Below, one piece after another: positions 1 through 64,000 of a DNA stretch of 64,000 nt. The notes beneath the pieces were generated by a model. That model searched no databases. It was given only the letters and a program-made list of their open reading frames with translations, and was not told the DNA's origin. The position numbers and the translations under genes were made by a program. This stretch comes from an uncultured Verrucomicrobia subdivision 3 bacterium (GTDB lineage: Bacteria > Verrucomicrobiota > Verrucomicrobiia > Limisphaerales > UBA11358). Numbering within the stretch: position 1 is the first letter of the stretch; every line of letters begins with the position of its first letter. Location: positions 62,001-126,000 of the forward strand of contig CAITTG010000097.1 in assembly GCA_903895255.1 (NCBI GenBank), read 5' to 3'.

Positions 1-1981
1 CGGCACCCGCGAACGAAAGGGCTTGGTCCATCCATAAATCTGAGCGCAACACGGTGTTGCGCTGTTTACGGGCGGAGTTCTGGGCCTTTTTTTGCGCATA
101 ATCGCAACCCCAGGCTAGGAATCGTTCCTTCCAGGCAGAATCGCGCTGCCAGGCTCCCGCCAAGGTTCGGCGGACCGGTCCGGGCAGGTAACGCTGGATG
201 AGCTCATCCTCCACACTCACGAATGCCTGGGCACTGCCCGGATCGCCCTGCCGGCCACTGCGACCAAATAATTGGCGGTCGATCCGGCCGGATTCATGAC
301 GTTCCGAGGCCATCACGTGCAAACCGCCCGCCGCCGCCACGCCGTCACCCAGCTTAATATCCGTGCCGCGCCCGGCCATGTTGGTGGCGATGGTAATGCG
401 GCCGGGATCGCCGGCCAAAGCGATCGTGCTGGCTTCATCCTTCAGGCGGGCGGCATTCAGCACGCGTGGTTCCAAACCATCCGCCGCGAGCAAGGCGCCC
501 AGCCGTTCGCTGGCCGCGATGCTGCGGGTGCCGATGAGAATGGGGCGGCCGAGGGCGTGAATGCGCCGGGCTTCCGCCGCAATTGCCTCCCATTTAGCCG
601 GTTCCGTGGCAAAATAGCGGTCGGGCCAGTGCTGGCGCGCACAGGGACGGTTGGGGGGGATCGTAATGACCGCCAGGCCATAGGATTGCCAGAGTTCCCC
701 CGCCGCCTCCCGCGCGGTGCCGCTCATGCCGGACAGCTTGTGAAAGCAGCGAAAAAAACGCTGAAAGCTCAGGCGCGCAATGGTTTCCGACGGATCGGAA
801 ATTTCAATGCCTTCCTTGGCCTCGATGGCTTGGTGCATGCCTGCCTGCCAGGTCCGCTGCGGCATCGGGCGGCCGGTGAATTCATCCACGATGACGACCT
901 TGCCATTATCTAATATATATTGCTTGTCCCGGTGGAAGAATTCCCGGGCGACCAGCGCTTGAATGACGAGTTCCAGCCGGCGTTCCGGTCCCTGCCACAA
1001 GCCGGGCAATTTCTGGACTTGTTCCACAAGCGTGCCCTGACCCGCTTCCGTCAGCTCCACTTCCTTGTAACGGTGGTTGATCTGGTAATGGACGCCGGGT
1101 TCCAGTGCGCGGACCATCTCACAGGCGAAGCCGGCGGCATTACGGAGGGTCTCGTTCTTGTGGCTGGCGGAAATGATGAGGGGAGTGACCGCTTCGTCGA
1201 TCAGCACGCTGTCGGCTTCGTCCACGATGGCCGTGTGCAGACCCCGAAGCACCAGCGGGCTGCGGGCGGCCGTCTGGGGCTGGAGCAAATGCCGGATGAG
1301 CCGGCGGGTGGGATCCTGAAGCCGACCCAGATGCAGGCGGTCGCGCAGGAAATCCGCCAGCAACTCCTTGCTCGTCACGTAGGTGACATCGCATTCATAG
1401 CCTTTGACCCGTTCCGGCGGCGGCGCGGAGCCAACCACCCGCCCAACCCGGACGCCACAGAAGTGGAAGAAGGTCTCCAGCCAGGTGGCATCGCGTTCCA
1501 CCAGATAATCGTTGACCGTGATCACGTGGCAGGGCCGGCGGGACCAGCCGGCCAGCACGGCGGCGAGTCCGGCGGTCAGTGTTTTCCCCTCGCCGGTGGC
1601 CATCTCGGCGAGCAACCCCCGGTGCAAGGCCAAAGCCCCCATGATTTGGACGGGAAAAGCCCGGAGACCGAGCTGCCGGTCCGCCGCCTCCCGGATGGCC
1701 GCCAGGGCGGGTCCTACGTATGCCGGCACCTGACGCCCACCCCGGCGGAAGTGCTCGCGAAATTCAATCAGCCGCCGCTGGAGCTCGGCATTGGTGAGGT
1801 CCCGGTATTCCCGTTCCAGTTGAATGATGCTTTCCGATTCTTTTAACAGACCAGCAGCGACCGCAGCGCGCGACCGGTAAGCCCCGATGTAACGGTTGAC
1901 CACCGCGTCCAGCCCGGTGAATGGTCGCGTGGGCACCCGGTAATCACTCCGGCGATAGTCCTGCGTGGGGAGGGACCGCAT
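1..1981 (-). CDS. SecA-family preprotein translocase ATPase (paralogue-like), 3' end outside window
   Basis: About 660 codons are visible; the C-terminus lies beyond the left edge. The protein has the SecA motor: Walker A MATGEGKT near residues 127-134, the SecA signature HVITVNDYL, the DEAD box VDEADSVLIDEA near 253-264, the TGRPMPQR segment of the preprotein-binding region and GMSGTA. SecA couples ATP hydrolysis to protein transport at the inner membrane. The start at 1981 lies 6 bp after the stop of the M50 gene, so it is probably the last gene of the TolC/HlyD operon. That setting, and an N-terminus unlike ordinary SecA, suggest a specialised second SecA rather than the housekeeping copy. 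The missing C-terminus prevents checking for the SecB/zinc-binding tail. The SecA family call is firm; paralogue status is inference. Confidence 0.9.
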   Translation of the reverse strand, partial: MRSLPTQDYRRSDYRVPTRPFTGLDAVVNRYIGAYRSRAAVAAGLLKESESIIQLEREYRDLTNAELQRRLIEFREHFRRGGRQVPAYVGPALAAIREAADRQLGLRAFPVQIMGALALHRGLLAEMATGEGKTLTAGLAAVLAGWSRRPCHVITVNDYLVERDATWLETFFHFCGVRVGRVVGSAPPPERVKGYECDVTYVTSKELLADFLRDRLHLGRLQDPTRRLIRHLLQPQTAARSPLVLRGLHTAIVDEADSVLIDEAVTPLIISASHKNETLRNAAGFACEMVRALEPGVHYQINHRYKEVELTEAGQGTLVEQVQKLPGLWQGPERRLELVIQALVAREFFHRDKQYILDNGKVVIVDEFTGRPMPQRTWQAGMHQAIEAKEGIEISDPSETIARLSFQRFFRCFHKLSGMSGTAREAAGELWQSYGLAVITIPPNRPCARQHWPDRYFATEPAKWEAIAAEARRIHALGRPILIGTRSIAASERLGALLAADGLEPRVLNAARLKDEASTIALAGDPGRITIATNMAGRGTDIKLGDGVAAAGGLHVMASERHESGRIDRQLFGRSGRQGDPGSAQAFVSVEDELIQRYLPGPVRRTLAGAWQRDSAWKERFLAWGCDYAQKKAQNSARKQRNTVLRSDLWMDQALSFAGA

Positions 1982-1987
1982 AGGCCG

Positions 1988-4150
1988 TCAAATTTCGTAA
2001 CGTTTCTGCAGCAACTGCCGCAAGCTGCGGAACCAGCGGGGGATGAGCGGCTCGGGTTCCAGCCAGAACCGCGCGCGACCGGACCGGCCGTCAAGCAGCA
2101 CCACCGTGGCGGCGGGAACAATCGTGCCCCGCACCTCGAAAAATGGCTCGATCGTGCGGTCCCCCTGGGAATTATTATTGTCATTGGCAACGGGAACGTC
2201 GCCGCCAGCGGCCCAACCAAGGGCGGCGGAGGGAAGCACTTGCTGACCGCCGGGGATGATTCGCCAGTCTTGGGCGGCCAGGCGGGTGTCTGCGGAACCG
2301 TTCAGTCGAATGCCCGAATCCCTGAGAGGGTGGCCGAACAAGGCATGACCGTCCTCTTCACGGACGCTGGCCACGAACTGGTAGGCTGACGGGTTGACCA
2401 GCAGGCCCAGATCACTGCCTCGTTCCAGCCAGGCCCCCACCCGTTCGTTGATCTGGGGGGAGATCCAGACGCCGGCAAACGGAGCGCGCAGGATCAGGTG
2501 GTCGGCGTCGCGTTGTAATTTGGCGATGGTCTGGGCGGCGGCACTGCGGAGTTTGATCAACGGTTCGAGGCTCGCCGAATCTTCCTTCATGGCCTGCTGG
2601 TAGCGGGCGTTGGCTTCGTTGAGGCGGCTTTGGGCATCGGCCAATTGGAGGGTCAATTCGGGGTTATCCAGTTGGAGCAGGGGCTGGCCGGCGGTCACCG
2701 GCTGGCCAGGCTGGGCCAGTAGGGCAACCACGCGTCCGGCCGTGGCGTTGGCCAAAACGAGACGCTGGCTGGCGGCAACCACGCCCGGGGCGGAAAACGA
2801 GTGCGGGAAGGGAACGACCGCCAGCAGAATGATCAGGCCGGCCAGCGCGCTGACACTAATGCCGATGGCGCGGTTGCGCACCCGGTCCAGACGCGGGCTG
2901 GACGCAAGATATTTCACGAATTGCACCACCGGGAAGACCATCCAGGAGATCAGACACGCCACGGACATGATGATGCCAAACAGCAGGAAACGATCGGCCA
3001 CGGCAAGCAGGATGCCCGCAAATACAATGGTGCGATAGATGGTGCTGGTGATGCCGAAGGCGGTCAGCCAGTGACCCTCGCTGGGAGTGGTGGCAGGACT
3101 TTCGGAGTGTTCGACCTTGAACACGTACCGCTCAAACAGGTGGCGGATCTGGAAAACGGCCCGCTGGTTGAGGTTGGGTATCTCCAGCAGATCGGACAGA
3201 ATATAGTAACCATCGAACCGCATCAGCGGGTTCAGGTTGAAGATGAGGGTCGAAACCGAAGCGACCACCATAATGTTATAGGCCAGTTGATGGGTGACCC
3301 CGGGACCGGTATGGGTCCAGACGCAAGCGGCCACTGCGGCGATAAAAAGTTCGACGATCATGCCGGCCGCCCCCACCAGCACCCGCTGCCAGCGTTTGCG
3401 GAAGCTCCAGGAGGAAGTGGCGTCCACATAGGGCATTGGCGTGAAAATCATGAGCATGACGCCCAGGACATGAACTTCGCCACCGAAGCGCCGGCAGAAA
3501 TAGGCGTGACCGAGCTCATGGAACGTCTTGACGACCACCAGCCCGAGGTACAGCAAGGGCAGGTTGCCGGTGGCAAGCAGGCCTTCGCCCTGAATGCGCA
3601 GTTCGCTGAAATGGTTGAAGATCTGGTCCAGGCCGAGGCCGATCATGAGCAGCCAGAGGATGGCCCCGACTGGGCTGATCAGCCGGCCGACCACCGGCAG
3701 GGTGGCGACCAGGAAGCGATCCGGGTCCAGCAGTGGAAACCGCATGAACATGATGTTCAGGAAACGGAACCCCAGTTCGCGCTGCCGGCGCTTCTGGTAG
3801 CGTTCAAAAAGCTGGGCACTGTCGGCGGCCAGATCGTACTGCAGCAGGTTGGCGTGATAGAGCTGTGACAGCATCTGAATGACCGCCTCCTGGCTGGGGG
3901 CGGTGTCCGGGAACCGCGCGAGGCATTGCTGCCAGACCGCCTCGACCGTCAGCTCGGGATGCAACCGGGCGACGAACTCGTAGGCTTCCGGGCGGAGCCG
4001 GAAGAACTGGTTGCTAAAAGGATTCTCCAGGACAAACCAGCGTTCCCCCCGGAAATATTGGCGGCGCACGCGCACCACGGAACGCAGGCAGACTTTTTGG
4101 TTCGCCACGCGATACCAGGATTCGCTGAAGGTGCGGGAAGGGGCAGCCAT
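1988..4150 (-). CDS. PqqD-like / M50 site-2-protease-like / HlyD fusion protein
   Basis: 720 residues. Residues ~15-110 look like a PqqD-type winged helix (peptide-recognition fold). A polytopic M50 metalloprotease core follows, with HELGH at 211-215 and NPLMRFDGYY around Asp313 as the third zinc ligand. The C-terminal part (~450-700) is an HlyD-type arm with the biotinyl-lipoyl-like halves seen in membrane-fusion proteins. M50 enzymes cut substrates within or near the membrane; HlyD arms bridge the periplasm towards TolC. The gene starts 1 bp after the stop of the GAF-HlyD gene and is followed 6 bp later by the SecA-like gene, so an operon is very likely. Family members are often annotated as peptide zinc metalloprotease or HlyD protein. 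Catalytic residues look intact; the substrate is unknown. Confidence 0.85.
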   Translation of the reverse strand: MAAPSRTFSESWYRVANQKVCLRSVVRVRRQYFRGERWFVLENPFSNQFFRLRPEAYEFVARLHPELTVEAVWQQCLARFPDTAPSQEAVIQMLSQLYHANLLQYDLAADSAQLFERYQKRRQRELGFRFLNIMFMRFPLLDPDRFLVATLPVVGRLISPVGAILWLLMIGLGLDQIFNHFSELRIQGEGLLATGNLPLLYLGLVVVKTFHELGHAYFCRRFGGEVHVLGVMLMIFTPMPYVDATSSWSFRKRWQRVLVGAAGMIVELFIAAVAACVWTHTGPGVTHQLAYNIMVVASVSTLIFNLNPLMRFDGYYILSDLLEIPNLNQRAVFQIRHLFERYVFKVEHSESPATTPSEGHWLTAFGITSTIYRTIVFAGILLAVADRFLLFGIIMSVACLISWMVFPVVQFVKYLASSPRLDRVRNRAIGISVSALAGLIILLAVVPFPHSFSAPGVVAASQRLVLANATAGRVVALLAQPGQPVTAGQPLLQLDNPELTLQLADAQSRLNEANARYQQAMKEDSASLEPLIKLRSAAAQTIAKLQRDADHLILRAPFAGVWISPQINERVGAWLERGSDLGLLVNPSAYQFVASVREEDGHALFGHPLRDSGIRLNGSADTRLAAQDWRIIPGGQQVLPSAALGWAAGGDVPVANDNNNSQGDRTIEPFFEVRGTIVPAATVVLLDGRSGRARFWLEPEPLIPRWFRSLRQLLQKRYEI

Positions 4151-4151
4151 A

Positions 4152-6002
4152 TCACCACCACAGTTTCATCCGCAGGAAATCCACCGTTCGATGAGTGAGA
4201 ATCCAAAACAAGGACTGCCGTTCCGCCTCGACCTTGCACAAGCCGGTCATCCCCGGGCGCCACCAGATGGCGGCATTCTGCGGTTGGAGGCGGACCTGGA
4301 AGACGTTGCCCTCCTTCTTGGTGATGGCCGCTGGTTCAATCGCCTGGATGGCCACCGGAAACTTGCTGCGCGGTTGGGAAATAAACGCCACCTCCCCTTG
4401 CGTGGATCCCAGAATGTGCTGGACGTCCGTCTCGCTGATATCCGCTTCCGCATACAGGTGGTCGATGCGCGCCACCTTGAACAGGGCATCACCCTGCTTG
4501 ACCGGGGCGCCAACGCGTTCGCGCAAGTCGCCCTCCACCACCACTCCGTCAAAGCCGGCCCGGATGCTGCCATGGTCAAGCCGGTAACGGATGACTTCCA
4601 ACTGGGCCTGGGATTGCTGGGCTTGCGCCTCGAAGATGCGCATTTCGGCCAGGTGGTCGGCCGCCCGTTCCTTTTCGGCCTCGCGCTGATAGCGCGCGCA
4701 ATCGGCCAGGGCGGCCGCCTGCTGGAGGAGCAATTCACTGCGATTGAGCTCGAGGAGCACCTGGCCATTGGTAACACTGTCACCGGGGCGAACCAGGACT
4801 GCGTCAATATAACCGTCGAATGGGGCGGTGAGATATTCCGCGGTGCCGCTGCGCAGAATGAAATTGCCTTCCACCCGGTAATGCGGGCGGATCAGGAAGA
4901 GCAGTGCCAGGAGAACCGCGCCCCCGATGGCGGCGACTTTGCTCCAGGTGCGCTCCGGTCCCAGCCAGCGGGCCAGGTACTCGCGCAGGTCGGTCCGCCA
5001 GCGGGCACCCAGCCAGCGGTCGGACCGGAAAAGTTCGTCGAGACGGCGGGCGACCTGGTCGGCGCCGAGGCGCAGTTGTTGCACCTCGACGGCATTGAAA
5101 GGGGCCTCGTTGCGTTCGCAGCTCAGGACGCCCACCACCTGGCCGTTCAAACGCAGGGGGATGGACAGCAGGTGGTTGACCTTCTGCTCATTGGCAAATT
5201 TTTCATGATCGCGGCAGACGGCAATGGATTCGTTGGGCGCGGGCCAGAGGATCTCGTCGTCCTGGTCGGCACATTCCTCCATCATGACTTCCAGGGCCTG
5301 GGCCGCGGCCATCTGGCGGTCAAAATGCTCGGTGCGGCTCATGGCCCGCAAGCGGACATAACCGCCGGCCAGCCAGCCCAAACTGACGCGGTCGCAACGC
5401 AACCGGGTCGCAATGGCATTGCACAGCGCGAGGGCGGCGGCAAAAAACTGGGTGGCCTGGTTGACGGGCACATTGAGGTCGAGCACCATCGCAAATTTCT
5501 CGACATCCAGGCGGGATTGGCGGGCGGAGAGATTGAGCTGGAAGGCGAGCGGCGTGCTGGCTGCCAGCCCGAGGCGCAGGAGCGCGTCTTGCACGGCTTC
5601 CTCAGTATAATCCCGGACCTGCAAAGCGAGGATGAGCTCATCTTCCTGGCGTGAAAGCCGGAGTCGGACGGCCAGGGTGAAGATGCCGGCGCCCGCATCC
5701 GTCTGTTCCTGAAAGCGACCGGCCGTCAGGGCTTCCCCGGCGATGCGCTCCAACTGGGAAGTGAAGGGGGTCTGGTCGGCGGACGGACCCGGCCGGGCGG
5801 ACCATTGCACCACGCGCGCCCAACGGGGCGTGCCACCGGGCTGGCCGCGCAGAATCACTGCCAGATCGGCCGAGACCAACCGGGCGGCGGCCGCAAGGAA
5901 TACGCTCCAAAACTGGGCCGGTTCACCAGCAAAGTGCGCCAGCGTGGCGATTTCCGCGGCGGCCTCCGCCTGCGATGGGTTCATGCCTGGGGAAAATTCC
6001 AT
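4152..6002 (-). CDS. GAF domain-HlyD membrane-fusion protein
   Basis: 616 residues. The N-terminal ~340 residues are cytoplasmic by prediction and include a GAF-like sensor domain (~180-330, with LLSIPLRLNGQVVGVLSCER). A single transmembrane helix lies near 355-375. The C-terminal part is a periplasmic HlyD adaptor with the lipoyl-type strand YLTAPFDGYIDAVLVRPGD, a coiled-coil hairpin (~425-475) and a beta-barrel. HlyD adaptors normally have only a short cytoplasmic tail, so a GAF domain there suggests that a cytoplasmic ligand or protein gates the exporter. It lies between the small adaptor (7 bp upstream) and the M50-HlyD gene (1 bp downstream). The ligand cannot be read from the sequence. 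Confidence 0.85.
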   Translation of the reverse strand: MEFSPGMNPSQAEAAAEIATLAHFAGEPAQFWSVFLAAAARLVSADLAVILRGQPGGTPRWARVVQWSARPGPSADQTPFTSQLERIAGEALTAGRFQEQTDAGAGIFTLAVRLRLSRQEDELILALQVRDYTEEAVQDALLRLGLAASTPLAFQLNLSARQSRLDVEKFAMVLDLNVPVNQATQFFAAALALCNAIATRLRCDRVSLGWLAGGYVRLRAMSRTEHFDRQMAAAQALEVMMEECADQDDEILWPAPNESIAVCRDHEKFANEQKVNHLLSIPLRLNGQVVGVLSCERNEAPFNAVEVQQLRLGADQVARRLDELFRSDRWLGARWRTDLREYLARWLGPERTWSKVAAIGGAVLLALLFLIRPHYRVEGNFILRSGTAEYLTAPFDGYIDAVLVRPGDSVTNGQVLLELNRSELLLQQAAALADCARYQREAEKERAADHLAEMRIFEAQAQQSQAQLEVIRYRLDHGSIRAGFDGVVVEGDLRERVGAPVKQGDALFKVARIDHLYAEADISETDVQHILGSTQGEVAFISQPRSKFPVAIQAIEPAAITKKEGNVFQVRLQPQNAAIWWRPGMTGLCKVEAERQSLFWILTHRTVDFLRMKLWW

Positions 6003-6009
6003 GGTGGGA

Positions 6010-6726
6010 TTAAGGAAGGGTCATTTTGGCCGCCATTCCCGGACGCACACCGCCGGGATTATCAAAGACGGCCTTGATGCGGGCCAGGCCGCTCGCCGCA
6101 TCCACCACCGGGGAAATGAAGCTGATCTTGCCGGTCACGGCTTGTCCGTCCGCCATCTGGATGGTGACCGGCTGGTTCAGTTGCGGGCGGGCGGCGGCGG
6201 TGCCGTCGATCTGCCCCACAAAATAAAAGCGGGAGGTGTCCACCAGCCGCACCAATGGCTGGTAAGGCGCGCAGGCGGCACCGGGGTGCAGCAGAATCTC
6301 GGTGATCTGGCCGCCATACGGGCTGCTCAGCCGGCGGTTGGCCAGTTGCTGGACGGCAATCGCATAATCGGCCGCGGCGACATTGTATTCCGCCTGCGAT
6401 TTGGTGAGGTCCTGTTTGCTGACCGAATGCGTTGAACCGTATAACTGCTCGGTGGAGTCCATCACCTCTTTATCCTGTTCCATGATCGCCTTGCGGCGGG
6501 CCACCTCCAGCTCTTCCAGCCGCGTGTCCAGCTCCAGAATCACTTCCCCCTCCTTGACCACGTCCCCTTCATGATAAAACTGGTTCCGAATGATGCCCGG
6601 TTCCGCCAGCCCCAGCGTGACGTCATGGAAGGGTTGGGTGATCCCGTCCAAAACCACCGGCTGCGCGGGCGCCGGCATCAACGCCGCCACGCACAGCATG
6701 AAGGCAACGAGCAAATATTTCGTCAT
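6010..6726 (-). CDS. HlyD/RND-type periplasmic adaptor
   Basis: 238 residues from the ATG at 6726 (MTKYLLVAFML), chosen because it begins a clean signal peptide; an in-frame start at 6840 would overlap the TolC gene by about 100 bp. After the signal peptide come a lipoyl-like strand (GLAEPGIIRNQFYHEGDVVKEG), a short helical hairpin and the second lipoyl half with a beta-barrel. This is the minimal membrane-fusion-protein layout, shorter than usual RND adaptors. It starts 17 bp after the TolC gene. It probably works with the two HlyD fusion proteins downstream to link the inner-membrane parts to the outer-membrane channel. Confidence 0.85.
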   Translation of the reverse strand: MTKYLLVAFMLCVAALMPAPAQPVVLDGITQPFHDVTLGLAEPGIIRNQFYHEGDVVKEGEVILELDTRLEELEVARRKAIMEQDKEVMDSTEQLYGSTHSVSKQDLTKSQAEYNVAAADYAIAVQQLANRRLSSPYGGQITEILLHPGAACAPYQPLVRLVDTSRFYFVGQIDGTAAARPQLNQPVTIQMADGQAVTGKISFISPVVDAASGLARIKAVFDNPGGVRPGMAAKMTLP

Positions 6727-6743
6727 AGGGGCGAACGGTATGA

Positions 6744-8345
6744 TCAATCTTGGAGGAATTTGGCCGTTTCGTGTTTCAGTTGCTCCCGGGAGATCTCCAG
6801 GTTGTGATGCTTGAGGATGCCACCGGTGGTCAAATTGCAATCAATCAGGGACCGTTGGTATTGGACCATGGCATTGGCCAGTTGCTGGCGCGAATCCAGC
6901 AGATCCGCTTCAACTTCCAGCAACTTATGGGCGTCAATCGTGCCCGCTTTCAGCCGTTCAGTCTGCGTTTTGAGCAGTTCCTCGTTAAAATGCACCACGG
7001 TTTGGTAACTCCGAATGCTGTCCTGCCAGGCCCGGGTCTTTTGAATCATCAGGTCGAGGTGGTTGGCAATCTGGTTCTGGGTGTCCCGCAGCGTGCTGCT
7101 CGCCTCGGCGAGTGCCAGCCGCGCGGCCTTGTATAGATTACGGTCCTTGATGTCGCCAAACAGCGGCATGCTGAATTCCAGACCGGCCGACCAGGCGGGT
7201 GTGGCCGTCGTTTCCATGGCGTCCATCGCCCCGCCCGCGGTGGTCGCCAACCCGCTGAAGCCATAGGCGCCCTTGAAATTCAATTCCGGATACTCCTGGT
7301 TCCGGGCCACCTCCACCCGGATGCGCCCCTCGTCCACCTTCTTGCTCGCCACCAAATAATCCGGATTGCAAGTGAGCACATCCTGCATGCCATCCTGATA
7401 GGTGTAAATGGTGTTGGTGGAGGCCGGCCGGTCCGCCGCCCGCACCAGCGTGCCGCCGGCGGAAACGGCCTCGTGCGAACCGGGCCAGGGCGAATCTCCC
7501 GTGAACGAAAGCAGGTTGCCAATGGCATCGTAATAATCCTGCAAGGCTTCGTTGTGCTTGGTCTGGCGCAGCGCCAGGCCGGACTGCGCTTCCATCACGT
7601 CCAAGTCCGAACCCTGCCCGGCCTGCGATTTTTGACGGGTGTCATTCAACAGCTCCTGGCTGACCTTGACGGATTCATCATAGAAATCCAGCTGCTGCTG
7701 GGCGTAATAAAGATTCCAGTACGCGCTCTCGGCCCGCGAAACCGTGAGCATGAACTGCCGCCGGTATTGCTGGTAGGCAATATCGGAGTCCATCGCGGCC
7801 AGCCGCAACGGTGCCATCGTGACGGCCCAACCGGCCCCTTTCAGCAAGGGCTGCGTGAGCGTCGCGCCCACAAATGTCTGGTATTGTTTGGTGTAAAAAT
7901 TGTTCGTCGAACTCAGGAGGCCGCCGTAAGGATTAACATTGTTGTCCAGCGCGCTCATGTTATACCCAAGCCGCACTTTGCCACCAATGGGCAGCAGCGT
8001 CTCCACCCCGGCATCATAGATGTCATTCTGTTCATCAAACAGCAGGTTGCTGTTCTGCGAGGCTTGCTGTTCCACGTTGTTGGTCCGGCGGTTGGCCTCA
8101 CGGGTGGCGGCCAGGTCCAGCACCGGCTCAAATGCGCCGTATTCCGATTTGGCCTTGTGCTGGCTCGCCCCCGCTTCGAGCAACTGGGCTTGAATGGCGT
8201 CGTTATGCTTCACCACCCGCGCCAGATAATCGTTCAGTTGCAGAAAACTAACAGTGCCCGGCAAATCATTAGTTTGCGCGGCCGCAACCACACTCTGGGC
8301 GAGGCACACTGCGGAAAGTAAGGACAAAAAATTTAATCGACTCAT
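6744..8345 (-). CDS. TolC-family outer-membrane efflux protein
   Basis: 533 residues with an N-terminal signal peptide (MSRLNFLSLLSAVCLAQSVVA) and the duplicated helical pattern of outer-membrane efflux proteins. The N-terminal half has a typical LNDYLARVVKHNDAIQAQLLEA opening, and long coiled-coil segments (~190-265 and ~400-510) fit the periplasmic tunnel. TolC trimers form the exit duct of tripartite exporters. It is the first gene of the operon that continues through the adaptor, GAF-HlyD, M50-HlyD and SecA-like genes. A candidate promoter lies about 50-80 bp upstream. Confidence 0.92.
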   Translation of the reverse strand: MSRLNFLSLLSAVCLAQSVVAAAQTNDLPGTVSFLQLNDYLARVVKHNDAIQAQLLEAGASQHKAKSEYGAFEPVLDLAATREANRRTNNVEQQASQNSNLLFDEQNDIYDAGVETLLPIGGKVRLGYNMSALDNNVNPYGGLLSSTNNFYTKQYQTFVGATLTQPLLKGAGWAVTMAPLRLAAMDSDIAYQQYRRQFMLTVSRAESAYWNLYYAQQQLDFYDESVKVSQELLNDTRQKSQAGQGSDLDVMEAQSGLALRQTKHNEALQDYYDAIGNLLSFTGDSPWPGSHEAVSAGGTLVRAADRPASTNTIYTYQDGMQDVLTCNPDYLVASKKVDEGRIRVEVARNQEYPELNFKGAYGFSGLATTAGGAMDAMETTATPAWSAGLEFSMPLFGDIKDRNLYKAARLALAEASSTLRDTQNQIANHLDLMIQKTRAWQDSIRSYQTVVHFNEELLKTQTERLKAGTIDAHKLLEVEADLLDSRQQLANAMVQYQRSLIDCNLTTGGILKHHNLEISREQLKHETAKFLQD

Positions 8346-8396
8346 GCCAACAATAGATCACCGAACTCGTGGGTTGTTTGAATTTGACTAGGCTGT

Positions 8397-8425
8397 TTGT
8401 AATCGTTTTCACTAGTCTCTGTCAA
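8397..8425 (-). promoter_or_regulatory. Candidate sigma70 promoter of the TolC-HlyD-M50-SecA operon
   Basis: On the minus strand a consensus -35 TTGACA (8425-8420) is followed after 17 bp by TTACAA (8402-8397), a weak -10. Transcription would start near 8389, about 45 nt before the TolC start. Only the -35 is strong. Confidence 0.4.
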
Positions 8426-8606
8426 TCCCAGTCGCGGCAATCGTTACAATATTCGCAGCAATTCCTCCGAACGCGCAAGAGCGGGCGGAACGAGTGTCGA
8501 AAGTCCATCCTTCGTCTTGCTTCAGGTGCCAGGACGCGCCCCACGCTCCCCCCAGCCAATTTTTCCATTGGAATGGGTCCACAGGTTGGTTTACAATGTT
8601 AGCTTC

Positions 8607-9350
8607 ATGAGTCAACTAGCGAATCAAATCGCCGTCGTCACCGGTGCCGGCCGGGGCATTGGCCGGGCCATTGCCCTGAAATTTGCCGCCGAGGGTGCCG
8701 ATGTGGTGGTGATTTCCCGCACAGCGGCCAATTCCGAAAAGGTGGCCGCCGAAGTTCGCGCCCTGGGCCGCCAGGCCTGGGCCTTCGCCGTGGATGTCGC
8801 GGATGCCGCCGCCGTGAACGCCGCCGCCGAGCAAATCCTCGCCGCAACCAACCGGGTGGACATTCTGGTAAACAACGCCGGCATCACCAAGGATGGGCTG
8901 CTAATGCGCATGGCGGACGCTGACTGGGATGCTGTGCTGGACACCAATCTAAAAGGGGCTTTTCTGGTGACCAAGGCCTTTGTCCGCACACTCATCAAAC
9001 AGCGCAGCGGTAGGATTTTGAACATTTCCTCGGTGATCGGCCTGATTGGCAACGCCGGACAGGCCAATTACGCCGCGAGCAAGGCCGGGCTCATCGGCTT
9101 CACCCAGTCCGCCGCCCGCGAGTTGGGATCGCGCGGCATTACGGTGAACGCCATTGCCCCGGGGTTCATTGAAACGGACATGACCGCCGAGCTGACGGAG
9201 GTGATGCGCGCCGACCTGCTCAAGCGAATTCCGCTCGGGATGTTCGGCGCGGCGGAAGACATCGCGGCCGCAGCCCTCTATCTCGCGAGCCCCGCAGCGC
9301 GCTACGTAACCGGGCAGGTTTTGACGGTTGACGGTGGCATGGTCATGTAA
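8607..9350 (+). CDS. fabG: 3-oxoacyl-ACP reductase
   Basis: 247 residues from ATG 8607 ([15 protein letters not shown]), which places the Rossmann strand at the N-terminus as in the family; a longer in-frame start at 8517 would add 30 unrelated residues. It has the NAD(P)-binding GAGRGIG, the NNAG motif and the Ser-Tyr-Lys catalytic set (NISSVIG, then YAASKAG). It reduces 3-oxoacyl-ACP in the cytoplasmic type II fatty-acid cycle. acpP and fabF follow in the usual order. It is divergent from the TolC operon across a 261-bp gap. Confidence 0.95.
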
Positions 9351-9377
9351 AGCCAAAAATATTTACTGATTCAAGGC

Positions 9378-9407
9378 TTGACGATTCCACCCCGAATAAC
9401 TTAGACA
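9378..9407 (+). promoter_or_regulatory. Candidate promoter in front of acpP
   Basis: TTGACG at 9378-9383 and TAGACA at 9402-9407 with 18-bp spacing. The start point would fall near 9414, leaving a leader of only about 5 nt before ATG 9419. It may give acpP extra transcription beyond read-through from fabG. The -10 match is weak. Confidence 0.35.
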
Positions 9408-9418
9408 CATTGCAAATT

Positions 9419-9661
9419 ATGGCTGAACTACCTATTGACCAACGCGTAAAAAACATTATCGTCGAGCAACTCGGCGTCAATGCGGACCAAGTGACCCCGG
9501 CTGCCAAGTTCATCGAAGACCTCGGGGCGGATTCGCTCGACACGGTCGAACTGATCATGGCTCTGGAAGAGGAATTTAACATCGAGGTGCCGGACGACCA
9601 GGCGGAGAAGCTCCTGACCGTGGGCGACGTCACCAAATACATCGAAGAAAACCAGAAATAA
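9419..9661 (+). CDS. acpP: Acyl carrier protein
   Basis: 80 residues from ATG 9419 (MAELPIDQR); an ATG three codons upstream (9410) is also possible. The DSL motif GADSLDTVE is present, and Ser39 is the site for the 4'-phosphopantetheine arm. The protein is acidic with the four-helix pattern typical of ACP. It carries acyl chains for FabG and FabF, whose genes flank it. Confidence 0.96.
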
Positions 9662-9725
9662 TTGCCCGTCCAGTCATTCCGGGGCAGTTTGGCTGGCCGC
9701 AGCCCAAGCTGCCCCTTTTGAATTT

Positions 9726-10982
9726 ATGGCAAGTCATCAAGAACGCCGCGTGGTGGTCACGGGCATCGGTGTGGTCACCCCCCTGGGTCACCAACTGGAC
9801 GTATTCTGGAACAATATCATTACCGGCCAGTGCGGCATTGATACCATCACGGCCTTTGACCCGGCGCTGTACGACACCAAAATCGCCGGCGAAGTGCGGA
9901 ACTTTGACCCGCTCCCGGCCTTCCCCTCCGCCAAGGAAGTGCGCCGCGCGGACCGTTACTCCCAGTTCGGCGTCTATGCCGGGCACCAAGCCCTCCTGGA
10001 TTCCGGGCTGGACTTGACCAAGGAAAATTGCGACGAAATTGGCGTGTTCCTGGGCTCGGGCATCGGCGGTCTTTCCACGACCACCGAGCAGGTTAAAGTC
10101 CTGCTGGAACGCGGTCCCAGCCGGCTCTCGCCGTTCATGATCCCCATGCTCATCGGCAACATGGCCTCCGGCCTGTTCTCGATGTATTACAATTTGCGCG
10201 GGCCGAATTTTGCCACCTGCTCCGCCTGCGCCACAGCGAATCACGCCATCGGCGAAGCCTGGCGGACGATCAAGATGGGCGATGCCTCCGTGATGTTCGC
10301 CGGCGGGGCGGAAGCCACTGTGGTGCCCGTGGGCATCGGCGGTTTCTGCGCCATGCGCGCCATGAGCACCCGCAATGACGATCCCAAGCGCGCCTCCCGC
10401 CCGTTCGACAAGGACCGCGATGGCTTCGTCATGGGTGAAGGCGCCGGCCTGCTGGTGCTCGAGGAACTGGAACACGCCAAAAAGCGCGGCGCGAAGATTT
10501 ATTGTGAGATCGCCGGCTATGGCAACACCGCGGACGCGCATCATCTCACCGCGCCCTCGCCGGGCGGCGAAGGTGCCGCGCGCTGCATGAAAATGGCCCT
10601 GCGCTCGGGCGGCCTGAATCTCGAGGAGATCTCCTACATCAACGCCCACGGCACCTCCACGCCGCAAGGGGACGTGTGCGAAACCCAGGCGATTAAAACC
10701 GTTTTTGGCGACCACGCCCGCAAGCTGGCCGTCAGCTCCACCAAGGGCGCCACGGGCCACATGCTCGGTGCCGCCGGCGCCGTGGAAATGGCCATCTGCG
10801 CGCTCGCCCTCAAACACGGCATCGTGCCGCCCACGATCAATTACACCACCCCGGACCCGGAGTGCGACCTTGACTACGTCCCCAACACCGCCCGGGAAAC
10901 AACGGTGAATGCCATCGTGAACAACTCGTTCGGTTTCGGCGGTCACAATTCGACCATCGCGGCGAAGAAGTTTGTGGGGTAA
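9726..10982 (+). CDS. fabF: 3-oxoacyl-ACP synthase II
   Basis: 418 residues, normal length for a KAS II enzyme. The Cys-His-His triad is visible as TCSACATANH (Cys), NAHGTSTPQGD (His) and GATGHMLGAAG (His), and the glycine-rich C-terminus NSFGFGGHN is present. It elongates acyl-ACP with malonyl-ACP in the cytoplasm. It lies 64 bp after acpP and completes a fabG-acpP-fabF set; fabD and fabH are not in the window. Confidence 0.96.
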   Translation: MASHQERRVVVTGIGVVTPLGHQLDVFWNNIITGQCGIDTITAFDPALYDTKIAGEVRNFDPLPAFPSAKEVRRADRYSQFGVYAGHQALLDSGLDLTKENCDEIGVFLGSGIGGLSTTTEQVKVLLERGPSRLSPFMIPMLIGNMASGLFSMYYNLRGPNFATCSACATANHAIGEAWRTIKMGDASVMFAGGAEATVVPVGIGGFCAMRAMSTRNDDPKRASRPFDKDRDGFVMGEGAGLLVLEELEHAKKRGAKIYCEIAGYGNTADAHHLTAPSPGGEGAARCMKMALRSGGLNLEEISYINAHGTSTPQGDVCETQAIKTVFGDHARKLAVSSTKGATGHMLGAAGAVEMAICALALKHGIVPPTINYTTPDPECDLDYVPNTARETTVNAIVNNSFGFGGHNSTIAAKKFVG

Positions 10983-11021
10983 TCCCGGCCGGGAATACCT
11001 GCTCCCGCAGGTTTGGGAATC

Positions 11022-12329
11022 ATGAACTTCCTTGCCCTCATCGAAGCCAAACGCGAGGGGCAACCGCTCGCGGTGGGTGACATTGACGCGCTTATCCGGG
11101 AGTTCACCGCAGGGGCCATTCCCGACTACCAAATGGCCGCGCTGTTGATGGCCATTTACTTTCGCGGCCTGGACCCCGCCGAAACGGCCGCACTCACTCA
11201 GGCCATGCGCGATTCCGGCGATGTCCTCCAGTTCCCCGACGACCCGCGTCCGCTTGTCGACAAACATTCCACCGGCGGTATTGGCGACAAAGTCTCCCTG
11301 CCCCTCGCGCCCGTGCTGGCCTGCCTGGGCTTCCGGGTGCCGATGATTTCCGGGCGCGGGCTGGGCATCACCGGCGGCACGTTGGACAAACTGGATGCCA
11401 TCCCCGGCTTTCAAACCCGGCTGCCAGTTAAACAGATTATCCGCCAGGTGCAGGCCGTGGGCTGTGTGATTTGCGGCCAGACCGACCGCATGGTCCCGGC
11501 GGATAAAAAAATCTATGCCTTGCGCGATGTCACCGGCACCGTGCCCAGCATCCCGCTCATCACTGCGTCCATCCTGTCCAAGAAGCTGGCCGAAAATCTC
11601 TCCGCGTTGGTGCTGGATGTGAAATTCGGTTCGGCCGCCTTCATGCCCACCCGGGCCGCCGCCCGCCAGCTCGCGCGGTCCATGGTCACGCTGGGCCGCC
11701 AGTGCGGCGTCAATACCCGCGCCATGCTAACGAATATGAGCACCCCGCTGGGCCGCGCGGCCGGCAACTGGCTGGAGGTGAAAGAAAGTGTTGACTGTCT
11801 GGAGGGACGTGGTCCGGCGGATCTGGAGGAGTTGGTGTTGACCAGTGCCGCGCACCTGCTGGTGCAAACCAACCGGGCCAAAACCCTGCGCACCGCGCAA
11901 GCCATGGCGGGGGCTTGTCTGGCTTCCGGCGCACCCCGCCAAAAGTGGGATGAGATGCTGGCCGCCCAAGGCGCCGACCTGGCCGCCTTTCATCGAAAAT
12001 TGAAACCCGACACCACCGCGTCCATGGTGGTGGCACTGCGAGCCAGCCGAACCGGTTATGTCAGCCGCTGTGACGCGCGCATCATCGGCGAGGTCATCCG
12101 CGAACTGGGCGGCGGCCGCCAAATCCGCGACGCGGCGATTAACCACGATGTGGGGGTTGATCAACTGGTCAAGCCCGGCGAACGGGTTGATCACGGCGCC
12201 GTGCTGGCACGAATTCACGCGGCCGGGGCCACCCCGGCCGAGGCCGCGCTGGCACGGATTGAGCGGGCGTTTACCCTGACCGCGCGCCGTCCCAAGGTGG
12301 CGCCACTGGTGGCCGAAACCATTCTGTGA
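11022..12329 (+). CDS. Pyrimidine-nucleoside (thymidine) phosphorylase
   Basis: 435 residues from ATG 11022 (MNFLALIEAKREG); a TTG three codons upstream is less likely. It carries the family phosphate-binding loop KHSTGGIGDKVSLPL and the signature SGRGLGITGGTLDKLDAIPG. The three-domain layout (helical domain, alpha/beta domain, C-terminal barrel-sandwich) fits the length. It cleaves pyrimidine nucleosides with phosphate for salvage. It lies 39 bp after fabF and may be read with it. Sequence alone does not separate DeoA from Pdp specificity, so no symbol is given. Confidence 0.92.
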   Translation: MNFLALIEAKREGQPLAVGDIDALIREFTAGAIPDYQMAALLMAIYFRGLDPAETAALTQAMRDSGDVLQFPDDPRPLVDKHSTGGIGDKVSLPLAPVLACLGFRVPMISGRGLGITGGTLDKLDAIPGFQTRLPVKQIIRQVQAVGCVICGQTDRMVPADKKIYALRDVTGTVPSIPLITASILSKKLAENLSALVLDVKFGSAAFMPTRAAARQLARSMVTLGRQCGVNTRAMLTNMSTPLGRAAGNWLEVKESVDCLEGRGPADLEELVLTSAAHLLVQTNRAKTLRTAQAMAGACLASGAPRQKWDEMLAAQGADLAAFHRKLKPDTTASMVVALRASRTGYVSRCDARIIGEVIRELGGGRQIRDAAINHDVGVDQLVKPGERVDHGAVLARIHAAGATPAEAALARIERAFTLTARRPKVAPLVAETIL

Positions 12330-12335
12330 AGGGCA

Positions 12336-12372
12336 TGAAAAAACCGCTGGTGAGGATCGCTCACCAGCGGTT
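12336..12372 (-). terminator. Rho-independent terminator of the cytochrome gene
   Basis: A perfect 13-bp stem (12342-12354 with 12360-12372) and a 5-nt loop; on the minus strand it runs into six T residues (12343-12338). It sits 19 bp after the stop of the minus-strand cytochrome gene and 12 bp after the plus-strand phosphorylase stop. The T tract points to the minus strand, but the stem may serve both. Confidence 0.85.
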
Positions 12373-12390
12373 GATCCTTTGTCAGCAAAC

Positions 12391-12960
12391 TTAATTCGCA
12401 CCCTGGTCAATCCAAGCGCGGACCAAGCCCACTTCCTCGGCCGTCAAGGGCTTGGCCGGAGGGCCTTGCGGACGGCGCGGCGGGCCACCCGCCGGACCAT
12501 TGGTGCCCGGCGTCATGGCCGGGGCGTTGGCGCCTTCCGGGCCACCCGGGGCCGTCATCGGATGAGGCTCGCCGCCGGGACCACCAGGTCCGCCCGGACC
12601 ACCGGGTCCGCGCTGGCGCTGTTTCGGGGGCATGGCGGATTTAGGATCCAACCGGGAAATCGCTATGACCAACTGGCTGTGCGCGCTGTCGCCCACCTTG
12701 AGAATGGGACCATCCTCGCCGCCTTTCAGCACATTTTCCCGCGTGTCCAGATGAATGCCGCCCCGGGCGCGTTGCGCGCCATGGCAGCGAATGCAAGACG
12801 CCTTGAAGAGTGGTTTGATATCCGTGTCAAAGGTGAGGCCCGTCTTGGTGGACGGCGGCGGCAGCTTGCTGATGTCAACCGCGGCGGACGCCGAAAACGC
12901 CAATCCCCCGGCCGTTAACACGGTCAGCATGGTTTTCGATAAATTAAAAATGTGTTTCAT
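12391..12960 (-). CDS. Small secreted c-type cytochrome (planctomycete cytochrome C-like domain)
   Basis: 189 residues with a signal peptide (~1-26). A single haem-binding CIRCH motif lies at 56-60, in the context typical of the planctomycete/verrucomicrobium cytochrome C domain (FDTDIKPLFKASC, followed by GGIHLDTRENVLKGG). A low-complexity linker rich in Gly, Pro and Ala (~113-170, with four GPG/GGP-type repeats) leads to a C-terminal helix with EEVGLVRAWIDQGAN, as in the family. It is probably periplasmic and carries electrons or acts as a haem sensor; no redox partner is adjacent. It is a single-gene unit between its own promoter and terminator. Confidence 0.88.
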   Translation of the reverse strand: MKHIFNLSKTMLTVLTAGGLAFSASAAVDISKLPPPSTKTGLTFDTDIKPLFKASCIRCHGAQRARGGIHLDTRENVLKGGEDGPILKVGDSAHSQLVIAISRLDPKSAMPPKQRQRGPGGPGGPGGPGGEPHPMTAPGGPEGANAPAMTPGTNGPAGGPPRRPQGPPAKPLTAEEVGLVRAWIDQGAN

Positions 12961-12968
12961 GAGTGGAA

Positions 12969-12998
12969 ATTATGAAACGAAACCGTTGTCACTGGCAA
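12969..12998 (-). promoter_or_regulatory. Promoter of the cytochrome c gene
   Basis: On the minus strand TTGCCA (12998-12993) and CATAAT (12974-12969) are separated by 18 bp; each matches the sigma70 consensus at five of six positions. The predicted start lies near 12962, only about 2 nt before the ATG at 12960, so the mRNA may be leaderless. Confidence 0.5.
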
Positions 12999-13007
12999 GC
13001 GGGTTTT

Positions 13008-14297
13008 TCACGGATTCCCGCCCGGCAGGATTAATTTTTTGTCATCTGCCAGCGCATGATCCGCAGGCAGGTTCTCCCCGGCCCAAAGTTTTTGCGCCGT
13101 CCACCGCGCCGCGCCGCCGCTCCAAAACTCATCCTCCGGGGGCAGCCCCAGGGCCAGCAGGCCGGCGGTGCAGAGATAGAGGCTGCCCGTGGAAATATAC
13201 GTTTCTCCCAGACTCGGCTGGTGCCCGCAAAAGCCTATCCGTAACCAGCCCTGATCATCAAACGTGCCGGGGGCCTCGATCATGCGGCGGATGACCGCCG
13301 TCAGGGCGCAGCGCACTTGTGCGGGTTGGATGCCGGCTGGCAAGTCCCGCCGCCAGGCCATTTGGGCGAGGGTTTGAAACGCGCCGAAGCGGTAACAGGT
13401 GGACCGGCCCAGCGAGGGAAAGGTGCCGTCCGGCGCGATCAAGCGCTCCTGCACCGCTGCATACCGGCGGGCACGCTGCTGTTCGGTCGCATACGCCGGC
13501 GCCAGGGCCGGGTCACAGGCGGCCAGCACGGCGAGCACTTCCAGCAGCATGGGGTGAATGACAAAACTGTTGTAGTAATCGAAATGGAAAAACTCGCCGT
13601 CCCCATATGCGCCGTCGCCCGCGTACCAAGCCAGCATTTTACGCACACAATCTTCCAGTCGCGCCGCCAGTGTGGCCTCGCCGAACTGATGCAACGCGGC
13701 CTCGATGGTGGCGGCAAACATGACCCAATTATTGCTCTCCGGCGTGGGAATGACCCGGGTCGCTTTCAGGGCGGCGATGATTTGCGCCTTCAACCGCGCG
13801 TCCAGCGGCGACCACAACACCTGCGGCGCACGTAACAAGCCCTGGGCGAGAAACGCCGCGTCCACCAGCGGCTGCCCCCCCCGGGTGAAATTCATATAAT
13901 CGGGCGATTGCGGATCCGTGGCGGCGTCCAGGGCGGCATGAGCCAAGACCACGGTTTTGCCCTGCAAAGCCAGTTCGTCGCCGGTCAAGCCGTTGGCACC
14001 CAGCCAGGGGGCGATGCCTGCGAGCAGGCGGCCAAAGGCTTCGAGGTGGGTGACCTCGGCGCGGTGGGCACCCGGGCGTTCCTCAACCGGCATCCGTTGT
14101 TTCAATTCGCGGCGCGCCAGATTTTCCAGCACCGGCGCGGCCATGCGGCTCAGCACCGCCACCCAATACGCCCGATCATCCCCCGGCAGGACCACGGTCG
14201 CGGCCTTCGTTTGGGCCAGTGCACCGAAGGGCAGGGCCACCGACCCCAGCACGCCGGCGGCGGCGGCCGTTTTGAAAAATTCGCGACGGGATTTCAT
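13008..14297 (-). CDS. DUF2264 family protein with Tat signal
   Basis: 429 residues from ATG 14297 (MKSRREFFKTAAAAG); a start at 14318 would add seven residues and overlap dnaE by 14 bp. The N-terminus has a twin-arginine signal (SRREFF followed by a hydrophobic stretch and ALAQ), so folded export is expected. The rest is rich in Trp and aromatic motifs (ESNNWVMFAA, GDGEFFHFDYYNSFVIHPM, STGSLYLCTAGLLALG) that match the DUF2264 family. The family probably has an alpha/alpha-barrel fold like some polysaccharide lyases and hydrolases, so a sugar substrate is plausible. No catalytic residue can be assigned. It lies 7 bp downstream of dnaE. Confidence 0.82.
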   Translation of the reverse strand: MKSRREFFKTAAAAGVLGSVALPFGALAQTKAATVVLPGDDRAYWVAVLSRMAAPVLENLARRELKQRMPVEERPGAHRAEVTHLEAFGRLLAGIAPWLGANGLTGDELALQGKTVVLAHAALDAATDPQSPDYMNFTRGGQPLVDAAFLAQGLLRAPQVLWSPLDARLKAQIIAALKATRVIPTPESNNWVMFAATIEAALHQFGEATLAARLEDCVRKMLAWYAGDGAYGDGEFFHFDYYNSFVIHPMLLEVLAVLAACDPALAPAYATEQQRARRYAAVQERLIAPDGTFPSLGRSTCYRFGAFQTLAQMAWRRDLPAGIQPAQVRCALTAVIRRMIEAPGTFDDQGWLRIGFCGHQPSLGETYISTGSLYLCTAGLLALGLPPEDEFWSGGAARWTAQKLWAGENLPADHALADDKKLILPGGNP

Positions 14298-14304
14298 ACC
14301 CAAA

Positions 14305-18111
<3,807 letters not shown>

Positions 18112-18603
18112 GGGGCCAGTTTAACTTTTTGCCGGCGGGAAACGAGCGGAAAAGTGGGGGATAAAATTCCCCAGGTGGCAACCGGGGTGATTGCGTGTTG
18201 CCCAAGCTCCGGAGCGCGCCCGTCCTCGGCGCAGCTACGTCGAAATCCCAGCAAATCCTTGACTCCACTCCGCATCAGGCCCCTCAATTTTCTTGCCTTT
18301 TGGCCTTGGGTAACCTTCCTGGCCATGAGTTTTGCTGGGTTTCCCATGGCTGGGCGAGCAGGCATCGGTCCCCTCAGTTCTATGCGTCCCATTGCCTCCG
18401 TGTACCAATGCCGGCCCATTTCCCCCTTCTCGCCACCCCATCTCCCGTCCCAGAGAGGTACCCGACAATATCCGTCACCTCCGCGCACCGGGCGGCGGAG
18501 GCCTCAATACCACCAAGCCTGCGGCGGCCTTGGAAGCAGGATTCGTCCACCATCCAAGAAAAACGCCTTCTCGGCTTGACGAACCACCAGCGCATGCATT
18601 CTT
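18112..18603 (+). other. 492-bp gap between dnaE and the amidase gene
   Basis: The divergent gap must hold the start signals for dnaE (minus) and the amidase (plus). No convincing gene is seen. The best plus-strand promoter candidate is TTGACG at 18576-18581 with TCTTAT 18 bp on, which would start transcription around 18612. No clear promoter was found for dnaE. Confidence 0.4.
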
Positions 18604-19653
18604 ATGCAGAGCATGACAGGGAACCCGGGCAAGCTTGCAAAAATTAATATCTTGGCCACCGCTTTGGCGCTGGTCATGGTTTCGCTATCCGGTTGCGCCA
18701 CGCGACCGGGCACCTTGGCCGCGCGCAAAGGTGATGAAATCGTGGTGGCCGGGCAGTTTTTTCACACGGGCACACCAGTGGTGCTGTGGATGGACCCGGG
18801 CGGCTACGACGCCTACCGCGTGGAACGCCGCTTCAGTCCCATCGCCAAGGCGGACTGGAAGGATTCCCAGGCTGAAGTCCCGAGCCTTCACACCCCCAAT
18901 CGCTACGATATCCGCCGGGGACTGACCGATGAGGAGTTGGAACGGGTGCGCGGTGGCAATTGGGATTTGCCCACGCTGCAAAAATATGTGGATCAATTCG
19001 TCCTGCATTACGACGATGCCGGCACGTCCCGCAACTGTTTCAAGATCCTGCAAGACGACCGTGGCTTGAGCGTTCATTTCATGCTGGATCTGGATGGCAC
19101 CATTTACCAAACCCTGGACTTAAAAGAGCGGGCCTGGCAGGCGACCATCAGCAACAGCCGTTCCGTGGGCATTGAAATTGCCAATATCGGGGCTTATCCA
19201 CCGGCGGAAGCTGGCACCCTCCACCGGTGGTACCAGCCAACCACCAATGGCCCGACCATCATCACCATTCCCCCGGCCTTTGGGACCAATCCCGAGCGGA
19301 CGCCGAATTTTGTCGGGCATCCGGCGCGCCCTGACCCGGTGGTGGGGGTGGTGCAGGGCGAAACGCTGGCGCAATATGACTACACGCCTCAACAATACCA
19401 GGCGTTAATCCACCTGACGGCCGCGCTGTGCCGGATTTTCCCCAAAATAAAATGCGATTATCCCCACGATGCGGACGGCCACTTGATCAACCACAAGTTA
19501 TCCGATGAGGACTGGAAAAACTATTGCGGGGTGCTGGGTCATTACCACATTCAGACCAACAAGACCGACCCCGGCCCGGCGTTTCAATGGGATTATGTGA
19601 TCAACCACGCGCGCTGGCTGATGGCAGGGTATAATGCGCCGACGATGCCCTGA
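18604..19653 (+). CDS. Lipoprotein N-acetylmuramoyl-L-alanine amidase
   Basis: 349 residues from ATG 18604; ATG 18613 (MTGNPGKL) is an equally possible start. The lipobox LSGC predicts a lipid-anchored protein on the periplasmic side. The amidase_2-type core has VLHYDDAGTSRNCFKILQDDRGLSVHFMLDLDGTIYQTLDLKERAWQA in pieces: a His after VL, a later SVHF and a C-terminal His-rich part (VGHPARPDP, DYPHDADG). Such enzymes split the amide between muramic acid and the stem peptide in wall turnover. The zinc ligands look plausible but not in the textbook spacing. The gene stands alone between dnaE and the glycosidase. Confidence 0.75.
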   Translation: MQSMTGNPGKLAKINILATALALVMVSLSGCATRPGTLAARKGDEIVVAGQFFHTGTPVVLWMDPGGYDAYRVERRFSPIAKADWKDSQAEVPSLHTPNRYDIRRGLTDEELERVRGGNWDLPTLQKYVDQFVLHYDDAGTSRNCFKILQDDRGLSVHFMLDLDGTIYQTLDLKERAWQATISNSRSVGIEIANIGAYPPAEAGTLHRWYQPTTNGPTIITIPPAFGTNPERTPNFVGHPARPDPVVGVVQGETLAQYDYTPQQYQALIHLTAALCRIFPKIKCDYPHDADGHLINHKLSDEDWKNYCGVLGHYHIQTNKTDPGPAFQWDYVINHARWLMAGYNAPTMP

Positions 19654-19729
19654 AAGTCATCCTGCTGGAGGGCGCGGGGGGGGGACGAACTTTCCGCCCG
19701 CCAGCACTCGGGGCCGGCAAAAGCCGGTC

Positions 19730-19873
19730 TTAATGCAAATTCAAACTGGACCGGTTGGTCAACCAGACCACCAGCGAAAAGGCGAGGGTCGCCAGAATGA
19801 CCAGCGAAACCGCGAAAAAACGGTTTTGTTTTTCGTGAAAGGACAACGAACGCTTCGGCAATCGGCGCGGCAT
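19730..19873 (-). CDS. Small membrane protein, 47 residues
   Basis: The minus strand from ATG 19873 encodes 47 residues: a basic start (MPRRLPKRSLSFHEKQN) and one strong transmembrane helix (RFFAVSLVILATLAFSLVVWL), ending NRSSLNLH. The positive-inside rule puts the N-terminus in the cytoplasm. Its composition is clearly protein-like, unlike other frames here, but no homologue is recognised and no role is offered. It converges with the amidase gene; a 7-bp GC hairpin (19712-19729) with an AAAA loop follows its stop. Confidence 0.5.
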   Translation of the reverse strand: MPRRLPKRSLSFHEKQNRFFAVSLVILATLAFSLVVWLTNRSSLNLH

Positions 19874-20100
19874 GTTTGGCACCCACTAAACTACTGCATT
19901 CTAGTTAATAGTGCAAATTTTTTGCCGGAATTATTGTGGCAAATACCATGCTTTTTTTGTCCCGGGGGCGATGGCACGCGGCCCTTGGCTTAATCCTCGG
20001 CCGGATTTGATTGCCGCCTGAGCTTCTTGCGGCCCCGCATTATCACCGCGCTTAAAAAGGAATTGTCTAAATTCCAGATTCGCCTAACTTGAATCCACTT

Positions 20101-22770
20101 ATGCATATCAATCCCAAGGGTATATTGTTCTCCGCCCCCGTCTGGTTGGGCCTGCTAGTGCTGGCCGTGCTGTTGCCAGCCGGAGTCGCCCCCGCTGCTG
20201 CGGAGGGCCTGTCCGTGCGGGAACGGCTTTCCTTGGATGCCGACTGGCGTTTTCAAAAGGAAGATCCCGCCACGGCCACGGATATCGATCTTCTGAACTA
20301 CACCAATGTGCAACCCTGGGTCATGGCCACCGGGGTGGAATTTGCCCGGGGCGCGGCCGCAGCCGCTTTGGTTCGTCCCACGGGCAATCCGGGCGGCAGT
20401 CCGATCGCCTGCGCCGAAGCGACCTTCGATGACCGCCAGTGGCGGCTGCTGAACCTGCCGCACGATTGGGCGATTGAAGGCCCTTTCCGCCAAGAATACC
20501 CGGGTGAAACGGGCAAATTGCCCTGGTGGGGCGCGGCCTGGTATCGCAAACACCTGGCGGTGCCCAATGCCGATCAGGGTAAAAAGCTTTATCTGGATGT
20601 GGACGGGGCCATGGCTTACGCCACCGTCTGGCTCAACGGTCAGTGCGTGGGGGGGTGGCCTTACGGTTATGCCTCCTGGCGGGTGGATTTGACCCCCTAT
20701 GTGCATTATGGCTCGGACAACGTGCTGGCCATTCATCTCGACAATCCCCCCGCCTCCTCCCGCTGGTATCCCGGCGGCGGCATTTTCCGGAATGTCTGGC
20801 TCGTCAAAACCGCACCCATCCATGTCGCTCACTGGGGCACTTATGTAACGACCCCGGAGGTCAGCGACCAGCAGGCCAGCGTAAAAGTGCAGACCCAACT
20901 GGACAACGACACCGCTTGGGATGCGAATCTGGTCATCAACCAGGAAATTTTTGAGCTCAAAGACAACGGCGACCGCGGTAAATCCGTGGCGGCACTGGTG
21001 AATACCAAGACCACGATTTCCGGGCACCAGTCCGGTTCGGTCGCGGGCGACCTGGTCGTGCCCGCACCCAAGCGGTGGACCCTCGCCAAACCGCAGCGTT
21101 ACGTGCTGGTCACCTCCGTGCTGCAGGCGGCGCAAATGCTGGACCAATATGAAACCCCCTTCGGTATTCGCACCATTGAGTTCACCGTGACCAACGGGTT
21201 TCTCCTGAATGGCCAGCGCGTGCCCATCCAGGGGGTTTGTGACCACGCCGACCTCGGCGCCCTGGGCTCCGCCGTTAACACGCGCGGCCTCGAACGCCAG
21301 GTGGAAATCCTTAAGAGCATGGGCTGCAATGCCATTCGGACGAGCCACAATCCGCCGGCGCCCGAACTGGTCGAAATTTGCGACCGCCTCGGCATGTTGA
21401 TGATGGATGAATCCTTTGATTGCTGGCTCGCCGGCAAAAACCGCAACGATTACCACCGCCTCTATAACGACTGGCACGAAAACGATCTGCGCGCCCTCGT
21501 CCGCCGCGACCGGAACCACCCCTGTGTCATCCTGTGGAGTGATGGCAATGAAGTGCCGGATCAGGACCGCAAGGATGGGCCGGAGCTCGGCCGGGCGAAC
21601 CGGGAGATCATTCATTCCGAGGACCCCACGCGGCCGGTTACCGCCGCCGTGAGTTCCTACAAAGCTGGCTTCACCGATTTTGTAAATGCCTTTGATGTTT
21701 TTGGCTGGAATTACAAGCCCATGCATTACGACCAGTTCCGCGAGAAAAATCCGGACAAACCCCTGTTTGGCAGCGAAACCGCCTCCTGTATCAGCTCCCG
21801 GGGCGAATACTTCTTCCCGGTGACCAACGACAAGGCCGGCGGCAAAGCCGATTTCCAGATGAGTTCTTATGATCTTTACGCCCCGCCCTGGGCCACCACC
21901 CCGGACACCGAATTTGCGGGTCAGGACAAAAACCCCTTCGTGGCCGGCGAATTTGTCTGGACGGGCTTTGATTACTTGGGCGAACCCACCCCTTACAATC
22001 GCGACCTCAGCAACTTGCTCAATTTCTTTGACCCTGCCGGGAAGGCCCGCGCCCAGCAGGAATTGGAAAGTCTGGGCAAGATCCCGGTGCCCTCGCGCAG
22101 CTCCTATTTTGGCATCGTGGATCTGGCGGGCTTAAAGAAGGACCGGTACTACCTTTATCAGGCTCGCTGGCGTCCCGACTTTCCCATGGCGCACATTCTG
22201 CCCCACTGGAACTGGCCGGACCGCGTGGGCCAGGTCACCCCCGTCCACGTGTACACCTCCGGCGACGAGGCGGAACTGTTTCTCAATGGCAAATCGCTCG
22301 GCCGCAAAATCAAACACCAGTACGAATACCGTTTGCGCTGGGATGAGGTGGTGTACGAACCCGGCGTGCTAAAGGTGGTCGCCTACAAAAACGGCCACAA
22401 GTGGGCCAACGATACCGTGAAAACCACGGGTCCGGCGGCCGAACTCACCCTGGCGGCGGACCGCGCCCGGATCATCGCCAACGGTTCCGACCTCTCCTAT
22501 GTCACCGTGACCGTGGCCGACCAGAACGGCCTGCTGGTGCCGCGTTCCAAAAATCACCTCAAATTCACCCTCACCGGACCGGGCGACATCGTGGCGACAG
22601 ATAATGGCGATGCCACCAGCTTTGAATCCTTCCAAGCCCCCGAACACAACGCCTTCAACGGTTTGGCGCTCGTCATTATCCGCTCCCGGGCCGACCAACC
22701 CGGCCGGCTGACCCTGACCGCTGAATCCGACGGCCTGAAGCCCGCAACCATCACGCTGAAAAGTCGGTGA
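20101..22770 (+). CDS. GH2 family glycoside hydrolase (beta-galactosidase-like), secreted
   Basis: 889 residues from ATG 20101 (MHINPKGILFSAP); a TTG at 20089 is less likely. A signal peptide covers ~1-35. The GH2 order follows: sugar-binding jelly roll (LNLPHDWAIEGPF, WYRKHL, GGIFRNVWL), an immunoglobulin-like domain, and the TIM barrel with GVCDHADLGALG and NAIRTSHNPP. The acid/base is Glu484 in WSDGNE and the nucleophile is Glu559 in FGSETAS. Later domains (~665-889) include a DUF4982-like and an immunoglobulin-like fold. The enzyme probably cleaves beta-linked galactosides, glucuronides or related polysaccharides in the periplasm or outside. Exact substrate is open. The gene appears monocistronic. 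Confidence 0.92.
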   Translation: MHINPKGILFSAPVWLGLLVLAVLLPAGVAPAAAEGLSVRERLSLDADWRFQKEDPATATDIDLLNYTNVQPWVMATGVEFARGAAAAALVRPTGNPGGSPIACAEATFDDRQWRLLNLPHDWAIEGPFRQEYPGETGKLPWWGAAWYRKHLAVPNADQGKKLYLDVDGAMAYATVWLNGQCVGGWPYGYASWRVDLTPYVHYGSDNVLAIHLDNPPASSRWYPGGGIFRNVWLVKTAPIHVAHWGTYVTTPEVSDQQASVKVQTQLDNDTAWDANLVINQEIFELKDNGDRGKSVAALVNTKTTISGHQSGSVAGDLVVPAPKRWTLAKPQRYVLVTSVLQAAQMLDQYETPFGIRTIEFTVTNGFLLNGQRVPIQGVCDHADLGALGSAVNTRGLERQVEILKSMGCNAIRTSHNPPAPELVEICDRLGMLMMDESFDCWLAGKNRNDYHRLYNDWHENDLRALVRRDRNHPCVILWSDGNEVPDQDRKDGPELGRANREIIHSEDPTRPVTAAVSSYKAGFTDFVNAFDVFGWNYKPMHYDQFREKNPDKPLFGSETASCISSRGEYFFPVTNDKAGGKADFQMSSYDLYAPPWATTPDTEFAGQDKNPFVAGEFVWTGFDYLGEPTPYNRDLSNLLNFFDPAGKARAQQELESLGKIPVPSRSSYFGIVDLAGLKKDRYYLYQARWRPDFPMAHILPHWNWPDRVGQVTPVHVYTSGDEAELFLNGKSLGRKIKHQYEYRLRWDEVVYEPGVLKVVAYKNGHKWANDTVKTTGPAAELTLAADRARIIANGSDLSYVTVTVADQNGLLVPRSKNHLKFTLTGPGDIVATDNGDATSFESFQAPEHNAFNGLALVIIRSRADQPGRLTLTAESDGLKPATITLKSR

Positions 22771-22872
22771 TCCGATTGCTGAATCAACCACCGAAAAATG
22801 CACATTCGGGGTTGAATTATGGCCAAAATGGGTTTAAGTAACCCTAGTTCAATTACCATACATCAACCACCT

Positions 22873-23385
22873 ATGAAAAACTTTTGCACCATTCTGGCCC
22901 TGGGCCTGGCTCTTGGTCTCACGGCGCGCGCCGCCGATGTCACCCTCAGCGATGTCCATATCTGCTGCGGTTCCTGTGTCAAAGGGGTTAATGCCGCCGT
23001 GGCCACAGTCACCGGCCTGACGGCGAAAGTGGATCAAGATGAAGGCACCGTTGTGCTCACGGCGGACGATACCGCCACGTTGCAAAAAGGCGTGGATGCC
23101 CTCACCACGGCTGGTTTCTTCGGCAAGAGCAGCGATCCGGCCATCAAGGTCAACGCGGATACGGGAGCCAAGAACCAGAAAATGCAAACGCTCACCATCT
23201 CCGGCCTCCACCTGTGCTGCGGCAAATGCGTCAAGGCCGTGAACCAAATCCTCAGCGGCGTGCCGGGCGTCACGGGCAATACGGCGGCCAAAGGTGTAAA
23301 ATCATTTGATGTCACCGGCGATTTCAACGACAAGGATGTGTTTGACGCCCTCCAAAAGGCCGGCCTCACCGGTCAGGAAAAGTAA
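22873..23385 (+). CDS. Periplasmic protein with two HMA-like domains
   Basis: 170 residues from ATG 22873 (MKNFCTILALGLALG), which starts a signal peptide cleaved near ARA; an upstream in-frame start at 22819 would bury the signal. Two similar domains follow, each with a doubled-cysteine motif: CCGSC at 31-35 and CCGKC at 115-119, in contexts like heavy-metal-associated (HMA) folds (SDVHICCGSCVKGV; SGLHLCCGKCVKAV). Ordinary HMA domains have CxxC; here it is CCGxC. Metal binding outside the cytoplasm is likely (copper or zinc) but not proven. It lies 102 bp after the GH2 gene with no metal pump nearby. Confidence 0.75.
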   Translation: MKNFCTILALGLALGLTARAADVTLSDVHICCGSCVKGVNAAVATVTGLTAKVDQDEGTVVLTADDTATLQKGVDALTTAGFFGKSSDPAIKVNADTGAKNQKMQTLTISGLHLCCGKCVKAVNQILSGVPGVTGNTAAKGVKSFDVTGDFNDKDVFDALQKAGLTGQEK

Positions 23386-23570
23386 TCGGCCCGCGTTAGT
23401 AATCCCGCGCTGTCCCGTCCTCCCGCCCTCCAAACGTCCCCTGAAGATGTCGTCCGGGAACATCCCGTTTGACAAACCATTGCTCGCGCCTATGATGGCA
23501 GACAGGCGCGGGCATTTCTCAGAGGTTTGCGCCGGCTATCCTAAAATCAACCCCAAAAGACATCCCTATC

Positions 23571-24722
23571 ATGCCGCCGCCCGCCAAAGCAGAAAAACAT
23601 TTGGGCTTTCTCGACAACCTGCGCGGCCTGGCGATTTTACTGGTGTTTCTTTACCACTGCCTCTCCTGTAGTTACGCCACCGATCAACTGGCCTGGCAGG
23701 GCTGGTTCCGCGATTTTAACATCCCCTTCCCGTCTTTTTTTCTGTTCTACCCGCTCACTTACGGCTGGGGCGGCGTGGCCATTTTCTTTGTGGTAAGCGG
23801 CTTTTGCATTCATATGAGCCACGCCAAATCGCGGACCAAACAATTCAGCATTTTTTTCGCGCGCCGTTTTTTCCGGATTTATCCGCCCTATTTGCTGGCG
23901 CTCTTGATTTTCGCCCTGGTGTTTCCCTGGACGCGGCTGAACCCGGCGGATCACGCCTTCCGGTTCCAAATGGCCAGTCATTTGGTGCTGTTGCACAACC
24001 TGCCCTCCTGGTGCTTTTTTGGCATCAATCCGTCCTTTTGGTCCATTGCCGTGGAAGCGCAACTGTACGTTCTTTATCCGCTCCTGCTCTGGCTCGTGCG
24101 CGGTTGTGGCTGGAAAGGCGCCCTGCTGGTCACCGGGTTGATTGAGCTGGCATTGCGCACCGTGGCCGCCAGCCAGGGTCACTGGCAGCTGTGGTTTTTC
24201 AACTATCCCTTCTACTTCTGGTTTAGCTGGACCATTGGCGCGGCCCTGGCGGACGATTTCATCGCGGGCCGCCCCTTGCGCTTCGGGCAGTTTCCCTTAT
24301 GGCTGTGGCCCGCCATGACGGTGGCTTTTTCGTTCGTCAAGCCGTTGTCCTGCTTTTGTTTCATGACCCTGGCGCTTTCCGCCGCCACGGCCATTGCCCG
24401 GCATGACCGGTTCAACTGGGAAGGGCGGCCCGGGAGCTGGACGGCGGCGCTCGCCCGGCACCTGCGTTATGTGGGCACCATCAGTTACAGCGTTTACCTG
24501 CTGCACCAACCCTTCCTGGAGATGGTGCCGAAACTGTACGCCAAATACCTGCCCGGTCAAACCGTCCACCCGCTGATTCTCTTCGCCTCCTGCCTGCTGG
24601 TCTGGCCGTTCATCCTGTTGCTCGCGCAAGCCTTTTTCAGCTATGTGGAAACGCCGAGCATCAACCTGGGCAAATGGGTCGTCAAAAACCACCTGACCCG
24701 CCCGGTGCCGAAGCTGGCGTAA
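23571..24722 (+). CDS. Acyltransferase family 3 membrane protein (OafA/YrhL-like)
   Basis: 383 residues with about ten transmembrane helices. It begins with the family motif FLDNLRGLAILLVFLYHC, with the conserved Arg and catalytic His, and has RRFFRIYPPYLLALL (the RxxR-like motif) at ~95-110. These enzymes transfer acetyl or other acyl groups to sugars of surface polysaccharides or lipids. The gene stands alone, followed by a converging phosphohexomutase gene. Its substrate may be one of the polysaccharides made further along the window, which is inference. Confidence 0.88.
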   Translation: MPPPAKAEKHLGFLDNLRGLAILLVFLYHCLSCSYATDQLAWQGWFRDFNIPFPSFFLFYPLTYGWGGVAIFFVVSGFCIHMSHAKSRTKQFSIFFARRFFRIYPPYLLALLIFALVFPWTRLNPADHAFRFQMASHLVLLHNLPSWCFFGINPSFWSIAVEAQLYVLYPLLLWLVRGCGWKGALLVTGLIELALRTVAASQGHWQLWFFNYPFYFWFSWTIGAALADDFIAGRPLRFGQFPLWLWPAMTVAFSFVKPLSCFCFMTLALSAATAIARHDRFNWEGRPGSWTAALARHLRYVGTISYSVYLLHQPFLEMVPKLYAKYLPGQTVHPLILFASCLLVWPFILLLAQAFFSYVETPSINLGKWVVKNHLTRPVPKLA

Positions 24723-24759
24723 GCCACCGTTCGCACACGCGCAGCGGTGAGGTTCGCGC

Positions 24760-26259
24760 TTACTTGCCCGACACCAACTGCTCCAGAATCACCAAGGCCA
24801 GCGCGTTTAACTCCCAAGCGCGGGCATCGGTGGCCGCCTCGGTGTAGCAACGCAATTCCGGCGCGTTGCCAGAGGGCCGCAGGTGGATGACTTCCGCGTT
24901 CGCAAACGTGCAGCGCAAACCATCCGTGCGGTCCAGACCGCTCACCGCTCCGGCGATGCCGCCAAACACACTCTCCACCGCGCGCCGGTCGGCCGCCGCG
25001 TCTCCGGTGTTAAACCGGGCAATCACGGCGTTGCTGCTGGCCGTCGGGAAATTTTTAATCCGGTCGCTGGCCGTGAAACGGGCCGGCAGGGTGGCCGCCA
25101 GTTGCGACACCGTTTTGCCTTCGCGCCGCGCCAGCAGCAGGATGCTGAGGATGACGATCACCGCATCCCGCGTGGGCAGGGCCCCCAGTTTGCGGCCGGC
25201 CAGCACCAGGTCGGAATTCAGTAGAAAACCGCCGTTGGCCTCGTAGCCGACCACCCGTTGCGCCCCCGCCGCCGTGGCGGCTTGCAACGAGACAATCACA
25301 TAAGGCGAGCCAATGCGTGTGCGGCGCACTTCCGGAAACCAGCCGCATTTTTCCACGGCGGTATTACAGCTCACCGGCGTGCTGACACTGTCCGCCCCCA
25401 GAAATTTCGCGCACAAAATCCCCGCCACATCGCCCCGGAGCCAGTCGCCGTGCTCATCACCCACCAGCGGGCGGTCACTGTCCCCGTCGGCGGACACAAT
25501 GGCGTCAAACCCCGGCGCGACCGCCCATTCGCGGGCCAGTTCCACATCCTCCGGGCGGATAGCCTCGGTGTCCACCGGAATAAATTTCTCCGAGCGGCCC
25601 AGCGGTGTGACGCGCGCGCCCAGGCCCGCCAGGATTTCCGCCAGCACATCGCGGCCCACTGCGGAATGCTGGTACACCGCAATGTGCAAACCATGCAGCG
25701 CATCCACCGGGAACCCATTCAAATAGCGCTGGATATAGGCCTGCTCGGCCGCCTTCGAAACCGGCTCCGCGTGGGGCCGCACCCCGGCGAACCGGCCGTC
25801 CGCGTCGAAAAGCCCCGGCGCAATCTCCACATTCTGCCCGGCAATCCCCGGCTCGTCGCTCTTCAGCACCTCGCCCGCGCACTTGTTGAATTTAATGCCG
25901 TTCCGGTCGTCGGGAATATGGCTGCCCGTCACCATGATGGCCGGGATGCCGTGGGTCAGACCAAAGAGCGCCACGGCCGGCGAAGGCGTTTTCCCGCAAT
26001 TCACCGGCACGTAGCCCATGTCCGCCGCCGCCTGCATCACCGCGAGCATCACGCGGTCGGTGCTCGGCCGGAAATCCCCGCCCACCGCCACCCGCTCGCC
26101 CGCGCGTTTCAATTCGCCGATGCTTTCCAGGTATTGGAGGAAACCGCGCGTATACGCATAGCAAACGAGATCCGTCATCGCCGTGGCCAGGCCGCGCGCG
26201 CCGCTGGTGCCAAAGGCCACCCCGCTGGCGGCCATCAAATCCTTGATGCTGATATTCAT
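24760..26259 (-). CDS. Phosphohexomutase (phosphomannomutase/phosphoglucomutase family)
   Basis: 499 residues. It has FGTSGARGLAT at the N-terminus, the catalytic serine loop VTGSHIPDDRNGIKF, the metal loop SADGDSDRPLVGDE, the sugar-binding GYEANGGFLL and the phosphate-binding RPSGNAPELR. It converts hexose-6-phosphate to hexose-1-phosphate and so feeds nucleotide-sugar synthesis. It follows the EpsI-like gene by 38 bp at the end of the first exosortase locus. Whether the substrate is mannose, glucose or both is not visible. The window also has a separate GlmM. Confidence 0.9.
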   Translation of the reverse strand: MNISIKDLMAASGVAFGTSGARGLATAMTDLVCYAYTRGFLQYLESIGELKRAGERVAVGGDFRPSTDRVMLAVMQAAADMGYVPVNCGKTPSPAVALFGLTHGIPAIMVTGSHIPDDRNGIKFNKCAGEVLKSDEPGIAGQNVEIAPGLFDADGRFAGVRPHAEPVSKAAEQAYIQRYLNGFPVDALHGLHIAVYQHSAVGRDVLAEILAGLGARVTPLGRSEKFIPVDTEAIRPEDVELAREWAVAPGFDAIVSADGDSDRPLVGDEHGDWLRGDVAGILCAKFLGADSVSTPVSCNTAVEKCGWFPEVRRTRIGSPYVIVSLQAATAAGAQRVVGYEANGGFLLNSDLVLAGRKLGALPTRDAVIVILSILLLARREGKTVSQLAATLPARFTASDRIKNFPTASSNAVIARFNTGDAAADRRAVESVFGGIAGAVSGLDRTDGLRCTFANAEVIHLRPSGNAPELRCYTEAATDARAWELNALALVILEQLVSGK

Positions 26260-26297
26260 AATTGAAGGGCGGAATTAAAAACCATCCCCGGCAGGCG

Positions 26298-26885
26298 TCA
26301 AGATTCTAATAGCCCCGGAAATTCCTGCAGCAACAACTCCCAGTCGAGGGACTCGCGGTTAACGGGCTGCAGGACAAACAAAATCGGTTCCGCGCCGGAA
26401 TGCCCCAGCGTCAGCCGCCGCCACGTGGTCTGCCACCAATATTCCAGGGCCGACGCATGGCGCGTTTGGCCGTCCGAGAGCCAGTACATCGCCTCAATGT
26501 GCCGGCCTTCCTTGGCCAGCGACAAAACCCGCACATAACCGCCCGGCACCGGCAGGTCCCGCGCCGCCCCGATCGTCCAGCCCGCGCCCCGGAAACAAAA
26601 CGTGGGGTCATGAATCGCGTGCCGGTTGCGGGAACCGTCAATGGCCACCACGATCACCTGCTGGCGACCCACTTGATAAATGCGCTTCAGCACGCGCGCC
26701 GGCGAGTAAATGGAAATTTCCACCGGCGCCAGGGGCAGGTCCCGGCCTTGAAAGTCCAGGCCGCGCAGCGGAATGGCATTGAGCCGCGCACTGGCGTCAC
26801 TCAGCGGCGCAAACTGCCAGACGAGACTCAGGAGCAGGGCGATTCCGAGGGCAATCCAGAGGACTTTTTGGGCGGTGTTGTTCAT
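26298..26885 (-). CDS. EpsI-like exosortase-associated protein
   Basis: 195 residues with one N-terminal transmembrane helix and a periplasmic domain. It carries a variant of the EpsI signature: HDPTFCFRGAGWTI in place of the usual HKPxVCLxGxGW, keeping the Cys and the GxGW. EpsI proteins occur with exosortases and are thought to help in polysaccharide synthesis or target processing. It starts 4 bp after the membrane-protein gene that follows the exosortase, in one operon. Confidence 0.75.
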   Translation of the reverse strand: MNNTAQKVLWIALGIALLLSLVWQFAPLSDASARLNAIPLRGLDFQGRDLPLAPVEISIYSPARVLKRIYQVGRQQVIVVAIDGSRNRHAIHDPTFCFRGAGWTIGAARDLPVPGGYVRVLSLAKEGRHIEAMYWLSDGQTRHASALEYWWQTTWRRLTLGHSGAEPILFVLQPVNRESLDWELLLQEFPGLLES

Positions 26886-26889
26886 AAAA

Positions 26890-27387
26890 TCAGACGGGAG
26901 TTTTGGGCGGAGCCGGCGCCAGCCCGCACCGGCCGATCGCGGCGGCGGCGGCGGCCACCAGCAGACGCAGGAGATTCACCGGCATCGCCCCCAAATGGAG
27001 TTGCGAACCAAACCACCCAAAAACCGGCATCCAGCACACCGCCAGCACCAGCCACAGCCAGCCCCGGCGAGCGACCCGGGCCAGACTGCCAATCGACGCG
27101 GCGAATCCCCAGTATACCAGAAAATTCAAATCGCCCAAAACGCCGATCAAGGCCATCACGAGGCTGGCCATGGCCACCGGGAAGGCGCCGTTGGCGCTGC
27201 CGCCGCGCCAAATGGCACGCGCCGCCGGCAGGGCCCAGAGGATGAGCGCCAGCCAGCCCAGCCGGTCATAGGGCGAATGCTGCCAGGCATGGACGAGGGC
27301 GTCGCCGCCGAGCAGACCGGCGGCGTGCCAGGCGCAAAATGCCGCCACGAGCCACTCCACCCGGATCTGGTTGAGCAAACGCATCAT
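26890..27387 (-). CDS. Exosortase-linked polytopic membrane protein, unknown function
   Basis: 165 residues from ATG 27387 (MMRLLNQIRVEW), sharing the ATGA overlap with the exosortase stop. Much longer readings upstream in the same frame only shadow the exosortase. About five hydrophobic helices are seen and no known motif. The translational coupling to the exosortase and the EpsI-like gene 4 bp downstream suggest a subunit or helper of the sorting system. I do not recognise a family. Confidence 0.7.
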   Translation of the reverse strand: MMRLLNQIRVEWLVAAFCAWHAAGLLGGDALVHAWQHSPYDRLGWLALILWALPAARAIWRGGSANGAFPVAMASLVMALIGVLGDLNFLVYWGFAASIGSLARVARRGWLWLVLAVCWMPVFGWFGSQLHLGAMPVNLLRLLVAAAAAAIGRCGLAPAPPKTPV

Positions 27388-28208
27388 GGGGCGGGCGCGG
27401 CGGGTTTTACCGCCCGGTTGGTTTGCCATTGCAACAATGCAAAGGCCAGCCAGCACAGCGTGAACATCACCATCAAGACAAACCAGCCGCCCCAGGCGTG
27501 AAACCAGCCCTCGGCAAATTCCGTGCCGAAGGTCAGCGCCGCCGCCGTGAGCATCAGCACCCGCGCCGTGTTCGCCACCCAGGCCAGCAGGATTAACAGC
27601 GGCAGACTCCACCAATACAGACGGTTCCGTCCCAATTGGATATACGCCAGCATCGTCCCGGCAATCAGCATCGCCTGCAAGGCCTTCAGCCCCGAACAGG
27701 CGGCCTCGACCGAGACCGGCAGGCCCTGCACTTTGAGAAACGTCCCCTCGCGGCTCACCACCAGGCCCAGCACCGTGTAAAATTGCTCCGTCACCCACGC
27801 GGCCGAGAGCCGGAACCACCAGCCGATCTGGCCCGCATCCAGCGTCACCCACGGAAACGCCATCACCAGCAGGGCAAGCAGCCGGAAGACCCGCTGCCGG
27901 TCCGCCGGTTCCACCCGCAGTTGCAGCCAGCTCCACACCGCCAGCGCCCAGCCCAGCGCCAGCAGCAGGGTAAGGTTCAACACCGTGCCCAGCACGAACA
28001 GCACGACGGCCGTGGCCAGCGTGGACGGGTGAATGGCAAACGGCGTGGCCGCGAAACGCCAGGGCGCGCCCAGCCAGAGGAACACCGGCAGCGCGCCCAG
28101 AATGGGCAGCACCTCCGAGGCATTGCCCACCCAGGACCGGTCCCGGCCCCAGATCAGGGCGGCGAACGCCGCCAGCGCCACCAGCCACAACCAGTCTTTG
28201 AATTTCAT
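27384..28208 (-). CDS. Exosortase (locus 1), complete catalytic triad
   Basis: 274 residues with about eight transmembrane helices. The three residues conserved in exosortases/archaeosortases are present: Cys171 in AACSGLKA, Arg216 in NTARVL and His237 in GWFHAWGG. Exosortases act like sortases on C-terminal PEP-CTERM-type signals at the inner membrane. The start overlaps the stop of the TPR gene (ATGA). The class cannot be assigned by eye. Confidence 0.9.
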   Translation of the reverse strand: MKFKDWLWLVALAAFAALIWGRDRSWVGNASEVLPILGALPVFLWLGAPWRFAATPFAIHPSTLATAVVLFVLGTVLNLTLLLALGWALAVWSWLQLRVEPADRQRVFRLLALLVMAFPWVTLDAGQIGWWFRLSAAWVTEQFYTVLGLVVSREGTFLKVQGLPVSVEAACSGLKALQAMLIAGTMLAYIQLGRNRLYWWSLPLLILLAWVANTARVLMLTAAALTFGTEFAEGWFHAWGGWFVLMVMFTLCWLAFALLQWQTNRAVKPAAPAP

Positions 28209-30139
28209 TTGCCCGCCGCCGCCTTGGCGATGTCGTTCAGGTTTTCGCGCAACTGCAGCTGGTCGGGCAGTAGTTGCATCAATTCCAGCGTATAGCGCCG
28301 CGCTTCCGCCCAGTCTTTGCGATCAAATGCCTCGTGCGCGAGGTAAACCCGCGCCTCGATGGATTCCTTTGCCAGCGCGTGATACTGCCGCGAGGCCTCC
28401 GCCGTGTTGCCCTCGCGCAGGCTGATGCGCGCCAGCAATTCGCGGCCTGTCACGTCCCTCGCCAGTTGCGGCTGGCGCGTGATCCACGTCCGGGCGTCGT
28501 TATACTTCTTCAAATCCAGATCGGCGAGGGCCAGCACATAACTGGCGCGATAACCCACCGGGCTGTTCAGCGAGGCCAGCGCGGCGAACTGGTTCAGCGC
28601 CTCCTGCGTTTTGCCGGTGGTCATCAGGATTTCCGCGCGCAACATCTCAATGTCCGGCGTGGGCTGGCGCGTGCCCAGAAAATCCAGCGCCGGCTGGCTG
28701 CCACGATTGGCCCGCAGGTCCTGGGCGAGCCCGTAGGCGAACCAGTCGGGATACGCGGAGGGATTGCCGCCGGAATAGAGTTGGATGGCCGCCTCGCGCC
28801 AGCCCGCCGCCAGGTACGCGGCGGCAAAGGCGTCCGGCCCCTTGAGCAGGGCCGCCAGGTCCAGCGGCAGGGAGACCGCCGCCCCCTGCGTCTCGGCGCG
28901 GCCATACTGGTCCAACGTGACAAAGAATTGATGACGGTCCGCCGCCGGGGTGGCGCTGATATAGCTGAAGGCCGAGGGACTCAGCGTGTGGTCCAGTCGG
29001 TAGCTCAAAATGCGCCGCAGCGCGGCCTCCAGGTCCGGCTGCCATGTCCGGTTGTGGAACGTGTTAAATTTCAACAAATAATACGCCTCCCGCTCGTGGT
29101 GCGTCCGCAGCAGGTCGGTCAATTGCAGCCAGAACAATTCCTGGCGGTCGGAAAGGTAACGGCGCGCCTCGGTCAAATCGTTGAAGGAGTTGGAATTCCA
29201 GTAGGTGTTGTCCGGCAGGCTGATCACCCACTGCGCCAGCGGTTGCAAATCCCCGGCGGGCACTTTGTCCGCCGCCAGCGGCACCGGCTGGATGAGCTTG
29301 CCCCAGAAGGCCGTCTTCAGCCACAAGTAATCATACGTCGGGAGCGCGATGGCCTCCCGCCAGGTTTGCAGCGCGAGATCGTAATTGCCCTGCCGGCGGT
29401 AAAATTCCGCCAGGTCATCCCGAAGCACCGGGTTGTTCGTCTGGGCAATCACCGCCGCCACATAATCCACCCGCGCCTCGCCCGGATGACCCGCCGCCTC
29501 CAGAATCTGGGCGCGGAATGAGCGGATGTCCGGATTGCGCGGGTCGATCTGGCTCGCCTGGTTGATCAGCTGCCACGCCTGATTCATGTCGTGACTCGCC
29601 ACGATCAGCGCCAGCCGGGTGAGCCGGTCCGCGTCCTGCTTGCCCGGCAGTTTCTGGCTGAGTAACAATTTTTCCGCCTCCCGTGGCTTGCCCTGCAGCA
29701 GCCAGGCATCGCTGTCCAGAATCAGCCAGAGCGCGGGTTGTTTCTCATGCCCGCGCCAGGTGTTGCGCACCCGGTTAAAATCCACCGACCGGCGGCTGGA
29801 AACAAACGCGCGGGCCATCAGCACCGAGGCTTCCTCATTCGCCAGCACCCGCCCGGGGGTCCGGTCAAAAATGGCGGAGAGCCGGGGTAAATCCCGGATG
29901 CCCGCCAGTGCTGCCACCTCGAGCGCCGGCCAGTCGAGCGTGGAATTGGGTTTGGCCATCGTGGAGACAATGGCATACGCCTCAGCCGCCTGATCCTTTT
30001 GCAGCAATTGCCAGGCGGTTTTGTATGCCCGCTGCTCCTGGTGGAGCACCACCGAGGCGCGCCAGGCACGGATGCCGAAAACCGCGCCCGTGCCGAGGAC
30101 CAGGACTACGATTAAACCGATGATAATTTTTTTATTCAT
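28205..30139 (-). CDS. Membrane-anchored TPR-repeat protein of the exosortase locus
   Basis: 644 residues from ATG 30139 (MNKKIIIGLIVVLVLG); a start at 30214 would add 25 unlike residues. One N-terminal transmembrane helix is followed by a long periplasmic domain of TPR-like helical pairs, clearest near 180-265 (HPGEARVDYVAA, RQGNYDLALQTW) and 500-640 (KTQEALNQFAAL, NTAEASRQYHAL, DWAEARRYTLEL). Such proteins accompany exosortase/polysaccharide operons as scaffolds. It overlaps the exosortase start by 4 bp. Confidence 0.8.
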   Translation of the reverse strand: MNKKIIIGLIVVLVLGTGAVFGIRAWRASVVLHQEQRAYKTAWQLLQKDQAAEAYAIVSTMAKPNSTLDWPALEVAALAGIRDLPRLSAIFDRTPGRVLANEEASVLMARAFVSSRRSVDFNRVRNTWRGHEKQPALWLILDSDAWLLQGKPREAEKLLLSQKLPGKQDADRLTRLALIVASHDMNQAWQLINQASQIDPRNPDIRSFRAQILEAAGHPGEARVDYVAAVIAQTNNPVLRDDLAEFYRRQGNYDLALQTWREAIALPTYDYLWLKTAFWGKLIQPVPLAADKVPAGDLQPLAQWVISLPDNTYWNSNSFNDLTEARRYLSDRQELFWLQLTDLLRTHHEREAYYLLKFNTFHNRTWQPDLEAALRRILSYRLDHTLSPSAFSYISATPAADRHQFFVTLDQYGRAETQGAAVSLPLDLAALLKGPDAFAAAYLAAGWREAAIQLYSGGNPSAYPDWFAYGLAQDLRANRGSQPALDFLGTRQPTPDIEMLRAEILMTTGKTQEALNQFAALASLNSPVGYRASYVLALADLDLKKYNDARTWITRQPQLARDVTGRELLARISLREGNTAEASRQYHALAKESIEARVYLAHEAFDRKDWAEARRYTLELMQLLPDQLQLRENLNDIAKAAAGK

Positions 30140-30634
30140 TGCAAGATGGCATTGGCCGCAGGAACGGTTCGTGGGATCGGGCTCCCACCGGACTGGCTGG
30201 GTGCCTTTGCGCACGGAACCAGATCGGGTTTCCCAAGGTCCGCCAGAATTTTAAGGTTTTTAGCTTCTGATTACCGAAAACCTGATTCTGCGGTCATGGC
30301 AGCTCAATCCCTTAGCTATGAAATCAAGGCCGTTTCCGTGATGAAATTAAGGCATCGGAACGGGCTTTCCAATCCTAAAGGTCGCCGCCACCCTGGATTG
30401 GCGTGTCTAAAATAGGGTAAAAACAGGTGCCAACGGCCGGATGAGGTGGAGACAGCCATTCTAGGACTGCCTGGCAGGCTGCTCGCATTTTCGTGGTTCC
30501 TCGCTATTTTCCCTCCATTCATCTTGGCGGCCAGACCAATCCGCCTGGTGCGGGAACTTTTGGGCGGCACAGCGCGGAGGGCCGAAGGTATCCGCAGGGG
30601 CTGCCACCGCTGCCCAAGCGATCAGAAATTTCCC

Positions 30635-30663
30635 TTGCCACCCCAGATGGTTGCCGGTATAAT
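30635..30663 (+). promoter_or_regulatory. Strong sigma70-type promoter
   Basis: TTGCCA (30635-30640), a 17-bp spacer and a perfect TATAAT (30658-30663). Transcription would start near 30670, giving a leader of about 355 nt before the FG-GAP start, or a short non-coding RNA if it ends earlier. Confidence 0.6.
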
Positions 30664-30665
30664 GC

Positions 30666-30701
30666 AAACATCCGCATTGGTGGATTTCAATGCGGGTGTT
30701 T
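30666..30701 (+). promoter_or_regulatory. Long inverted repeat at the promoter start point
   Basis: A 14-bp stem with a single G-T pair (30666-30679 with 30688-30701) and an 8-nt centre. It overlaps the expected transcription start, so it could be a repressor operator; as RNA it would lose part of its left arm. No T run follows, which argues against a terminator. Confidence 0.5.
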
Positions 30702-31025
30702 GATAATTATTGAGTGGTTTTCAGATAGTTGCTTTAAGCCAGTTCTTCGCGATTAATTCCCCGTCGATTTTTGCCGGGTGCCAACAGTTTGTCCGCGATT
30801 AGCCAGCCGTCGGTCGCCGGGCGGGCGCATTCATGATGGCAACGACCAAATCCATGGGAGGGTTCATTCCCAAACGACGATTCCACCGAAAACAACGCAG
30901 AACCTTTTTCCTCGACTTAACCCGGGTTGTGTGCGGATATTATCTCACACTATCCTGCGGTGATTCATCCGGTCTGACCCCGGCCCCCGGGCGGGGTCAA
31001 AGTTGTCCCGGGAGGGATTTTAGTT

Positions 31026-32354
31026 ATGAAATCGAAATTGCTTTTGCTGACGGTCGCCCTGCTAATCCTGTGGCTCCTCGCCATCCCCGTCGCTCAGGCC
31101 CAGGGCTTGAGCTTCACTACCAACACCTATGGCGTGGGCTCTTTCCCACTCTCCCTCATCGCCGCCGAGACCTCGGGTGACGGCAAACCCGACCTGGTCA
31201 CCGCCAATAGTTCTTCCGGCAACCTCACGATCCTCACGAACAATCGCAGCGGCCTCTTCGGCACCAATGCCAGTCCGGCCACCGGGGCGGACCCCGTGTT
31301 TGTCGCGGCGATTGACCTCTATGGCAATGGCCTCACCAATCTGATCAGCGCCAATTACTCCGGCAATTTCCTGACGGTCTTAACCAACAATGGCCATGGC
31401 GTCTATGGCTCGAATGCCACTCTTAGCGTGGCGCTTACCCAGCCGATTGGCCTCGCGGTGGCCGACGTTAACGGCGATGGCAAACCCGATTTGATTTGCG
31501 CCAACGCCGGCGCCACGTTTCTCACCATTTATCTGAATAACGGCGCGGGCGGGCTCACCCCCAGTGCCACCGTGGGCGTGGGCAACTCACCTTCCTATGT
31601 CATCGCGGCGGACATCAATGGCGACGGCAAGCCCGACCTGATCTGCGCCAATTCCAGTGATAACACCCTCTCCGTCCTCACCAATAATGGTAGTGGCAAT
31701 TTTTCGCTGTCTGCCACCCTGACGGTCGGGGCCAAGCCAGTGTGTGTCGTGGCCGTGGATGTCAACGGCGATGGCAAGCCCGACTTGGTGTGCGCCAATT
31801 ATAGTGGCAGCAGCCTGACGGTTTTGACCAATCGCGGCTTGGGCCAGTTTGGCTCCAATTCCACCATCAACGTTGGCACCTTGGTAAGCGGCGTGGCCGC
31901 AGCAGACTTCAATGGCGACGGCAAGCCCGACCTAGTTTGTTGCACCGCGGGTCTGAAAAATGAGGTGTTGATCCTCACCAACAATGGCGGGGGTATTTTC
32001 AGCTCCAACACCAGCATCACCTTCGGAAGCGCCCTGGTGTCGGTCGTGGCCACCGATCTAAATGGCGATGGTCTTCCCGATGTGGCCACCGTGTCCAATT
32101 CCGGGTTGGTCACCGTCTTGACCCAAGCGGGCGTGGTCCGGCCGGTGCTCGGAATCAAACATCCGAACGCGAGTTCGGTGATCCTCACCTGGGTTTCCGC
32201 CACCACCACCTTTGTGGTGCAGACCAATAACAATCTGGCCACCACCAACTGGCTCCCCGCCAATCTGACCATCACCAATGTGGCCGTGACCAATCAAGGC
32301 GCCACGCTCAGCCCGCTCCCACCCGGAAAACTCTTTTTCCGGCTGGTGCATTAG
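31026..32354 (+). CDS. Secreted FG-GAP/VCBS repeat protein
   Basis: 442 residues. A good ribosome site (GGGAGGG, 31009-31015) and a signal peptide (to AQAQG) support the start. The body is about seven FG-GAP/VCBS repeats with repeated DxNGDGxPDL calcium-type loops (VNGDGKPDLI, INGDGKPDLI, FNGDGKPDLV), a likely beta-propeller. The C-terminal ~70 residues form a small beta domain ending KLFFRLVH, a common ending of large secreted verrucomicrobial proteins; there is no PEP-CTERM tail. It is probably a surface or extracellular binding protein. Its ligand is unknown. Confidence 0.9.
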   Translation: MKSKLLLLTVALLILWLLAIPVAQAQGLSFTTNTYGVGSFPLSLIAAETSGDGKPDLVTANSSSGNLTILTNNRSGLFGTNASPATGADPVFVAAIDLYGNGLTNLISANYSGNFLTVLTNNGHGVYGSNATLSVALTQPIGLAVADVNGDGKPDLICANAGATFLTIYLNNGAGGLTPSATVGVGNSPSYVIAADINGDGKPDLICANSSDNTLSVLTNNGSGNFSLSATLTVGAKPVCVVAVDVNGDGKPDLVCANYSGSSLTVLTNRGLGQFGSNSTINVGTLVSGVAAADFNGDGKPDLVCCTAGLKNEVLILTNNGGGIFSSNTSITFGSALVSVVATDLNGDGLPDVATVSNSGLVTVLTQAGVVRPVLGIKHPNASSVILTWVSATTTFVVQTNNNLATTNWLPANLTITNVAVTNQGATLSPLPPGKLFFRLVH

Positions 32355-32428
32355 TTGAGCGAGCTTTGACAAGACCGGGCCGCTCTGGGCCGGCCTCGCC
32401 CAGCGACACCGCCGTCCGGCCATTCGCG

Positions 32429-33811
32429 TTACGCTCCAATTTCCTGTTTCAGCGCCGCCATGATTTTTTGGGACCAATGCTGGAGCGCCGCCTCATCGCT
32501 GCCTTCCACCAGCAGCCGGATCTTCGGCTCCGTGCCGGAATAACGCAGCAACAACCGCCCGCCCTGCGCTTTCAAGTGCTTTTCCGCCTCCGCCACCAGT
32601 ACGTTCACGCCGTTCAATTCTTCAAACGGCTTTTTCTCCCGGACCTTGAGGTTCGACACCACCTGGGGAAAGCGCGTCCAGCATTTTGCGAGTTGGGAGA
32701 GCGGCTGTTTCCGCGCCTTCATGATGCGCAGGATTTGCAACGCCGCCACCAGGCCGTCCCCGGTGCTGCTGTAATCCTTGAAAATCAGGTGCCCGCTCTG
32801 CTCGCCACCGAAGTTGTAACCGCCGCGCAGCATCTCATCGATCACATTTTTATCACCCACCGGCGTGCGCAGCATTTTGCCACCCGCCTTGGTGATGGCC
32901 GCCTCCAGCCCGGCATTACTCATGACCGTGCTGACCAGCGTCCGGTGGGCCAGCGTGCCTTCCGCCAGCATTTCCAGCGTGGCAATGGCCATGATGTCAT
33001 CGCCGTCAATCTCTTGGCCGTTTTCATCACACAGAATCACCCGGTCGGCGTCCCCGTCATGGGCAATCCCTACATGCGCCTGGTTGGCCACCACGCTCTG
33101 GCACAGGGCCGCTGGATAGAGTGAGCCGCAATTGTCATTGATGTTTTTGCCGTTCGGCTGGTTCCCCATCACGATGATGTCCGCCCCCAGCTCGGTCAGC
33201 ACACTGGGGGTGGATTTGTAGGCCGCGCCGTTGCCACAATCCACCACGATGCGCAGTCCTTCGAGCGTCAGCCCCCGCGGGAAACTGGCTTTGGCATATT
33301 CAATGTAGCGCCCCAGGGCGTCGTCCACGCGAATGGCCTTGCCGATCTCCAACGCGGTGGGATGGATGGATTCGATCTCGCCGCTAAACACGAGTTTTTC
33401 GATTTGGTTCTCCACTTTGTCGTCGAGCTTGAACCCGTCGGCACGAAAGAATTTGATCCCGTTATCGGTGTAAGGATTGTGCGAGGCGGTGATGACGATG
33501 CCCGCATCCGCCCGCAGGCTGCGGGTGATGTACGCCACCCCGGGAGTCGGCAGTGGCCCGATGAACACCACGTCCACGCCGCTGGAGAGAATGCCCGAGG
33601 AAATGGCATTTTCGAGCATGTAACCGGAGAGGCGCGTGTCCTTGCCGATCACAATGCGGTGGGGGCCATGCCCGCGGGCCTGACGCTCACGGGTTTTAAA
33701 AACATGCGCCGCCGCGCGACCAAGTTTCAGGGCGGTTTCCGCGGTCACCGGTTCAATGTTCGCCGTGCCGCGCACGCCATCCGTGCCGAATATTTTTTTG
33801 TTGTTGCTCAT
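32429..33811 (-). CDS. glmM: Phosphoglucosamine mutase
   Basis: 460 residues. It opens with KIFGTDGVRGTAN and has the catalytic-serine loop ITASHNPYTDNGIKF, the metal loop HDGDADRVILCDE and the C-terminal phosphate site RYSGTEPKIRLLVEG. It makes glucosamine-1-phosphate for UDP-GlcNAc, a precursor of peptidoglycan and polysaccharides. The genomic order cdaA-cdaR-glmM supports the assignment over other phosphohexomutases. Confidence 0.96.
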   Translation of the reverse strand: MSNNKKIFGTDGVRGTANIEPVTAETALKLGRAAAHVFKTRERQARGHGPHRIVIGKDTRLSGYMLENAISSGILSSGVDVVFIGPLPTPGVAYITRSLRADAGIVITASHNPYTDNGIKFFRADGFKLDDKVENQIEKLVFSGEIESIHPTALEIGKAIRVDDALGRYIEYAKASFPRGLTLEGLRIVVDCGNGAAYKSTPSVLTELGADIIVMGNQPNGKNINDNCGSLYPAALCQSVVANQAHVGIAHDGDADRVILCDENGQEIDGDDIMAIATLEMLAEGTLAHRTLVSTVMSNAGLEAAITKAGGKMLRTPVGDKNVIDEMLRGGYNFGGEQSGHLIFKDYSSTGDGLVAALQILRIMKARKQPLSQLAKCWTRFPQVVSNLKVREKKPFEELNGVNVLVAEAEKHLKAQGGRLLLRYSGTEPKIRLLVEGSDEAALQHWSQKIMAALKQEIGA

Positions 33812-33840
33812 GGGTTGATAAAAATAGGAGTAGGGAAAAT

Positions 33841-34257
33841 TCAGCGCCGGGGCGGGGGCAGCACCACGCCCACCTTGGCGGGGGTGACCGAGATGAGCGT
33901 CACCCCGGCAGGGGTGGAAACGTCCACCCGGCGGTTCAGATCCTTGACGTCGCCAATCTCCGTCATGTCCACCATGGGACGCACCTGGTTGCCCTGCAAT
34001 CCTGCCATAATGTCGGGCGGACCGCTGACCGTCACGGAGACGGTGCCGGGCAGCACCCGAAAATCCCTCACGTCTGAAGCGGTGGACACAATCAGCACCG
34101 GCAGGTTCTCAAAAGTCACCGTGCTTGCCGCCAGGGGCACCGCCGGCGCCTGCGATTCCTCGTATATGCGGTGCACCGTCAGCCACAGCACCAGGGCCAG
34201 GGCCAGGGAGAACAGCTTCCACGGCAGATCTTTCACCAGTAAATCCTTCATGCGCAC
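33841..34257 (-). CDS. cdaR: YbbR/CdaR-like membrane protein
   Basis: 138 residues; ATG 34257 (MRMKDLL) or 34251. One N-terminal transmembrane helix (WKLFSLALALVLWLTV) is followed by what looks like a single YbbR-type beta domain, shorter than the usual four-domain Firmicutes CdaR. CdaR controls the diadenylate cyclase CdaA at the membrane. It lies 4 bp after cdaA and 29 bp before glmM, the classical order. Confidence 0.82.
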   Translation of the reverse strand: MRMKDLLVKDLPWKLFSLALALVLWLTVHRIYEESQAPAVPLAASTVTFENLPVLIVSTASDVRDFRVLPGTVSVTVSGPPDIMAGLQGNQVRPMVDMTEIGDVKDLNRRVDVSTPAGVTLISVTPAKVGVVLPPPRR

Positions 34258-34261
34258 GTCT

Positions 34262-35128
34262 TCATTTGCTGGCGGACCGCGCTGGGGGGCGCGGTTCCCG
34301 TTTCGTGATCACCGCCGGGCCGGACGCCGGCCGGTCGCTAAACCGGCGGCGGAACCAGGCCGCCATCCCCCGCGCCTCCGCCGGCCGCACAATGACCGAG
34401 GTGAGGAAGGATCGCAATTCCTCCGGTGTCACCCCGCGCACCAACTGGCCCTTGTAAGCATGCGAAATCAAACCGGTTTCCTCGGAAACCACCACCACCA
34501 CGGCGTCCGTTTCCTCGCTCAAACCAATCGCCGCGCGATGCCGCGTGCCCAGGGATTTGTTCAAATCCAAACGCTGCGTCAGGGGAAAAATACAGGCGGC
34601 ATAGGCAATGCGGTCACCCTTGATAATCACCCCGCCGTCGTGAATCGCGTTATTCGGGAAAAAAATCGTTTCGAGCATCTCCGGCGTGGCGTCGCAGTCC
34701 ACCCGGATGCCCGATTCCACCGCCTCCTGCAACTGGATGGATTGCTCAATGGCAATCAGGGCGCCGATGCGAATATCCGCCAGCCGCTCGACCGTCTGGA
34801 TGACGACCTCGATGCTTTCGCGCTGTTCGCTCGCACTGGCGAAGAAGGGCAGGTTGCCCAGCTCGGCCAGCATGCGGCGCAGTTCCGGCTGGAAGATGAC
34901 CAGCACCGCCACCGCGAAGAAAGCCGAGAAGGTGCCCAACAGCAGGCGGAGAATCTTTAAATCCAAAAGGGTGGTGACCAGCGTCAGGGCCAGCAGCACC
35001 AGGACAAACCCAATGACGACCGGCCACCCGCGCGTTCCCCGCAGGAAACGGAAGGCGTAATAGATGGTGACCGCGAGGATTAAAATTTCCAGCGCGGGCC
35101 GCCAGGCCAGTTGGAGATAAGTCGCCAT
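34262..35128 (-). CDS. cdaA: Diadenylate cyclase (c-di-AMP synthase)
   Basis: 288 residues: three N-terminal transmembrane helices and a DAC domain. The catalytic region is present: DGGVIIKGDRI (the usual DGA is DGG here) and GTRHRAAIGLSE with the RHR motif. It joins two ATP molecules to form cyclic di-AMP at the inner membrane. Its ATG overlaps the folP stop as TAATG, which implies coupling. Confidence 0.93.
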   Translation of the reverse strand: MATYLQLAWRPALEILILAVTIYYAFRFLRGTRGWPVVIGFVLVLLALTLVTTLLDLKILRLLLGTFSAFFAVAVLVIFQPELRRMLAELGNLPFFASASEQRESIEVVIQTVERLADIRIGALIAIEQSIQLQEAVESGIRVDCDATPEMLETIFFPNNAIHDGGVIIKGDRIAYAACIFPLTQRLDLNKSLGTRHRAAIGLSEETDAVVVVVSEETGLISHAYKGQLVRGVTPEELRSFLTSVIVRPAEARGMAAWFRRRFSDRPASGPAVITKREPRPPARSASK

Positions 35129-35967
35129 TATTTGCGGAGGGCCAGGACGGCTTCGGTCATGCGCACCGCCTGAACCGTCGCCGCCACATCATGGGTACGA
35201 ATGATTTGCACGCCCGCCTCGACTGCCATGCTGGCGCAAGCCAGCGAGGCGGGCAAGCGTTCATTTGGCTCCGCGCCGAGTAATTTCTGAATGAACGATT
35301 TGCGCGAGACTCCCAAGAGCACCGGCCGGCCAAACCGCGCAAATTCCGCCAGTGCTGCCAGCAGTTGCAAATTGTGCGCCAGCGTTTTGCCAAAACCAAT
35401 GCCCACATCCAGCACCACCTGCTCCGCCGCCACCCCCGCCCGGGACAGCCGCTCCAGCCGGTCGGCAAAAAACGCGTCCACCTCGGCCACCACATTCTCG
35501 TAATGCGGGGCGGTCTGCATCGTCCGCGGCCTTCCCTGGGCGTGCATGCACACATAACCCGCGCCCGCCTCCGCCACCACCCGCCACAAGGCCTCCTCCT
35601 CCCGGAACGCCGCCACATCATTGACCATCGCGGCGCCGGCCGCGAGGGCGGCGCGGGCCACGGCGGGTTTGGTGGTGTCGATCGAGATCAGCACGCGGGT
35701 TTGCGCCGCCAGCGCGGTGATCACCGGCAGCACCCGGGCCAGTTCCTCCGCCTCCGTGGCCGGCACCGCCCCCGGCCGCGAGGAATCGCCGCCCACATCC
35801 AGGATTTCCGCCCCTTCCGCCGCCAGTTGCAACCCGTGCGCCACCGCCGCCGCCGGCGTGAAAAACCGCCCGCCGTCGTAGAAGGAATCCGGCGTCACAT
35901 TCACAATCCCCATCACCACCGTGCGGCGCGGAAAAATCCATTCCATCTGTTTTGCCCGAAAAATCAT
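35128..35967 (-). CDS. folP: Dihydropteroate synthase
   Basis: 279 residues; starts at 35967 or 35946 (MEWIFPRR). Family motifs: GIVNVTPDSFYDGGRF, EILDVGGDSSRPGA, SIDTTKPAVA, MVNDVAAF, DVGIGFGKT and the C-terminal RTHDV. It condenses p-aminobenzoate with the pterin diphosphate in folate synthesis; sulfonamides compete at this site. It is the first gene of folP-cdaA-cdaR-glmM. Confidence 0.95.
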   Translation of the reverse strand: MIFRAKQMEWIFPRRTVVMGIVNVTPDSFYDGGRFFTPAAAVAHGLQLAAEGAEILDVGGDSSRPGAVPATEAEELARVLPVITALAAQTRVLISIDTTKPAVARAALAAGAAMVNDVAAFREEEALWRVVAEAGAGYVCMHAQGRPRTMQTAPHYENVVAEVDAFFADRLERLSRAGVAAEQVVLDVGIGFGKTLAHNLQLLAALAEFARFGRPVLLGVSRKSFIQKLLGAEPNERLPASLACASMAVEAGVQIIRTHDVAATVQAVRMTEAVLALRK

Positions 35968-36371
35968 GATCGGTTAAATGCCCGGCGACTGGCCTGATTG
36001 CCGGTTGCCTGACTCCCCGGCGCGCGGGTTGGTGACCCGCAGTACGTTGCTCCGCTGACCGGCGTCCCCTGCTCGGAGTGCCGGCTTAACGCGGCTGCCC
36101 CCACCACCAGTCCGCCAACATCTCCAACCAGCGGCCCTGGTCTCGCAGGAAACGACGCAAGGAGTTCATTAAACTTCCGCCGTGGCCGAACAACCTCGAT
36201 TGGCCGCCTCCCTGAGCACCACGGCGAAACTCGTGTTTCCCAAAATGATGGTCGCTGGTTTGGAACTTTCATCAAAACAACAGCGTCCTACTAGAAGTGG
36301 CGGAAAACAAGCGTAAAGCCCCAAACCGAAAAACTCTTACAATTCCGGGAAAACCGTGATATCCTGCCATC
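35968..36371 (+). other. 404-bp gap between folP and the antitoxin
   Basis: No gene is supported. It contains a short GC hairpin (GCGGGT/ACCCGC near 36027-36043) and a weak plus-strand promoter pattern just before the antitoxin: TTACAA 36337-36342, 17 bp, TATCCT 36360-36365, which would leave almost no leader before ATG 36372. Confidence 0.35.
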
Positions 36372-36566
36372 ATGAAAACGGAAACCGTTGAAATCCCCGT
36401 TGCCGTTCTCGCGTCTGTCGAAACCCTCGACGAGCTTCAGGATTGGCTCACGGCCCGGCATCCCGGCGTGCTCGCCGAATTGCGCGCAGCCCGGCGCGAA
36501 GACTTGGCCGGTAAGTTCAAACCTTGGAAACCCCGCCACCAGCCGTGTCCTACAGGATCGAAATAG
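36372..36566 (+). CDS. Small antitoxin-like protein
   Basis: 64 residues, with a helical N-terminal part (VAVLASVETLDELQDWLTARHPGVLAEL) and a basic, Pro/Trp-rich tail (AGKFKPWKPRH). This layout is common for antitoxins paired with RelE/ParE toxins. Its end overlaps the toxin start by 22 bp, as in type II modules. The role is inferred from the neighbour. Confidence 0.6.
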   Translation: MKTETVEIPVAVLASVETLDELQDWLTARHPGVLAELRAARREDLAGKFKPWKPRHQPCPTGSK

Positions 36567-36820
36567 GTGCCAAGGCTGATGCCCAGCTTGCCGGTCTGGA
36601 TGCCTCCATCGGTGCGGTAGTCGAACGCAAAATTTAATGGCTGGCGGAAAACGCCGCCGCCATGATTCATCGCCGGCTGGTCGGCATGCCTGATGATTTG
36701 GCCGGACTCTCCAAACTTCGCGTGGGCGATTACCGTGTCATTTATTGGATTTACCCTTCAAAAAAGCTTGTCCGCATTTATCGCATCCAGCACCGGTCGG
36801 AAGTCTATCGGCAACTCTAA
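36545..36820 (+). pseudogene. RelE/ParE-type toxin gene interrupted by a stop codon
   Basis: From GTG 36545 the frame reads VSYRIEIGAKADAQL and so on, then hits TAA at 36635-36637, and continues in the same frame as WLAENAAAMIHRRL, KLRVGDYRVIYWIY, VRIYRIQHRSEVYRQL to TAA 36818. The second part has the RelE/ParE core (GDYRVIY, and the C-terminal HRSEVY). About 91 codons in total is the normal toxin length. A single base change to or from TAA would restore it, so it is a young nonsense mutation or a sequencing error. A restart at ATG 36659 would make only the C-terminal part. Confidence 0.8.
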
Positions 36821-36977
36821 ACCTTGGCGACGAATCTATAATTAGAAACCATAAACGCCGGTGCCTCATGCCGGAGTCAACCGCCCGCAAATCGAGGCCG
36901 AATACCTTTTGGTCCAAATGAAATAAGTTGAGTTACTTGCCATCACCGACTGCTTTCAAATTGACGGTCTTGGAGTC

Positions 36978-37250
36978 GTGCTGCCGCCCGATTTTTCCGT
37001 GCCAGGTGGTCGTTGGGCAACCCGAAGGGAATCGGTGAAGTTGGTGATGCCTGATGGCCAGGATTTTGAGACCCCGGCGATATTCGAACTTGCGCACTTT
37101 AAACTATCCAACCCGTCGGTTGCGATGGACCGTCGATATCGAGTTGCAATCTGGCTGCCAGAAAAGCTGAGTGCGGAGGTGCCCATCAGTAGCCGGCTTT
37201 TCATTTCACATGAACTTGGCGATGCCTTATTGCCAAAATCCCTGGCCTAA
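36978..37250 (+). CDS. Conserved-looking hypothetical protein, start uncertain
   Basis: 90 residues from GTG 36978. The open frame extends upstream to 36927 and there reads VELLAITDCFQIDGLGV, which looks like coding sequence but has no usual start codon, so the true N-terminus may have been lost. The body has DFSVPGGRW, VKLVMPDGQDFETPA and VAIWLPEKLSAEVPISS, a small beta-rich domain by appearance. No family is recognised. Confidence 0.45.
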   Translation: MLPPDFSVPGGRWATRRESVKLVMPDGQDFETPAIFELAHFKLSNPSVAMDRRYRVAIWLPEKLSAEVPISSRLFISHELGDALLPKSLA

Positions 37251-37339
37251 ACAGTCTCCTTAAAGGCTTCTCAATATTAATAAATTGAGCTTGGTTATGG
37301 CGGGATTTTCACCACTGACAATTGCCACCACCCGGCGCT

Positions 37340-37367
37340 TCTTCATTCATCATTCTGCCTTGTTCAT
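37340..37367 (-). repeat. Short purine-rich repeat 3' of a stop codon, copy 1
   Basis: On the minus strand it reads AAGGCAGAATGATGAATGAA at its core. It begins about 5 nt after the stop of the sugar-transferase gene. Copy 2 is at 40740-40769. Confidence 0.4.
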
Positions 37368-37372
37368 TCGCC

Positions 37373-38770
37373 TCATTTTGCCCCCGTCCCCCGCAGCACC
37401 GCCGGAATCGTCATCAACAATATCTTCAAGTCCAGACTCAGCGACCAGTTGTCAATATACTCCAAATCCAGCCGCACCCATTCGCGAAAGTCATTGATCT
37501 GGTTCCGCCCCTTCACCTGCCACAGGCACGTCAGCCCGGGTTTGACGCTCAGCCGGCGACGGTGCGACAGATTTTCAAACCGTTTCACCTCATCCACCGG
37601 CAGCGGCCGCGGACCCACCAGGCTCATGTCGCCTTTCAAAACGTTGAAAATCTGCGGCAGCTCGTCCAGGCTCCATTTTCGCAAAAATTTCCCCGCCGGC
37701 GTGATCCGCGGGTCATTGGTAACCTTGAAGACCGGCCCCGTCATTTCGTTCATGGCCGAAAGCTCATGCTTGAACTGCTCGGCATTCGTGACCATCGTGC
37801 GAAACTTGTAAATCGTGAACGGCCGGCCGTTCAGCCCCGAGCGTTGCTGCCGGAACAGGATGGGTCCCGGCGAGGTGATTTTCAGATACAGCGCGATTAG
37901 CAGGAACAACCAGGAAAAGCAGATGAGAAAAACCAGCGCCCCGACCAGGTCCATGGCCTGCTTGACCACAATCCGCCAGGAGGCCTCCGGCGTGGTCCGG
38001 AAAATCAGCAGCGGCCGGCCCAGTAATTCGTCCAGACTCGTGCGGGAAATCTGGGTGCTGAAGAAATCCGCGACCAGCCAGACCTCCACCCCCTCCAGCT
38101 CGCACGCCCTGATCACATACTCCACCTGTTCGAAATTCGTATGCTTGGCGCTGAGGATCACCCCGTAAACCGAGTGGTTGTGCAACTCCGCCACCAATTG
38201 CTGCACCGGGGTCTCCACCAGGTTCACCTCGGCCACGATGGTAACACTGTGATCCGCGCGCGTGGTCAGTTCCTCCCGGATGCGGACGATTTCGCGCTCG
38301 ATGCCCACCAGAATGAACCGGCGTTTGAACTGGGCCTGCGCCAGGTGGCTGCCCATGTACCAGCGGATGATTTCTTCCTTGGTAAAAATCAGGCAAAAGC
38401 TGATGAACCCAAAAAACGCCGGCACCGCGCGCGGGATGAACAGGTGAAACGCATACATGGTCAGCACCAGGCCCAGCGTGACAATGACCACCCCCTTCAG
38501 CAACGGCCATAAAATCGCGCTCCGCGGCCCCACCAGCGGCCGGTTGTAAAAACCCTGCGATTCCAGCACCAGCGGCGCCGCTGGAATCAGCGCAAAGTAC
38601 AGCCAGACCACGTTGTTAAAAGCGTCGGTGGGAATCATCCCAAAATTAAACCACTCGATGACATCGGGGTTGACACGCAGCAGATTGGCCATCCAGAAAC
38701 TGAAGCCGAACAGACAGGCATCGGTCAGTTGATGCATTTGCATCCGGATATGTAGGTCGCGTCGCAGCAT
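37373..38770 (-). CDS. Polyprenyl-phosphate sugar-1-phosphate transferase (exopolysaccharide initiation)
   Basis: 465 residues: four N-terminal transmembrane helices, a CoA-binding-like middle region (~130-260), a fifth helix (VFLICFSWLFLLIALYLKI) and the C-terminal bacterial sugar transferase domain with PILFRQQRSGLNGRPF, KWSLDELPQIFNVLKGDMSLVGPRPLP and KPGLTCLWQVKGRN. It transfers the first sugar-phosphate to undecaprenyl phosphate at the inner membrane. It follows EpsI by 18 bp in the second exosortase operon. Confidence 0.94.
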   Translation of the reverse strand: MLRRDLHIRMQMHQLTDACLFGFSFWMANLLRVNPDVIEWFNFGMIPTDAFNNVVWLYFALIPAAPLVLESQGFYNRPLVGPRSAILWPLLKGVVIVTLGLVLTMYAFHLFIPRAVPAFFGFISFCLIFTKEEIIRWYMGSHLAQAQFKRRFILVGIEREIVRIREELTTRADHSVTIVAEVNLVETPVQQLVAELHNHSVYGVILSAKHTNFEQVEYVIRACELEGVEVWLVADFFSTQISRTSLDELLGRPLLIFRTTPEASWRIVVKQAMDLVGALVFLICFSWLFLLIALYLKITSPGPILFRQQRSGLNGRPFTIYKFRTMVTNAEQFKHELSAMNEMTGPVFKVTNDPRITPAGKFLRKWSLDELPQIFNVLKGDMSLVGPRPLPVDEVKRFENLSHRRRLSVKPGLTCLWQVKGRNQINDFREWVRLDLEYIDNWSLSLDLKILLMTIPAVLRGTGAK

Positions 38771-38788
38771 GATTCTGAGGGTCCAGGA

Positions 38789-39529
38789 TTAGCGGGCGGC
38801 CGCGTTCATCGCCAGTTTCTCCCGGGGCACCAGTTGAAACTCGGGCACCGAATCCACCATGAGTTGCTTCATCCGCTCAAAGGTGGCGGCCTCTTGTCCA
38901 GGTTCACACACGGAAAAATAGCTGATATAGGCAAAACGATCCAGCACCCCGGTGGCCAGCATGTCCCGGGCCATCCACCACATCCGCTGCCAGTGTTCGG
39001 CAGTGTACTTGCTGCCATCCACAAACCAGTAAACATAAACCCCGCGCAACACCCGGGGTTGCCCGGCAATCTCCGTTTTCAAAGTCGCCACCAGGTGCAT
39101 GACCGGCAGTTGATACGTAAATGGCCGGGTCATGGGCAGCAGTTCCACCTTCGAGGCGGCATCCTCAATCGCCCAGCCCTGGCCGGTGAGACATACTTGC
39201 GGCTTGTGGATGCTGGAGCGGTCCGTGCCCATCAAAACCACGTTCACCGCGGACTGAAACCCGTCCCGGCCGTGGAACAACGCACTGCCAAAGCTCGTGT
39301 CCGCCGGCAGCGCATCCACCACCACCTGGGCCTGGGTGGTAAGCAAAATATCGTAGCCCGGCAACTGCGTGGGCAACACCACCTGTAAATTGTGTGAACC
39401 CGGCAGCGGCCGCGTGCGCACCCCGGGCTGGCCCAGAGTTCGGTTGGCCCCCGCATGCTTGATCACCGCGGCCGTGGCGGCGGTCAATGCCAGAAACACC
39501 ACCAATATGAGCGTCTTTTGCCGGTTCAT
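38789..39529 (-). CDS. EpsI-domain exosortase-associated protein
   Basis: 246 residues from ATG 39529 (MNRQKTLIL), in a TGATG overlap with the exosortase stop; a GTG one codon earlier is possible. One N-terminal transmembrane helix, then the EpsI signature HKPQVCLTGQGWAI. EpsI proteins travel with exosortases and exopolysaccharide genes. The signature here is closer to the consensus than in the locus 1 copy. Confidence 0.88.
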   Translation of the reverse strand: MNRQKTLILVVFLALTAATAAVIKHAGANRTLGQPGVRTRPLPGSHNLQVVLPTQLPGYDILLTTQAQVVVDALPADTSFGSALFHGRDGFQSAVNVVLMGTDRSSIHKPQVCLTGQGWAIEDAASKVELLPMTRPFTYQLPVMHLVATLKTEIAGQPRVLRGVYVYWFVDGSKYTAEHWQRMWWMARDMLATGVLDRFAYISYFSVCEPGQEAATFERMKQLMVDSVPEFQLVPREKLAMNAAAR

Positions 39530-40638
39530 CACGTCAAAGGTTTGATTTCCGCCGCCGGTTCAAGACTGGCGGGGGGGCGAACTTCCGATTTCTCCAGCCA
39601 GCGGCCCAGCAGGATGACGCAACCGATGGCCACCGCAAACGTGATAAAACCAAAATTGGTTTCCACGGCCTTGCCCGCGCTCTGCCCAAACATTTCCGCC
39701 ACCATGACGGTGAGACAGAGCCGCACCACATTGCCCAGGACCGCCAGCGGCATGGCCGCCGCCACCATGAGCAGGCGTTTCCACGGCGCCTTGAAACTCA
39801 CAAATCCATAAATAATCGTCAGCGCCAGCATGGCCACCAGGCTGTGAATCCCGCTGCACGCCGGCGCCACCTCATAGGCAAAGGTGTGCTGGGCATCAAA
39901 CAACTGCGTCCCCTGCCGGATGACATCCGGCGCCAGTCCCAGTTGCGCTATGGTGGCCACGATCGTGGCCACCATAATCCGCAGCGGCAGCGTGATCGGC
40001 GCGCCCAACTCGCCGAGCGGCACGCAAAACAACAGCAGAAAGTATGGGAAAAACATCGCCTTCAAAAAGCCCGGCCCCCACGCCAGCCCCATGATCCCGT
40101 AAAAACCCGTCAACATGCCAATCACCGAAAGCCGGGGTTGCTGGATGATGTAGCCCCCGAGATGCAGCAACAACCCCGCCGCCACCAGCCAGATGGCCGG
40201 CCACCACAATTCAATTTTCTGGGCCGCCAGGTCCTTGCGCTTCCACCACACCAGGATCATCACAATGAAGGGAATCATCATCCCATGCTGCTCGTCCACC
40301 GCCGGGGAACTGTAAACATTAAACATCCAGGTCGGCAGCGAGGAGGTCGCCAGCGTGGCGTACGTGGACATTCCCAGACATTCAAACAAGGCAAACCACA
40401 CCACAGTCAGCAGCAGGAAAAACCCCCGGTTGGGCAGCGACTGCCATTCCTCGCGGCAGCGAAACCACAGCACCGGCAGCGCCCCCAGAAAAGCCGCGCG
40501 GTAAACCAGCGCCGGCCAGTTTTCCGTGTGAAATTGGGAGCAATACAGGGCGGCGGCCAGCAATCCGAGATAGGCTAGTTCATGCGGCCATAAACCCTGA
40601 AACTGCCAGGGTGGTGTTTTTTCGTTTCCAACGGACAT
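39529..40638 (-). CDS. Exosortase (locus 2), catalytic His position replaced by Glu
   Basis: 369 residues with about nine or ten transmembrane helices. Cys261 (APACSGIHS) and Arg306 (GNVVRLCL) are in place. The expected histidine about 20 residues on is missing: the segment reads FGQSAGKAVETNFG, with Glu326 at that point. In the locus 1 exosortase the spacing Cys-Arg-His is 45 and 21; here it is 45 and 20 to the Glu. The gene heads the operon exosortase-epsI-sugar transferase, with a promoter just upstream. The protein may be an altered or inactive exosortase. Confidence 0.88.
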   Translation of the reverse strand: MSVGNEKTPPWQFQGLWPHELAYLGLLAAALYCSQFHTENWPALVYRAAFLGALPVLWFRCREEWQSLPNRGFFLLLTVVWFALFECLGMSTYATLATSSLPTWMFNVYSSPAVDEQHGMMIPFIVMILVWWKRKDLAAQKIELWWPAIWLVAAGLLLHLGGYIIQQPRLSVIGMLTGFYGIMGLAWGPGFLKAMFFPYFLLLFCVPLGELGAPITLPLRIMVATIVATIAQLGLAPDVIRQGTQLFDAQHTFAYEVAPACSGIHSLVAMLALTIIYGFVSFKAPWKRLLMVAAAMPLAVLGNVVRLCLTVMVAEMFGQSAGKAVETNFGFITFAVAIGCVILLGRWLEKSEVRPPASLEPAAEIKPLT

Positions 40639-40651
40639 AAATTCCAGTCTC

Positions 40652-40680
40652 TATATAGTCAAACCCGCAAACCCGCTCAA
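40652..40680 (-). promoter_or_regulatory. Promoter of exosortase operon 2
   Basis: On the minus strand TTGAGC (40680-40675), 17 bp, TATATA (40657-40652). The predicted start near 40645 leaves about 7 nt before ATG 40638. Confidence 0.5.
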
Positions 40681-40739
40681 ACAAAATCGCCCCGCCCCTT
40701 GGTGCAATCCGGCCCATCATTGCCCGCCAAAATCCCCGT

Positions 40740-40769
40740 TTCTTCACTCTTCATTCTGCCTTCTTCCTT
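40740..40769 (-). repeat. Short purine-rich repeat 3' of a stop codon, copy 2
   Basis: On the minus strand the core AAGGCAGAATGAAGAGTGAA differs from copy 1 at two positions. It starts within about 5 nt of the wecG stop and has the same orientation as copy 1. Confidence 0.4.
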
Positions 40770-40772
40770 CCC

Positions 40773-41543
40773 CTATGAGTCCAGCGCATACTTGTGCAGC
40801 CGGGACAATTGCCCCGCGATTTTCAGCACAAACAGCGGATTATTCTTCAAATAACGCCGCGCCAGCCGCCGCGGCTCCTGGCACAACCGGTAAAACCATT
40901 CCAAACCGCTCCGCTGCATCCAGCGGGGCGACTGTTTGACCCGTCCGCTGTGAAAATCAAAGGCCGCCCCCACCCCCACCATCAGCGTCACATCCAGCCG
41001 GGGCAGGTACTCCACCATGAATTTCTCCTGCTTCGGCGTGCTCAACCCCACCCACAAAATATCCGGCCGCGCCGCCTGCACCGTTTGCTGCAACGCCAGA
41101 TCCTCCGCCGGCGTCAACGGGCGGAACGGCGGGGTGTAACACCCGGCCACCGTCAGCCGGGGATACCGCGCGACCAGCCGGTCCCGCAATGCCTCCGCCA
41201 CCCCGGGTGCCCCCCCGTAGAAAAAATGCCGGCAACCGCTGGTTTCGCTCCACCGGCAGATTTCCAGCATCAAATCCGGTCCGTAAACCCGGCTCATGGC
41301 CCGGTGCCCGTTCAATTTGCCCAGCCAGACCATCGGCATCCCGTCCGGGGTGCACAGAAAAGCGCGGTTCAAAATGCGCCGAAAGGCCGGGTCCGCCTGC
41401 GCCTCCATCACGCCATGCACTCCCGTCACGCAAATGTAACCTTTGCGCCGCTCCCGCACCGCCGCCGCCATTTCTTCAACGGCGCTGGCGAGATTCAGGC
41501 AATGGACTCCCACGCCCAGAACATTAACCCGTTCGGTTGCCAT
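40773..41543 (-). CDS. WecG/TagA/CpsF-family glycosyltransferase
   Basis: 256 residues from ATG 41543 (MATERVNVLGVGV); readings starting upstream add unlike sequence. The family features are clear: NVLGVGVHCLNLASAVEEM, TPDGMPMVW, the GGAPGVAE segment and VGLSTPKQEKFM. These GT26 enzymes add an N-acetylmannosaminuronic acid-type sugar to the lipid-linked primer. It is read towards the exosortase operon but separated from it by 134 bp with a promoter. Confidence 0.92.
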   Translation of the reverse strand: MATERVNVLGVGVHCLNLASAVEEMAAAVRERRKGYICVTGVHGVMEAQADPAFRRILNRAFLCTPDGMPMVWLGKLNGHRAMSRVYGPDLMLEICRWSETSGCRHFFYGGAPGVAEALRDRLVARYPRLTVAGCYTPPFRPLTPAEDLALQQTVQAARPDILWVGLSTPKQEKFMVEYLPRLDVTLMVGVGAAFDFHSGRVKQSPRWMQRSGLEWFYRLCQEPRRLARRYLKNNPLFVLKIAGQLSRLHKYALDS

Positions 41544-41695
41544 GCTGGTGATGCCCAATTTACGATAAAATTCCCAAAACACCAGCCTTCTCCTCCTTCC
41601 CCCGCACAAAATGACCTGCCCCAAAAGGCGGTGAAAAAGCCTTCCCTGTTCCGCGCCAATCCGCCACAGTATCTCTCCGCTGATCCCGCGCGGCC

Positions 41696-42952
41696 ATGAA
41701 ACTGCTTGTATTTGCCCATACCCCGCCGCCACACCATGGCCAGAGCTACATGGTGGAGCTCATGCTGCAAAACTTCGGCGGCGACCACCGCGCCCGTCCC
41801 GGCCCCCCCGGCGCCCGCTCCCCGGCCGCTGATTCCGGGCGTCATGGCATCGAATGCTACCACGTAAACGCCCGATTTTCCCGCTCTTTCGAGGATATTG
41901 GCGAATTTCAGGGCACCAAACTCCTCCTCATCCTCTGGTACTGCCTCGCCGCCATCTGGTGCCGGTTCCGTTACGGCGTCACAGATTTCTACTATGTGCC
42001 CGCGCCGGGCAAGCGCGTTGCCGTATACCGGGACTGGCTGGTGCTGTGCCTGTGCCGGCCGTTTTTCAAACGCCTGATTCTGCACTGGCATGCGGCCGGC
42101 CTGGCCAAGTGGCTGGAAACCTGCGTGCAAATGCGCACCCGCTCCCTGACGTATCACTGGTTTAAACATGCGGATTTGAGCATCGTCATTTCCAACTACA
42201 ACCTGGCGGATGCCGAGAAGCTGCGGGCGAAAACCGTGCGGGTGGTCGGCAATGGCATTCCCGATCCCTGCCCGGATTATGCCACCCGGGTGCTGCCCCG
42301 CCGCCACGCCCGGCTGGCGGTGCGGCGGCAGTTGCTCGCCCAACGGGAGCCCGACCCGGAGGATTTAACGCTAGCCGGGGCGGATCCGCACATTTTGCAG
42401 GTGCTGTTCATTGCCCATTGCAGCGCGGAAAAAGGCGTCTTTGCGGCCGCGCACGGCGTGCGGCTGGCCAACGCCGCCCTTGCCGCCGAGAACTGCCCGG
42501 TTCGTTTGAAACTCTCCGCCGCCGGCAGCTTCGTCACCCATGCCGAACAGGCCGAATTTGAGCGCCTGCAGGCCTTGCCTGAATTTGCCGGCACCCTCCA
42601 GCATCTGGGGTTTGTGAGTGGCGCGGAAAAAGACCGCGCGCTGCGCGAGGCGGATTTGTTTTGCTTTCCCACGGTCTACCTGGGCGAGAACCAGCCCGTC
42701 AACCTGATCGAAGCCATGGCCTACGGCCTGCCCATCCTCACCACCCGCTGGCGTTCGCTGCCGGAAATGTTCCCGGCGGATTATCCCGGACTCGTGGATG
42801 ACCAGGACCCGGAGAAGATCGCTGCCGTGCTGCACCAACTCAAGCTGCTCGGGGATGGCCGGGAGTTGCGCGAACATTTCACCAGCCATTTCACGTTGGA
42901 ACACCATCTCAAAAACCTGGCCGCCGCCATGCGCGGTTTGGAAAAAGCCTGA
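41696..42952 (+). CDS. Glycosyltransferase, GT4-like
   Basis: 418 residues, GT-B fold. The C-terminal donor-binding part has VLFIAHCSAEKGVFAA and the ENQPVNLIEAMAYGLPILTT region typical of GT4. It is the only glycosyltransferase of this region on the plus strand and starts 152 bp from the divergent wecG. It probably adds one sugar of the surface polysaccharide; donor and acceptor are unknown. Confidence 0.87.
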   Translation: MKLLVFAHTPPPHHGQSYMVELMLQNFGGDHRARPGPPGARSPAADSGRHGIECYHVNARFSRSFEDIGEFQGTKLLLILWYCLAAIWCRFRYGVTDFYYVPAPGKRVAVYRDWLVLCLCRPFFKRLILHWHAAGLAKWLETCVQMRTRSLTYHWFKHADLSIVISNYNLADAEKLRAKTVRVVGNGIPDPCPDYATRVLPRRHARLAVRRQLLAQREPDPEDLTLAGADPHILQVLFIAHCSAEKGVFAAAHGVRLANAALAAENCPVRLKLSAAGSFVTHAEQAEFERLQALPEFAGTLQHLGFVSGAEKDRALREADLFCFPTVYLGENQPVNLIEAMAYGLPILTTRWRSLPEMFPADYPGLVDDQDPEKIAAVLHQLKLLGDGRELREHFTSHFTLEHHLKNLAAAMRGLEKA

Positions 42953-42981
42953 GTCCGACCGCCACCGTGGGCCGCCGCGCC

Positions 42982-44118
42982 CTAATTAAACCGTCCCCAT
43001 ATCTGGCCATAGGCGGCAACCAACCCCGACAGATCATTGGCTGGCGTTTTTAACTCCATTTGGATTCTAACCAGTAGTTCCGGACTGGTCAGTGAATTTT
43101 TTTCCCAGAGCAGCAGCGGCAGCGTGACCAGCAGGCGTTCGCGCGGATAGCGCCCGCTGGCCAGGCCGCCGGGGCCGAACGCCCGCAAGTTCACCAAACG
43201 GTTGCGCAGGCTGGCGGTTTCCGGACACTTGTTGGCCCGGCTAAGGGCATAATCGCGGGCGGTGGCGAATGGCTGGCCGAGGCGGCGGCTTTCCAGCCAG
43301 AGCCAGAGTTTTTCACCGAGCGCGGCGAGCTCCTGATGGCGCGTCATCAGCCCGGCCTGGCTCGCACTGGAGCGGAGGGGGTGCAGTTTGAATTCCACGC
43401 CCAGGGCGTGCTGGGGGAGGAGCGCGGCGGCCCAAGGCAGGGCGGTGAGCTCCAGTTGTTCCAGCCGCCGCTGGCGTTCCTGGCAGCTCCAGTGGTATTG
43501 GCCGTGGGCGGCGAGGAGGACATCCCCGAAGGCGAGCTGGGCCTTGGCGAGGTTGCGACCCACGAAATCCGCGTCGTCGGTGGTGAATTCGGGCTTCGCC
43601 AGGCGGGCCTTGGCAAAGAGCAAACCGGAGCAGCGGTTCATCAGGAGGCGGGTGGCCTCGTGCAGGGGGATCTGCGCGGCGTCCCGGTGCGGTTCACAAC
43701 CCACCAGCAGGGCGTCGTCGCCGGCGAACCAGCGGTGGCCCATCACCAGATCGTAATAAAACATGCTGGGCGGGCTGTTTCGCAATTTCTCCAGGGTGAG
43801 TACTTTGAATTCCACCTCCAGCCCGGCGGCCGGCGACAGGGATTCGCCCAGTTCGTGCAACGGCTGGCGAAACTGGCGCTCCGCCAGCACGGCCTGGCCG
43901 CGCACGAACACATAAAATTCCAGATCGTTATACGGTTGATCCCCGGCGGCGGTGCGCAACACCCCGCCCTCGCCCCGGCCATAACCACCCCCGAGCAACA
44001 AGCCCTCCAGGCGGTCAGCGGGGATGAGCCGGCGCACCCCCGCGAGCACCTGTTGGCAGGTGTTTTGCAGGCGGGCCTCCAGCTCGGGGCTGCCATCCTG
44101 GGTGAAGCGCAAATTCAT
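42982..44118 (-). CDS. Nucleotidyltransferase-fold protein of the polysaccharide operon
   Basis: 378 residues from ATG 44118 (MNLRFTQDGSPEL), coupled to the upstream glycosyltransferase by an ATGA overlap. An early motif LLLGGGYGRGEGGVL, then NDLEFYVF, fits the GG-x-G-R-G-E ... D-x-E pattern of pol-beta-type nucleotidyltransferases; the remainder is helical. It may nucleotidylate a sugar or a protein, but its target is unknown. It is the last gene of the seven-gene operon. Confidence 0.6.
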   Translation of the reverse strand: MNLRFTQDGSPELEARLQNTCQQVLAGVRRLIPADRLEGLLLGGGYGRGEGGVLRTAAGDQPYNDLEFYVFVRGQAVLAERQFRQPLHELGESLSPAAGLEVEFKVLTLEKLRNSPPSMFYYDLVMGHRWFAGDDALLVGCEPHRDAAQIPLHEATRLLMNRCSGLLFAKARLAKPEFTTDDADFVGRNLAKAQLAFGDVLLAAHGQYHWSCQERQRRLEQLELTALPWAAALLPQHALGVEFKLHPLRSSASQAGLMTRHQELAALGEKLWLWLESRRLGQPFATARDYALSRANKCPETASLRNRLVNLRAFGPGGLASGRYPRERLLVTLPLLLWEKNSLTSPELLVRIQMELKTPANDLSGLVAAYGQIWGRFN

Positions 44119-45380
44119 GGCTCGTTGTAGAGCGGCAGCGGCACCGGCTGCCACTGGGCAATGGTCTCCTGCAAATAGGCTTCGATCTGGTCCACAATCA
44201 CCGGCAGCGAGTAACGGGAGATTTCCGCCCTGGCGGTGGTGGCCAGGCGGCGGGCCAGGGCCGGGTCGCCCGCCAGGGTGCGGATGCGCGCCGCCAGTTC
44301 GACCGCATCGCCCGCCGGGTAGGTCAGCGCATTTTCGCCGTCGCGAAATATCTCGATGCTTCCGCCCGTGGTCGTGCCGATGACCGGCAGGCCGCTCGCC
44401 ATGGCTTCCAGCGGCGTAAGAGCAAAGGGTTCCGCCCATTCGGAAGTGAACAGCAATGCGTCGTGGCGTTGGTACATGGCGGCCATCTCCGCCATGCCGG
44501 CGCTGGTGAAGGTCACCGGCAGGGCATGTTCCTGAACGTATTGCTTTAATTGGGCCACATAGGGGGCGTCGCCGTTGCCGCAGATGGTGAGTTCCACCGG
44601 CACCCCGCCCTTGAGTTCCCGCATGGCCCGCAAGGCCGTCATCACCCCTTTGTCCTCCACCACGCGGCCCACGTACAATAGTTTGCGCACGGGATGATCC
44701 AGCGCGGGCGGTTCCCCGCGAAAGCGTTCAATGTTGACGTGGCAATGAATCACCTGGCCGTGCGCCACCGGGAATCCCGCGCGGGCCGTGAGGTCGCGCA
44801 GGGCGGCGCTGCAAAAAAAGATGCGGGGAAACCGCGCATGCCGGATCGGATTGGTCGGTGCGCGCCGGTCCCAATCCGCGCGGCGGCCGGTGAGCGACCA
44901 AAAAGCCCGGCGGACCCGCGCCGGCAGCGACGCATCCGGGCGGTTCCACCATTGCAACCACACGTCCGCGTTCATGCTCCGGGCAATCCAGTGATCGCAA
45001 AGGTCGTAGCACACCGGCACGCCCAGGCGCATGAGGGTGAGCACCAACGATTTCGAAAGCCCGCCCATGGCACTGACCAGGACCACGTCCGGTTTGACCC
45101 GTTTGATGGCCGAGCAAAGGCGGTCGTGATTGTGAAATTCCAGTTCGCGCAACTCGCCGATGGCCAGCCAGGGATGACCGAAAAAGCCATGAATCTTCAA
45201 CGAGCGCTCGGTGCCTGGATCCTCCGGCTGGCCGATGGCCGCCGGGATTTGATGGTCCGAGGTCAGCACCTCCACCGTGTGCCCGCGCTGGCGCAGCATC
45301 CGGTTGATTTCCAGGCAGCGCAATTCGTAGCCGCCAATATGATGCGGCGGGTACAGGCAGATGAGGCTCAGAATTTTCAT
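44115..45380 (-). CDS. Glycosyltransferase family 4 protein
   Basis: 421 residues, GT-B fold. It opens MKILSLICLYPPHHIGGYELRC, has LLYVGRVVEDKGVMTALRAM and the donor site FTSEWAEPFALTPLEAMASGLPVIGT. It is probably cytoplasmic or membrane-peripheral and adds a sugar to the lipid-linked repeat. It overlaps both neighbours by 4 bp. Confidence 0.92.
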   Translation of the reverse strand: MKILSLICLYPPHHIGGYELRCLEINRMLRQRGHTVEVLTSDHQIPAAIGQPEDPGTERSLKIHGFFGHPWLAIGELRELEFHNHDRLCSAIKRVKPDVVLVSAMGGLSKSLVLTLMRLGVPVCYDLCDHWIARSMNADVWLQWWNRPDASLPARVRRAFWSLTGRRADWDRRAPTNPIRHARFPRIFFCSAALRDLTARAGFPVAHGQVIHCHVNIERFRGEPPALDHPVRKLLYVGRVVEDKGVMTALRAMRELKGGVPVELTICGNGDAPYVAQLKQYVQEHALPVTFTSAGMAEMAAMYQRHDALLFTSEWAEPFALTPLEAMASGLPVIGTTTGGSIEIFRDGENALTYPAGDAVELAARIRTLAGDPALARRLATTARAEISRYSLPVIVDQIEAYLQETIAQWQPVPLPLYNEP

Positions 45381-46252
45381 GAAAGCGCGATCCGGGCTTC
45401 CTGTCGTCCCTGGCGAAACCCGGCCAGTTTGCCCCGGCGCTGCTGCCAGCGGATGCCCATGGCATGTGGCAGTCCGGCCAGCCGCTGCTCGCGGAGGCAG
45501 AATTTAAAATCGTGCCGCACATCGCTGAGCCAGCCCAGCAGCACGGTGCGCGGCCAGTTGAAGTCGCTGTCCGCGCCCGTCCAGGCCTTGCCGATGGCGC
45601 GGGCGTCACCGAAACTCCGTTTGTAGCTCTGCTCCGGCGTATAATTGTGCGAGTGCATGGCCACGGACTCCGCCACATACGCCACCTCGTAACCCTGCGC
45701 CCGGCACCAGCGCGTGTACTCGTCGTCCTCCGCGTACTGCAAATCCTCGCGGAAACCCCGCTGGCTCCAGACATCCCGGCGCAGCCCGCTGCTGACCATG
45801 CTGAAAAAATGGTCCCATTTCGCCGATTCCCGTTGCGGGCCAAAGCAACGGTCGTAGTCATTGGCAAACACTGCCTGGCAGTCCGGGCGCGGAATCTGCC
45901 GGCCAAAACAGGCCGCCACACGGGGATTTTGCAGGGCGGCAACCAGCGGCCGCAGCCAGCCCGGTCCCTGCGGGGTGGCGTCCGCGTTCAGGAAAATGCC
46001 AAATTCCGCCTGCGCCAGACGCATGCCCTGGTTCATCACCCGGCTGGGATTATATTCCTGGGGGGTGATCTGCACGAAGTGCGCCGGGCGCGCCGCGCGG
46101 ATCAGCTCCTGCGAACCGTCCCGGGAACCCGAGTCGATCACGATCAGCTCCCAGTTTTTATACTCCTGCGCCGCCAGTGCCGGCAGCGTGCCCTTCAGGG
46201 CCCAGGCCTCGTTGTAGGAGCGCATGATGATGCTCACGCGGGGATCGCTCAT
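45377..46252 (-). CDS. Glycosyltransferase family 2 protein
   Basis: 291 residues with a GT-A fold: VSIIMRSYNEAWALKGTLPAL, VIDSGSRDGS and the metal-binding NADATP (DxD-like). It continues with EDDEYTRWCRAQGY, the acceptor-side EDD motif. It adds one sugar in polysaccharide assembly. It overlaps the glycosyltransferase genes on both sides by 4 bp. Confidence 0.92.
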   Translation of the reverse strand: MSDPRVSIIMRSYNEAWALKGTLPALAAQEYKNWELIVIDSGSRDGSQELIRAARPAHFVQITPQEYNPSRVMNQGMRLAQAEFGIFLNADATPQGPGWLRPLVAALQNPRVAACFGRQIPRPDCQAVFANDYDRCFGPQRESAKWDHFFSMVSSGLRRDVWSQRGFREDLQYAEDDEYTRWCRAQGYEVAYVAESVAMHSHNYTPEQSYKRSFGDARAIGKAWTGADSDFNWPRTVLLGWLSDVRHDFKFCLREQRLAGLPHAMGIRWQQRRGKLAGFRQGRQEARIALS

Positions 46253-47427
46253 GGCACCGCCCCCTCCGTCCGCGAATGAAAATTAATGACCGCCTGGGCC
46301 AGGTCGTTCGCCACCTTGGTGGTGGCGTAGAGGGCAAGCGCACGCGCGCGCAACCGCCGGCCCAGCTCCCCGGCGGCCGCCGGATCGTCCAGCAGCGCGC
46401 GCGCATGGTCCGACAGTTCACCCGCGGTTTCCCCAATCAAGACCGTGTCGCCCAGGTCCAGTCCCTCCGCCCCGATGGGCGTGGTCACCACCGCGCGCCC
46501 CAGCGCCGCCGCCTCCAAAATCCGTGTGCGTGTGCCCGACGCAATCCGCAGCGGCAGCAGCACAAACAAGCTCTCCGCCAGCGCCTGCTCAATGGAATCC
46601 ACCGGGCCGACCAGCTCCACGCGATCCGTCCCGCGCGCCCGGAGGCGCTTGGCGAAGGCCGCCGGGGGATTTTTGCCTGCCACGCGAATTTTTACGTCGT
46701 GCCGTTTTAAATCGGCCTCCAGCCGGGGCAGCACCTCGTCCACCAGAAACTGGAAACCGTCCACGTTCGCCGAGGAATCTAGGCTGCCGAAAAAGAGGAT
46801 CACGCGCTGGCGCGGGGGATTCAATTCGCGCGCCGGCGGCATGATATTGGGGAGCAGCGCGAATTTTCCCGGCGCGGAACCGGGTGTCGCGGCGTGGCTC
46901 ACGCCGTGCATTTCCGCAGCGTTGGTGAACAGAAACAGCCAGGGCTGGCGGAACAATTGCCGCTCGAAATATTCCAGCTTCCATTTCTCAAACAGGAACC
47001 AGCGCTTCTTAAATGACCGGTGCGCCGCCCACGTGAGGGCCACCAGGCGGGAGGACACCATGTCCACATCCACCACAATTGTCAGGCTGGGCAGCGCGCG
47101 CTCCAGGCGCACCAGCAATTCCCAAGCCACGGTGAACCGGGCAAAGACAACCTGGAACTGGCCGTCGCGCACGATTTGCACCAGCCGGTCCTGATCTGCC
47201 GCGGCAAACGCCGGCGCCGCGCCGGGGCGGGGAAACGGCGGCGGTTGCGTGGGCAGCACCGCCAGCGGCTGGAAGTGGCCGCCCGCCGCCGGAGGCTGGC
47301 CCAGCAGCACCAGGCCCACTTCAAACCGCTCGCCCAACGCCCACCACAGAAAACGGCTGCGGTTTTTATCCCCGCCCGCCACGTCTTCAAAGGCCGTGTC
47401 CAGATATAACACCCGCAGGCGTTTCAT
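46249..47427 (-). CDS. Glycosyltransferase, GT4-like
   Basis: 392 residues from ATG 47427 (MKRLRVLYLDTAFEDVAGGD), coupled to the flippase stop by ATGA; a longer upstream reading shadows the flippase. It has FFGSLDSSANVDGFQFLVDEVLP and the donor-site stretch GTRTRILEAAALGRAVVTTPIGAEGL. GT-B fold. Specificity unknown. Confidence 0.88.
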   Translation of the reverse strand: MKRLRVLYLDTAFEDVAGGDKNRSRFLWWALGERFEVGLVLLGQPPAAGGHFQPLAVLPTQPPPFPRPGAAPAFAAADQDRLVQIVRDGQFQVVFARFTVAWELLVRLERALPSLTIVVDVDMVSSRLVALTWAAHRSFKKRWFLFEKWKLEYFERQLFRQPWLFLFTNAAEMHGVSHAATPGSAPGKFALLPNIMPPARELNPPRQRVILFFGSLDSSANVDGFQFLVDEVLPRLEADLKRHDVKIRVAGKNPPAAFAKRLRARGTDRVELVGPVDSIEQALAESLFVLLPLRIASGTRTRILEAAALGRAVVTTPIGAEGLDLGDTVLIGETAGELSDHARALLDDPAAAGELGRRLRARALALYATTKVANDLAQAVINFHSRTEGAVP

Positions 47428-49016
47428 CGGGCCGACCCTTTCCCTTGCCGGCCAAATTTGCGGCCGATTTTGGCGCCAAAGCTGGCGCGTTCCCCGGGGC
47501 TGAGCGCCAGGCGCCACAGGCAACCAAGGCCGAAGGCCACCACGAAACTACTCTCCACAATCACGCGGAAGGTGTTGCTGCCGCTCGCCCAGAAGGGCTG
47601 GAACCGCACCGCCGCGGCCACCAGCGCCATGGGGATGCTCGCCAGCCAGGTTTTGGCGATCACCTGCGCAAAGAGTTCCCGCCGGCCCATGCCGGCCTCT
47701 TTCGCCGCCCAGCCCCAGATGAAACCCCAGCCATAAATGAACGTGGGAATCACCGAGCCGAGGGCCACGCCCAGAATCCCCCAGTCCACGCCGAAGGCAT
47801 GTTTAAACCACCAGGTCAGCGCGATGCTCAACACCAGGTTGAACGCGGCCTCGATCACGCCCTGCTGCATCATCTTCTTTTCCTGACCGGCCATCATGAA
47901 CATGTTTTTGAACACCTCATGCGTGAGCACCAGGGAATAATACCAGAACAGCAGCAACTCGCCGGCGCCGAGCATCGGCCCGGTCACCACCTTCACCCCG
48001 GTCAGCATGCGGATGACCCCGTCCATGTACGCGGCGGTGATAATATACAAGGGCGTGGCCGCCAGCACGCTGAAGCGCATGCCGTTTAGCATCATGTGCC
48101 GCAGGGCGGCGGTGTCGCCCTTCGCGTGCAGGTGCGCCGCCGTGGGCGAGAGCACATCCGCAATCTGGCGGGTCAGAATCGAAAACATCTCCCCCACCTT
48201 GCTGCCCGCCTGGTACGGCGTGATGGCGGCCACGCCCAGGATGGTGCTGATCACCGGCTGGTCGGTCTTGTTGCGCAGCACATTGCTCAGGCTGTTGGTG
48301 TACGCATAAATACTGAACTTGCCCGTGTCGAACATGGTCTTGCGCGAAAACAACCGCGGCCGGATGCGCACGCCGGGCATGTAGTCCAGCGCCAGTTTGG
48401 CCGCGTAAATATTCGGCAGCAGCAGGCTGAGCAGCGAAAGCACCACCAGTGTCATGAAACTCAATTTGAAATACACCACGCACGCCACCGCGAAAAAATT
48501 CACCACCGTCGCCGTGATGCTGATGTTGTTGGCCGTGGCAATCCGCTGCTGGCCCTGCAACACCTGCGGGAAGATGCCGAAGGGAAAGGCCAGGCCGATG
48601 CCCGCCAGGAAGACCATCATGATGTGCCGGTAATATTCCCGGTGCAGCGCGCTCACCTTGAACAGGTCGATCAACGGGCCGGACGCCACCACCCCGAGCG
48701 TGACCGCCACCGCCGCCATGATGAAGTAAAAATAAAAAATCGTGCTCAACACCCGGCTCATCTCCGCCCAGTCCTCCCGGACCGACAGTTCGGCCACCCG
48801 TTTCTGCGCGGAATAGCCAAACCCGAAATCCAGCAGAATCCCGTAACCAAACACCGCCCACAGCAGCGACCAGAAGCCGAATTGCTCCGGCACCACGCTC
48901 AGGGTCTGGTAGAGCATTCGGAATGTGACCAGCCCCAGCCCCATGCGGATGAAAATCCGCACGTAGCCGGTGAGGGCGTTCTTCACCACCCGCTGGTTCA
49001 TTTGGTCGTTGCTCAT
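47424..49016 (-). CDS. Polysaccharide flippase (Wzx-like, MATE/MOP superfamily)
   Basis: 530 residues from ATG 49016 (MSNDQMNQRVVKNALTGY), about 14 transmembrane helices. The N-terminal pattern ALTGYVRIFIRMGLGLVTFRMLYQTL is typical for Wzx-type exporters. It would turn lipid-linked repeats to the periplasmic side. It is central in the glycosyltransferase operon, with 4-bp overlaps on both sides. No Wzy polymerase is obvious nearby. Confidence 0.88.
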   Translation of the reverse strand: MSNDQMNQRVVKNALTGYVRIFIRMGLGLVTFRMLYQTLSVVPEQFGFWSLLWAVFGYGILLDFGFGYSAQKRVAELSVREDWAEMSRVLSTIFYFYFIMAAVAVTLGVVASGPLIDLFKVSALHREYYRHIMMVFLAGIGLAFPFGIFPQVLQGQQRIATANNISITATVVNFFAVACVVYFKLSFMTLVVLSLLSLLLPNIYAAKLALDYMPGVRIRPRLFSRKTMFDTGKFSIYAYTNSLSNVLRNKTDQPVISTILGVAAITPYQAGSKVGEMFSILTRQIADVLSPTAAHLHAKGDTAALRHMMLNGMRFSVLAATPLYIITAAYMDGVIRMLTGVKVVTGPMLGAGELLLFWYYSLVLTHEVFKNMFMMAGQEKKMMQQGVIEAAFNLVLSIALTWWFKHAFGVDWGILGVALGSVIPTFIYGWGFIWGWAAKEAGMGRRELFAQVIAKTWLASIPMALVAAAVRFQPFWASGSNTFRVIVESSFVVAFGLGCLWRLALSPGERASFGAKIGRKFGRQGKGSAR

Positions 49017-50284
49017 GAATGCTGTGCGCAATGCTCCTCGGCGCGCTGGTAGAGTTGCTCCAATTGTTGCCCAATTTGCGTCCAGTCGTAATGTTCGCGC
49101 GCCTCGCGTCGGCCCGCGGCCCCGAGCGCGGCGCAGTAGCCGGGGTCGCCCACCAGCCGGACCAGTTGCGCGGCCAGGTCGGCGGCGGCCGTCGGGACGT
49201 TGGGGTCCATAAACAGTCCCGTCTCGCCCTCCCGCACCAAAGCCTGCAAACCACCCACCCGGCTGGCAATCACCGCGCGTCCCGCGCTCCAGGCCTCCAG
49301 CACCACAATGCCAAACGGCTCGTGCATGGATGGCAGCACAAACACATTCGCCGCGTGAAACGCCTGCACCAGCTCCGGCTGGTCGTTGCGCATGCCCGGT
49401 AAAATCTTCACCTGCCGCTCCATCTGGCGGGTGACGACCAGCGCGCGGAGTTTGGCCGCGTAACTGGGCTGCGTCTCCGGGCCAATCAGCACCAGAAACG
49501 CCCTGGGTTCCTGCTGGCGGAACCGGGCGAACGCCTCCAGCAGCAGCGCCTGATTTTTCTGCGCGTCAATGCGGCTGATGTTCAGCACCAGAAACGCGTC
49601 GGCCGGAATCCCGTGCCGGGCGCGAAACGCCGCGCCATCGCCCGTGGCGAACTTGGCGCAGTCCACGCCGTTGGGGAGATACGCGATCCGGTCGTGCGTC
49701 AGCTCGCGTTTCGCCTTCTCCATCTCGCTCTGCCCCACGCAAATCACATAATCGGCGTCGGTCAGCACCTGGCGGGAGCCGAACAGCGCGCCGAACGGCT
49801 TGCCCCACTCGGTTTTGTTTTCAATCGGCTTGAGCATCGTGCCCAGCTCGGCCGCCGGGACGTCAAACACCCCGCCATGCAGCGACACCACAAACGGCTT
49901 CTTCCGCAGCCGCGCCGCCGTCCGCACCTCGCCGCCCACCCGCTTGAGCGCGTGCGCGTGAAACAGGCGCACGTTCGGCTCGCGCCACAGCGCGTAAAAG
50001 AGCGAGAGCGACAGCAGGTTGCCGCCCTTTTTATCCAGCGCCGCGCGGTCCGCCGCGCTGAGCCCGAAAAACGGATAGCAGTACGGATACCGCTTCACCG
50101 GCACGCCGCCGATGGCTTCGTTTCGCAATTTCGCCAGCGCCATGGAGGTCATGATCACCGGCGCCGCGCCCGCGCGCTGCTGCTGGCGGGAAATTTCCAG
50201 AATCACCGTCTCCGTGCCGCCCCATTCCTCCGCCACAAACCGGCGGGGGACATGCACGATGGTGCTGGCGCGGGAATCACTCAT
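49013..50284 (-). CDS. Glycosyltransferase family 4 protein
   Basis: 423 residues, GT-B fold. It has IVHVPRRFVAEEWGGTETVILE at the N-terminus, LNISRIDAQKNQALLLEAF in the middle and the EX7E-type donor site SMHEPFGIVVLEAWSAGRAVIASRVGG. Its ATG overlaps the stop of the phosphatase-superfamily gene (TAATG). Specificity unknown. Confidence 0.92.
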   Translation of the reverse strand: MSDSRASTIVHVPRRFVAEEWGGTETVILEISRQQQRAGAAPVIMTSMALAKLRNEAIGGVPVKRYPYCYPFFGLSAADRAALDKKGGNLLSLSLFYALWREPNVRLFHAHALKRVGGEVRTAARLRKKPFVVSLHGGVFDVPAAELGTMLKPIENKTEWGKPFGALFGSRQVLTDADYVICVGQSEMEKAKRELTHDRIAYLPNGVDCAKFATGDGAAFRARHGIPADAFLVLNISRIDAQKNQALLLEAFARFRQQEPRAFLVLIGPETQPSYAAKLRALVVTRQMERQVKILPGMRNDQPELVQAFHAANVFVLPSMHEPFGIVVLEAWSAGRAVIASRVGGLQALVREGETGLFMDPNVPTAAADLAAQLVRLVGDPGYCAALGAAGRREAREHYDWTQIGQQLEQLYQRAEEHCAQHS

Positions 50285-51462
50285 TACTTCGCGGCGGCCG
50301 CCTGGTTGGCCGCCTTGGCGGCGGTGGCGTGCTGGACCATCAGCTTGTGAATATGGGGAATATGCGTCACGTCCTCCGGGATGGCCGGCTGGTTCGTGAG
50401 CAGGGCCGCATAGCTTTGCGGATCGGTGGGGTGATAGCCATGCATGGCCCGGATGGGCCGCTCGCCCATGTGGCTGGGCACGATCAAAACCCCCTCCTGC
50501 ATCAGGAAAATCAGCTCCCCGAAATAACGGTCCTCAAACAGCGCGTTCATGTGCTTGAGCTCCGCGTCCGGCACGATGCGCCCCTCCTTGACCCGGCCCA
50601 GTTCCGCCGTTACCAGCTCCCGCGCGCGGTCGTTGAAAAACCAGAAGCGCGCCATCGTGGAATCATACACCACGGCGTAATCGTCCTCCATCCGCACCGG
50701 CAGCGCGTCAATCCGCGCCTTGAGGTCCACGTGCACATCGCAATTGGCCATGCCGTGATCGCTGAAAATATACAGGCGCACCTCCGCGTAATGATCACGC
50801 GCTGCCGCCAGCACCTGCTCCAGCCATTGCTCGTACACCCGCAGCTTCGCCGGCACCTCCGGCGACTGGTTGCCCACCATGTGCAGCAGCCCGTCCAGCC
50901 CCGCCCAGTACTGAAACGCAAAATCAACGCGCTCCGACCGGATGGCGGCGATCAGGTCATCCCGGTTCTGCTCCTCGGATTTCGTCGTGTCCGTCACGAA
51001 ATACGGGATTTTCGCGCCCACCAGGAAATCGAAAATGTTCGGCCCCGAATTCATCCCGCCCGGCTGCAACGGGCTTTTTTTCTCGGTGAAATCAAAGAGG
51101 TTGATGTACTTGAACGGGATGTTGTACAAGTCGAAATACCCGCGGAACTTCAGTTGCACCTTCACAAACTTCGTGAGGTAACGCCGGAAAATGCGGCGGC
51201 CGGTCACCGCCTTGGGCAGCCACCGCAGCCACCGCAGCGAGCGGAACGGCGAGTTCTTCGGGTCGTAAACAAAGTAACACCAGTTGCGGTGCTCAAACGG
51301 CCAGCGGCCCGAGAGAATCGAGGGCACACAGGTGGAGCTGTAGCCAAACACCGATTCCAACTGCTTGCGGTTCGGCGCGAAATTCTTGCCGAAGGGATCA
51401 TGGCGGATGATCTCCCAACCGCACGCGTCCACCATGATGAAGAGCGGCAAAATCGGTTTCAT
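50284..51462 (-). CDS. Alkaline-phosphatase-superfamily enzyme (type I phosphodiesterase-like)
   Basis: 392 residues from ATG 51462 (MKPILPLFIMVDACGWEII); in-frame sequence upstream looks non-coding. The metal sites of the superfamily are visible: VDACG near the N-terminus, YSSTCVPSILSG with the Ser/Thr nucleophile, GLDGLLHMVG, FSDHGM and MHGYHP. Such enzymes hydrolyse or transfer phosphate, phosphodiester or phosphoethanolamine groups. As first gene of the operon it may add or trim a phosphate-linked substituent on the polysaccharide, which is inference. No signal peptide is seen. Confidence 0.78.
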   Translation of the reverse strand: MKPILPLFIMVDACGWEIIRHDPFGKNFAPNRKQLESVFGYSSTCVPSILSGRWPFEHRNWCYFVYDPKNSPFRSLRWLRWLPKAVTGRRIFRRYLTKFVKVQLKFRGYFDLYNIPFKYINLFDFTEKKSPLQPGGMNSGPNIFDFLVGAKIPYFVTDTTKSEEQNRDDLIAAIRSERVDFAFQYWAGLDGLLHMVGNQSPEVPAKLRVYEQWLEQVLAAARDHYAEVRLYIFSDHGMANCDVHVDLKARIDALPVRMEDDYAVVYDSTMARFWFFNDRARELVTAELGRVKEGRIVPDAELKHMNALFEDRYFGELIFLMQEGVLIVPSHMGERPIRAMHGYHPTDPQSYAALLTNQPAIPEDVTHIPHIHKLMVQHATAAKAANQAAAAK

Positions 51463-51856
51463 AATTTGGTTTGGCTCAAAGGGTTTGGCCCCGGCTGATT
51501 TTCCAACGCATGCCTGGCCGGCGCCGGTGGGAACGGTTCCGCGATGCTGAGCCCACCGCGGATTCCCCGACTGCGCTCTGCTGGCGACTGCACGCGTAAT
51601 TTTAGACCAGCCCCCCGGCCGCGGCAAGCGGGCGTTTCCAACGAAAACAAAAACTCGCACCCATTGGGCCGTTTGGCCGTTGATTATTGCCCAACTCTGG
51701 TGAAAACACCACCGTTGGGCACCACGCTCTCGCCAAATGACGCCCGACATTTTTCCGTTGTAGCGTCGAGCCTGTGGCTCGACTTTCGCCCGGGGCTCCT
51801 GGCCGCGCTTGATTGAGCCATTCATTCCCGCCCCTGGTCCAAAGGGCCGTCATCCC
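51463..51856 (+). other. 394-bp gap upstream of the polysaccharide operon
   Basis: No gene is supported. It holds the REP-like element at 51760-51783. The operon promoter (minus strand) must lie here, but no convincing -35/-10 pair was found. Confidence 0.5.
51760..51783 (+). repeat. REP-like element (GTAG + hairpin), intergenic
   Basis: GTAG at 51760-51763, one base, then a perfect 8-bp stem GTCGAGCC/GGCTCGAC (51765-51772 with 51776-51783) around TGT. Same layout and orientation as the element inside dnaE (16965-16986). Confidence 0.6.
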
Positions 51857-52237
51857 TCACGCTGCGGCCGGCGGCTCCAGCAACCGTTTCACCTCGGCCA
51901 GCAATTGCGACGGACTGAACGGCTTCGTTAAATACACCGCCGCGCCCGACTGCTCCGCCTGCTGCCGCGCCATCGCCTGGCCGCGCACCGTGAGCATGAT
52001 CACCGGGATCCTGGCCGTTTCCGGATTCGCCTTGAGTTGCGTGAGCGCGGTCAGCCCGTCCATCACCGGCATCGAAACATCCATGACGATCAGGCTCGGC
52101 TTTTCCCGCGCGGCCAGCTCCACCGCCTCTTTGCCGTTGCGGCCAATCACAATCTGGTAGCCCCCCTTTTTGATGCTCAATTCCGTCACCCGCAGCATGT
52201 GGGGCTCGTCATCCACGATTAAAACTTTGGTGCTCAT
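51857..52237 (-). CDS. Single-domain response regulator (CheY-like)
   Basis: 126 residues, one receiver domain: acidic pair Asp9-Asp10 (VDDE), phosphoacceptor Asp53 (VMDVSMP), Thr83 (MLT) and Lys105 (LTKPF). No output domain. Its ATG overlaps the stop of the SpoIIE gene by 4 bp, so it belongs to the switch operon. It may be phosphorylated by the hybrid kinase encoded at 59.7-62.4 kb, which is inference. Confidence 0.92.
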   Translation of the reverse strand: MSTKVLIVDDEPHMLRVTELSIKKGGYQIVIGRNGKEAVELAAREKPSLIVMDVSMPVMDGLTALTQLKANPETARIPVIMLTVRGQAMARQQAEQSGAAVYLTKPFSPSQLLAEVKRLLEPPAAA

Positions 52238-54051
52238 AGTTGGGGGGGCTTGCCGCGGCTGTCGCCCCGGTATTCGGCCAGCAGCAAAAAGGTCTGGTCA
52301 TCGCCCGGCGGGATGCCCTGCTGGTGGGCTTCCACCAGCGCGATCAGGGCCTCTTTGGTTTGTTCCGCCCGCTGGCCGGTTTTGGCGGCCTGGGCCAGGC
52401 ATTTTTCCAGCGGACCCAGCCACAGCAGCTTGCCCTCGGGATCCCGCGCCTCGGTGAGCCCGTCCGTGAACATCAGCAAATTGGCCCCGGGCGGCAGACT
52501 CACCGCCCGCTCGCTATATTCCGTGTCCGCCAGCACGCCCAGCGGCATGCCCGAATTTTCCACCGCCTGCAACCGGCCGTCGTTCCCCGCCAGGATCAAC
52601 GGTGGATGCCCGGCGGCGGACAGTTGAATGGTCCGGTCCCGCGGGCTGAAATAAACCAACTGCGCCGTGATGAACATCTCCACCTGGTCCAGGTCGGCGA
52701 AGAGCGAACGGTTCAGCCACGTGAGCATCGTGGCCGGCGAGGTGGCCCGTTCCGCCGCCGCCCGCAACTGGCTCCGGAAAATCGCCGCGAACATTGCCGC
52801 CGGCACGCCCTTGCCCATCACGTCCGCAATGGCCAGCAGCAGGCCGCCCTCCGCCGTCTCCACCACATCGTAAAAGTCCCCGCCCACCTGGCGCGCACTT
52901 TGGTAATGTCCCACCAGTTGAAACCCCGGCACATGCGGCAGTTGCTTGGGCAGCAGCGAACGTTGAATGTCCGCCGCAATTTGCAGCTCCCGGGCCGTCA
53001 GCTTCGTCTGCAATTGCTGCTGTTGAAACTGCGCGTTGCGAATCTGAATCCCCAAAAAGTCCGCGAACGTCTGGATGAGGCTGACCTGGCCCGCCTGGAA
53101 CACCGAGTCCGACAAATAACGCCCCACGCTCAACACCCCGACGAGCCGGTCGTTGATCACGATGGGGTGCGAAAAGCCCGTGCCTTGCGCGGCCAGCTTT
53201 GCCAGCGGATCCACCGCCGCCACGGGATGCAGGGCGTCGAACCAGACATCCATCCGGAAGCTGGCCGCCCGCATCTCCAGGGAGACATCCGCCTCGCCCG
53301 CATTATCCAGGGACAGCACCTCGCGGACACTCAAATCCTCCGAGCTGGCCACCAATTTCAAGCCCTCGCCCTCATCCAGCAGCCGCAGGATAAACCAGTC
53401 CGCCGCCACAATCTTGCTCACCTCGCCCAGCCATTTGCGGGCAAACTCCTCCGGCTTGGGCTGGTCGGCCAGTTCCGCGCTGAAGCGGAAAATGGTGGAA
53501 AGACTTTCGTAGGCCGAGGCCAGTTCCTCGGTCATCAAATCGAGGGTGGCCTCGGAGTTGGCCAGCTTTTGGGTGCCCGCGTCATCCGGTGGCGGCGGGG
53601 TCGTGACGGCGACCGGCGGAGTGCCGGTCGCCTGCCGCTTTTTCTTCAATACCAGCCAGTTTTCGCCCTTGCCGCGATAATAGACAGCCTCATCACTCAG
53701 GGTTTTGATCAAAAAGAGCCCGCGGCCATCCTCGCTGTCCGGCGGCGGCAGTTCCACCTGGTCCGGTAGTTCGAAGCCCGGACCGTGGTCCTGCACCCGC
53801 GCCTCCACCCCCTGGTCATCCACGAAAAATTCAAACCGCACCGGCCGATGTTTCTGCCAGCCCAGGGCGTAATTCACCGCGTTATTGCCCGCCTCGGCCA
53901 GGATTAATTCCCAATGGCCCAACTCCTCCTCGCCCAGGCCGGCGGCGGCCAGCTCGGCGCGGCTTTGGCGGCAGGCCTCGCGCACCCCGGTCAGTTCACA
54001 CGGAAATTCCACGGTGAATTTCCGCACCCATTGGTTTGGCGCGCCGCTCAC
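52234..54051 (-). CDS. RsbW-like kinase / GAF / SpoIIE-type PP2C phosphatase
   Basis: 605 residues. Residues ~10-140: an anti-sigma-factor type HATPase (ELILAEAGNNAVNYAL, then DHGPGFELPD). Residues ~185-345: GAF sensor. Residues ~375-600: PP2C phosphatase with the metal Asp residues in GGDFYDVVE, IADVMGKGV, FTDGLTEARD and GDDQTFLLL. Such proteins phosphorylate or dephosphorylate STAS-domain partners; both activities seem to be in one chain. It overlaps the STAS gene and the receiver gene by 4 bp each. Partners are very likely the two STAS proteins. Confidence 0.92.
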   Translation of the reverse strand: MSGAPNQWVRKFTVEFPCELTGVREACRQSRAELAAAGLGEEELGHWELILAEAGNNAVNYALGWQKHRPVRFEFFVDDQGVEARVQDHGPGFELPDQVELPPPDSEDGRGLFLIKTLSDEAVYYRGKGENWLVLKKKRQATGTPPVAVTTPPPPDDAGTQKLANSEATLDLMTEELASAYESLSTIFRFSAELADQPKPEEFARKWLGEVSKIVAADWFILRLLDEGEGLKLVASSEDLSVREVLSLDNAGEADVSLEMRAASFRMDVWFDALHPVAAVDPLAKLAAQGTGFSHPIVINDRLVGVLSVGRYLSDSVFQAGQVSLIQTFADFLGIQIRNAQFQQQQLQTKLTARELQIAADIQRSLLPKQLPHVPGFQLVGHYQSARQVGGDFYDVVETAEGGLLLAIADVMGKGVPAAMFAAIFRSQLRAAAERATSPATMLTWLNRSLFADLDQVEMFITAQLVYFSPRDRTIQLSAAGHPPLILAGNDGRLQAVENSGMPLGVLADTEYSERAVSLPPGANLLMFTDGLTEARDPEGKLLWLGPLEKCLAQAAKTGQRAEQTKEALIALVEAHQQGIPPGDDQTFLLLAEYRGDSRGKPPQL

Positions 54052-54356
54052 GTTGGGCGGGGGACGATTTCGAAAATCTTGTCCAGTTGCAGCAGTTGAA
54101 ACATTTCGTTAATAAGGGGCGAGGGATGCAGCAACCGCACCCGGCCGCCGCGCCCGCACAAGGTTTTGTGAATCGAGATGAGCGCGCCCAGGCCGTTGCT
54201 GTCCACACTGCGCGCCGCGCCCAGGTCCACTTCCACCACGGTGTGGGCCGGTTCGAGGGCGCCCCGGACAAATTCCTTGAACGCGCGGCTGTTGTCCGAG
54301 GTCAGGGTGGGCAAATCCGTGACCAGCAGCGTGGGCCCGATTTTTTCGGTTCGCAT
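54048..54356 (-). CDS. STAS-domain anti-sigma-factor antagonist, copy 2
   Basis: 102 residues, a single STAS domain. The phosphorylation-site motif is VDSNGLGALISIHKTL with the conserved Ser. It probably binds the kinase domain of the neighbouring switch protein. It starts 12 bp after copy 1 and overlaps the phosphatase gene by 4 bp. Confidence 0.9.
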   Translation of the reverse strand: MRTEKIGPTLLVTDLPTLTSDNSRAFKEFVRGALEPAHTVVEVDLGAARSVDSNGLGALISIHKTLCGRGGRVRLLHPSPLINEMFQLLQLDKIFEIVPRPT

Positions 54357-54368
54357 AATGTCTCTGAG

Positions 54369-54671
54369 TTAGGATTTAACTATTTCAAACACCCGGTGGA
54401 GCCGGGTGAGTTCCAAAATTTGCTGCGCGGTCGGCGTGGGTTGCAGAATGCGCAGCACGCCCTGGTTGGCCGCCACCGTCTTGTGCAGCGCGATCAGCGC
54501 CCCCAGGCCGCTGCTGTCCAAAAAACGCGTTTCGGACAGATCCACGTCCAGTTGCTTGATCTGCGGTGTCAACGCCGCGCGCACCGCGTCCCGAAAACCG
54601 CCCGCGTTCGCCGCGTTTAATTCTGTGAGTCCCCCCACCAGCAGGGTGTTGCCTTGATGCTGAATTTTCAT
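54369..54671 (-). CDS. STAS-domain anti-sigma-factor antagonist, copy 1
   Basis: 100 residues, a single STAS domain with LDSSGLGALIALHKTV, keeping the conserved Ser. About half of the residues match copy 2, so the pair likely arose by tandem duplication. It is 24 bp downstream of a polysaccharide gene, which links the switch to that operon. Confidence 0.9.
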   Translation of the reverse strand: MKIQHQGNTLLVGGLTELNAANAGGFRDAVRAALTPQIKQLDVDLSETRFLDSSGLGALIALHKTVAANQGVLRILQPTPTAQQILELTRLHRVFEIVKS

Positions 54672-54695
54672 ATGTCTCGGTTTAGTCTATCACAT

Positions 54696-55964
54696 CTATT
54701 CCATTTTGCCGCGCACGGCCTGGCCGATCACCTGCCAGAAAATTTTCAAATCCTTGTGGCGGCCCGGGTCCACCGCGTAAAAACTGGCATGCGCCCGGGT
54801 TTCGTCACTCAAATCCTCCGGGTCCCCCATCGCGTCCGCCAGGCTGAACAACCCCGTGGGCGCCGTCAGCCAGAGCTGGTCAAACTCACCCTCGAGTTGC
54901 GCCGCGGCCTCCGGGGCCAGCGGCCGGTTGCCAATCCAGACAAACTGCCCCCGCACAATCGCCCAGAGCTGCGGCCAGCGCCGGCCCTTGCCGCGCAAGC
55001 CCGCCAGTTCGTAATACACCAGCGTGTCCCCCACCGGCCGCGCCACCCGCGAACCGCTCCGCACGGCGATTTTCCGCCGGAACAGGGGTTCCCCCGTGCC
55101 CGCGTTCCGGAACCACGCCGCCAGCACCAGCGGGCTGGTGAGCACGAGCGCCAGCAACGCCGCCGCGCGCGCCAGCAGATGGCTCGAGGCCGGCCGGCTC
55201 GGCGGGCCTAGTTCCCCCAGCAAAAAATGATCCGTCACTTCCGTCACGGAGCCGCTGGCCAGATTCAACAAATCCCGCCCCCACGCCAGCGACTGCCGCA
55301 CCTCGGTCAACGCCCCCACATAGGTCTTCGGTCCGATGATGCTCCCCGCAATCTCCGCCCCCGTGTCCACGTAAACATCATCTTCCACGATGCTCTCCGG
55401 CCCGACCGTCACCCGCGGACCCAGCCAGACATTGGCCCCGATCCAGCAAGGGGCTCTTAGTTGCACACTCTCCGCCACCTTCGTCCGCAATCCCAGGTAA
55501 ACCCCCGGTGACACCTCCCGCATGCCCACCTTTTCCCGGGCGGCTTGCGGCAGCCCCGCCAGCAACACGTGCTGCCAGCCCGCGTAACTCTCCCACATCG
55601 GCTGGTCCGGCCACTGCGGCAGCCGGTCCAGCAAAAAAATATCATGCGGCGCCGGCAGCCAGCGCTCCCCGGCGGCCGGGCTGGCCTGGTATTTCGCGCG
55701 CGCCTCCGCCACCGTCAACTCCCGCGCCTCCGGAATCACCTCCAGCTTCACCCCCCAGGCCTCCCCCCGGCCCGCAAATTTCCGGATGCGATCCGGCCGG
55801 TCCGCCGCCAGCACCGTGATTTCCTTCGCCCCGGCCGACGCCAAAAACGCCAGCACCCGGCCCAGCACCGGCTGCCCCAGGCAGGGGGTGAGCGCGAGCG
55901 GCCGCCGCCGCGCCAGGGCGGCCACGGCTTTGCGATCGGCGGGACAGATTATCAGCGCCTTCAT
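54696..55964 (-). CDS. Fusion: nucleotidyltransferase-like / left-handed beta-helix / degenerate sugar transferase
   Basis: 422 residues from ATG 55964 (MKALIICPADRKAVAAL), sharing TGATG with the upstream sugar-transferase stop. The N-terminal ~80 residues look like an NTP-transferase of the GlmU/RmlA type (RPLALTPCLGQPVLGRVLAFLASAG) but shortened. A hexapeptide-type beta-helix follows (~165-235; LRAPCWIGANVWLGPRVTVGPESIVEDDVYVDTGAEI). The last ~170 residues contain a hydrophobic helix and a sequence like a bacterial sugar transferase (WPQLWAIVRGQFVWIGNRPL), but the catalytic SLDE before PQLW is replaced by GRR residues. It probably binds sugar nucleotides or acts as a partner of the true sugar transferase. 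Confidence 0.75.
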   Translation of the reverse strand: MKALIICPADRKAVAALARRRPLALTPCLGQPVLGRVLAFLASAGAKEITVLAADRPDRIRKFAGRGEAWGVKLEVIPEARELTVAEARAKYQASPAAGERWLPAPHDIFLLDRLPQWPDQPMWESYAGWQHVLLAGLPQAAREKVGMREVSPGVYLGLRTKVAESVQLRAPCWIGANVWLGPRVTVGPESIVEDDVYVDTGAEIAGSIIGPKTYVGALTEVRQSLAWGRDLLNLASGSVTEVTDHFLLGELGPPSRPASSHLLARAAALLALVLTSPLVLAAWFRNAGTGEPLFRRKIAVRSGSRVARPVGDTLVYYELAGLRGKGRRWPQLWAIVRGQFVWIGNRPLAPEAAAQLEGEFDQLWLTAPTGLFSLADAMGDPEDLSDETRAHASFYAVDPGRHKDLKIFWQVIGQAVRGKME

Positions 55965-56716
55965 CACATGCCTTTGCCAAACAAAATTGCGGGCACCGTT
56001 TTCATCAGGATCACGATGTCCTTCCAAAAACTCTGGCTCTCGATGTACCGCACATCCAGGCTCACCTGCTCCGGAAAATCGATGGAGTTCCGGTCGCCAA
56101 TTTCCAGCAGCCCGCCTTCGCGCTCGCCCACCTGCCACAGACAGGTGATGCCCGGTTTCACCAGAAACCGGCGGCGGTCCGCCTGCGTGTACAGCGCCAC
56201 CTCCCGGGGCACCGGCGGGCGCGGCCCCACCAGCGACATGTCCCCGGCCAGCACATTCCAGAATTGCGGCACTTCATCCAGCGAACTCTTGCGCAAAATT
56301 TTGCCAATCTTGGTGATGCGCGGGTCATCCTTCATTTTAAACGTTACCCCCGAGGCTTTCTCGTTTTTGGCCAGCAAATCCTTCAGCCGCGCCTCCGCGT
56401 CCACGCACATGGAGCGGTATTTCAACATCTTGAACTCCCGCCCGTTGAGCCCGATGCGCGTTTGCCGGAAGAACACCGGGCCGCCGTCCAATTTCACCAG
56501 CACCGCAATCACCAGAAACACCGGGGCCAGGCAGATGATGGCCAGCACGCTGATGACAATGTCGAACGCCCGTTTGAGAAACAGCGTGGCATTTATAACC
56601 AGCTGCCAGGAGATGCGTTTCCAGCGGACATACAGGTTCAGGCGGGCGCGCCCCCAGGGCGTTTGCGCCGCGAGGAGCCGGGCCATCAGCCGTTCACGTA
56701 TTTCCTGCTCAGTCAT
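55964..56716 (-). CDS. Undecaprenyl-phosphate sugar transferase (short, WcaJ C-terminal type)
   Basis: 250 residues with one transmembrane helix (IVISVLAIICLAPVFLVIAVLV) and the catalytic domain: PVFFRQTRIGLNGREF, KSSLDEVPQFWNVLAGDMSLVGPRPPV and KPGITCLWQV. It transfers a sugar-phosphate to the lipid carrier at the membrane. It follows the uridine-kinase-like gene with an ATGA overlap. It is the second such enzyme in the window, so two separate polysaccharide priming steps are likely. Confidence 0.93.
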   Translation of the reverse strand: MTEQEIRERLMARLLAAQTPWGRARLNLYVRWKRISWQLVINATLFLKRAFDIVISVLAIICLAPVFLVIAVLVKLDGGPVFFRQTRIGLNGREFKMLKYRSMCVDAEARLKDLLAKNEKASGVTFKMKDDPRITKIGKILRKSSLDEVPQFWNVLAGDMSLVGPRPPVPREVALYTQADRRRFLVKPGITCLWQVGEREGGLLEIGDRNSIDFPEQVSLDVRYIESQSFWKDIVILMKTVPAILFGKGM

Positions 56717-57342
56717 TGCCGCTTCTGCTTCTGATTCCGTGTTAATTGTTCCACCCGCCGGTCCAGCACCGCCAGTGAGCCCGTCACCGTTTCCGGCGTC
56801 ACCACCATTTTGGCCAGGCCCGCCTGCTGGGCCACGTGCGCCTCATGCATCGGCTGGACGTGCGACCGCCACTGCCGCAGCACCGAGGCCCGACTCCGGC
56901 CGCGCTCCGTCTGGTCCCGCGCCACCCGCCGCGCCAGCCGCAATTCCTCCGGACAGTCCACAAACACCGTGTGCGCATACAGCCGGCGAATCCCCGGATG
57001 CCGCAGCAGCCAGAGGCCGTCAATCACCACCACCGGGCGCGGCACCCAGCGGCGCGTCCGCGCCGTCCGCGTGTGCGTCGCAAAATCATAACCCGGCAGC
57101 CGCACCGCCTCCCCGCGGCGGATCTTCCGCAGGCAGTCCCGGAACAAATCCCAGTCGATCGCCTCCGGATGATCAAAATTTACCCGGTCCCGCTCGCGTG
57201 GTGGCAGCGCCGAGAGATCCCGGTAAAAATCATCCAGGGATAACAGGCCGGCCCGCCGGCCCAGCCGGCGTTTCAATTTCCTGGCGAGCCACGTCTTCCC
57301 CGAGCCACTGCCCCCGGTGATCGCAATCAGATGCACAGCCAT
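56713..57342 (-). CDS. Uridine-kinase-like P-loop protein
   Basis: 209 residues from ATG 57342 (MAVHLIAITGGSGSGKT); a start at 57390 would add 16 residues. It has the P-loop GGSGSGKT at the N-terminus, DDFYRDLSALPPRERDRVNFDHPEA as in uridine kinases, a Walker B-like VVVIDGLWLL and RRVARDQTERGR. It would phosphorylate uridine or a related molecule. It is the first gene of the operon with the sugar transferase and STAS genes, so it may supply UMP for sugar nucleotides, or act on a different substrate; this is inference. Confidence 0.85.
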   Translation of the reverse strand: MAVHLIAITGGSGSGKTWLARKLKRRLGRRAGLLSLDDFYRDLSALPPRERDRVNFDHPEAIDWDLFRDCLRKIRRGEAVRLPGYDFATHTRTARTRRWVPRPVVVIDGLWLLRHPGIRRLYAHTVFVDCPEELRLARRVARDQTERGRSRASVLRQWRSHVQPMHEAHVAQQAGLAKMVVTPETVTGSLAVLDRRVEQLTRNQKQKRQ

Positions 57343-57401
57343 TGGCCTTAGTGTGCCCTTCCCGCAAGCCTCATTCAAATCTGTTTTCAATTTCCCGCCG
57401 G

Positions 57402-57417
57402 CTAAAATTGGGTAAAA
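57402..57417 (+). repeat. 16-nt motif shared with 30407-30422
   Basis: CTAAAATTGGGTAAAA; the other copy has A for T at position 8. In both places AGG and GCCA follow within about 20 nt. It lies in the gap upstream of the uridine-kinase-like gene. May be chance. Confidence 0.25.
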
Positions 57418-57584
57418 GGAGGCGCGGTGCCACCGGAACTTACTCGGAATTACCCGCTTGAAATAATTTTACCCTGGACCGCCATTGTCCGGGGTCCCCC
57501 GGCAAACTGGGTGCGTCGCCTGGGACCGGCCCGCCGGCCCATCTTCAAGATTCGCGCACTTTCCGGCGCCCCCCCCGGCCGGCC

Positions 57585-58778
57585 TCAACCCGGAATTTTT
57601 TCCGCCGCCACCCGGGCAAACATCGTCTCCAAATCAATAATATATTGGGGAAAGTCGTAGCGTTCGCTCACCAGTTTGAGTCCGTTCTCCCCCAATTTGC
57701 GGGCCAGGGTTTTGTCCAGCAGCAGTTGCTTGAGGCGCGCGGCAAACTGGTCGCGGTCCATCCAGCGAACGAGGTAGCCATTGTAACCGTCCTCCAGCCA
57801 GTCCTTGATGCCGCCGGCATCGAAGGCGACCACGGGCAGGGCGTATCTCATGACTTCCAGGCCAATCGTGGCAATGGGTTCGGGCCAGAGCGAGCTGAGC
57901 GCCACCACGCTGCATTCGCGGTAATAGCCTTTAAGCTCCTCCTGCGGGATGAAACCCTTGAAATGGACGCGATCTGCCAGGCCGAGCTTGCCCGCCAGTT
58001 CCTCGCAATACGCCCGGTGGTTGCCATCCCCCAGGATGACGCACTCAAACGGCACGTCCAGCCGGGCCAGCGCTTCGATGAGCACATCCACGCCCTTGCC
58101 GCGAATAATCTGGCCGGCATACATGATCAGATTGCGCGAACCGAAGTCACTGCGCAAATTCGGGTCGCCCATGCGCGGCACGGGCGCGTGGATTTCAATG
58201 CGCGCCGGATCAAAACCGTTTTGGATGAGTTCGTCCCGCATGTAAGTGGTAACCACCACCATCCGCCGGAATTTCTGGTTGAGGGCGATTTCCTTTTTCT
58301 TGGCGGAATAACTCACCCATTTCAGCGGAAAACCGCCGCCGGAATTTTTCACGACCGAGGCCAGACAGGGGAAAATGCAGTAGAGCGAGGCCGGCCGCGT
58401 GCAGATCGCACGGGTAAAGTAATTGTACTTGTAACTGCGCATGCAATAGATGTCATGGTCATGCACCATGCGCACCAGCGGCACCCCGCCCGCCACCAGG
58501 GCGGCGATGACTTCCAGATCCGCCATTTTATGAACATACACCGCATCGGGTTGAAAGCGGGCCAGGGCCGAGCGCACCACCGCCGCGTTATCCCCGGCCC
58601 CCAAGGCGAAACGCTGCGTAAAGGTCGCCTGCCAGGCGGCCTCATTTTTGCCGGTGCCCGGACCATGCAGGATCCCGATGGCATGGCCTCGGGCCGCCAG
58701 TTCGGTGGCCGTGATATGAGCGTTCGCCTCGGCACCCGCCAGCGCGCCAAACCGCTCGTGAACGTAAAGAATTTTCAT
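57585..58778 (-). CDS. Glycosyltransferase family 4 protein
   Basis: 397 residues from ATG 58778 (MKILYVHERFGALAGAEAN), overlapping the REC-Hpt stop by 4 bp. GT-B fold: MYAGQIIRGKGVDVLIEAL and the donor site SSLWPEPIATIGLEVMRYALPVVAFDAGG. It is the last gene after the phosphorelay genes. Specificity unknown. Confidence 0.92.
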   Translation of the reverse strand: MKILYVHERFGALAGAEANAHITATELAARGHAIGILHGPGTGKNEAAWQATFTQRFALGAGDNAAVVRSALARFQPDAVYVHKMADLEVIAALVAGGVPLVRMVHDHDIYCMRSYKYNYFTRAICTRPASLYCIFPCLASVVKNSGGGFPLKWVSYSAKKKEIALNQKFRRMVVVTTYMRDELIQNGFDPARIEIHAPVPRMGDPNLRSDFGSRNLIMYAGQIIRGKGVDVLIEALARLDVPFECVILGDGNHRAYCEELAGKLGLADRVHFKGFIPQEELKGYYRECSVVALSSLWPEPIATIGLEVMRYALPVVAFDAGGIKDWLEDGYNGYLVRWMDRDQFAARLKQLLLDKTLARKLGENGLKLVSERYDFPQYIIDLETMFARVAAEKIPG

Positions 58779-59665
58779 AGGGGGTGAGGTGGGGAAATGG
58801 CCGCGCGTAAACGCTCCAGCACCGGCTGGCAGGCCGCATAATGCCGGTTTAACTGGAGGATGAGCGCATCGGCCATGGCCTGATCCCCCCGGCTGGCACA
58901 GTCCTCCAGCTCCAAACCCAGGCGGCGCATTTCGGCCAGACCAAAAATACTGCAACTGCCGGCCAGGGAATGCGCGGCGCGCGCGAAGATCTCGCGTTCC
59001 CCGGTTTGGGCAAGCCGGACCAGCTCCGCGAGTGCGCCCGGCGTGTCCTGAAAAAAGGCGGCAACCAGTTCGCACACTGCCTCCGGCCCCAGTTCCCGCT
59101 CAAGCTCGGCGAGGCTCGTTTCAATGGCCCGGACCACTTCCGGCGCCGGCTCGGGTGCGGGCACAGGTGCGGGCATTTCGTCAGCCGGCGCGCCCGCCAC
59201 CCGCAGGAGCGCCGCGTGCAACACTTCCAACCGCACGGGTTTGCTAATGTAGTCATCCATGCCGGCGGCGAGGCATTTCTCCCGGTCCCCCCGCATGGCA
59301 TTGGCGGTCATGGCAATGATGTGGGTGGGGCGCCGGCCCGAGTGGACCGGCAGTTGCGCCAGTTCGCGGATTTTGCGCGTGGTGGCATAGCCATCCAGCA
59401 CGGGCATGTTGCAATCCATGAGAATGACATCGTAAGGGATGGCCTCCCAAGCCTGAACGGTCTCCTGTCCATCGCAAGCAAAGTCTGCCTGACACCCTAG
59501 TTTCTGCAGCATGAAAATCGCGAGGCGGCGGTTCACGTCATTATCCTCCGCCACCAAAATGCGCAACCGGGCCAGGGCGGCCGCCGCCGTGGTCAGCGTG
59601 CCCCCGACCGGCCGGGCGGTCAGCGAGCCTCCTCCTAAAATTTGGATGGCACCGGCAAAGAGCAT
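58775..59665 (-). CDS. Response regulator receiver-Hpt fusion
   Basis: 296 residues. A receiver domain at ~33-160: VAEDNDVNRR, phosphoacceptor Asp in LMDCNMPVLDG, Lys in ISKPV. After a Pro/Glu-rich linker (APVPAPEPAPE) comes an Hpt domain (~185-290) with the phosphorylatable His in AHSLAGSCSIFG. This is a relay module that could take phosphate from the hybrid kinase upstream. The Hpt motif lacks the usual Lys three residues after His. The gene lies 72 bp after the kinase gene. Confidence 0.9.
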   Translation of the reverse strand: MLFAGAIQILGGGSLTARPVGGTLTTAAAALARLRILVAEDNDVNRRLAIFMLQKLGCQADFACDGQETVQAWEAIPYDVILMDCNMPVLDGYATTRKIRELAQLPVHSGRRPTHIIAMTANAMRGDREKCLAAGMDDYISKPVRLEVLHAALLRVAGAPADEMPAPVPAPEPAPEVVRAIETSLAELERELGPEAVCELVAAFFQDTPGALAELVRLAQTGEREIFARAAHSLAGSCSIFGLAEMRRLGLELEDCASRGDQAMADALILQLNRHYAACQPVLERLRAAISPPHPL

Positions 59666-59737
59666 AAATGATTCAGTTCAAAGGGTCGCACCTGTCCACC
59701 GGGCCTGGCAAACAGTGCCAACCCGGGCGGGCTGCCT

Positions 59738-62413
59738 TCACGGCGGTAGCTTGGTTGCGGCAGCATTGGTTTGGCCGACCAAGCCGCGGGCCACCGCCCC
59801 CCGCTGCAACGCTTCCTTCAAGGCTTCGGATCGAAAGGGTTTGGAAAGGTAATCATCCATGCCGGAGGCCAGGCAGTTTTCCCGTTCATCCGCCAGCGCA
59901 TTGGCCGTCAGGGCAATGATATAAGTGCGGCGCGGCTTGGGCTCCGCGGGTTTGGCCTCCTGCAGCCGGATTTCCCGCGTGGCCTCAAAGCCATCCATAA
60001 ACGGCATCTGGCAATCCATCAAGATCACATCGTAAATCCCGCGCTGCCAGGCCTTCAGCACCTCAAGACCATCCGGGGCAAAATCCGCCTTGCAACCCAG
60101 CTTTTCCAAAACCAGCATCGTCAGGCGGCGGTTGATGTCATGGTCCTCGGCCACCAGGATGCGCAAGTTTTGACCGGCAAACGGCTCCATACGGCGGGAA
60201 ATGGCGGGCTTGCTGGCCACCGCTTCCGGATGGTGCACCAAGGAAACAAGATAATTGAAAAGCTGGGATTGCTTGACGGGTTTGAACAGGCAGGCATCGC
60301 CTCGAAATGCCGCTGACGTTTCATTCATCAGCGACCGGTGTGTGAGGATGACCACCCGGGTGCCACTGGTCAGGGGCGCGGCGGCCAGGCGACTGGCCAA
60401 TTCCGCGCTTTTCATATCCGGCAGTTGCTCGTCGGCCAGCACCACCACATGGCTGTGACCTTGGTGCCGGGCCTGCTGGGCGGCCATGAGCGCTGCTTCC
60501 CCGGTCGCGCAACGGGTGCCCGCAACCCCCCAGGCCGCGAGCATGGCTGCCGCCGATTCGGCCGCACTGTCGTGCGCATCCGCCACCACCACAAAAATGG
60601 AGGTGAAATTAAATTCGCTGCGCGGGACGGCCGCCTGGCACCCAAACTCCAGCTCAAACCAGAAGGTCGAGCCCTGGCCCTCCGCACTGATCAACCCAAT
60701 GCTCCCGCCCATCAACTCCACCAGCCGTTTGCAAATCGCCAGCCCCAGCCCGGTGCCCCCATACTGGCGACGGGTGGTCGAGTCAGCCTGGGTAAAGGGG
60801 GTGAACAGCCGCGCCTGCTGCTCCGGCGAAATGCCGATGCCGGTGTCGGTAATGGCAAACTTCAAACGCAGTCGACCGGCCTCCCGGCTGGCGCAGTTCA
60901 CCCGCAAGACCACGCTGCCCGTCTCGGTAAACTTGACGGCGTTGGTAACCAAATTCACCAAAATCTGCCGCAGCCGGCCATCATCCCCATTTAAGATAAA
61001 CGGCACCTCCGGGGCCACCACCGCGGCAAATTCCAGCCCCTTGCCCTCCGCCCGGGGGGCGAGCAATTCAATCACCCCGTCCGTCAGGGCCCGGAAATCA
61101 AATTCATGCGGCTCCAATTTGAGCTGCGCGGATTCAATCTTGGAAAAATCCAGAATATCATTGATGATTTCCAGCAACGCTTCGCCACTGTTGTTGACGG
61201 CCTCCACATATTCCCGCTGCCGGGGATCCAGCCGGGTGTCCCGCAGCAGTCCGGACATCCCGATGATGGCGTTCATGGGGGTCCGGATTTCATGGCTCAT
61301 CACCGCCAGGAAATCGCTTTTGGCCTTGTTCGCCGCCTCGGCCGCATCCCGCGCCCGGACCAATTCCGCCGCCGAACGCTTGCTCTCGGTAATGTCGGAG
61401 GCGATGCCCAGCGTGCCCGTCACCCGGCCCTGCTCGTCAAACAGGGCGGTCACGGAGAGCATGACCGGAACCCGGGTGCCATCCTTGCGAATGTAAGTCC
61501 ATTCCCGCTCGTCCGGCCGGCCCAGCCGGGCCTTGGCGACAAAGGCCTCAAAGCCGGGCAAAATTTCCCGGCCCAGTTCCCGGGTCAGCTCCGCCGCGCG
61601 ATCTGCCACTTCGGCCGGGTCGTGAATGAACGCCGGCGTCAGCTTGCCCACCACCTCGCCGGCGCTGTAACCCAGCATTTTCTCGGCCGCAGGATTAAAG
61701 GTCAGGATAATTCCATCCGGACTGGCGGCAATAATCGCGTAATTGGCGGCGTTAAGAATGGCCTGTTGCAGCGTGTTGGTTTTGCGCAACTCCGCCTCCG
61801 CATTTTTCCGCTCGGTAATGTCGCTCTGAATGGCCATGAAATTGGCTACCCGCCCATTTTCATCATAAATGGGCTGCACCTCGATGGATAACCAATATTT
61901 ACGGCCGGTCTTGGAATAGTTGAGCAACTCCACACTGTAGCCCTCACCCCGGCTGATGCGCTCCCGCATGTAATTCACCGTGGCCTCGTCCGTGTCCGGT
62001 CCCCGCAACAAATGCCCCGGCTTTTTACCGCGCACCTCCTCCAGTGTGTAGCCGGTCAGCCGGACAAAACCCTCATTCACCCATTCGGTCAGCCCCAGCT
62101 CATCCGTCAGAATCACGGCATTGTCCGTGCGCGCGGCGATCAACGCGAGTTTGCGGGCTTCGGCCTCCTGAATGCGTAACTTTTGGTTGGCTTCCTCGGC
62201 CTTGCGCAAAGCGGCGTTGAGATCGTCCGAAGTCTGCCGCAGCAAGGAATTGCTGATGAGCTTGTCCTTGGACGCCCGGGAAAATTTAAACTCCAGCCGC
62301 AGCACTTGCTGCTCGGCTTGGGCGAGCAGAGCATCCAGCTCCGCCGCCTCCTCCGTCGTCAGCCGATTGGGGGCCAGGCTTTCGAGTCGGGATTTGAGAT
62401 TTTTAAGAGACAC
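59738..62413 (-). CDS. Hybrid sensor histidine kinase (PAS-PAS-HK-REC-REC)
   Basis: 891 residues, no transmembrane helix. An N-terminal coiled coil (~1-90) is followed by two PAS domains (~90-205, ~215-345), HisKA (SHEIRTPMNAIIGMS), HATPase (LVNLVTNAVKF, DTGIGIS, GGTGLGLAICKRL) and two receivers. The first receiver (~615-735) lacks part of its acidic pair (VVADAHD) but keeps an Asp in VLADEQLP; the second (~760-880) is canonical (VAEDHDIN, ILMDCQMPFMDG, LSKPF). A cytoplasmic sensor that likely passes phosphate to the REC-Hpt protein. It starts 3 bp after the FIST gene. Confidence 0.95.
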   Translation of the reverse strand: MSLKNLKSRLESLAPNRLTTEEAAELDALLAQAEQQVLRLEFKFSRASKDKLISNSLLRQTSDDLNAALRKAEEANQKLRIQEAEARKLALIAARTDNAVILTDELGLTEWVNEGFVRLTGYTLEEVRGKKPGHLLRGPDTDEATVNYMRERISRGEGYSVELLNYSKTGRKYWLSIEVQPIYDENGRVANFMAIQSDITERKNAEAELRKTNTLQQAILNAANYAIIAASPDGIILTFNPAAEKMLGYSAGEVVGKLTPAFIHDPAEVADRAAELTRELGREILPGFEAFVAKARLGRPDEREWTYIRKDGTRVPVMLSVTALFDEQGRVTGTLGIASDITESKRSAAELVRARDAAEAANKAKSDFLAVMSHEIRTPMNAIIGMSGLLRDTRLDPRQREYVEAVNNSGEALLEIINDILDFSKIESAQLKLEPHEFDFRALTDGVIELLAPRAEGKGLEFAAVVAPEVPFILNGDDGRLRQILVNLVTNAVKFTETGSVVLRVNCASREAGRLRLKFAITDTGIGISPEQQARLFTPFTQADSTTRRQYGGTGLGLAICKRLVELMGGSIGLISAEGQGSTFWFELEFGCQAAVPRSEFNFTSIFVVVADAHDSAAESAAAMLAAWGVAGTRCATGEAALMAAQQARHQGHSHVVVLADEQLPDMKSAELASRLAAAPLTSGTRVVILTHRSLMNETSAAFRGDACLFKPVKQSQLFNYLVSLVHHPEAVASKPAISRRMEPFAGQNLRILVAEDHDINRRLTMLVLEKLGCKADFAPDGLEVLKAWQRGIYDVILMDCQMPFMDGFEATREIRLQEAKPAEPKPRRTYIIALTANALADERENCLASGMDDYLSKPFRSEALKEALQRGAVARGLVGQTNAAATKLPP

Positions 62414-62416
62414 AGC

Positions 62417-63550
62417 CTACTTGAGGCGCAACAGCACCAAAGCGCACGTTTCATTATAAAAATCGCAACGCCCCACCAGGTTCTTGCCGATTTCACCATA
62501 GGTAAAAAAACCGAGTCCCGGGGCGTTCCAGATGCGCTGGGCCGCGCGAATTTCGTCCTCCACCATCGGCCCCAGCGCGGCGTGCCGGGCGATGCAGGAA
62601 AAAAACACCAGCAGGTCCGGCGGCGGTCCACCCGCCTGGGCAAACGTTTCAAAATCACGACGGGCATGATCCACCGTCTCAAAGCCCGGCGAACTGGAGA
62701 AGCGAACCCGGGCATTTTGCGGCACGGCCCCGGCAAACACCAAGGCCCGGCGCTCAAAATCCACTCCCACCACCGCGCGCAGCACGTGCGTGCCATCGTC
62801 CCGCATCACTTGCAGTGGGTATTCCATGCCAATCCCGGGCAGATCCACGTCGCGAATATCCAGATACTTCTTGTAAATGTCCAGCGCCGGCTCCCCGTCA
62901 ATCGAAAACACGACATTGCCCTCGGAGGAGGTCACCGTCTTGGGCGCACCCAACCCCACCCAACCGCTGGTGGCCAGGCCTTCCATGGCCACCCGGTCAT
63001 TGTCAAACACGCAAACTATCGCGCCATCGCTCGTCACGTGGGAGTTGGTAAACGCAAAGGTCTCTTTAAATTTCGCATCATCCCCCGCCAGGCCGCCAAA
63101 CAAGGGCACTTGATCGGGAAATTCGCCCAGCAAGCCGTGCACCACCTGCTCGCCATCACGCTTGATGCCGCTGACTACCACCATGAATGCCGGGTTTTTG
63201 TAAACTGATTTGCCCCAGCGCCCAATCGTGGCCCCCAACTCCAGGGAATCCAAGCCCGCCCCGTCCACCAGTTTCACTTGAAAGGCATCCGCGGGCAGTT
63301 CCAGCAGGGCGACCACGGCGGAATTCTCCAAGGCCCGGCTTTGGGCGCCCTCGGTGAAAATTTCTCCGCACGAACTGCAGGCAAAAAAAGGAAAACCAAA
63401 CTCACCCAGGGCCCGCGCCGTGTCCGCGATGCCCAAGTCCACCGAGCAGAAAAGAATCCCCAGTGTGGGCTTCAATCCGCCCGCGAGGGCGGCGCGGATG
63501 CCCGCCAAAAGTTCGGTTTGTGTGTTTGCCTTGAACGTTAGTTTCTTCAT
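62417..63550 (-). CDS. FIST-domain signal sensor protein
   Basis: 377 residues with FIST N- and C-terminal domains: FFACSSCGEIFTEGA, FGGLAGDDAKFKETFAF and the C-terminal FFTYGEIG...FYNETCALVLL. FIST proteins probably bind small ligands such as amino acids and often sit next to histidine kinases, as here (kinase gene 3 bp downstream). It may present the signal to the hybrid kinase. A 17-bp palindrome lies 5 bp before the start. Confidence 0.93.
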   Translation of the reverse strand: MKKLTFKANTQTELLAGIRAALAGGLKPTLGILFCSVDLGIADTARALGEFGFPFFACSSCGEIFTEGAQSRALENSAVVALLELPADAFQVKLVDGAGLDSLELGATIGRWGKSVYKNPAFMVVVSGIKRDGEQVVHGLLGEFPDQVPLFGGLAGDDAKFKETFAFTNSHVTSDGAIVCVFDNDRVAMEGLATSGWVGLGAPKTVTSSEGNVVFSIDGEPALDIYKKYLDIRDVDLPGIGMEYPLQVMRDDGTHVLRAVVGVDFERRALVFAGAVPQNARVRFSSSPGFETVDHARRDFETFAQAGGPPPDLLVFFSCIARHAALGPMVEDEIRAAQRIWNAPGLGFFTYGEIGKNLVGRCDFYNETCALVLLRLK

Positions 63551-63555
63551 GATTT

Positions 63556-63572
63556 GTTGCTACATTAGCAAC
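63556..63572 (-). promoter_or_regulatory. Perfect palindrome just before the FIST start codon
   Basis: GTTGCTA and TAGCAAC (7 bp each) around a 3-nt centre. On the mRNA strand the centre plus the next codon reads AUG UAG, a minimal start-stop pair, 5 nt before the hairpin ends at the true AUG (63550). It may be an operator or a translational control hairpin. Confidence 0.5.
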
Positions 63573-63678
63573 TGCTCCCGCTGGCGTCCACAAAACTTGC
63601 GCTGCCCCGCTGCCCGCCGGGCCCGCCAGGCGGCACCGCATGCCCCAGCGGCGCAACCGCCCCCCACCCGGGCTCGAC

Positions 63679-64000
63679 TCAGCCGGACATTGGCCGGGCC
63701 CGGCGCAATTTCGCCACCTCCGAATGCGCCACCACCACGTCGGGATCGCGCTGCAACGCCTCAAAGTAATGCGTGGCAAACCCATGATTGGCAGTGTCTT
63801 CAGAAGTTTCCGCCGGCACCAGCAGCCGGTAGGCTTCGCGGACCAATTCATCCAACCGGGACGCCTGCGGGGGCGTTTTCGCATCCAGCACGGTGTCAAT
63901 GGTCACGATCAGTTCGGAGAGGGGGTGCAGCCAGACAAACCAGGGGTCGCCCGCGAGTAACCGCAAAAAATGATGGGGGGAAAGAATTTTTCCAATGGTT
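63679..64000 (-). CDS. Hypothetical protein, 5' end outside window
   Basis: About 106 codons are visible, open to the right edge. The sequence FLRLLAGDPWFVWLHPLSELIVTIDTVLDAK, then ALQRDPDVVVAHSEV, looks like a small helical bacterial protein family of unknown function. A TTG at 63966 could start a 95-residue form, but the frame remains protein-like upstream. It precedes the FIST gene by 128 bp in the same orientation. Confidence 0.6.
   Translation of the reverse strand, partial: TIGKILSPHHFLRLLAGDPWFVWLHPLSELIVTIDTVLDAKTPPQASRLDELVREAYRLLVPAETSEDTANHGFATHYFEALQRDPDVVVAHSEVAKLRRARPMSG

Follow-up and report, generated by a model that had tools for sequence, protein, structure and literature searches.

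Glu in place of the catalytic His in an exosortase of Verrucomicrobia subdivision 3: distribution, genomic context and possible significance

In the founding description of EpsH, the exosortases were characterized by three motifs, CxG, NxxR and HxxxG, the His of which was reported to be "absolutely conserved", and it was from such conservation that a Cys-Arg-His triad was inferred in 2006 (PMC1569441). The XrtA-type EpsH proteins (PF09721, TIGR02602, TIGR03109) constitute the best named match for the protein described here, and they have in common with it a multi-spanning membrane protein, the CxG and NxxR motifs, the Gly of the third motif, an EpsI partner and an exopolysaccharide neighbourhood. 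However, His is invariant in that family whereas Glu is present in our protein, which also misses the TIGR02602 and XrtA cut-offs. The third residue is also not His in ArtA of Haloferax volcanii, a distant and active relative. In PMC9263693, its critical residues are given as Cys173, Arg214 and Arg253, of which the Cys and the first Arg have counterparts here, whereas the third is an Arg at a different spacing; due to this, His is not universal in the wider superfamily. For ArtA, it has been proposed that a thioester is formed to the active-site Cys and is then attacked by a lipid amine (PMC7157517). Two other enzymes are of interest as mechanistic analogues. Sortase A, which is not homologous to the exosortases (PMC1569441), cuts and transfers proteins carrying a motif, a membrane helix and a basic tail, and it uses a Cys-His-Arg triad. 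Lnt is an unrelated membrane acyl-transferase of the nitrilase type, in which the residues E267-K335-C387 include a Glu acting as general base for the Cys nucleophile, together with a thioester, a basic oxyanion residue and an amine acceptor (PMC5500890); as its sequence and fold are unrelated to those of the exosortase considered here, the likeness is one of analogy and not of membership.

Sequence characteristics of the exosortase and its neighbourhood

The window, by which is meant the whole stretch of 64,000 nucleotides that was analysed, contains the following features of relevance.

37373-38770, minus strand: polyprenyl glycosylphosphotransferase, which starts exopolysaccharide (TIGR03025 379 bits, above cut-off; PF02397 232 bits)
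38789-39532, minus strand: EpsI (DUF3485; PF11984 49.1 bits, cut-off 26.1; TIGR02914 33.8 bits, below its cut-off of 42.8)
39529-40638, minus strand: Glu-type exosortase of the EpsH/Xrt family, 369 amino acids (PF09721, TIGR04178, translation, AlphaFold2 model)
39649-39651, minus strand: codon for Gly330, which ends the ExxxG (HxxxG) motif and is Gly in 58/58 Glu-type proteins
39661-39663, minus strand: codon GAA for Glu326, at the position that the catalytic His occupies in HxxxG (Glu 58, His 100, Asp 1 in this column)
39721-39723, minus strand: codon CGG for Arg306 (N-V-V-R motif), Arg in 159/159 orthologues
39856-39858, minus strand: codon TGC for Cys261 (C-S-G motif), the predicted nucleophile, Cys in 159/159 orthologues

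The reading frame at 39529-40638 comprises 369 codons, begins with ATG and belongs to the exosortase superfamily by its scores of 145.3 bits to PF09721 (cut-off 25.7) and 63.7 bits to TIGR04178 (cut-off 23). Its TIGR02602 score of 99.1 lies under the curated cut-off of 105.55, and in the profile scan none of the named Xrt subfamilies exceeded its cut-off, the nearest of them being XrtA (TIGR03109), with 126.3 bits against a cut-off of 208. A Pfam scan of the protein detected no nitrilase domain. The AlphaFold2 model (mean pLDDT 86.9, pTM 0.80) is predicted to be all-helical with about ten long helices, which is consistent with the multi-spanning membrane protein of the 2006 description of EpsH; searches for a homologue in the PDB yielded none, either by sequence or by fold.

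Five of the six founding invariant residues are retained, the motifs reading CSG (C261-S-G263), NVVR (N303-V-V-R306) and ETNFG (E326-T-N-F-G330), and it is the His alone that is substituted. The preliminary description had named Cys261, Arg306 and Glu326 (GAA), and had taken the protein for a genuine exosortase with Glu at the His site; the translation, the three codons, the PF09721 score and the alignment all bear this out. At this site the sequence AGKAVETNFGFITF aligns without gaps on either side with those of the nearest His-type relatives, AGMFVHEWFGFITF and AGAIVHEWFGFLVF, and the Gly four residues past the Glu is kept in all of the Glu-type proteins. A misalignment by one residue against an H-E or H-D pair is therefore unlikely. 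In the His-type orthologues of the order, the founding Gly at position 330 has been lost in about three-quarters of cases, with Ser in 74/100. A sequencing error, which had already been thought improbable as His to Glu requires two base changes (CAT/CAC to GAA/GAG), or an oddity of a single strain, is excluded by the presence of Glu in 58 distinct sequences from many assemblies.

Upstream of the exosortase are genes for glycosyltransferases and a flippase-like protein, and downstream of it the first 4 bases of the EpsI frame are also the last 4 of the exosortase frame. The expectation that EpsI and then a sugar transferase follow the exosortase is thus confirmed by the profile matches of 38789-39532 and 37373-38770. 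EpsI is located directly downstream in 51/58 Glu-type and 92/100 His-type loci, and the EpsI and sugar-transferase neighbours are alike for the two types.

Distribution and evolution of Glu and His at the catalytic position

Orthologues were collected from named genomes and by a search across the order (Verrucomicrobia subdivision 3), for which many loci were fetched. In the order-wide search the gene was present in 274/320 genomes, nearly always as a single copy. Among 159 distinct orthologues, all of which contain the Cys and the Arg, the residue in question is His in 100, Glu in 58 and Asp in one. Since so many distinct orthologues have Glu at this position, all with Cys and Arg, its occurrence is not a matter of chance, and the earlier suggestion that Glu might be a subfamily feature is upheld by the alignment. 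Of the relatives sampled from the phylum outside the order, 60/60 have His, as do 20/20 other exosortases sampled within the order, five of them from the window's own genome. In the genomes that were typed, the Glu type is spread over 16 families and 19 genera and the His type over 27 families, and both residues are found within three families and two genera, including the genus of the window. The codons at this position are GAG (36) and GAA (22) for Glu, and CAT (55) and CAC (45) for His. The sole Asp orthologue (L115, 1741-2808, plus strand) has GAT, and the sequence closest to it (L275) encodes His with CAT; as GAT is one step from both His and Glu codons, this Asp is possibly an intermediate. 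No mention of a Glu variant was found in the open-access exosortase literature, and the Glu-type exosortase is real and conserved and, as a variant of a known enzyme family, apparently undescribed.

A comparison of the columns in Glu- and His-type orthologues revealed none in which His is gained in the Glu-type proteins, and the possibility raised previously, that another conserved His occupies the catalytic place, found no counterpart in the alignment. Two other His residues are conserved irrespective of the type, viz. His118 (81% of Glu-type, 69% of His-type and 55/60 sequences outside the order) and His159 (98%, 98% and 45/60). The residue that follows the column (position 327) is acidic in 90/100 His-type orthologues, in which it is, besides the His, the difference from the Glu type in what is otherwise the same gene and neighbourhood, and also in 54/60 relatives outside the order. 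In the Glu-type proteins it is Q, T, N or G in 58/58 and an acid in 0/58. Because residue 327 is acidic with His and non-acidic with Glu, each type nearly always contains one carboxylate across the two positions; the sequences share ancestry, and the independent pairs for this covariation number four in all, of which one is supported. For the eight closest Glu-type pairs dN/dS is 0.06-0.14, compared with 0.05-0.33 for His-type pairs. The Glu-type genes are thus under purifying selection about as strong as that on the His-type genes, and they are not decaying.

Glu and His are far from randomly scattered over the phylogeny, as 5-6 parsimony changes sufficed on three trees; on the first of these, 6 changes compare with 48 when the labels were shuffled. 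When rooted with near relatives, Glu is basal and His is nested within it, a pattern according to which His would have been lost and then regained, although the support for the deep branches is modest, and in an AU test a single Glu clade was not rejected (p 0.34). Due to these two results, we claim only that one to a few switches are likely to have taken place, and that they may have occurred in either direction.

PEP-CTERM proteins in genomes with only the Glu type

In eight genomes the Glu-type enzyme is the only protein of the exosortase/archaeosortase families PF09721/TIGR04178 that was found, with one TIGR04178 protein in each. One of these is a single-contig chromosome of 4.9 Mb (G066, the record of L093); the other seven are drafts of 72-96% completeness, and because of this a second enzyme has possibly been missed in them. 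PEP-CTERM proteins are present in all eight (37 in G008, 27 in G143 and between 1 and 5 in each of the other six), the matches in G037 and G131 being weak (E 0.017-0.04). In the seven Glu-only genomes where tails were inspected (i.e. all except G008), these consist of a VPEPS/IPEPS-like motif, a hydrophobic helix and a basic end, and most of the proteins also have an N-terminal signal peptide. Matches with E <= 0.01 were observed in 6/8 Glu-only genomes vs 0/10 listed genomes lacking an exosortase (at least 90% complete), a difference with a Fisher p of 0.0015 in which the ten genomes come from two families only. The PEP-CTERM counts of His-only genomes show a spread that overlaps that of the Glu-only genomes. 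The co-occurrence of an exosortase with PEP-CTERM proteins and exopolysaccharide genes, as described for EpsH in 2006, is therefore also seen for the Glu type. These genomic associations favour a processing of PEP-CTERM proteins by Glu-type enzymes but fall short of proof, as such proteins could also persist uncut. Two draft genomes (G120 and G087) have 24 and 8 PEP-CTERM matches and no exosortase was found in them, probably on account of missing contigs.

Possible role of Glu326 and alternative interpretations

Based on the observed residue change, its conservation, the genomic coupling with PEP-CTERM proteins and EpsI, and the purifying selection, we consider it probable that the protein is the order's own resident PEP-CTERM exosortase, XrtA-like and active in a natural Glu form with Glu326 taking the acid/base role of the His. 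In the mechanism envisaged, whose chemistry is borrowed from the models for ArtA and sortase, Cys261 would be located on the outer side of the inner membrane, where it would cleave the substrate at its PEP motif by attacking the peptide bond and form a thioester with the new C-terminus, which would then be handed to an acceptor amine. Arg306 would stabilise the charged intermediate, and Glu326 would deprotonate Cys261 and later the acceptor amine, a proton transfer done by His in other exosortases, so that the Cys-Arg-Glu triad may work by analogy like the Glu-Lys-Cys of nitrilases and Lnt. That both Cys-Arg-His and a nitrilase-like Cys-Arg-Glu are functional within one orthologous gene, with a switch that extends to residue 327 (H-D/E to E-Q/T) and a His perhaps regained in some lineages, has in our view about an even chance of being correct.

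It should also be considered that the enzyme is active without residue 326 acting as a general base, be it His or Glu; Cys and Arg would then suffice, perhaps aided by a further conserved residue, for example His118 or His159, and residue 326 would serve only to orient Arg306 or the substrate. The conservation of these two His residues in both types, and mostly also outside the order, is in accordance with such a role, as is ArtA, in which the third critical residue is Arg instead of His (PMC9263693); by the numbering, this Arg follows the first one at a distance of 39 residues, compared with 20 in the exosortase. However, in the His-type proteins His118 and His159 occur together with His326 and thus do not look like its replacements, and in 219 sequences position 326 is limited to H, E and D, all of which can transfer a proton; we regard this interpretation as unlikely. 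Rather less credence is given to the view that the protein is a non-cutting relative, either a pseudoenzyme or a helper in polysaccharide assembly, which has lost sorting along with the His. Its location within an exopolysaccharide cluster would fit with this, and the five other, His-type exosortases of the window's own genome could do the sorting. However, the invariance of Cys and Arg in 58/58 Glu-type proteins speaks against it, and the polysaccharide neighbourhood, being shared by the His-type orthologues, does not separate the two types. Of the proposals in the preliminary description, a different mechanism is therefore favoured, whereas binding without cutting and a role in polysaccharide rather than sorting are both disfavoured, because PEP-CTERM proteins persist in the eight Glu-only genomes, the neighbourhood is the same, and selection is strong and about equal on the two types. 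Finally, it is very improbable that the EpsI partner provides the missing His or another catalytic residue, either in trans or through fusion to the exosortase. EpsI lies directly downstream in most loci and contains an almost invariant His109 and Cys114, and in five Glu-type exosortases (L087, L097, L107, L112 and L060) it forms a C-terminal domain within one reading frame of about 600 residues. However, His109, Cys114 and Arg199 of EpsI are equally conserved beside His-type and Glu-type exosortases, and in the comparison of EpsI partners no column gains a His alongside the Glu type.

As the substitution is shared by dozens of related species, the presumed Cys-Arg-His triad probably does not represent the sole mechanism of the exosortase family. 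Nature has retained Cys and Arg together with Glu in a large group of these proteins, and in some of the species no second exosortase was found, which suggests that another residue can stand in for the His. The natural swaps from H to E and from E to H, with D as an intermediate, provide ready-made probes of the role of position 326, and screens that require His would wrongly drop exosortases that are likely to work.

A second, divergent exosortase is also present in the window at 27384-28208 (minus strand); it is of the His type and scores 83 bits to PF09721. Downstream of it is an EpsI-like protein (26298-26885, minus strand) with the motif HDPTFCFRGAGW, and thus there seem to be two pairs of exosortase and EpsI in the window.
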